From NCBI GenBank assembly GCA_016777565.1, contig JADHRF010000006.1:1-37043 (forward strand): a stretch of DNA of 37,043 nucleotides. Direction: 5' to 3'. Under the pieces are notes generated by a model that worked only from the letters and a program-made list of their open reading frames with translations, ran no database searches and was not told the origin of the DNA. Source of the stretch: Pelagibacteraceae bacterium (GTDB lineage Bacteria; Pseudomonadota; Alphaproteobacteria; Pelagibacterales; Pelagibacteraceae). Position 1 is the stretch's first letter; each line of letters begins with the position of its first letter. The position numbers and the translations under genes were made by a program. Shown piece by piece: positions 1-37,043 of the stretch.

Positions 1-464
1 GAACGATCCAAGGATTATTGTTTAATCGTTCTGCACAAAAATCAGGTTCAAAGGTAGATGCTGCTTTTTTCCAAAGTACAGCAGTTTTAATAGACTCAAT
101 ATTATCTTTAATTGGTGGGTATTTCTTTAACCACTCGATGCTCTTATTAAGCGTAATACCAGTGTCTGAAAGATCGTCACATAAAAGTAGTCTCCCACCC
201 ATGTCTTGTACAGTTGAGCTCATCTCTCTCGAAAAAACTAGTTCACCTTGTTGATCTTCTACTCCTGTTCCAGAGTAAGATTCTACAGCTAAATAAGCAC
301 ATTTTAGTTTAAAAATTCTACTCAAAACATCGATGATAGGCGCGCCACCTCTCATTATGCCAATAAGCATTGTAGGCTTAAAACCACTTTCATGTATTTT
401 AATTGCTAATTTTTCTACAATTAGATTATATTCTTTCCAGTCTATGATGAGTTTATTTGCCATA
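1..464 (-). CDS. Phosphoribosyltransferase (hypoxanthine/xanthine PRT-like), 3' end truncated by window edge
   Basis: Not in the ORF track because no stop lies in the window. Reverse translation from ATG at 464: MANKLIIDWKEYNLIVEKLAIKIHESGFKPTMLIGIMRGGAPIIDVLSRIF...GGRLLLCDDLSDTGITLNKSIEWL. The PRPP-binding loop LLLCDDLSDTGITL is present. Confidence 0.88.
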
Positions 465-496
465 GAATTTATTAAATCTTTTTGGAGGTATTGTAA

Positions 497-796
497 ATGA
501 GCAAAGGATATTGGATAGCACTGTATAAAAAAATTGATGACACAAGTAATCTTGGAAATTATGCTAAGAAAGCAACTGACACGATAATTGAGCATGGTGG
601 TAGACCATTAGTTCGAGGGGGTAAATATGATGTGCTAGAAGGAGACAATTTCCCTCGAACAGTTATTTGGGAATTTCCAAATTATGAAACTGCTCAAAAA
701 TGTTACAATTCATCAGATTATCAGGCTGCTTGGAGCTTGGCTAAAAAAACTACCGTGAGAAACTTACAAATTGTGGAGGGATTTAGTATTGAATAG
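497..796 (+). CDS. DUF1330 family protein
   Basis: 99 aa. The pattern GYWIALYKKIDD...YAKKATDTIIEHGGRPLVRGGKYDVLEGDNFPRTVIWEFPNYETAQKCYNSSDYQAA is typical of DUF1330. Confidence 0.85.
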   Translation: MSKGYWIALYKKIDDTSNLGNYAKKATDTIIEHGGRPLVRGGKYDVLEGDNFPRTVIWEFPNYETAQKCYNSSDYQAAWSLAKKTTVRNLQIVEGFSIE

Positions 797-1409
797 GTTC
801 GTCATCAATTGATCTCCATAAATACCAAGTAGCAACAGAGCAATAAGGAGAAAATTTTTTATAAAGTTTGTTGACAAATATTTTTGGAGGAAAATATTTT
901 TTTTTATAGTTATTAGAGATCGCTCTTAATAAACCAATATCTTGTGTGGGCCAAATGTTAGGTCTATTAAAAGTAAAAAGTAAGATCATTTCTGCTGACC
1001 ACTTACCTATTTGCCTAAGTTCTGATAAGTATTCTATTGCTTCTTCATCGCTCATTGTTTTTATTAAATTAGGATTAAAACTTTTATTTAAGTACTTTTT
1101 AGCCAAATCTTTAATTCCCATTACTTTTTGTCTACTTAAACCACAGGCTTTGAGACTTTGAAAATTTAAGGAATTAATAGTTTTGGGATTTATTTTTCCT
1201 TTACATTTTTTTTTAAATTTTAAAAAAACTGAATTAGCGGCTGCTACACTTATTTGCTGACCTATAATACTTTTGCATAAAGAGAAAAAAATATCGTTTC
1301 GACTAACTAAATATCCTGAGGAATAATTATTAATTAAATATTTAAGCACTTTGTCTTTTTTTGTTAAGTAAGCTTTAGCTTTATTCCAATAATCTGGTGG
1401 TTTTCTCAT
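783..1409 (-). CDS. HhH-GPD DNA glycosylase (DNA-3-methyladenine glycosylase II / AlkA-like)
   Basis: SICKSIIGQQISVAAANSVFLKFKKK, an HhH region (LSELRQIGKWSAEMILLF) and IWPTQDIGLLRAI with the catalytic Asp. Confidence 0.85.
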   Translation of the reverse strand: MRKPPDYWNKAKAYLTKKDKVLKYLINNYSSGYLVSRNDIFFSLCKSIIGQQISVAAANSVFLKFKKKCKGKINPKTINSLNFQSLKACGLSRQKVMGIKDLAKKYLNKSFNPNLIKTMSDEEAIEYLSELRQIGKWSAEMILLFTFNRPNIWPTQDIGLLRAISNNYKKKYFPPKIFVNKLYKKFSPYCSVATWYLWRSIDDEPIQY

Positions 1410-2311
1410 GTCCTTGGAATAACAATTTCTTTCTGCAATTTTTTTTCTCTTATAAAAATTATTAAAGAACTCAAAATTACAAGACTTGAACCTACTAACA
1501 TTAAAGGTTTTGGAATTTCACCCCAGATAAGTAAACCAAAAATAATTGCAAAAACTAAGCTTAAATACTTAATAGGTGTAACTAATGAAGCTTCCGCAAG
1601 TCTATAACTCTGAGTTAAAAGTAAATTTGCTACACTGCCACATAGACCCATAAGTACAAATAGAAATAAATCAAATTTTGAAGGCATGATCCAACCATAG
1701 GGTAAGGTAAATAGACCAACTATTGTACAAAGTATTGTAAAGTAAAATGCTATTCTGTAATTCGGCTCAGTTTTAGATAAAGCTCTAACACTAATTGCGA
1801 CGCCAGAAAAAAAAACACAGAATAAAAGAGGTGAAAAATAATAATAATTAAGTTCTGTAAAAGCGGGCTGAATAATTAAAAGCATTCCTAAAAAACCAAC
1901 TAAAACTGCCATCCAACGTTTAATACCTACCTTTTCAGATAAAAATAAAATAGAGGCAATGGTTACAAAAATCGGACCTCCAAAAGTTAAAGAGACTACA
2001 TCGGCTAATGGTAAATTTCTTAATCCAAAAAAAATACAAATAAATGCTATTAAGCCTGAAATAGCCCTGAAAGTATGCAGACCTGGTCTAGATGTTTTAT
2101 AAAAATCTTTCCATCTGTCCCTTGGTATAATTATAAATATTGGAATTAAACCAAAAAAAAATCTTGCAAAAAAAACTTCACCGAATGGATAAGAATTAAG
2201 CCATTTGATACAAAGATCCATAACCGCAAAACACATTACGCTTGCGATCATATATAAAACTCCGATTTGATTTTTTGTAAGCAATTGAATATCCTTTATC
2301 TTTTTTAACAT
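1406..2311 (-). CDS. DMT-superfamily (EamA) transporter
   Basis: About 10 hydrophobic helices in two EamA-like halves. The start is probably the internal Met (MLKKIKDIQL) at 2311 rather than 2329. Confidence 0.82.
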   Translation of the reverse strand: MLKKIKDIQLLTKNQIGVLYMIASVMCFAVMDLCIKWLNSYPFGEVFFARFFFGLIPIFIIIPRDRWKDFYKTSRPGLHTFRAISGLIAFICIFFGLRNLPLADVVSLTFGGPIFVTIASILFLSEKVGIKRWMAVLVGFLGMLLIIQPAFTELNYYYFSPLLFCVFFSGVAISVRALSKTEPNYRIAFYFTILCTIVGLFTLPYGWIMPSKFDLFLFVLMGLCGSVANLLLTQSYRLAEASLVTPIKYLSLVFAIIFGLLIWGEIPKPLMLVGSSLVILSSLIIFIREKKLQKEIVIPRT

Positions 2312-2323
2312 ATAAAATTCATT

Positions 2324-2773
2324 ATGCAAAAATGTTACTTAGCACTAGGGTGCTTTTGGAAACCTGAAGAAACCTTTCGAAATCTAAAAGGTATTGCTGA
2401 AACCGAGGTCGGTTATGCGGGAGGTAAAGCTAAAAAAGTAACTTACGAAGAAGTTTGCAATGGTGATTCTGGGCATGCTGAAACTGTTAAATTAACCTTT
2501 GATGAAAGCTTAATTTCATTTGAAAAAATATTAGAATATTTTTTTAATATACATGACCCAACGCAAAAAGATATGCAATATCCAGATGTAGGAACTCAAT
2601 ATAGAAGCGAAATTTTTTATGAGAATGAAGAACAAAAAAAAATAGCAGAAAAAATTAAAGATTTATTTAGTAAAAAAATAAGTAAAAAGATAGAAACAAA
2701 TATTTCTGAAATAAAAAATTATTGTAAAGCTGAAGAATATCATCAAAAATATATAAAGAAGAGAGGTACCTAA
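2324..2773 (+). CDS. msrA: Peptide-methionine (S)-S-oxide reductase
   Basis: LALGCFWKPEETFRNLKGIAETEVGYAGG, VCNGDSGHAETVKLTFD, FFNIHDPTQ, GTQYRSEIFY and AEEYHQKYIKK. Confidence 0.93.
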   Translation: MQKCYLALGCFWKPEETFRNLKGIAETEVGYAGGKAKKVTYEEVCNGDSGHAETVKLTFDESLISFEKILEYFFNIHDPTQKDMQYPDVGTQYRSEIFYENEEQKKIAEKIKDLFSKKISKKIETNISEIKNYCKAEEYHQKYIKKRGT

Positions 2774-3585
2774 TGTCCTTAGTTACTACAGGGTGGCTTG
2801 AAAAAAATTTGAAAAATGTAAAAATTCTTGATGCTAGTTGGCACATGCCAACTTCTAAAAGAAATGCTCATCAAGAATTTTTAAACAATCATATCCCAGG
2901 AACCCAATTTTTTGACTTGGATAAAAATTCTGATGCAGAAAGTTCATTGCCACATATGTTGCCTTCTAAAAAAAAGTGGCAAGAAATAGTTTCTAATTTT
3001 GGAATTAATAATAACGATATAGTAGTTGTTTATGATAATTCTGATGTTATCAGTTCTTGTAGATCTTGGTATATGTTTGTTTATTTTGGTCATGACTCTA
3101 AAAAAACTTTTGTTTTAGATGGCGGGCTAAAAAAATGGAAACTAGAAAATAGAAAAACTGTTAATCAGCTAGTAACATTTGGTAAAACTAATTATTTAGT
3201 CAAAGAAAATAAAAATCTAGTCAAAAATAAAATACAAATTAATGAAAACATTTCTGCAAATAATTTTCAATTAATTGATGCTCGTGGGAAAAAAAGATTT
3301 GACGGGCTAGAAGATGAACCGCGCGTGGGTTTAAAAAGTGGTCACATTCAAAATTCTTTAAATTTACCTTTTTCCGAATGTATTAATAAATCTGACCATA
3401 CATTCAAATCTAAACAAGAATTATTAAAAATTTTTCAAGGCACAAAAATTTTAAAACAAAAAAACCACGTATTCACTTGTGGTTCAGGTGTCACCGCGTG
3501 CATTTTAGCTATGGCTAATAAAATTGTAGATGATAAAAATCCTGTAATATACGACGGCTCTTGGTCTGAGTATGGACTTAAATAA
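2773..3585 (+). CDS. sseA: 3-mercaptopyruvate / thiosulfate sulfurtransferase (tandem rhodanese)
   Basis: Two rhodanese domains. ILDASWHMPTSKRNAHQEFLNNHIPGTQFFDLD and the active-site loop TCGSGVTACILAMA are present. Confidence 0.9.
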   Translation: MSLVTTGWLEKNLKNVKILDASWHMPTSKRNAHQEFLNNHIPGTQFFDLDKNSDAESSLPHMLPSKKKWQEIVSNFGINNNDIVVVYDNSDVISSCRSWYMFVYFGHDSKKTFVLDGGLKKWKLENRKTVNQLVTFGKTNYLVKENKNLVKNKIQINENISANNFQLIDARGKKRFDGLEDEPRVGLKSGHIQNSLNLPFSECINKSDHTFKSKQELLKIFQGTKILKQKNHVFTCGSGVTACILAMANKIVDDKNPVIYDGSWSEYGLK

Positions 3586-3586
3586 A

Positions 3587-4462
3587 ATGAAAACTTCATT
3601 AAAAATAAAAACTTTTTTAATAATTGTGTTTGTTGTGATTTTTGCTGTTATTGTTGCAAGACACTTCATTGGATTGCATTTTAAAAAAAAATTTAGTGTA
3701 CGGCCTGCACCTGGAGTAATCGTTGCAACTGTTGAAATATCAAACTTTTACAAGAGTATAGAGACATTTGGAACAGCTATCGCTCAAAACTCAAAAACAT
3801 ATAGAGTCAAGAAAGATGATATTATTGGTAACCTAAATCTTGAAAATAGATTTGTAAGAAAAGATGATATTATAGTTGCTTTAAAAAATGATCAAAATAT
3901 TATTGCTGATTTTCAAGGCAAGATTGGTACTAGAGAAATAGCACAAGGAGTTTTGGGTTCTAATAGTTTAATTATTACTCTTGATGATTTAAAGAAAATT
4001 GTAATAGACATTAAAGTTCCAGAAAATTATGTAAATGTATTAAAGAAAGGACTTAAAGCAGAAATATCAAATTCTGCCTTTAACAAAACTTTTAATGGAA
4101 AAATAGAGTCTGTAAGTTCACGTGTGGATCCTTCTACTCGTTCTATCTTAGCAAGAGTTATAGTTGATAATTCTAAATTTGAAATTATTCCTGGCCAATT
4201 AATGACAGTAAAAGTTATTTATGATGAAGTTGAACAATTAGGAGTTCCTGAAAGTTCTATTACCATACAAGGCGATACAGCATTTGTTTATGTCGTTAAC
4301 GACCAAAAAGTCGAAAAGAAGAATGTCAAAATTGGTAAAAGAAATTTTGGTAAAGTTTCGATACTTTCAGGTGTTGCAGAAGGTGATCTAGTAGTAAGTG
4401 AAGGTATTTCAAAAGTAAGAGATAAAGGTAAAGTTAAAATTATTAAACCTAAAAATAATTAA
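3587..4462 (+). CDS. RND efflux periplasmic adaptor (membrane fusion) protein, unusually short
   Basis: N-terminal TM anchor, beta-barrel region (VDIKVPENYVNVLKKGLKAEI...GKIESVSSRVDPSTRSILARVIVDN) and membrane-proximal domain (VPESSITIQGDTAFVYVVNDQKVEKKNVKIG...ILSGVAEGDLVVSEG). It lies immediately upstream of an RND pump. The start could also be 3572. Confidence 0.85.
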   Translation: MKTSLKIKTFLIIVFVVIFAVIVARHFIGLHFKKKFSVRPAPGVIVATVEISNFYKSIETFGTAIAQNSKTYRVKKDDIIGNLNLENRFVRKDDIIVALKNDQNIIADFQGKIGTREIAQGVLGSNSLIITLDDLKKIVIDIKVPENYVNVLKKGLKAEISNSAFNKTFNGKIESVSSRVDPSTRSILARVIVDNSKFEIIPGQLMTVKVIYDEVEQLGVPESSITIQGDTAFVYVVNDQKVEKKNVKIGKRNFGKVSILSGVAEGDLVVSEGISKVRDKGKVKIIKPKNN

Positions 4463-4465
4463 AAA

Positions 4466-7400
4466 ATGTTCTTAACAGATTTATCTATCAAAAGACCTGT
4501 TGTTGCCTCTGTAATGAGTATAGTTTTAGTTATTTTTGGCTTGGTAACTTTTCAGGAAATTCCAACAGATGAATTACCTGATGTTCAGCCACCAGTTGTT
4601 ACAATTCAAACTGACTATAATGGAGCTTCAGCTGAAATTATTGATACTCAAATTACTCAAAAGATTGAAGACTTCGTTGGAGGCACACCAGGGTTAGAAA
4701 CTATTGACTCTTTTAGCGAAGATGAAAGCTCTAGGATTACTCTAACTTTTGAAACCAACCTAAATCTTGATGATGTAACGAATGATGTGAGAAGTTCTGT
4801 TGCTAGAGTTGTAGATAATTTACCAGATGGAGCTCAACAGCCAGAAATTTATAAACAAAGTGCTGGAATGAGAACAACTATGTGGTTGTCTTTCAGTTCA
4901 GACACAATGTCAGACTTAGAATTAACAGATTATGCAGATAGATATTTAACTGACAGTTTTTCAACTGTTTCTGGAGTTGGACGAGTAAGGCTTGGAGGTC
5001 AAAGAGAATTATCACTTAGAGTGTGGCTTGATCCTCTAGCTTTAGCTGCAAGAGATTTAACAACTCAAGAAGTTGAGCAGGCTCTTAAAAAGGAAAATGT
5101 GGAATTTCCAGCGGGAAGAATAGAATCAAAAGATGTCGATCTGACGATTAAATTAGATAAAGCTTATCAAAAGTTAGATAGTTATAAAAAACTGCCTCTT
5201 AAGAGAGCAAAAGATGGATCTATAATAACTTTAGAGGATGTGGCGAGAGTAGAAGTAGGGGCAGAGTCAGCGAGAACTTTGTTTAAGGGCAATGGAAAGC
5301 AGGTTGTGGGAATCGGTATTTACCAACAATCCGATGCAAATACAATTAAAGTAGCAAACGGTATTAAAAAAAAAATAAAAGAAATTAAATCAACTTTACC
5401 TCCTGGAACAGAGCTTGAAGTATCTTTTGATCGAAGTAATTATATAAAAGCTGCTATTAAAGAAGTTTATAAAACACTTATTATTGCATTAATTCTAGTT
5501 ACTATAATTATATATCTTTTCTTAGGTAATATTAGGGCTCTTATTGTTCCTATCATTGCTTTACCAGTTTCACTAATCTCAACTTTTTTGTCTATATATA
5601 TTTTTGATTTTTCTATTAACCTTTTTACTTTAATGGCTCTAGTTCTAGCAATTGGAATTGTTGTTGACGATGCAATCGTAATGCTTGAAAATATTGTCAG
5701 AAGAATTGAGTTAGGAGATACTCCATTAGTTGCTGCATACAAAGGTGCAAAACAGGTTTCTTTTGCCATAATTGCTACCACAGTTGTTCTTGTGGCTGTG
5801 TTTGTGCCTTTAGTTTTTATCAAAGGAATAACTGGTGTTTTATTTACTCAAACAGCTATTACTCTTGCTTCTGCAGTAGTTATTTCTAGCTTTGTAGCTC
5901 TTTCTTTAAGTCCAATGCTAGCGAGTAAATTTTTAAAACCAAATATGAATAAATCTAAAATAGTTATTAAATTTGAAAAATTATTAAAATTAATCACTAG
6001 TGAATATAAGTCTTCTCTGACAACTTGGATCAATAAAAAAAAAATAATTATATCTTTTTTAGCAGGTACATTAGCCTTAACGATTTTTTTATTTAATTTT
6101 TCACCAAAGGAATTAATTGCACCAGAGGATAGGGGAGCCTTTTTTGTTATCATTAAAGCGCCTCAGGGTTCAGGGTTTAATTTTACAAAAGATAAAGCTG
6201 AAGATATTGAAAAACTACTTTTGCCAGAAGTGGGTAAAGGTGAGTATCGAAGATTGATTATGAGAGTTCCCGGGTTTGGTAGATCATCTAAACAAGTTAA
6301 TAGTGGTTTTATAATAGTATTGTTAGAACCTTGGAAAAAAAGAGATAGGCATGGAGTAGAGATAATGAGAGAATCTTTTGGAAAAATTTCGCAAGTACCT
6401 GGTGTACTTGCATTCCCTGTAATGCCACAAGGTATACGTACAGGTGGTGTTCAAAGTCCTGTACAGTTTGTTATTCTTGGAAGTACATACGATCAATTAA
6501 TTAATTGGAAAAATATAATTAAGAGCGAGGCAAGAAAAAATCCTGGTCTTACCTCAATCCAAGATGATTTTGATTTGAACAAGCCCCAATTAAATGTTCA
6601 AATTGATCAAAAGAAGGCTGCAGATTTAGGTGTGTCTACAGAAGATATAGGAAGAACAATTGAGACTATTTTTGGATCAAAAAATGTTACTAGTTTTACA
6701 AAAGACGGTAAAGAATATTCGATTATCCTTCAAGGTGATATTAAAGACAGACAAGAACCAGAGAGTATAGGTAAAGTTTTTGTAAGATCAAAAAACAATA
6801 ATAAACTTGTGTCTGTATCTAATCTAGTTTCTTACAATGAAGAAGGGCAGTCTCCATTTCTCGCAAGATATAATAGACAAAAGGCAGTAACTATTTCTGC
6901 AAGACTAGTCGGAAACTATTCTCTTGATGAGGCATTAAAATTTTTAAATAATGTTGTAAAAGAAAATACACCTCAAGCTAAAATTGCCTATAAAGGGGAA
7001 AGTGAAGAGTATAAAAAAACTAATAATGAGTTATATCTAACTTTTGCATTAGCTCTTATCACTGCCTACCTTGCAATGTGTGCACAATTTGAAAGTTGGA
7101 GACATCCTTTTACAATCATGCTTACTGTACCGATGGCAATACTAGGTGGAGTCTTAGGCTTGTTAGTGGTTGGTTCTTCTTTAAATGTGTATAGTCAAAT
7201 TGCTCTAATAATTTTAATAGGACTGTCTGCTAAGAATGGAATACTTATTGTAGAGTTTACAAATCAACTTAGAAAAGAAGGTAAAAAATTTGAGGTGGCA
7301 ATAATAGAAGCAGCTACAATAAGATTAAGGCCAATTTTAATGACAAGCCTCTCCACGATATTTGGGGTCTTGCCTCTAATTATTGGATCAGGCCCAGGAG

Positions 7401-7561
7401 CAGCAAGTAGATTAACAGTTGGAATAACAATATTTGGAGGAATGTTATTTTCAACTTTTTTCACTCTTTATGTTATTCCAACTATTTATTCTATTATTGG
7501 TAAAAATGAAAAAAATATAGACTCTGTTGAAGTTGAATTAAACAAACAGCTTAAAAAATAA
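4466..7561 (+). CDS. RND (HAE1/AcrB-type) efflux inner-membrane transporter
   Basis: 1031 aa. N-terminal FLTDLSIKRPVVASVMSIVLVIFG, TM4 GIVVDDAIVMLENI and TM10 GLSAKNGILIVEF proton-relay residues are intact. Confidence 0.95.
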   Translation: MFLTDLSIKRPVVASVMSIVLVIFGLVTFQEIPTDELPDVQPPVVTIQTDYNGASAEIIDTQITQKIEDFVGGTPGLETIDSFSEDESSRITLTFETNLNLDDVTNDVRSSVARVVDNLPDGAQQPEIYKQSAGMRTTMWLSFSSDTMSDLELTDYADRYLTDSFSTVSGVGRVRLGGQRELSLRVWLDPLALAARDLTTQEVEQALKKENVEFPAGRIESKDVDLTIKLDKAYQKLDSYKKLPLKRAKDGSIITLEDVARVEVGAESARTLFKGNGKQVVGIGIYQQSDANTIKVANGIKKKIKEIKSTLPPGTELEVSFDRSNYIKAAIKEVYKTLIIALILVTIIIYLFLGNIRALIVPIIALPVSLISTFLSIYIFDFSINLFTLMALVLAIGIVVDDAIVMLENIVRRIELGDTPLVAAYKGAKQVSFAIIATTVVLVAVFVPLVFIKGITGVLFTQTAITLASAVVISSFVALSLSPMLASKFLKPNMNKSKIVIKFEKLLKLITSEYKSSLTTWINKKKIIISFLAGTLALTIFLFNFSPKELIAPEDRGAFFVIIKAPQGSGFNFTKDKAEDIEKLLLPEVGKGEYRRLIMRVPGFGRSSKQVNSGFIIVLLEPWKKRDRHGVEIMRESFGKISQVPGVLAFPVMPQGIRTGGVQSPVQFVILGSTYDQLINWKNIIKSEARKNPGLTSIQDDFDLNKPQLNVQIDQKKAADLGVSTEDIGRTIETIFGSKNVTSFTKDGKEYSIILQGDIKDRQEPESIGKVFVRSKNNNKLVSVSNLVSYNEEGQSPFLARYNRQKAVTISARLVGNYSLDEALKFLNNVVKENTPQAKIAYKGESEEYKKTNNELYLTFALALITAYLAMCAQFESWRHPFTIMLTVPMAILGGVLGLLVVGSSLNVYSQIALIILIGLSAKNGILIVEFTNQLRKEGKKFEVAIIEAATIRLRPILMTSLSTIFGVLPLIIGSGPGAASRLTVGITIFGGMLFSTFFTLYVIPTIYSIIGKNEKNIDSVEVELNKQLKK

Positions 7562-8153
7562 TATATTTATTTTTATCTAAATTTTTCTGACAAATGGTAA
7601 GTTGCTTTCTATAATTATTTGCTAAATCCTTGACTGATTTTGCATAAATAATTGCTTTCTTATCTTTCTTGTAATTTTTATAATCTCCCCAGCCTTTATA
7701 ATACGCAAGGTATTGTCTGTAAGTATCTCCTTTGGAAATCTTGAGAATTTTAGTGGTCTTGTTGATATACCATCCTATAAAATCTACAGAGTCTTTAAAC
7801 CTCGCACGTGTAGCTAATTTATTATTTGTTTCTCTTTTATACTGCTCCCAAGTCCCTACCACTGCCTGTGAGTATCCAAATGAGCTAGAAGGTCTTTTAA
7901 ATGGTATCACCTTGAATAATTTTTTTCTTGGCGGTTTTGCTAACCAATTAAAGTCACTTTCTTTTTTTACAAAAGCGAGCTGTAAATGTATCGGTGCACC
8001 CCATTTATCATAGGAAGCTTTGGTGTGTTTATACCAAAGATATCTTTCTTCAAAGATGGCACAACTATTTTTTGTATTTTTAGGAATTGAAGAACAAGCT
8101 GAAAGAACGACAAAGATTAACAAATAGAATTTAATTCTTTTTAAATGAATCAT
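7551..8153 (-). CDS. Lytic-transglycosylase-like (SLT domain) lipoprotein
   Basis: Lipobox LLIFVVLSACSS, HLQLAFVKKESDFNWLAKPPR, SSFGYSQAVVGTWEQYK and YLAYYKGWGDY. Confidence 0.75.
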   Translation of the reverse strand: MIHLKRIKFYLLIFVVLSACSSIPKNTKNSCAIFEERYLWYKHTKASYDKWGAPIHLQLAFVKKESDFNWLAKPPRKKLFKVIPFKRPSSSFGYSQAVVGTWEQYKRETNNKLATRARFKDSVDFIGWYINKTTKILKISKGDTYRQYLAYYKGWGDYKNYKKDKKAIIYAKSVKDLANNYRKQLTICQKNLDKNKYIIF

Positions 8154-8173
8154 TTCTTATTTTATATAAGAAT

Positions 8174-8644
8174 TTAATTCAGCTTTCTCCATTTTTCTGG
8201 AGAAATAAAGCTACCTGACCATAAACCAAGTTTGTTTTTTTTAGCATAATTCTCATCTTGAATATAATCTTTGGAATACCTTCTATATGCTACTGCATAG
8301 CCTTTTCTTACCATCCATTTGTTTAAATTAACTTTTTCAATAAAACAAATACCTATGTATCTCTTGTATCTATCAAGTCTATCTTGCACTTTACATGCTA
8401 CTTTTTTTCCATCAATTTTTTCAATTAATGCAGCTGTCGCTTCTTTACCGCAGTAATATTCTTTAGAGCTTTTAATACAAAGTTGTTTTTTTTCTGGGGT
8501 ATCAATTCCATGAAGTCTAATTCGTTTATTAAAAATTTTAATTGTATCACCGTCAATAATTTTAGGAATACCTGATATTTCAGTTGCTAGTATTTCTGAA
8601 CTTAAAATTAGTATTATTATTAGAGTGATATTAAATTTTTTCAT
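8174..8644 (-). CDS. Secreted thermonuclease (SNase-like) family protein
   Basis: Signal peptide MKKFNITLIIILILSSEILA, then IIDGDTIKIFNKRIRLHGIDTPE, DRLDRYKRYIGIC and KKNKLGLWSGSF. The longer ORF start at 8683 is unlikely. Confidence 0.88.
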   Translation of the reverse strand: MKKFNITLIIILILSSEILATEISGIPKIIDGDTIKIFNKRIRLHGIDTPEKKQLCIKSSKEYYCGKEATAALIEKIDGKKVACKVQDRLDRYKRYIGICFIEKVNLNKWMVRKGYAVAYRRYSKDYIQDENYAKKNKLGLWSGSFISPEKWRKLN

Positions 8645-9032
8645 TAAGAAATTTTTTTCTTCCAAGAAATAAAAGGTATACAACTACTACTCCTGTGCTA
8701 TTAGCTAGAATATCATTTAACTCAAACGCCCTATTAGGTACGAAGAGATGAGTTAGTTCTAAAAATATAGAAAGAGAAAATAAGAAAAAAAAACTATTAG
8801 CAAATTTTACTTTGATTGAGTTATAAATAAATCCTAGAGATGTTATTAAAAAAAAAATTAGAAAATGATTTATAGATGTTCCTAACGGATTTTTTAATAA
8901 ATTAGGTTGTGTACCGAAATCTCCATAAATAAAGTAACCGATTATACTTCCGGGGTATAAATAAAGGATTAATAGAACAATAAGGAATAAATAATATAAA
9001 TATACGACAAATTTTAATGTATTATTTTTCAT
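8631..9032 (-). CDS. VanZ-like family membrane protein
   Basis: Small polytopic protein with SIFLELTHLFVPNRAFELNDILANSTGVVVVYLLF, which is typical of VanZ-like proteins. The alternative start is 9053. Confidence 0.75.
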   Translation of the reverse strand: MKNNTLKFVVYLYYLFLIVLLILYLYPGSIIGYFIYGDFGTQPNLLKNPLGTSINHFLIFFLITSLGFIYNSIKVKFANSFFFLFSLSIFLELTHLFVPNRAFELNDILANSTGVVVVYLLFLGRKKFLNEKI

Positions 9033-9074
9033 GCCTGCTTGAATATAATACATGCTATTTATTAATAAATCATT

Positions 9075-9794
9075 ATGAGTAAATTAATTTTAACGAGACA
9101 TGGACAAAGTGTTTGGAATGCTGAAAATAGATTCACCGGTTGGGTAGATGTGGATTTGTCTGAAACAGGGATCTCAGAAGCAAGAAAATCTGGACTTTTA
9201 ATCAAAAATCTAAAAATAAATATAGATAAATCTTATACATCTTTCTTAAAAAGAGCTGCAAAAACGTTAGAGATCATTCTTCAAGAAAATAATTTAAAGC
9301 TAGATTTAAATGCATCTTGGCAAATAAATGAAAGACATTATGGTTCTTTAACTGGATTAAATAAAGAAGAAACGAAAAAAAAAATTGGGGAAGATCAGTT
9401 TAAAAAATATAGAAGATCTTGGGATATCGCTCCACCTTCTATGCCCAAAAATGATAAAAACCAACTTTTGTTTAGTCCTCTAAACAAAAATATTCCTGAA
9501 GATAAAATACCTGATACTGAGTCTTTAAAAGATACATATTGTAGAGTTGTGCCTTTTTATGAAAAAAAAATTAAACCAGATTTACAGACTAATAAAAATG
9601 TTTTAATTGCGGCTCATGGGAATTCTTTAAGAGCTCTTTGTAAAAATTTATTTAATATTTCTGACCAAAAAATAAACGAATTGGAAATCCCAACGGGTAA
9701 TCCTCTAGTTATTGAATTTAATAAAAATTTAGAAATTGTAAATAAAGATTATTTAGATAAAACTAGAGAGAAAAAAATTATCGCTAATCAATAA
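9075..9794 (+). CDS. gpmA: 2,3-bisphosphoglycerate-dependent phosphoglycerate mutase
   Basis: LTRHGQSVWNAENRFTGWVDVDLSETG, NERHYGSLTGLNKEET and IAAHGNSLRALCK. Confidence 0.95.
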   Translation: MSKLILTRHGQSVWNAENRFTGWVDVDLSETGISEARKSGLLIKNLKINIDKSYTSFLKRAAKTLEIILQENNLKLDLNASWQINERHYGSLTGLNKEETKKKIGEDQFKKYRRSWDIAPPSMPKNDKNQLLFSPLNKNIPEDKIPDTESLKDTYCRVVPFYEKKIKPDLQTNKNVLIAAHGNSLRALCKNLFNISDQKINELEIPTGNPLVIEFNKNLEIVNKDYLDKTREKKIIANQ

Positions 9795-10482
9795 ATTTTA
9801 GTTTTTCTAATTCTTTAAATACCTTAAGATTGTTTATATGAAAAAAAGTTTGATTACTCTCTTGACCAAGTAACATTTGCTTTTGTATCAATTGATCCCA
9901 AATCATATTCATTGAAAAAATATTTTTCTGCACTCCGCTAAAAACAGATCTTGTTATAATTTGAGCTCCGGTGAAGATATAATTATTATTTTTTTCTCTC
10001 TTAATAAGTTGATTACTAATAAAATTAAAATCTCCTTTAAAAGATTTATCGTAGCTTTTCTTTTTATCGACGAGCAATAATACTGGTTTTTTATATGTAA
10101 AATAAAAATTTTCTAAAACCTTAAGCTCCTCATAGTAATTTTTGTTCCAAATTGTATCTGGGTTTAAAACGAAAAAAGGTTCATCCTTAAATTGTTTTGT
10201 TCCATTAAATATACCTCCCCCAGTGTCCAATAATGTTTCTTCTTTAATTAAATTAATAGAGACCTCATAATTATTTTTTTTAATAAATTCCTCAATTTTA
10301 TTTGATAAATGATGGGTGTTTAAAACTATTTCTTTAACTCCTATTTTTATTAATAACTCAATAGATCTTTCTAAAAGATTTTTTGGACCTAATTTGACTA
10401 ATGGCTTTGGTGTTGTTTGGGTTAATGGCAACATTCTTTTCCCGTATCCAGCTGTTAGTATCATTGCTTTTTGAATTTGCAT
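9784..10482 (-). CDS. murU: Nucleotidyltransferase (MurU-like / NDP-sugar pyrophosphorylase)
   Basis: MILTAGYGKRMLPLTQTTPKPLVKLGPKNLLERSIELL, LLDTGGGIFNG and FVLNPDTIW. It is adjacent to an APH-like kinase, as in amgK-murU. Confidence 0.75.
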   Translation of the reverse strand: MQIQKAMILTAGYGKRMLPLTQTTPKPLVKLGPKNLLERSIELLIKIGVKEIVLNTHHLSNKIEEFIKKNNYEVSINLIKEETLLDTGGGIFNGTKQFKDEPFFVLNPDTIWNKNYYEELKVLENFYFTYKKPVLLLVDKKKSYDKSFKGDFNFISNQLIKREKNNNYIFTGAQIITRSVFSGVQKNIFSMNMIWDQLIQKQMLLGQESNQTFFHINNLKVFKELEKLKFID

Positions 10483-11444
10483 TAAAATTTAACCTTTTTC
10501 TTATCTTTTTTTGATATCACTCTGTTTAATAAATTTTTTAAATTATTGAATATTGGATTTGTAAGTCTTAAATTTAATAGTCTCCAAGTGTGAGGCAAAA
10601 ACTTCAAATAATCGGATTTATTATCTCTTTTGTGTAGTCTCACAAAAATACCTAATATTTTCAGATTTCTTTGTACGGATAAAATATCAAAATCATTTTT
10701 GGCTAAATTTTTTTCACTTTTTTTTATTTTTTTAGTTTTTGATAGATAATAATCAAAAAGCTTAGATTTTAAATTTAATGGTAAAACCATTCTTACATCG
10801 TCAATTAGCGACGCAACATCATAAAATAAATTTCCTACTATGACATCTTGTGAGTCAATTAATCCAATATTGTTTTTCTTAATCATAATATTTGAAACAT
10901 GAAAATCTCTATGCACAAAACATCGATTTTGGAAATAAAGCTTTTTATATAAAATATTAAGTTCATTTTTAATTTTAATTTTAAATTTATTAAAATTTTT
11001 TTTTTTTAAATTATTTTTTAAATACCAATCAAAAAATAAATCCGACTCTCTGTGTAGTTCCGCTAAGTTATATTTTTTAATCTTGATTTTATATTTTTTG
11101 AATTTTATATAACTTATTAATTTTATATTTTGTAACTTAAAAATTATTTTAATAAGTTTTTTATAATTTCTAAATTTATTTTTTTTATATTTAATAAATT
11201 CTAAAAAAGAATAATTTCCCAAATCTTCGATTTCCATCATATCATTCTTAAAATATTCTTTTAAAAGCTTTGGTGCTTTAATTTTATTGTTTATTAAAAG
11301 TTTATTTACAGCTGAGTATACTATTAAATTTTTAAATTTATCTTTATTTGCTCTAACTAGAATAGAAGATGATAAATTTTTCTGAATTCTATAAAATTCC
11401 CTAAATGAGGCGTCGCTTGAAATTTTTTTAAATTTAACTTGCAT
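10482..11444 (-). CDS. amgK: Aminoglycoside-phosphotransferase-fold kinase (AmgK-like sugar kinase)
   Basis: SDASFREFYRI, FVHRDFHVSNIMIKKNNIGLIDSQDVIVGNLFYDVASLIDD. It is next to tsaE and the nucleotidyltransferase. Confidence 0.75.
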   Translation of the reverse strand: MQVKFKKISSDASFREFYRIQKNLSSSILVRANKDKFKNLIVYSAVNKLLINNKIKAPKLLKEYFKNDMMEIEDLGNYSFLEFIKYKKNKFRNYKKLIKIIFKLQNIKLISYIKFKKYKIKIKKYNLAELHRESDLFFDWYLKNNLKKKNFNKFKIKIKNELNILYKKLYFQNRCFVHRDFHVSNIMIKKNNIGLIDSQDVIVGNLFYDVASLIDDVRMVLPLNLKSKLFDYYLSKTKKIKKSEKNLAKNDFDILSVQRNLKILGIFVRLHKRDNKSDYLKFLPHTWRLLNLRLTNPIFNNLKNLLNRVISKKDKKKVKF

Positions 11445-11883
11445 TAAAATTTATCCATTTACCAAACCCTTTAAACTGAATATTTCTTAAATTTCCATCA
11501 TTTTTATAAGTTAAATAAATTTCTAATCTTTCTTTTTGTCTATTTTTTATAATTTCAGCCCATTCTATAATCTTAATACTATTTACGTCTTGTTCAAATA
11601 TTCCTAGCTGCTGAACCTCTTTATCAGTTTTAAGCCTATAAAGATCATAATGCATTATTTTTAGATTTTTAATCTCATAATCATAAACTAAATTAAAAGT
11701 TGGACTTAAAACTTCAGTTTCATTTTCTTTATTTTGAATCTGAAGATTGTTTATTATTGCTCTTGCTAATGTCGTTTTGCCGACGCCAATTTCTCCAAAT
11801 AGCAAAATACAATCTTGTTCACTAATTTTTTCAATAATCTTATGTGAAATTTGATTTAATTGATCTAAAGTATTTACGATCAT
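11434..11883 (-). CDS. tsaE: tRNA threonylcarbamoyladenosine biosynthesis ATPase TsaE
   Basis: Walker A LLFGEIGVGKTTLARAII, SPTFNLVYDYEIKNLKIMHYDLYRL and IIEWAEII. Confidence 0.92.
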   Translation of the reverse strand: MIVNTLDQLNQISHKIIEKISEQDCILLFGEIGVGKTTLARAIINNLQIQNKENETEVLSPTFNLVYDYEIKNLKIMHYDLYRLKTDKEVQQLGIFEQDVNSIKIIEWAEIIKNRQKERLEIYLTYKNDGNLRNIQFKGFGKWINFNAS

Positions 11884-11893
11884 TGGCTACTAC

Positions 11894-13180
11894 TTAGTAG
11901 CGATAAGTGTCTGGTTTAAATGGACCTGTTGCTTCAACGCTAATATAATCTGCTTGTTCTTTGCTTAATTTAGTTAATTTCGCTCCAACTTTTTCTAAAT
12001 GAAGAGTAGCAACTTTCTCATCTAAATGCTTTGGTAAAACATAAACTTTTTTTTCATATTTTTTAGAATTATTCCATAATTCAATTTGAGCAATAACTTG
12101 GTTTGTAAATGAGGCACTCATAACAAAACTTGGATGACCTGTCGCACAACCTAAATTTACTAGTCTTCCTTCAGCCAATAAAATTATTCTTTTATTGCTT
12201 GGTAATGTTATCTCGTGAACCTGAGGCTTGATTTCATCCCACTTATAATTTTTTAAAGCATCAACTTGTATTTCATTATCAAAGTGTCCAATATTACAAA
12301 GTATAGCTCTATCTTTCATTATTCTCATATGGTCTGCTGTAACGATATCTTTATTTCCTGTAGCTGTAACAACAATATCAGCATCCTTAATAGCATCATC
12401 CATAAGAACAACTTCATATCCTTCCATTGCGGCTTGAAGTGCACAAATTGGATCTGTTTCGGTAACCATAACTCTTGCCCCGCTTTGTTTAAGCGATGCT
12501 GCACTTCCTTTTCCAACATCTCCAAAGCCTGCTACAACTGCTACTTTTCCTGACATCATAACATCTGTTGCTCTTTTAATACCGTCTACTAAGCTTTCTC
12601 TGCAGCCATATAAATTATCAAATTTAGATTTTGTAACTGAGTCATTAACGTTAATTGCCGGAATTAATAATTCTTTATTAATTTCCATTTTTTTTAACGC
12701 TAGTACTCCTGTTGTAGTTTCTTCTGAAACACCTTTTACATCTTTTAATAAATTCTTATATTCTTTATGCAATAATGCGGTTAGATCTCCACCATCATCT
12801 AAAATCATATTTGGTCTCCAGTCTTTTTTTCCTTCAATTGTTTGTTTGACACACCACCAATATTCTTCCTCTGTTTCACCTTTCCAAGCAAACACCGGTA
12901 TACCTGCTTTAGCAACAGCTGCAGCAGCATGATCTTGGGTTGAAAATATATTACAAGATGACCACCTAACCTCTGCTCCTAATTCAACTAGAGTTTCAAT
13001 TAAAACAGCAGTTTGAATTGTCATATGCAAACAACCTAAAATTTTTGCTCCTTTTAATGGGTACTTATTTTTATATTCTTTTCTCAAGGCCATTAACCCT
13101 GGCATTTCAGTTTCCGCCAAGGAAATCTCTTTTCTTCCAAAATCTGCTAGGTTGATATCTTTAACTTTAAAATCTTTCAT
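11894..13180 (-). CDS. ahcY: Adenosylhomocysteinase
   Basis: [57 protein letters not shown] and C-terminal [10 protein letters not shown]. The likely start is MKDFKVKD at 13180. Confidence 0.97.
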
Positions 13181-13229
13181 AATCTGCCGGTCTTTTAACA
13201 ATATAATTTATTCTTAGCAAGTAACAATC

Positions 13230-14765
13230 CTAGCTATGTTTTGGAAATGTTAATTCGATTTGTGCACCTTTAACATCTTGCCTATTTAAAGCTTGGATTT
13301 TACCCTTGTGAAGTTCAGTTATATTTTTAACAATGTTTAGGCCTAATCCTGAGTGTTCTCCAAAATTTTTAGGTCTATTGCTATAAAATCTTTTAAATAT
13401 ATTTTCTATATTTTTTTCTTTGAAACCAGGACCTTGGTCTTTAAATGTTATTAAAAATTTATTTTTAATTTCATCTAATTCGATCGAAATTTTATTATTT
13501 ACTTGGCTAAATGAGATAGAGTTATCTAAAAGATTTGCAATAACTTGTTCAATTCTATTTTCAATACCTAAAATATAAAAATTTTTTTTATTATCTTTTT
13601 TATTAGTAATTTCAATTTCAATTTTTTTATTTAAACTTACAATATCCTGCATAAAGTCATCTACTACATTTTTAATAATTGCATAAATATCTATCTTAAC
13701 CATTTTTTCTCTTGATAAAGAGGCTTCATCTTTAAGCATTTGAGTATAGTCAGTAATTAACCTCTCTATTCTCTCAACGTCATGATCGATAATACTTAAT
13801 AGTTTTTCTCGATCCTTTTGCTCCGTTGTTTTATCTAATAGCTCAGACGCGCCTTTTAACGAAGCTAATGGATTCCTAATCTCGTGAGCTAGGTCAATAG
13901 AAAAGGTTTCGGCTCTATTTGTTCTTTTTTGAAGATCGAGAGTCATCTCATGAATTGATTGTGTTAATTTTCCTACTTCATCTCTCCTAATAAAAAAATT
14001 ATCTATATTAAGCGGACGATCAGATTTTGCTTTGATTGACTCTGTATACTTCACTAAAAAACTAATAGGTTTTAAAATATACTTGTTTAAAAAAACCGAA
14101 AAAATTAAAATAGCTAATGCTAAAACTAAAACAGTTCGAATAATAAAATCTTTTCTTTCCTCAACCGCTACTAGTATTTCATTTGATTGTTCCCCAACCA
14201 AAATATAGCCAACTTGTTTTTCATTAATTAAAACTTTGTTTAGAGTTTGAACAAAAAAATCTTTTTTGATTTTATTTTCGATAACTAAAGGCTCATCTTT
14301 AAATTTTCCTAAAATAATTTTTTTTATTTCTTTGTAGTATTCTAATGAATTGTTAATATTATTATTAGTATTATTTCTGATTTTATTGGGGTTAGTAGAA
14401 TTTATACTCTCCTCAATAATTAATTCAGATCTTGAAAAAACTGTTTGATCCAAATCTAACATATCAGTATCTCCAATAAGATTACCGTCTAAGTTAAAAA
14501 ACTGAACTCTGTCAAGGCTTTGAAATAAAAATCTAGCAGACAATAAAAAAGTGCTTAGTCCTTTTTCATCAAACTCTATGTCTAGTCTCTGTAAATGATC
14601 AGTAGTATTTTTGATAACTGCTAGATGATTTGTTGATTTATTTTTTACTAAATTTGGCTGAATTGCTTGAAGATAAATATAAGTGAAAAGTCCTAATACT
14701 GAAAAAACTAATAAATTAAATAATAAAAACTTCTTTAATATAGATGCTGATTTTTTTTGGTTCAT
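13230..14765 (-). CDS. chvG: Sensor histidine kinase, ChvG/BatS-like
   Basis: Periplasmic stimulus-sensing domain, HAMP, FSIDLAHEIRNPLASLKGASELL H-box, then N-, G1- and G2-boxes. It is paired with the adjacent response regulator. Confidence 0.85.
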   Translation of the reverse strand: MNQKKSASILKKFLLFNLLVFSVLGLFTYIYLQAIQPNLVKNKSTNHLAVIKNTTDHLQRLDIEFDEKGLSTFLLSARFLFQSLDRVQFFNLDGNLIGDTDMLDLDQTVFSRSELIIEESINSTNPNKIRNNTNNNINNSLEYYKEIKKIILGKFKDEPLVIENKIKKDFFVQTLNKVLINEKQVGYILVGEQSNEILVAVEERKDFIIRTVLVLALAILIFSVFLNKYILKPISFLVKYTESIKAKSDRPLNIDNFFIRRDEVGKLTQSIHEMTLDLQKRTNRAETFSIDLAHEIRNPLASLKGASELLDKTTEQKDREKLLSIIDHDVERIERLITDYTQMLKDEASLSREKMVKIDIYAIIKNVVDDFMQDIVSLNKKIEIEITNKKDNKKNFYILGIENRIEQVIANLLDNSISFSQVNNKISIELDEIKNKFLITFKDQGPGFKEKNIENIFKRFYSNRPKNFGEHSGLGLNIVKNITELHKGKIQALNRQDVKGAQIELTFPKHS

Positions 14766-15463
14766 TAACTAACATTCCATCTATATCCACTTCCATACCT
14801 TGTTTCAATTGCTGAAAATTTGTCATCTATTTTCTTAAATTTTTTTCTAATACGTTTTATATGACTATCAATAGTTCTGTCCTCGATTTCTGTATTTTCT
14901 TTATAAGCTATGTCCATTAAATGAGCTCTTTCTTTTATCACCCCAGGTCTTTTTGCTAATTCTTTGACAATTAAAAATTCTGTTGTAGTTAATTTGTCAG
15001 GTAAACCTTTGCCGCTCCATTCGCATTCTAATTGTGCTGGGTCTAATTTTAATTTTCCATGAATAATTAAGTTTTTTGAGTCATCTACTACATCTGTTTT
15101 TTTTCTAAGCTGAACCCTTATTCTTTCAATCAAAACTTTCATAGAAAATCCACCAGATTTTTTAACAAAATCGTCAGCGCCTAATTTTAATCCTAGAAGC
15201 TCGTCTACTTCTTCATCTTTTGAAGTGAGGAAAATAATTGGTATTGTCATTTTTTTTCTTAAACGTTTCAAAAGTTCTTCCCCGTCCATTCTTGGCATCT
15301 TAATATCTATTATAGCTAAATCAGGTGGATTTCTCGTTAGTCCATTTAACGCACTCTCTCCGTCGATATAAGTTTGAACTAAAAATCCCTCTCTCTCTAA
15401 AGCAATGCTGATGCTTGTTAAAAGATTTCGATCGTCATCTACTAAAGCAATTGTTTGAGTCAT
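14765..15463 (-). CDS. chvI: OmpR-family response regulator, ChvI/BatR-like
   Basis: [35 protein letters not shown], receiver Asp in [21 protein letters not shown], and a winged-helix C-terminus ([14 protein letters not shown]...RYGSGYRWN). Confidence 0.88.
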
Positions 15464-15520
15464 ATGATAATTTTAATTTTTATAATTAAATTGTCAAAAT
15501 TTAGGCGTTAATTAATCTAT

Positions 15521-18295
15521 TTAATGGGCTTCCCCCCAATTAAGACCAGAATTGATGCTCACATCCAGAGGGATCGAAAACATATGGTAATCCGAAGTTG
15601 AAATAGATGACATGGTATTTTTAATTTTATTTTGCACATATTCTTTATCATTTTTTGAACATTCAAAAATTAGTTCATCATGTATTTGTAAAAGCATCTT
15701 AGTTTTAAATTTTTTATCAACTTCGATTAACTGATCTAATTTAATCATTGCAAGCCTTATAATATCAGCTGCAGATCCTTGTATAGGTGCATTGATAGCT
15801 GCTCTTTCTTGAAAACTTCTAATACTAAAATTTTTATCATTAATACCTTTTAAATGAATTCTTCTTCCAAAAATATTGCTTACATACCCTTTGACTCTAC
15901 ATGCTTTAATTGTTGAATTCATGTAATCTTTAATTTCAGGAAATTTTTTAAAATATGAATTAATAAAATCTAAGGCCTCTTGGTTTGAAACTGAAATTTG
16001 TTTTGCTAATCCATATTGAGTTATTCCATAAATAATTCCAAAATTAATTGCTTTAGCTTTTCTTCTAAGGTCTTCATTAACTTTTTTAATCGATACGTTG
16101 AAAACTTGGCTAGCTGTTAAACTATGAATGTCTTCATTGTTTTTGAATGCTTTTTTTAATTCTTTGACATCAGCTATGTCGGCAAGAATTCTCATCTCTA
16201 TCTGGTTGTAATCTGCAGAAATTAATACATTACCTTTTTCTGCAATAAAAGCCCTTCTAATTTCTCTGCCATCCTCAGACTTAATAGGAATATTTTGTAA
16301 ATTAGGATCACTTGACGCTAACCTACCTGTGTTTGTTGCTGCCAATAAAAAAGATGTGTGCACTCTTTTAGTTTTTGAACTTATGTGATTTTGTAATGCA
16401 TCGGTATAAGTATTTTTTAATTTAGAAACTTGTCTCCATTCCAAAATTAAATTAGGAAACTTATGGCCAGTAAAAGCAAGATCTTCTAATACATTTGCAT
16501 TTGTTGCTAAACTTCCTTTTTTAGTTTTTTTTAACTTTGCAATTTTAAGCTCATTATAGATGATTTCTCCAAGTTGTTTAGGTGAACCAATATTAAACTC
16601 TTTACCCGCTATAGAAAATATTTCTTTTTCTATTTTTTTTAATTTTTTTTCAAATGCAGATGACAATTTTTTAAGATGAGTAGCGTCTACTTTAATACCG
16701 TTAAACTCTAATTTTGCCAATAATTTAATCATAGGTTTTTCAAAATATTCATAAATCTTATTTAATTTTTCTTCATCAAGTCTCTCTTTCAACGTTTCAT
16801 ACAACCTTAATGTTATATCTGCATCTTCCGCAGCATATTCTGTAGCTTTTGCAATACCTATATCGGCAAAATTTAATTTATTTTTTCCAGCTCCCACAAG
16901 TTCCTTAAAAGTTATAGTTTTATGTCCCAAATGTATCTCGGACAGAATATCCATGTTGTGACGATTGCTTCCAGCGTCTAAAGTGTAAGAAATTAACATG
17001 GTGTCATCGATCGGATTAATTTCAACACCATTTTGTTTTAAAACAATAAAATCAAATTTGATGTTCTGTCCAACCTTTTTGATACTTGGATCTTCCAACA
17101 AAGGTTGAATTTTTTTTAAAACTAATTCCTTCTTTAAACTTTTTTCTTTGTGGGCTAAAGGAATATAGCAGGCTTTGTTTTTTTCATAGCTAAATGAAAT
17201 GCCAACTAATTCTGTGTCCAAAGGATTTAAAGATGATGTTTCTGTGTCAACTGCGATTACATTTTTTTCTTCTAAAATTTTTATCCATTTATCTAAACTC
17301 TTCTCATCTAAGATGCTGTCATAACTTTTAACGTTAACTTTATTTTTAGATTTTTTTTTAGCTTCAGGTGATTGGACTAAACTTGTAGTTTGGCTTTCTC
17401 CATAAAAGCTAATAGCTTGACTTAATAATCTATTGAATTCCATTTCTCTAAGAAAATCATAAAGTTTATTTTTGTCTACTGGCTTCATAATAAAACTTTC
17501 AGGTGTGTCTTTTACTGGCACATCTTCTTTTAAAGTTACTAGCTGTCTGCTTAAAATAGCTTTATCCTTGTTTGTCAGAAGCGTTTCTCTTCTTTTTGTT
17601 TGAGGGATTTTTTCAATATTCTTTAATAAAACATCAAGATTATTGTACTTGTTAATAAGTTCTGCAGCAGTTTTTATTCCTATGCCAGGTACACCCGGTA
17701 TATTATCGGAAGAGTCTCCCGCTAAAGATTGAACATCTATGACCTGATTAGGTTTTACCCCAAATTTTTCAAATACTTCTTTTTTTCCTAAAACTTTGTT
17801 TTTCATTGGGTCGTAAAGTCTTATTTTATCTGACACCAATTGCATTAAGTCTTTGTCAGAAGAAATAACCGTTACTTTAGCTCCGGCATCTATTATTTGT
17901 TTTGCATAGGTTGCTATGAGATCGTCTGCTTCATAATTAATTAATTCTATTGAAGGTAAGTTAAAAGCCTTAACTGCTTTTCTTATATATTCAAACTGAG
18001 GAGCTAAATCCTCTGGCGCCTCAGTTCTATTTGCTTTGTAATCACTATAAATATCGTTTCGAAAATTTTTTTTTGCAGAATCAAATATTACAGCAAAATG
18101 TGTTGGTTTTTGTATTGAGTCATCGGATCTTGAGTCCTCTAATAATTTAAAAAGCATTGAACAAAAACCACTTACAGCACCAGTGGGAAGTCCATCGCTT
18201 TTTCTTGAAAGTGGGGGTAAAGCATAATATGCTCTAAATATATATCCGGAACCATCAATCAAATAAAAATGATCTGTTTTTTTTAAGGAAGTCAT
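15521..18295 (-). CDS. polA: DNA polymerase I (5' nuclease, 3'-5' exonuclease and polymerase domains)
   Basis: FEN domain (YLIDGSGYIFRAYYALP), exonuclease VDTETSSLNPLDTELVGISFS, and polymerase motifs SADYNQIEMRILADI, RRKAKAINFGIIYGITQYGL and LLQIHDELIFE. Confidence 0.97.
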   Translation of the reverse strand: MTSLKKTDHFYLIDGSGYIFRAYYALPPLSRKSDGLPTGAVSGFCSMLFKLLEDSRSDDSIQKPTHFAVIFDSAKKNFRNDIYSDYKANRTEAPEDLAPQFEYIRKAVKAFNLPSIELINYEADDLIATYAKQIIDAGAKVTVISSDKDLMQLVSDKIRLYDPMKNKVLGKKEVFEKFGVKPNQVIDVQSLAGDSSDNIPGVPGIGIKTAAELINKYNNLDVLLKNIEKIPQTKRRETLLTNKDKAILSRQLVTLKEDVPVKDTPESFIMKPVDKNKLYDFLREMEFNRLLSQAISFYGESQTTSLVQSPEAKKKSKNKVNVKSYDSILDEKSLDKWIKILEEKNVIAVDTETSSLNPLDTELVGISFSYEKNKACYIPLAHKEKSLKKELVLKKIQPLLEDPSIKKVGQNIKFDFIVLKQNGVEINPIDDTMLISYTLDAGSNRHNMDILSEIHLGHKTITFKELVGAGKNKLNFADIGIAKATEYAAEDADITLRLYETLKERLDEEKLNKIYEYFEKPMIKLLAKLEFNGIKVDATHLKKLSSAFEKKLKKIEKEIFSIAGKEFNIGSPKQLGEIIYNELKIAKLKKTKKGSLATNANVLEDLAFTGHKFPNLILEWRQVSKLKNTYTDALQNHISSKTKRVHTSFLLAATNTGRLASSDPNLQNIPIKSEDGREIRRAFIAEKGNVLISADYNQIEMRILADIADVKELKKAFKNNEDIHSLTASQVFNVSIKKVNEDLRRKAKAINFGIIYGITQYGLAKQISVSNQEALDFINSYFKKFPEIKDYMNSTIKACRVKGYVSNIFGRRIHLKGINDKNFSIRSFQERAAINAPIQGSAADIIRLAMIKLDQLIEVDKKFKTKMLLQIHDELIFECSKNDKEYVQNKIKNTMSSISTSDYHMFSIPLDVSINSGLNWGEAH

Positions 18296-18346
18296 AAATT
18301 TGTAATTATAATACCTTATTTATTTCGTGATATAATTAAATAAACT

Positions 18347-19279
18347 ATGAACAAAATTGCACTAAGTGTTGAAAACTTAACTAAAATTTATTCAAAAAAT
18401 AAAAAAGGAACTATTTCAAATAAAGCACTAAACAAGATAAATATTGAAGTTAAGCAAGGTGAAGTATTTGGCTTGCTCGGTCCGAATGGAGCTGGAAAGA
18501 CAACTTTTTTAAGTATTCTAGCTGGAACAGTTACAAAAACTGAGGGGAATATCAATGTTTGGGGGTTTGATTTAGATCAAAACCCAAGACAAGTTAGAGC
18601 ATCAATAGGAATTGTTCCTCAAGAAGTTAATCTGGACGCATTTTTTAGTCCCAGAAAATTATTAGAATTACAGGCAGGTTTGTACGGTGTTCCGCAGAAA
18701 GATAGAATTACAGACACAATATTAAAAATGGTTTCGTTAGAAAAACAAGCAGACTCCTACGCAAGAAGTTTGTCTGGAGGAATGAAAAGAAGATTATTGA
18801 TTGCAAAGGCTATGGTGCATCAGCCTCCTATATTAGTTTTAGACGAACCTACCGCTGGAGTTGATGTAGAGCTAAGAAAAAATCTTTGGGAAAATGTTAA
18901 GGCTTTAAATAAAGAAGGAGTAACTATTATTTTAACAACTCACTATCTTTTTGAGGCGCAAGAAATGTGTGACAGGATAGCAATTATTGACAAAGGAAAT
19001 TTAGTTGCCTTAGATACTACTCAAAAACTATTGGATAGAATTCAAACTAAAAAAATTACTTTTAAGGTTTTGAAAAGTTATAACATTAAAAACTTAATTT
19101 TGCCGGGAGTATTATTTAAATCTGTGTCAAATAATTCTATATCTGCAATATATGAAAAAAATTCCTATAAGTTTGATGATATAGCAAATATTTTAAAAAA
19201 AAATGATATTACGATATTAGATATAGCTACAGAAGATGGTGATTTAGAAGATGTTTTTGTGCAATTAACAAACCACTAG
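18347..19279 (+). CDS. ABC-2-type transporter ATP-binding protein (YadG/DrrA-like)
   Basis: Walker A GLLGPNGAGKTTFLSIL, signature SLSGGMKRRLLIAKAM, Walker B LVLDEPTAGVD and C-terminal DLEDVFVQLT. Confidence 0.92.
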   Translation: MNKIALSVENLTKIYSKNKKGTISNKALNKINIEVKQGEVFGLLGPNGAGKTTFLSILAGTVTKTEGNINVWGFDLDQNPRQVRASIGIVPQEVNLDAFFSPRKLLELQAGLYGVPQKDRITDTILKMVSLEKQADSYARSLSGGMKRRLLIAKAMVHQPPILVLDEPTAGVDVELRKNLWENVKALNKEGVTIILTTHYLFEAQEMCDRIAIIDKGNLVALDTTQKLLDRIQTKKITFKVLKSYNIKNLILPGVLFKSVSNNSISAIYEKNSYKFDDIANILKKNDITILDIATEDGDLEDVFVQLTNH

Positions 19280-19311
19280 ATTTTAGTTTAAAAAAAAGTA
19301 AAATTGTAATT

Positions 19312-19866
19312 ATGGAATTAATAAAAGAATTAAGACAGTCGAAAATAGCTAAAACTGTATTTGTTGCTTTAATTGGTTCAATCCTTTTAGCAATTTCATC
19401 AAAAATCAAAATTCCTTTTTATCCAGTTCCAATGACTATGCAAACTTTAGTGATCCTTCTTTTGGGAGTTACACTCGGTTGGAAATTAGGTCTTGCAACT
19501 GTAACTCTTTATTTGTTTGAAGGTATAATCGGTCTCCCTGTATTCTCAGGTTCACCAGAAAAGGGGATTGGTTTATTTTATTTTACTGGACCTACAATGG
19601 GTTATTTAATTGGTTTTCTTTTTACCGTTTATTTCGCTGGAAGATTTAAATTTGAAGGAAGCTTATTAAAAAAACTTTTACAGTTAATCTTTTCAATAAG
19701 TTTTATATATATATTTGGAATACTTTGGTTGGGAACACTAATTGGTTGGGATAAACCAATTTTTCAATTAGGTGTTCAACCGTTTTTATTTGCAGAATTA
19801 TTTAAAATTTTAATAGTTTTGTTTAGTTTGTCTAAACTAAAAAAACTAAATCGATATTTAAGATAA
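19312..19866 (+). CDS. bioY: Biotin transporter BioY (ECF S component)
   Basis: ISSKIKIPFYPVPMTMQTLVILLLGVTLGWKLGLATVTLYLFEGIIGLPVFSG...GPTMGYLIGF...GVQPFLFAELFKI. Confidence 0.93.
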   Translation: MELIKELRQSKIAKTVFVALIGSILLAISSKIKIPFYPVPMTMQTLVILLLGVTLGWKLGLATVTLYLFEGIIGLPVFSGSPEKGIGLFYFTGPTMGYLIGFLFTVYFAGRFKFEGSLLKKLLQLIFSISFIYIFGILWLGTLIGWDKPIFQLGVQPFLFAELFKILIVLFSLSKLKKLNRYLR

Positions 19867-20439
19867 TTATCTAGGTGATCGCTTAGAAAGAATACGTTGT
19901 AGTGTTCTTCTATGCATTTTAAGTCTTCTTGCAGTCTCAGACACGTTTCTATTACATAATTCAAATACCCGATGAATATGTTCCCACTTAACTCTATCTG
20001 CTGACATAGGGTTCTCTGGTGGTCTAGCTTTTGATTCGGGTAAAGCTAGTAAAGCCGCTTCTACGTCATCTGCATCTACAGGTTTTGCAATATAATCTAT
20101 TGCTCCAGCTTTAACCGCCGCTACAGCTGTGGGTAGATTTCCATAACCAGTTAGCATAACGATACGGCTATCTTTTTTGGACTTATGAAGTGCTTTAACT
20201 ACCTCTAAACCGCTACCATCTTCAAGCCTGAGATCTACAAGAGCAAAATTAGTAGGAGTATTCTCTGCAATTTTAAGGCCTTCTTCAACACTTTTAGCTT
20301 CTTTTACCTGAAAACCCTTTTTTTCCATGGCTCTTGCGAGCCTACCACGGAAAGGATCATCATCATCAAGTATTAATAGGCTCTTGTCCTCAAAATCTGA
20401 AATCTTTAGACTTTTTAAGTCTGTATTTATAGTTTTCAT
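19867..20439 (-). CDS. regA: Response regulator RegA/PrrA/ActR
   Basis: Receiver domain with LVDLRLEDGSGLEVVKAL, and a Fis-type HTH C-terminus SADRVKWEHIHRVFELCNRNVSETARRLKMHRRTLQRILSKRSPR characteristic of RegA. Confidence 0.94.
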   Translation of the reverse strand: MKTINTDLKSLKISDFEDKSLLILDDDDPFRGRLARAMEKKGFQVKEAKSVEEGLKIAENTPTNFALVDLRLEDGSGLEVVKALHKSKKDSRIVMLTGYGNLPTAVAAVKAGAIDYIAKPVDADDVEAALLALPESKARPPENPMSADRVKWEHIHRVFELCNRNVSETARRLKMHRRTLQRILSKRSPR

Positions 20440-20537
20440 TATGAGTCTTATATGGTGATTAAGATAAAATTATCAACCTCATTGAGTTGCATTATTTGCT
20501 TTACATTATTTGAAAAAACTCTAAATAACGAAAGTGT

Positions 20538-20568
20538 AAGGTTTTTTTATAAAATTTTTTAAAACCTT
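20538..20568. promoter_or_regulatory. Inverted repeat AAGGTTTT-N15-AAAACCTT in the 5' leader of the decarboxylase gene (regA/decarboxylase divergent spacer)
   Basis: Perfect 8-bp inverted arms read directly. They lie about 30 nt upstream of the ATG at 20597. Confidence 0.3.
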
Positions 20569-20596
20569 TTGTGAAGATTAAAGAGGGACACATGAG

Positions 20597-21775
20597 ATGC
20601 AGAAATTTAAAAACGTTAGTGAGTTAGTTAACACGTTAAAACCCGATTATCCGGTGTATTGCATACGCCCAAATTCCATTAAAACTTCAACACAATTTTT
20701 TAAAAATAATTTTCCTGGAAAAGTTTTATATGCTGTAAAAACTAACCCTAACGAAGAAGTTTTAAAACATATAATCAATAATAATATAGATAATTTTGAT
20801 GCTGCCTCTATAAATGAGATCTTATTAATAAAAAATTTAAAACCTGATGCGCATATTTATTTTATGCATACTGTAAAAAGTAGAAATGATATCACTGAAG
20901 CTTATTTTAATTTAGGTATTAAAGATTTTGCACTCGACACTAAAGATGAGTTGATTAAAATTCTTGAAGCAACTAATCATGCTAAAGATTTAACGCTGTA
21001 TGTAAGAATAGCTATTTCAAACGAACATGCAGAGATCGATTTGTCTAGAAAATTTGGTGCTCAAGCAAGTGAATCTCTTGGGCTTGTAAGGTTATGTAAA
21101 GAGCATGCTAATAAAGTTGGAATTAGTTTTCATGTGGGATCGCAATGTATGCATAAAATTTCTTTTACTAAGGCGATCAGAGAAGTTGGCAACATAATTA
21201 AAAAAACTAAAATTGTTCCTGATATTATAAATGTTGGAGGTGGATTTCCTTCTGTCTATCCTGATTTAAACCCTGAACCACTCGAAAATTATTTAGATGA
21301 AATTAAAAGATCAATTTCTAATCTTAATTTACCAACAGTCCCTGAATTAATTTGTGAACCTGGCAGAGCTATAGTAGCTGAAAGTGGTTCAACAATAGTA
21401 AAAGTTAATTTAAGAAAAAAACAAAAGCTGTATATTAACGATGGAACATATGGATCATTATTTGATGCAGGAGTTCCTAACTTTATACTTCCTTCAAAAA
21501 TGATTTCAAATGGTAGAGTCCAATCAAAAAAATTAACAGCTTTTAATTTTTACGGGCCAACGTGTGATAGTATGGACTTTATGAGAGGCCCTTTTCTGTT
21601 ACCAAATAATATTAAAGAAGGTGATTATATTGAATTAGGACAACTGGGAGCTTACGGCTTGACCTTTAGAACTAAATTTAATGGCTTCTACTCTGACGAA
21701 ATATTTGAATTGACTGATCAGCCAATTATAAGTCTATATAATGCTTCAAGTAAAGTTAAATACTTGGTTGCTTAA
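20597..21775 (+). CDS. Fold-type III PLP decarboxylase (ornithine/lysine decarboxylase family)
   Basis: VLYAVKTNPNEEVLKHI (PLP Lys), FHVGSQC, EPGRAIVAESG and YGPTCDSMDFM (active-site Cys). Confidence 0.92.
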   Translation: MQKFKNVSELVNTLKPDYPVYCIRPNSIKTSTQFFKNNFPGKVLYAVKTNPNEEVLKHIINNNIDNFDAASINEILLIKNLKPDAHIYFMHTVKSRNDITEAYFNLGIKDFALDTKDELIKILEATNHAKDLTLYVRIAISNEHAEIDLSRKFGAQASESLGLVRLCKEHANKVGISFHVGSQCMHKISFTKAIREVGNIIKKTKIVPDIINVGGGFPSVYPDLNPEPLENYLDEIKRSISNLNLPTVPELICEPGRAIVAESGSTIVKVNLRKKQKLYINDGTYGSLFDAGVPNFILPSKMISNGRVQSKKLTAFNFYGPTCDSMDFMRGPFLLPNNIKEGDYIELGQLGAYGLTFRTKFNGFYSDEIFELTDQPIISLYNASSKVKYLVA

Positions 21776-22821
21776 TGGACAAAAAAAATAATCCTAATAT
21801 AGGACATAATAAAAAATCTCTTCTTAATAATCCTATAGAGCATATTGATATTAAATCATTCGATGCTAGAAAAATTATTGACGGAATGAAAAAAATGTCA
21901 TTCACATCTAGAGATACAGCTAGAGCCGCTGGTATTTATAATGAAATGCTAGCTGACAAAGATTGTTCAATTTTCTTAACGTTAGCTGGATCAACATCTG
22001 CAGGTGGATGTATGGATTTATACACAGATCTTGTTAAACATAACATGGTTGATGCTATTGTAGCTACTGGCGCTTCTATAATTGATATGGATTTTTTTGA
22101 AGCTTTAGGATTTAAACACTATCAAGGGTCTCAATTCCAAGATGATACTGTTCTTAGAGATAACTACATTGATAGAATCTACGATACATATATTGACGAG
22201 GAAGAGCTTCAAGCATGTGATAAATCAATATGTGACATAGCTAATACTCTGGAACCTAGATCTTATACCTCTAGAGAATTTATTAAAGAGCTTGGTAAAT
22301 ATTTGAAGACTAATGGAAAAAAGAAAGGTTCATTGATTGAAACTGCCTATGACAATGATGTTCCAATTTTCTGTCCAGCTTTTACAGATAGTTCGGCAGG
22401 CTTTGGATTGGTGATGCATCAAGAACAAAACCCAAAAAAACATATGACTATAGATTCTATTCGTGAATTTAGAGAACTAACTGAAATCAAACTACAATCT
22501 AAGCAATCTGGTTTATTAATGATTGGAGGTGGTGTTCCAAAAAATTTTGTTCAAGACACTGTTGTTTGTGCTGAATTGTTAGGAAAAAAAGTAGATATGC
22601 ATAAATATGCCGTTCAAATTACAGTTGCTGATACTCGTGATGGAGCTTGTAGTAGTTCAACTTTAAAAGAAGCAAGCTCATGGGGTAAAGTAGACGTAAC
22701 AAAAGAGCAAATGGTATTTGCTGAAGCCACAAGCGTATTGCCTTTAATTGCAAGTGATGCATACCATCGTGAATATTGGAAAAATAGAGAAAGAAAAAAT
22801 TTTTCAAAAATATTTAAATAA
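21775..22821 (+). CDS. Deoxyhypusine synthase-like protein (candidate homospermidine/polyamine synthase)
   Basis: VKHNMVDAIVATGASIIDMDF, VPIFCPAFTDSSAG, LLMIGGGVPKN and EASSWGKV (catalytic-Lys motif). It overlaps the decarboxylase stop (TAATG). Confidence 0.9.
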   Translation: MDKKNNPNIGHNKKSLLNNPIEHIDIKSFDARKIIDGMKKMSFTSRDTARAAGIYNEMLADKDCSIFLTLAGSTSAGGCMDLYTDLVKHNMVDAIVATGASIIDMDFFEALGFKHYQGSQFQDDTVLRDNYIDRIYDTYIDEEELQACDKSICDIANTLEPRSYTSREFIKELGKYLKTNGKKKGSLIETAYDNDVPIFCPAFTDSSAGFGLVMHQEQNPKKHMTIDSIREFRELTEIKLQSKQSGLLMIGGGVPKNFVQDTVVCAELLGKKVDMHKYAVQITVADTRDGACSSSTLKEASSWGKVDVTKEQMVFAEATSVLPLIASDAYHREYWKNRERKNFSKIFK

Positions 22822-22832
22822 AATTTTTAAAA

Positions 22833-23714
22833 ATGAAATATCTTTCAAACAAAAACGGTTTTCTAGGAATTGATAATAAGGTCAATTTTAAAGAGAAAGT
22901 TATTGTTGTTCCCTTCGGCCTTGAAAAAACTGTGAGTTATGGTGGTGGTACCAGAAATGGACCAAAAGAAATTATTAAAGCTTCACACCAAGTAGAGCTT
23001 TTCGATGAGGAATTAAACTATGAGCCTTACAAAAAAATAGGCATTAAAACTTTAAAACCATTTAAAATTGATAAAGACATTAGAAAAGCTCTAAAAAAAA
23101 TGTCAGATATAAATAAAGAAATTTTAGATAAAAAACTTTTTCCAATGACTTTTGGTGGTGAACATTCCATCACTCCTGCATGTATTGCTCCGTTTGTAAA
23201 AAAACATAAAAAAATTTGCTTATTACATTTCGATGCTCATGCGGATTTAAGAGAAAGTTACAATGGTGAAAAATTTTCACATGCATCAGCTATTAAAAGA
23301 TGTCTGGATTATAAAAATGTTTCTATTATTTCTTTTGGAATTAGAAATATTTCCGAAAGTGAAATACCTGTTTTAAAAAAAAATAAAGCGAGAATTAATA
23401 TTTTCTGGGCTAAAGACAAGTTAAAATGGGACTTAAAAAAATTTACAAAAATGATAAAAAATAAAACTGTTTATTTAACTTTTGATGTTGATGGTCTAGA
23501 TTCCGGTATAATGCCAGCAACAGGAACTCCTGAACCAGGAGGATTACTGTGGGATGAAACTTTAAATATCATTAAAATTGCAGCAAAAAATTCAAATATT
23601 GTTGGGGCTGATATTAATGAGTTATCGCCAATCAAAGGTTTTAATTCTTATAATTTCTTGGTAGCAAAACTCGCTTATAAAATACTTTCTTATACTTTTA
23701 GATTTAAGCGTTAG
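22833..23714 (+). CDS. speB: Agmatinase/arginase-family ureohydrolase
   Basis: Metal-binding motifs FGGEHSIT, LLHFDAHADLRESYNGEKFSHASAIKR and LTFDVDGLDSGIMPATGTPEPGGL. Confidence 0.9.
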   Translation: MKYLSNKNGFLGIDNKVNFKEKVIVVPFGLEKTVSYGGGTRNGPKEIIKASHQVELFDEELNYEPYKKIGIKTLKPFKIDKDIRKALKKMSDINKEILDKKLFPMTFGGEHSITPACIAPFVKKHKKICLLHFDAHADLRESYNGEKFSHASAIKRCLDYKNVSIISFGIRNISESEIPVLKKNKARINIFWAKDKLKWDLKKFTKMIKNKTVYLTFDVDGLDSGIMPATGTPEPGGLLWDETLNIIKIAAKNSNIVGADINELSPIKGFNSYNFLVAKLAYKILSYTFRFKR

Positions 23715-24990
23715 AAAAATCTTTCGGTCTCCAACTAATCAGAACTAGTGCTCCTCCTAATTCTCCATTACTTTTAAATAGTAATTTAGCATTTTTTCTT
23801 TCTAGTAAAGTTTTACCTAAAAATGTTCCTAATCCAAGTCCTGAGTTTGAACTTAATTCTTTTGATCTTGACTTAATATAAGGCTCACCAATTTTTGTTA
23901 ATACATCTTCTGGAATTCCAGGGCCATCATCGTTTATTTTTATTTCAATTTTTTTTTCGTCACTTCTTAATGTAATTTCAACTCTACTTTTAGAAAACTT
24001 TACTGCGTTTCCTATAAAATTTCTTAGACCATAAACTAATTCTGGTGCTCGTTTAATATTAATCTTATTTTTATCTTCACCAGATATTAAATTTATCTTT
24101 ACATCGGAAGTTTCTTTAAATGAAATAATAATTTCCTCTAATAAATCTTCTACTTTTACTATGTTGATGAATTGATCATCCTCTATTTCTTTTCTAGAAA
24201 TTTGACGTAAGATTTCACTACACCTTTTAGATTGGCTAACTAATAGTTCAAGATCTTTAGCGTGTTTTGATTTATCTCCGATTTCTTTTTTCAATTCTTT
24301 TGCGACCACTGAAATAGTAGCTAGAGGAGTTCCTAACGAGTGAGCTGCAGCGGCTGCTAAACCTCCTAAAGAATCTAGTTGATATTCTCTTGCCATTACT
24401 TGCTGAAGTTTTTCTAAAGCTTCTGACCTTTTTTTGGTTTCTCCTGAAAATCTTATTCCAAAATAACTTAAAAAAATAAGTCCGATAATTATAGAAATTA
24501 AAATTCCTTCTAAATAATATTCTGGAAAACTAAATCGGTATGCATCTAGACCAGGTAAAATTTCATGAAAATTTTTTAAAATGAATAACGAGATTATAGT
24601 TAGCGTTCCCAAAATTATAGTGGTACCCATACTAAGAAAAGTTGAAGAAACTATTGTGGGCACAATCATAAGAAAGGAGAATGGATTTGAAATTCCACCT
24701 GTTAAATAAAGCAAAAATGTTAATTGAAATAAATCATAAATGAGAAAAAATCCAGAATACAAATCTTTTAATTGATTCTCTTTTATCTTGAATTGTAAAA
24801 TTAAATTTGTAATTAATCCTACTGAGACAATGGCGTGTACAGCAACTATAGGAAGTTCTAGTTTTAAATAATAGTAGACAAAATTTATAGCAATGAGTTG
24901 ACCTATGATAGCAATCCATCTTAATGCAACTAAAGTTTTTTTATCTAAATGGAGGTTTTCTTCTAGTCTAAATAGAGTAGAAAAATTCAT
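23704..24990 (-). CDS. regB: Sensor histidine kinase RegB/PrrB/ActS
   Basis: Six-TM N-terminus with GGISNPF (GGxxNPF quinone motif), H-box GGLAAAAAHSLGTPLATISVVAKEL, SQSKRCSEILRQIS (redox Cys region) and GLGLGTFLGKTLLER. Confidence 0.94.
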   Translation of the reverse strand: MNFSTLFRLEENLHLDKKTLVALRWIAIIGQLIAINFVYYYLKLELPIVAVHAIVSVGLITNLILQFKIKENQLKDLYSGFFLIYDLFQLTFLLYLTGGISNPFSFLMIVPTIVSSTFLSMGTTIILGTLTIISLFILKNFHEILPGLDAYRFSFPEYYLEGILISIIIGLIFLSYFGIRFSGETKKRSEALEKLQQVMAREYQLDSLGGLAAAAAHSLGTPLATISVVAKELKKEIGDKSKHAKDLELLVSQSKRCSEILRQISRKEIEDDQFINIVKVEDLLEEIIISFKETSDVKINLISGEDKNKINIKRAPELVYGLRNFIGNAVKFSKSRVEITLRSDEKKIEIKINDDGPGIPEDVLTKIGEPYIKSRSKELSSNSGLGLGTFLGKTLLERKNAKLLFKSNGELGGALVLISWRPKDFSNA

Positions 24991-24998
24991 TCTAAATT

Positions 24999-27077
<2,079 letters not shown>

Positions 27078-27211
27078 TTATTGATTTGTAATCAGTTCTT
27101 ATATCATTTTTTTGATTTGATATGAAATGAAGCAGAATGCTCGCCTTAAATTACTCAATGATGACAAGGGTTCTGAGCCAAATTTAAAAAAAATGACGTG
27201 AATATTGATAA

Positions 27212-28327
27212 TTAGATTTTCATAGGCATTACAACGTAATAGCTATTTTTATCTGACATATCTTCAATTAAAACTGGAGAGATAGGATCTTTCAAATTAA
27301 TTTTTAAATTTTTATCCTCAACTTCAGAGGCAATATCTGTTAAATACTTTGAGTTAAAACTAACGGTCATTTCTTCTCCTGTAAAATTTGATTTTATGAT
27401 TTCATTGCCTTCTCCTGAGTTGGTACTATTTACAGAAAATTTAATATTATCTTTTTCTAGGTTTAATTTTACTCCTTCTTTTCGATCCAAGGAAACGGTG
27501 ATTACTCTTTCGATGGCCTGCACAAATTCTGAAGAAATGACAGTTAAGGTTTTGTTGTTACCAACTGGCACTACTTTTTTGTAATCTGGAAATTTTCCAT
27601 CGATTACTTTAGACGTCAACTTAGTATTTCCTATTTTAAATTGAACTTTGCTTTCACTGGTTTGAACAAAAACTTTTTCATTTGTATCTATTAATAAGTT
27701 ACAAAGTTGAAAAACTGTTTTTTTTGGTAAAATTATTGAGTGAAAATTCTGATTTTTGTCAATTTCTATACTACTAGAGGATAATCTATGACTATCTGTT
27801 GCTACTCCTGTTAGATATGTTCTATTTTGTGATTCAGTTAAGTGTAGATATATCCCATTTAAATAGTGGCGTGTATCATCATTTGAAATTGATATTTTTG
27901 TTTTATTTAAAAGAGCAAGAAGTTTTGATCTGTTAAATGAAATTTCATTTGCCTCAAAATCATCTGCGAAATTAGGAAAATTATCAATTGGTAAACAATT
28001 TAAGTTAAAATCTGAATTGTCAGTTAGTAAATTTAATTTATTTTCATTTTTTAAGTCAAATTTTATTTCTGAGTTTCCAGATATTTTTCTGAGAATGTCA
28101 TATAAAATTGTTGCAGAAATAGTGGTTGCGCCTTCTTTTTCAACCTGTATTTCACTTAATTCGTCATAGAAAACTAGGTCTAAATCAGTTGCTATAACAG
28201 ATAGTTTTCCCCTTTTAACGTCTAATAAAACATTGGAAAGAATTGGAAGTGTGTTTTTTTTTTCAATAATTCCTTGCACATATGTTAAAGATTTTAATAA
28301 TAAGTCTCTTTTAATTACAAATTGCAT
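27212..28327 (-). CDS. dnaN: DNA polymerase III beta subunit (sliding clamp)
   Basis: 371 aa. KRDLLLKSLTYVQGIIEKKNTLPILSNVLLDV, VATDSHRLSSSSIEI and C-terminal YVVMPMKI. It follows dnaA on the same strand. Confidence 0.97.
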   Translation of the reverse strand: MQFVIKRDLLLKSLTYVQGIIEKKNTLPILSNVLLDVKRGKLSVIATDLDLVFYDELSEIQVEKEGATTISATILYDILRKISGNSEIKFDLKNENKLNLLTDNSDFNLNCLPIDNFPNFADDFEANEISFNRSKLLALLNKTKISISNDDTRHYLNGIYLHLTESQNRTYLTGVATDSHRLSSSSIEIDKNQNFHSIILPKKTVFQLCNLLIDTNEKVFVQTSESKVQFKIGNTKLTSKVIDGKFPDYKKVVPVGNNKTLTVISSEFVQAIERVITVSLDRKEGVKLNLEKDNIKFSVNSTNSGEGNEIIKSNFTGEEMTVSFNSKYLTDIASEVEDKNLKINLKDPISPVLIEDMSDKNSYYVVMPMKI

Positions 28328-28332
28328 CCACT

Positions 28333-29727
28333 TTACTCTTCTAGCAATAAACTTCGCAGCTGATCTATATTTTTTTTCATTTCATCATCTTTTTCAGAAA
28401 GTCTTGTTATAGTTTTTACTGCATGGATAACTGTTGTATGATCTCTGTTCGCAAAACGTCTACCGATTTCAGGCAAAGATCTTGTTGTCATTTTTTTTGC
28501 TAAGAACATTGCAATTTGTCTTGGCCTTGCTAAAGGTCTAGATCTTCGTTGAGATAACATTTCAGCTATTGGTATATTAAAAAAGTTTGAAACTGTATTT
28601 TGTATTTTGTCTACTGTAATAATTTTAGCCTGATTGAACACATCTTTGAGAATATTTTTACAATCACTTGTGGTTAATATTTTCTTATGTATTCTGCTAA
28701 ATGTTACTATTCTATTTAAAACTCCAATTAATTCTCTAATGTTTGTTTTACATTCTGTAGCAATAAAGCTAATCACTTCATCGCTTATATTACTACTTTC
28801 TTTAAATTGACTCTGAATGTCTTCTAAACGTTTTTTAATTATTTTTACTTTTAAATCTAAATCTGGTGCATCAATGTCAACTACAAGTCCTCCTGAAAGA
28901 CGTGACTTAATTCTTTCTTGAACTCTATCAAGCTTCATTGGCGCTCTATCAGCTGAAATAATTACTTGGGAGCTTTTATCTATCAAGCTATTAAATGTGT
29001 GAAAAAACTCTTCCTGTAGGCCTTCTTTGCCTCTAATAAACTGAATATCATCAATAATAAATACTGATGATTTTCTAAAAAAATCTTTAAAATTTACCAT
29101 ATCATTTTTTTTAATAGATTTTATAAAATGATACATAAATCTTTCAGCAGAAATAAACATAACATTAGTTTTTTTATCTAACTCAAGACCAATAGCATTT
29201 AAAAGATGCGTTTTGCCTAATCCTACCCCTCCATAAATATAGAGCGGATTATATCTAGAAATTTGCTCACAAACTTTTTTTGACGAAGATAATGCAATTT
29301 CGTTACTTGATCCTGAAACAAAATTATCAAAATTTAAATTCGGATTTAATCTATTGTAATTCAATATTGAGTCTTTTATCTCTGTAACTTTATTAAAATC
29401 ATCAATTTTAAAAGTGTCTTGTGAATTAATTTTATGTTCCTCTAGAATCTTAAATTCAACCCTATTAATACTATTTTTAAATGTTTTAAGCTGAGCTAAT
29501 ATTTTATCTAAATACCTAGAGACTATCCAGTCTCTAAAAAATCTTGTAGGCACACCTAAAACTAAATAATCATTATATTCTTTAAGCAAATTTATATTTT
29601 TTAGCCAGCTAGAATATACCTCTGTACCAAAGTTTTTTTCAAAAGAATTTTGAACATTTTCCCATACCAAGGTTTTTTCTTCCTCTGATACAAACGTTTC
29701 TTGATTTTTTAAAGATTTTTTTTCCAT
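28333..29727 (-). CDS. dnaA: Chromosomal replication initiator protein DnaA
   Basis: YNPLYIYGGVGLGKTHLLNAIG, VFIIDDIQFIRGKE and domain IV RPRQIAMFLAKKMTTRSLPEIGRRFANRDHTTVIHAVKTI. Confidence 0.98.
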   Translation of the reverse strand: MEKKSLKNQETFVSEEEKTLVWENVQNSFEKNFGTEVYSSWLKNINLLKEYNDYLVLGVPTRFFRDWIVSRYLDKILAQLKTFKNSINRVEFKILEEHKINSQDTFKIDDFNKVTEIKDSILNYNRLNPNLNFDNFVSGSSNEIALSSSKKVCEQISRYNPLYIYGGVGLGKTHLLNAIGLELDKKTNVMFISAERFMYHFIKSIKKNDMVNFKDFFRKSSVFIIDDIQFIRGKEGLQEEFFHTFNSLIDKSSQVIISADRAPMKLDRVQERIKSRLSGGLVVDIDAPDLDLKVKIIKKRLEDIQSQFKESSNISDEVISFIATECKTNIRELIGVLNRIVTFSRIHKKILTTSDCKNILKDVFNQAKIITVDKIQNTVSNFFNIPIAEMLSQRRSRPLARPRQIAMFLAKKMTTRSLPEIGRRFANRDHTTVIHAVKTITRLSEKDDEMKKNIDQLRSLLLEE

Positions 29728-29844
29728 GGTTTGTTTCTTAGAAACTATTTATTATTTTTAATATTAATACATTACAAGAAGTTTATTTTAAAATTTGAAA
29801 ATAATTCAGTTCAGGTTGTATTTTTTTTAAATTTTAAAATTGCT

Positions 29845-29864
29845 AAATTTTTTATAAAAAATTT
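29845..29864. repeat. 20-bp perfect AT palindrome AAATTTTTTATAAAAAATTT in the dnaA-rpsT spacer
   Basis: Read directly. The sequence equals its own reverse complement. Confidence 0.6.
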
Positions 29865-29934
29865 TACAACTTTAAATCTAAAATCTAGATTAAGTTTTTT
29901 TTTTATTTATAATTCTAAATGTAGTAAAATTATA

Positions 29935-29947
29935 AAACCTTAGGTTT
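29935..29947 (-). terminator. Weak hairpin AAACC-TTA-GGTTT downstream of rpsT, possible terminator
   Basis: 5-bp stem followed on the minus strand by a T-rich run (TATAATTTT). It lies about 37 nt past the rpsT stop. Confidence 0.25.
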
Positions 29948-29983
29948 AATTTAAAACAACTTTAAAGTGATACAATTATTAGT

Positions 29984-30241
29984 TTAGTTTTTAATTTTTT
30001 TTGAGATTTTTGAAATTTTTCTTGACGCCGTTTTTTTATTTATTGTTCCAGACTTAGCTACTTTCATTAAAATTGACTGAAAACTTGGGAAAAAGCTTTT
30101 TATTTTGCTTTTTTCGTCGGCTTTTATCAAGTCTTCCATTTTTTTAACCGCAGCTCTATACTTGCTCTTTCTAAGACGATTGACAGCTGTTTGTTTAGTT
30201 ACTCTTCTAACTCGTCTAATAGCTGAATCTGTATTTGGCAT
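29984..30241 (-). CDS. rpsT: 30S ribosomal protein S20
   Basis: MPNTDSAIRRVRRVTKQTAVNRLRKSKYRAAVKKMEDLIK...INKKTASRKISKISKKIKN. Confidence 0.9.
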   Translation of the reverse strand: MPNTDSAIRRVRRVTKQTAVNRLRKSKYRAAVKKMEDLIKADEKSKIKSFFPSFQSILMKVAKSGTINKKTASRKISKISKKIKN

Positions 30242-30283
30242 AATTTTGATGATGTATATCTCTTTAAAATATCAGGGTCAACT

Positions 30284-31153
30284 TCATTTATTTTGGCATC
30301 TAGAACAAAAAAAAGACGAACGATTTGAAGTATAAATCTTCCTTATGATACCTAAACAATTTTTTCTATTACATTTACTTTTTTCTCTATTGTACACATT
30401 AAACTTTTGTTGAAAATTTCCATTTTTTCCTTCTGTGTTAGCAAAATCTTTTATAGAAGACCCTCCCTTAACAATTGATGCTTTTAAAATTTTTTTTGTA
30501 AATTTAACTATATTTGCTAGCTCTTTTTTATTAATTTTTTCTACATTTTTAAGAGGATTTAATTTACACAAAAATAAAATTTCATTACAATATATATTAC
30601 CTAGACCAGAAACAAATTTCTGATTCATCAATAAATTCTTAATTGTTACTTTTTTATTAATGATAAATTTAGTGATATATTTTAAATTAAACTCATTTGT
30701 TAGTGGTTCTGGCCCTAAGAATTTTAGATGATCTGTTGTAAAAATATTTTTAGTTCTTAATAATTTTAAAAAACCAAATTTTCTTACGTCATTATAAATT
30801 AATTTAAAACCCTTACTTAAAAAAAGAGTAATATGATCATGCTTAAATTCATTTTTTTTTATTGAATAGTAAAAACTTGTTTTTTGCTTTTTACTATTTT
30901 TATCTATAATAAAAAATTTTCCGGTCATGCCAAGATGAGCCAAGATTGTAAGATCTTCATTTAAATTTATTAGCAAATATTTAGATCTTCTTTTAACAGA
31001 AGTAATTTTTTTTCCTTTTATTCTGTAAAATTGTCGATTACTTATTTTATATCGAAGCTTGTTGTTATTAATAAAAACTCTTTTTATTGTTAAATTTTTA
31101 AGTTTATTTTCTAGTGACTTTTTAACAACTTCAACTTCAGGTAATTCTGGCAT
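30284..31153 (-). CDS. mutM: Formamidopyrimidine-DNA glycosylase
   Basis: N-terminal MPELPEVEVVKKSLENKL, FVSGLGNIYCNEILF, GGSSIKDFANTEGKNGNFQQKFNVYNREKSKC and a C-terminal zinc finger. Confidence 0.96.
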   Translation of the reverse strand: MPELPEVEVVKKSLENKLKNLTIKRVFINNNKLRYKISNRQFYRIKGKKITSVKRRSKYLLINLNEDLTILAHLGMTGKFFIIDKNSKKQKTSFYYSIKKNEFKHDHITLFLSKGFKLIYNDVRKFGFLKLLRTKNIFTTDHLKFLGPEPLTNEFNLKYITKFIINKKVTIKNLLMNQKFVSGLGNIYCNEILFLCKLNPLKNVEKINKKELANIVKFTKKILKASIVKGGSSIKDFANTEGKNGNFQQKFNVYNREKSKCNRKNCLGIIRKIYTSNRSSFFCSRCQNK

Positions 31154-31164
31154 ATAGTTTGTTT

Positions 31165-31869
31165 ATGAATATTCATAATCAAGAAAAATCCAAACTAGTC
31201 AACTCTGTATTTGATAAGGTTTATAAAAACTATGATTTAATGAACGACATTATGTCCTTTGGTGTTCATAGACTGTGGAAAAAAAAGTTGATTAGTTGGA
31301 TGAATCCACAGCGTGGAAGTAAAATTATTGATGTAGCTTCTGGGACTGGAGATTTAGCAAAAATTATTTCAAAAAAAAATAATAACCAGAATACCATATG
31401 TTCTGTTGAACCAAATAAAAGTATGTTTGAAGCAGGTAAGAACAAATTAAAACACCTTAAGAATATTAAATGGCATTTAAGCTCAGCAGAAAAATTACCA
31501 TTTAAAGATGAATATTTTGATTTTTATACAATAAGCTATGGCATACGAAATGTAACAAACATTAATCAATGTTTAAAAGAAGCTTATCGTGTTTTAAAGC
31601 CTGGTGGACGATTTTTATGTCTTGAATTTTCAAAAGTAGAAAATGAAATAATAAACTTATTATACCAAAATTACTCCAAATTAATTCCATTTTTTGGAAA
31701 AATAGTTGTTGGAAATTCTGATCCTTATGAATACCTAATCACTAGTATAGATAAATTTTATGATCAATATGAACTGTCAGAATTAATGAAAAAAAATAAA
31801 TTTTCAAATGTGCAATTTAGAAATTTATCTAGCGGTATTTCTGCTATACACTCTGGCTGGAAAATCTAA
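31165..31869 (+). CDS. ubiE: Demethylmenaquinone/ubiquinone methyltransferase UbiE
   Basis: VFDKVYKNYDLMNDIMSFGVHRLWKKKLISWMNPQRGSKIIDVASGTGDLA and SYGIRNVTNINQCLKEAYRVLKPGG. ATG at 31165 is preferred over TTG at 31159. Confidence 0.95.
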   Translation: MNIHNQEKSKLVNSVFDKVYKNYDLMNDIMSFGVHRLWKKKLISWMNPQRGSKIIDVASGTGDLAKIISKKNNNQNTICSVEPNKSMFEAGKNKLKHLKNIKWHLSSAEKLPFKDEYFDFYTISYGIRNVTNINQCLKEAYRVLKPGGRFLCLEFSKVENEIINLLYQNYSKLIPFFGKIVVGNSDPYEYLITSIDKFYDQYELSELMKKNKFSNVQFRNLSSGISAIHSGWKI

Positions 31870-31871
31870 AT

Positions 31872-33437
31872 ATGTTTAAGAGTGTTTTTCAATTGTTTAA
31901 AATTGCTAGAAAGCTAGCTGTATCGGGAGCTGTTGATACGATTAATGAAGTTTATAAAATCCCTTTTGGTATTAAAATTTTTTTTAATCTATTTTCCTTA
32001 GGTTCAAATAAAAAAGAGTTACCTTTTCATAAGAAACCTGGCGAAAAATTATGTGATGCACTGGAGGGAATGGGGACAACTTTTATTAAATTAGGACAAT
32101 TCTTGGCTACCAGGCCAGATATTATAGGAGAAACTTTAGCTGATGATTTAGTTAAACTTCAAGACAAATTACCTCCTTTTGAGCTCTATGAGTCGAAAAA
32201 AATTTTAAAAAAAGAGATTGGTGAAAATTTGTATAAGAATATTATTGCATTAAGCGAACCTATAGCTGCGGCTTCTATTGCACAAGTTCACATTGCAAAA
32301 ATAAATATTGACAATAATTCTAAAGAAGTTGCTATTAAAATTTTAAGACCAGATATTGAGAAACAATTTAATGAAGAGCTTGATGCTCTAATGTTGTTTG
32401 CTTACATTGTCGAAAATGCTTTTTCTAAAACTAAAAGATTAAAACTAGTAGAAGTTGTTCATTTATTAAGAGAAATCACTAATATCGAAATGGATTTAAG
32501 ATTTGAGGCGGCAGCTGCAAATGAATTATATGAAAATACAAAAAATGACATTGGATTTAACGTTCCAAAAATTTATTGGAATTATACTTCTAAAAAAGTT
32601 TTAACTTTAGATAAAGTCGATGGTATATCTATAAGAGAACAAAAATTACTTGAAAGTTCAGGAGTAGATTTAAAAAATCTTGCAGAAAAATTAATTCAGC
32701 ATTTTTTAAAACAAGCAGTTAGAGATGGTTTTTTTCATGGTGATATGCATCAAGGTAATTTATTTGTAGATAAAAAAGGAAATATTATACCTGTAGACTT
32801 TGGAATTATGGGAAGACTTGATAAATACAACAGAAAATATCTAGCAGAGATTCTATATGGATTTATTCAAAGAGATTACGCTAAAGTTGCAGAGGTTCAT
32901 ATTCAAGCTGGCTTAGTTCCTCGTGATACTTCCAAAGAAGAGTTTGCCCAAGCTTTACGCTCTGTAGGTGAGCCTATTTTTGGACAATCTATTAAAGACA
33001 TCTCAGGTGGAAATTTACTAGCCCAATTATTTGAAATTACAGAAAAATTTAATATGCCAACTCAAACACCTTTGTTGCTACTTCAAAAAACCATGGTAGT
33101 CGTCGAAGGTGTTGCAAGAAAACTCAGTCCGGAAACCAATATTTGGCAGATTTCAAGACCAGTTCTTGAGGATTGGATTAAAAATGTAAAGAGTCCAAAG
33201 GCTACTTTAGATACTGCTATAAACACATCGGCAGAAATTTTAAAAAGAATACCAGACTTTCCAAATTTTATGGATAAAGCAAATTATGCACTTCAATTGC
33301 TAGCTGAAGGTAAATTAAATTTAGGGCTTAAAAACAGTAAGAGTCTTGAGGTGCAGGAGATGAAGCTAAAAAGCCTAAGAAATAATATTATTATTAGCTT
33401 TTTAGGTATTGTAATTGCTATCCTATTAGTATTTTAA
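31872..33437 (+). CDS. ubiB: Ubiquinone biosynthesis kinase-like protein UbiB
   Basis: GTTFIKLGQFLATRPDIIGE, PIAAASIAQVH, FHGDMHQGNLFVDKKGNIIPVDFGIMG and two C-terminal TM segments. Confidence 0.95.
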   Translation: MFKSVFQLFKIARKLAVSGAVDTINEVYKIPFGIKIFFNLFSLGSNKKELPFHKKPGEKLCDALEGMGTTFIKLGQFLATRPDIIGETLADDLVKLQDKLPPFELYESKKILKKEIGENLYKNIIALSEPIAAASIAQVHIAKINIDNNSKEVAIKILRPDIEKQFNEELDALMLFAYIVENAFSKTKRLKLVEVVHLLREITNIEMDLRFEAAAANELYENTKNDIGFNVPKIYWNYTSKKVLTLDKVDGISIREQKLLESSGVDLKNLAEKLIQHFLKQAVRDGFFHGDMHQGNLFVDKKGNIIPVDFGIMGRLDKYNRKYLAEILYGFIQRDYAKVAEVHIQAGLVPRDTSKEEFAQALRSVGEPIFGQSIKDISGGNLLAQLFEITEKFNMPTQTPLLLLQKTMVVVEGVARKLSPETNIWQISRPVLEDWIKNVKSPKATLDTAINTSAEILKRIPDFPNFMDKANYALQLLAEGKLNLGLKNSKSLEVQEMKLKSLRNNIIISFLGIVIAILLVF

Positions 33438-33445
33438 TTGCTGTC

Positions 33446-34675
33446 ATGTCACTACAAAATAAAAAAGTGCTGCTTATCATTGGTGGAGGTATCTCAGCAT
33501 ATAAAGCTCTAGATTTAACAAGATTGTTAGTAAAAAATAACGTTGAAGTAAAAACTATATTGACTAAAAGCGGCAAAAATTTTGTTACTCCTCTATCTAT
33601 AACTTCTTTATCTAATAATAAAGTTTTTGAAGATATTTTTGATGTAAATAATGAAAAAGAAATAGATCACATCTCTCTTTCTCGTTGGGCAGATATAGTT
33701 TTAGTTTTACCTACTACAGCAAATATGATGACCAAACTCAGCTCTGGAAAGGCTGAAGATCTTGCTACAACCGTCATATTAGCTTCAAATAAAGATGTTC
33801 TATTAGTTCCTGCAATGAACGTCAGAATGTGGTTACACAAAGCAACTCAAAATAATTTAAAAACCTTGTTAGACTTTGGATATAAATTTATTGGACCTGT
33901 AGACGGTGAAATGGCGTGTGGAGAATTTGGTAAAGGAAAGATGTCAAGTCCACGTCAAATATTTTCGTTTCTAAAAGATTATTTTGACAACAAAGATTTA
34001 GTTAAAAAAAAAAAGATTAGCGCTTTGGTTACTACCGGACCAACAAGAGAGTATTTGGATCCTATTAGATATATCTCTAATGAATCTAGTGGTAAACAAG
34101 GATATGAGATTGCTTTAGCTCTAACAAAATTAGGTGTAAAAACAACTTTAGTAGCCGGACCCACTTCTATGAATTTTTCAAAAGACATTAGTGTAAAAAA
34201 AATAATTAATGCAGATGAAATGATGAATGCTGTTCAAAAACTTTTACCCGTTGATATAGCAGTATGTGCTGCTGCAGTTACTGATTTCAAACCTAAAAAT
34301 AAAAACAAACAAAAAATCAAAAAAAATAATCCAAATATTAACGTCATAAGCTTAGAAAAAAACAAGGACATTTTAGAATACCTGAGTAAAAATAATAAGC
34401 TAAGACCTAAGCTAGTTGTTGGCTTTTCTGCGGAAACTGAAAATTTAATAAAAAATTCTACCCAAAAACTAAATCAAAAATATTGTGATATGATAGTTGC
34501 AAACAATGTTTCCAAAAAAGAAACAGGCTTTAACGTAGACCACAACAAAATTTCAATAATAGATAGAAATGGTAAAGTTGAAAATTTTCCTAAAAATACA
34601 AAAAGCTATATTGCAAAGATAATAGCAAAAAAAATAATTGATAAACTTTTAACTAATGACAAAAATACAAATTAA
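33446..34675 (+). CDS. coaBC: Bifunctional phosphopantothenoylcysteine decarboxylase / phosphopantothenate-cysteine ligase
   Basis: [54 protein letters not shown] and [29 protein letters not shown]. Confidence 0.96.
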
Positions 34676-35096
34676 AAAGTTATCAAATGAAGTTCTAACT
34701 CCAAAGTACGAAACATCCGGCTCTTCGGGAATGGACATAGCGGCTTATATCGATAAGGATGTAGTTATTAATTCTGGTGATAAAGCTTTAGTGCCAACTG
34801 GTTTTTCGTTATCTATTCCGCACGGTTATGAAGTACAAATTAGGCCACGATCAGGACTAGCGGTAAAAAAAGGAATAACAGTTTTAAATACGCCTGGAAC
34901 AATAGACTCAGATTATAGAGGAGAAGTTAAGGTCGTTTTGATAAATCTTAGTAAAGATAAATTTATTGTAAAAAAAGGTGAGAGAATTGCTCAAATGGTT
35001 GTTTGTCCGATTGAGCAAGTCAGTGTAGAGGAAGTTAAAGAATTGTCTGGAACTGATCGGGGAACAGGTGGATTTGGTTCAACTGGGGCGAAATAA
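34656..35096 (+). CDS. dut: dUTP diphosphatase
   Basis: [50 protein letters not shown] and [13 protein letters not shown]. Confidence 0.96.
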
Positions 35097-35104
35097 TATA
35101 AGTT

Positions 35105-35857
35105 ATGAAAATAAGCAACAGTGAACTTTTAAGGTACTCAAAACAAATAATTTTAAAAAAAGTAGGTATTAGCGGACAGAAAAAAATCTCTTCTGCCAAG
35201 GTCTTAGTAGTAGGAATTGGAGGATTAGGTTGCCCGTTAGTTTTATATTTGTCTAACACAGGTCTAGGAAATATTGGTCTCGTTGATAACGACAAAGTTG
35301 ATCTTTCTAATCTAAATAGACAAATAATATTTAACCGTAAAGATGTTGGTAAACTTAAAGTAATTCAGGCAAAAAAATTTATCAATAACATAAATAAAAA
35401 AATTAAAGTTAAGATTTATAAAAATAAACTAACAGAAAAAAATATTAGAAAAATTTCAAATAATTATGATATTATATGTGATTGTTCTGATAATTTCGGC
35501 ACAAGATATATTCTCAATGATTATAGTTTAAAAAGTAAAAAAATATTAATTTCAGCAGCAATAAGCAAATTTGATGCACAAATATTTAATTTTAATTTTA
35601 AAAAAAATATTCCATGCTACAGATGCTTTATGCCTGAAGTTCCTGATTTAGACAATAAATGTGATGCGGAAGGAATTTTACCAACTGTTGCAGGTATTGC
35701 AGGAACTCTTCAGGCAAATGAAGTTGTAAAATCTATTATAGATAAAAAAAATGAACTAGTTGGTAAAATGATAGTTTTTAATTCAATAAATTTGAATTTT
35801 AGAAAAATTAAGCTTACTAAAAATTATACTTGTATTAAAGACTGTAAACAGAAATGA
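35105..35857 (+). CDS. HesA/MoeB/ThiF-family adenylyltransferase
   Basis: YSKQIILKKVGISGQKKISSAKVLVVGIGGLGCPLVLYLSNTGLGNIGLVDNDKVDLSNLNRQIIF, CYRC and KCDAEGILPTVAGIAGTLQANEVVK. Confidence 0.92.
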   Translation: MKISNSELLRYSKQIILKKVGISGQKKISSAKVLVVGIGGLGCPLVLYLSNTGLGNIGLVDNDKVDLSNLNRQIIFNRKDVGKLKVIQAKKFINNINKKIKVKIYKNKLTEKNIRKISNNYDIICDCSDNFGTRYILNDYSLKSKKILISAAISKFDAQIFNFNFKKNIPCYRCFMPEVPDLDNKCDAEGILPTVAGIAGTLQANEVVKSIIDKKNELVGKMIVFNSINLNFRKIKLTKNYTCIKDCKQK

Positions 35858-36300
35858 TTAAAATTGCTATATTAATTTTTTTTTTTTTTTTTACATCAAT
35901 GAACGTATTGATTGCCGATGAATATTTTTTAACCTTAAAATATAATAAAGTTAATTTAAGACAAGGTCCTTCAAAAGATTATCCGATTAAGATTTTTTAT
36001 AAAAAAAAATATCTTCCTGTTTTAGTTTTTGATAACTCTGATAATTTTAGAAAAATTAAAGATCATGAAAATAATACTGGTTGGATACATGTTTCCCAGC
36101 TGTCAAGAAAAAAAGCGGTAATAGTTGATAGCGATCAAATTGTTATGTTTAAAAATTCTACAATTTTTTCAAAACCTCTAGTGCTTTTAGAAAAGGGAAG
36201 ACTTTGTTTAATCTTAAAATGTAATGATGATTGGTGCAAAGTTAAAAGTGACAAATATTCCGGTTGGGTAAAAAAAGAGAATCTTTGGGGAAATTTTTAA
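35854..36300 (+). CDS. Secreted SH3-like (SH3b) domain protein
   Basis: Signal peptide MIKIAILIFFFFFTSMNVLIA, then tandem SH3-like repeats KVNLRQGPSKDYPIKIFY...NNTGWIHVSQL and LCLILKCNDDWCKVKSDKYSGWVKKENLWG. Confidence 0.82.
   Translation: MIKIAILIFFFFFTSMNVLIADEYFLTLKYNKVNLRQGPSKDYPIKIFYKKKYLPVLVFDNSDNFRKIKDHENNTGWIHVSQLSRKKAVIVDSDQIVMFKNSTIFSKPLVLLEKGRLCLILKCNDDWCKVKSDKYSGWVKKENLWGNF
35876..35892. repeat. 17-nt poly-T homopolymer inside the signal-peptide coding region
   Basis: Counted directly: T5 at the end of line 35821, T10 and T2 in line 35881. It encodes the (I)FFFFF stretch. Confidence 0.9.
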
Positions 36301-36890
36301 TTAAACCTATCTTCCAACATGCAAGCTACTAAATGAATACGGTCTTGTTCTCCTCCGTTGAAAAAATTATGATACTTAGTGTTATTTGTTATTGTTACAG
36401 ACCCATCAGCAGGTAAATGTTTGGCAATGTTTTCAATCACCATCATACATCCAGGATTAGTAATTATTGGAATATGTAATCTTGGCTCTGGGTCTCTGTG
36501 CCAACTTAAGCTTGATCTTGGTTGCTTCACTAAAAGTCTAATTCTTCCAATTTTAAATTTCTTTTTTAACGTTTCATAAACTTCTTTAAAATAAGTATTT
36601 TCAAATTCTGGAACTAATTGTGTATATTTTGATTCATCAATACCAATGTCTCTTGAAACCTCTTTTCCAGTTTCATCAGGTTTTGTCCAATAAACTCCTC
36701 TGATATTATTTCCTTTAATTGAGTCTTCGTCGTTAGGTATCTGATTTAAAGATATGGCACCAAAATTTGAAACTCCAGGTGAAGCAAAATTTTTTTTTTT
36801 TAATACTACTTCTAAATCATCTCTTAATTTTGATATATCAAATTTAAGTTCAGGTACTTGATAGAAGTCTTTAAAATTTACATTACCCAT
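36297..36890 (-). CDS. Aspartyl/asparaginyl beta-hydroxylase-like (2OG-Fe(II)) domain protein
   Basis: HxD in SLSWHRDPEPRLHIPIITNPGCMMVIEN, then NNTKYHNFFNGGEQDRIHLVACM (distal His and Arg). This resembles the PF05118 arrangement. Confidence 0.65.
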   Translation of the reverse strand: MGNVNFKDFYQVPELKFDISKLRDDLEVVLKKKNFASPGVSNFGAISLNQIPNDEDSIKGNNIRGVYWTKPDETGKEVSRDIGIDESKYTQLVPEFENTYFKEVYETLKKKFKIGRIRLLVKQPRSSLSWHRDPEPRLHIPIITNPGCMMVIENIAKHLPADGSVTITNNTKYHNFFNGGEQDRIHLVACMLEDRFN

Positions 36891-36993
36891 AATTTTCCCA
36901 ACTATTTACACTAATTATTATCTAAATAACTGTGATTTTTTGTCTCTCGTTTGCTTTATTAATATATAATTAATATGTATATCAAGATAAATT

Positions 36994-37043
36994 ATGCAAA
37001 AAAATAATTATAATTACAACGAATTAATTGACTGTGGAAATGG
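36994..37043 (+). CDS. fabA: Start of a probable FabA-type 3-hydroxydecanoyl-ACP dehydratase (truncated at window edge)
   Basis: Translates as MQKNNYNYNELIDCGNG..., resembling the FabA N-terminus (SYtyeDLlasgrGeLFG). Only 17 codons are visible. Confidence 0.5.
   Translation, partial: MQKNNYNYNELIDCGN

Follow-up and report, generated by a model that had tools for sequence, protein, structure and literature searches.

Gene organization of the locus

The window, that is, the whole stretch of 37,043 nucleotides analysed here from a SAR11 genome of the family Pelagibacteraceae, contains three tightly linked genes for a decarboxylase, a deoxyhypusine-synthase (DHS) homologue and a ureohydrolase (Table 1). 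The first two genes overlap by one nucleotide (...gcTTAATGgac..., with the stop codon TAA at 21773-21775 and the ATG starting at 21775), and a gap of 11 nucleotides (22822-22832) separates the DHS gene from the ureohydrolase gene. The coordinates, the plus strand, the TAATG overlap and the gap given in the initial annotation were all borne out by the open reading frames and the Pfam matches. Since the order of the decarboxylase and DHS genes recurs in every SAR11 locus examined (see below), the three-gene arrangement is not a matter of chance.

In the window the cassette splits apart the genes for the RegA/PrrA response regulator and the RegB/PrrB histidine kinase. Many further SAR11 loci keep a regA-like gene upstream of the cassette and vary in the downstream neighbour. 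An Rfam search found no riboswitch or other element upstream of the operon, and promoter-like consensus sites in this region were no commoner than in shuffled sequence.

Table 1. Features of the cassette and its flanks (positions in the window)
Feature	Position	Strand	Remarks
BioY-like biotin transporter component	19312-19866	+	Upstream of the cassette, adjoining an ABC transporter ATPase; identified by eye, no NCBIfam match
regA (RegA/PrrA response regulator)	19867-20439	minus	NCBIfam
Spacer between the divergent regA gene and operon, presumed to hold the promoter	20440-20596	.	157 bp; no Rfam match
Alanine-racemase-fold (type III) PLP decarboxylase (gene 1)	20597-21775	+	392 aa; PF02784, E = 2e-34; PF00278, E = 1.5e-7
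DHS homologue, caldomycin-synthase/SpeY-type coupling enzyme (gene 2)	21775-22821	+	348 aa; PF01916, E = 6e-97; NF002699; proposed catalytic Lys305
Agmatinase-family ureohydrolase (gene 3)	22833-23714	+	293 aa; PF00491, E = 2e-58; TIGR01230
regB (RegB/PrrB histidine kinase)	23704-24990	minus	NCBIfam; convergent 11-bp overlap with the ureohydrolase gene

The decarboxylase

The product of gene 1 reached the cutoff of no NCBIfam equivalog (best match lysA, 139.8 bits against a cutoff of 297.9), and its relatives of known structure are the lysine/ornithine decarboxylase 5gjm and the chlorovirus arginine decarboxylase 2nv9. It is 61-77% identical to the decarboxylases of other SAR11 loci, and a comparison of families and loci showed that it fits the Group IV AR-fold decarboxylase of SAR11 that adjoins DHS. 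The specificity-helix region (INDGTYGSLFDAG) is common to SAR11 and nearly so to the relatives adjoining DHS, and the window protein has the LFDA helix motif in common with all examined homologues adjoining DHS. The protein is without the YDH acid of the lysine/ornithine decarboxylase, and the residue aligned to the specificity-helix Asp is non-acidic. Two SAR11 homologues named as ODCs, from Pelagibacter and Fonsibacter, decarboxylated arginine and were inactive on ornithine and lysine (PMC9992855); gene 1 occupies the same cluster position as these two.

Gene 1 is most likely an ODC-derived L-arginine decarboxylase (ADC) making agmatine, and the diamine-forming activity first assigned to it probably has to be given up in view of the arginine-only homologues. 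The only other PF02784 protein encoded in the genome is LysA, located beside an argH-like ORF, so that gene 1 is left as the sole PF02784 candidate for agmatine or putrescine formation. We consider it highly improbable that gene 1 acts on ornithine or lysine to yield putrescine or cadaverine and that the DHS homologue then moves an aminobutyl group to a guanidino acceptor such as aminopropylagmatine. The homology of gene 1 to lysine/ornithine decarboxylases would fit this scheme, but the substrate range of the two assayed homologues, the non-acidic residue in the specificity helix and the shared LFDA motif speak against it, as does the generic nature of the ureohydrolase motif that had pointed to a guanidino acceptor (see below).

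The deoxyhypusine-synthase homologue

The DHS homologue scored 579.8 bits against NF002699, the equivalog of caldomycin synthase (CdmS; cutoff 500), and all 62 of the 62 SAR11 homologues exceeded the same cutoff. It stayed below the cutoff of every deoxyhypusine synthase equivalog, TIGR00321 and related models (229.9 against 304.25, 296.7 against 434 and 240 against 364 bits, and others too), which upholds the earlier suggestion that it is not a hypusine enzyme. Its score against NF001980, the 'homospermidine biosynthesis protein', was 185.4 bits with a cutoff of 450, a value that tests the NCBIfam model and not putrescine use as such.

The protein shares the PF01916 fold family with the human/eukaryotic and archaeal deoxyhypusine synthases (PDB 1rlz, 8put, 7cmc) and retains the equivalents of the catalytic Lys, Glu323 and Trp327. 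In an alignment on the human enzyme, however, where human positions 243, 316, 288, 323 and 329 correspond to F210, C292, N257, E299 and K305 of the window protein, human Asp243, Asp316 and His288 are replaced by Phe, Cys and Asn. Two of these, Asp243 and Asp316, are the acidic residues by which human DHS is distinguished from CdmS.

CdmS of Thermus thermophilus (TTHA1570) couples two agmatines and ignores putrescine and spermidine, and the ureohydrolase TtSpeBap then yields homospermidine (Sci Rep 2024, PMC10981699). By the published residue numbers and motif, with a constant offset of +6 in place of a direct alignment, S67, E136, D143, F204, E293 and K299 of CdmS correspond to S73, E142, D149, F210, E299 and K305 of the window protein, and thus six of seven pocket residues match, the seventh being L286 in CdmS and C292 here. 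By this mapping, the pairs S73 and E299 and E142 and D149, whose CdmS counterparts are proposed to grip the two guanidino groups, are retained in the window protein together with the catalytic Lys. As in Thermus, a DHS homologue of the CdmS equivalog is paired with an agmatinase-family ureohydrolase; the two systems differ in that the SAR11 operon unites all the genes, an ODC-derived ADC among them, in Cys292 for Leu286, and in that SAR11 is a mesophile with a predicted coupling activity.

Note that the same pocket residues occur in homologues of uncharacterised substrate from sphingomonads and other alphaproteobacteria, and they are therefore no proof of substrate choice. They are also invariant at SAR11 loci with either kind of downstream module described below, so we rejected them as a means of telling the agmatinase type of locus from the NCPAH/AIH type.

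No phage copies of DHS were found. A plasmid of Trichormus (Anabaena) variabilis (NC_007410.1) carries a full CdmS-family DHS gene (185910-186953, locus L190; 591.8 bits) adjoining a gene annotated as rocD, and a short DHS fragment at 159456-159581; besides these two, a search of the plasmid found no SpeY.

The ureohydrolase

The product of gene 3 exceeded the cutoff of the agmatinase model TIGR01230 (198.1 against 174.3 bits) and fell far below that of the subfamily NF002564 (121.6 against 302 bits). Its metal-ligand positions (H111, D134, H136, D138, D218, D220 and E263) are invariant among 76 homologues, and the binuclear metal site is intact. We propose that it may strip urea from a bis-guanidino triamine, from agmatine, or from both.

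The initial annotation had read a GTGTPEPGGL motif in this protein as a sign of an (aminopropyl)agmatinase. The actual motif is ATGTPEPGGL, and TGTPEP occurs also in the ordinary agmatinase-family structure 3lhl, with a similar motif in 3pzl; we therefore rejected this motif as an indicator of aminopropylagmatinase. A guanidino-containing substrate or product, which had been suggested on the strength of this motif, is plausible all the same.

A second PF00491 agmatinase-family protein is encoded on contig 64 of the same genome. It exceeds both agmatinase cutoffs, its closest structures are guanidinopropionase and guanidinobutyrase, and it could serve ordinary agmatine turnover.

Distribution and exchange of the downstream module

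The search across SAR11 genomes for the three-gene neighbourhood, which had been proposed with the initial annotation, showed a conserved ADC-DHS pair with a variable third position. DHS of the NF002699 type was found in 62 of the 64 genomes of the window's family and in none of the 54 of the sister family (118 genomes of the order); in the latter (f2, G002-G105) no DHS homologue and no credible speE were detected. A genome scan gave 80 homologous loci, nearly all proteobacterial; Pelagibacteraceae, Pelagibacterales and Fonsibacter are the named organisms whose loci resemble the window's, which places the window in SAR11. At all SAR11 loci examined ADC comes first and DHS second; next, where the contig continues, there is either an agmatinase-family gene or a gene for NCPAH and then one for AIH, and the two modules were never seen together at one of these loci. 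At locus L043 the best NCBIfam matches of NCPAH and AIH are N-carbamoylputrescine amidase and agmatine deiminase, both below cutoff.

The choice of the downstream module, compared over loci L040-L075 and L109-L188, requires ten changes on a tree of ADC and DHS, at least eight of them forced by well-supported branches (a quick tree of 61 SAR11 loci and four outgroup rows, the latter being the flagged long branches). The switch is found even within the genus of the window (genomes G094, G038, G114 and G070 as against G000, the window genome, with G034, G107 and G109). This repeated exchange of agmatinase and NCPAH plus AIH beside an unchanged coupling enzyme constitutes a natural test of the order of the steps.

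The cassette itself is already published for the same lineage: the SAR11 cluster was drawn as ADC, DHS/SpeY and agmatinase, or with AIH/NCPAH in a sister lineage (PNAS 2023, PMC9992855), and the clusters of 'Ca. Pelagibacter ubique' and 'Ca. Fonsibacter ubiquis' in that study agree with the window in lineage and gene content, the Pelagibacter form having the agmatinase-type gene. They come from other SAR11 genomes, and the DHS homologue was there called a putrescine-coupling SpeY, whereas the score and the residues given above favour agmatine coupling. An alphaproteobacterial relative has been proposed in Zymomonas mobilis (mSystems 2021, PMC8594446), where a type III decarboxylase gene and a DHS-like gene are likewise adjacent (ZMO1020-ZMO1019) and would make sym-homospermidine from arginine; unlike in the window, AIH/NCPAH (ZMO1369/1370) lie in another operon, and the description includes no ureohydrolase gene next to the pair. 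The switching between agmatinase and NCPAH plus AIH about ten times beside the conserved ADC-DHS pair, over 61 SAR11 loci, is new; neither a count of these switches nor the CdmS reading of the SAR11 DHS was found in the open-access papers searched.

Several loci showed variant arrangements. An extra ORF of about 260 aa lies between the DHS and agmatinase genes at locus L061, and locus L136 possibly has a gap of similar size, as the agmatinase starts about 830 bp past the end of DHS. The order ADC-DHS-agmatinase is also present in a Coxiella endosymbiont of the tick Dermacentor marginatus and in a Rickettsiella MAG (L153, L117), with DHS 69-71% identical, which suggests transfer of the cassette into gammaproteobacterial endosymbionts. 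A record titled Candidatus Micrarchaeota (L187) has a proteobacterial-type DHS 71% identical to that of the window, and this contig is probably mis-binned.

Proposed pathway

The operon very probably makes homospermidine from arginine; the initial view of a polyamine cassette holds, as does, probably, that of a homospermidine-type product. For the order of the steps we favour, with a probability of about 0.6, coupling of agmatine followed by removal of the guanidino groups, as in Thermus, because of the family score and the pocket residues of the DHS homologue. The PLP decarboxylase would convert L-arginine into agmatine, as shown for close SAR11 homologues. The DHS homologue, as a CdmS-type enzyme, would oxidise one agmatine by its bound NAD, bind the resulting 4-guanidinobutyl moiety to Lys305 as an imine (a mechanism taken from the DHS family), and transfer it, with reduction, onto the amino group of another agmatine, giving 1,9-bis(guanidino)-5-azanonane and ammonia. 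The ureohydrolase, whose gene follows the DHS gene as the Thermus pathway requires, would then take off both guanidino groups as urea to leave homospermidine. The coupling and the guanidine removal are demonstrated in Thermus relatives, and we infer them here. The ureohydrolase may also turn some agmatine into putrescine for a SpeD-SpeE fusion encoded elsewhere in the genome.

In the reverse order, agmatine from the ADC would be converted into putrescine, by the agmatinase here and by AIH plus NCPAH elsewhere in SAR11, and the DHS homologue, as SpeY, would join two putrescines. The SAR11 cluster was so assigned in Fig. 2 of the PNAS study (PMC9992855), a like order was put forward for the ADC-DHS operon of Zymomonas with AIH/NCPAH (PMC8594446), and the roughly ten interchanges downstream of an unchanged DHS favour guanidine removal before coupling, since what is exchanged are the two classical means of turning agmatine into putrescine. 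However, the DHS homologue falls in an equivalog whose characterised Thermus member used agmatine only and not putrescine, and at neither of the two positions where human DHS, unlike CdmS, carries an acid does the window protein have one. We regard prior guanidine removal as possible though somewhat unlikely.

Physiological data do not point one way. Homospermidine occurs natively in strain HTCC1062, which also has low agmatine, but HTCC7211 has no native homospermidine, a point against the favoured pathway, and dys2 was judged not primarily a homospermidine synthase by the authors of that mBio study (PMC8437039); with the compound present in one strain and not in the other, and with guanidino triamines outside the compounds measured, the evidence is ambiguous. 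No enzyme assay of any SAR11 DHS was found in the open-access literature. The same study considered dys2 as a candidate for the use of imported spermidine and norspermidine, which SAR11 takes up and uses without known catabolic genes. That the DHS homologue mainly rearranges or degrades these compounds by aminobutyl or aminopropyl transfer is very unlikely, because addition of spermidine caused no significant rise of homospermidine in either strain (PMC8437039), the DHS gene is firmly tied to that of a biosynthetic arginine decarboxylase within one operon, and spermidine is not a substrate of CdmS (PMC10981699).

It is also conceivable, but unlikely, that caldomycin, a bis-guanidino triamine, is an obligatory intermediate in SAR11, and that AIH plus NCPAH strip its guanidino groups where they replace the agmatinase or that guanidino polyamines stay in the cell. 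We found no description of AIH and NCPAH acting on caldomycin in the open-access literature. If caldomycin were an intermediate, the SAR11 polyamine surveys consulted here would have missed guanidino compounds, which would explain why dys2 appeared 'not primarily' a homospermidine synthase. Few cell types in the ocean are as abundant as SAR11, and polyamines contribute notably to its nitrogen economy; the identity of its triamine enzyme and the existence of a guanidino intermediate decide what mass-spectrometry surveys should seek and whether the NF002699 annotation can be trusted outside Thermus.

Other routes to triamines

No speD or speE is present in the window, as had been stated, but a fused SpeD-SpeE is encoded by a single ORF on contig 7 of the same genome (about 3349-4416, minus strand), with a SpeD part over the cutoff (94.3 bits) and a SpeE-like domain. 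The ORF (L076) has 355 codons between stops, and ORFs resembling MTA phosphorylase and methylthioribose-1-phosphate isomerase were seen by eye a few genes away. In Escherichia coli, the corresponding SpeD-SpeE fusions from HTCC1062 and HTCC7211 yield spermidine, spermine and thermospermine (PMC11107197). The initial annotation had reckoned that a complete spermidine pathway in the same genome might leave the cassette redundant and non-conserved. The genome does encode a fusion of the spermidine-making type, but the cassette is still conserved and is thus not redundant. Side-by-side SpeD and SpeE matches were found in 59 of the 64 genomes of the family. Both genomes of one genus (g4) are without SpeD-SpeE and retain the cassette, which may therefore be their only triamine route.

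PF03435 proteins of the sister family without DHS were considered as homospermidine or carboxyspermidine synthases and rejected, as the two types look, by eye from sequence and neighbours, like general saccharopine-dehydrogenase-like oxidoreductases. In genus g8 of this family SpeD occurs alone, as a protein of about 130 aa with no SpeE, and resembles the SpeD-derived ADC/ODC enzymes described in other organisms.
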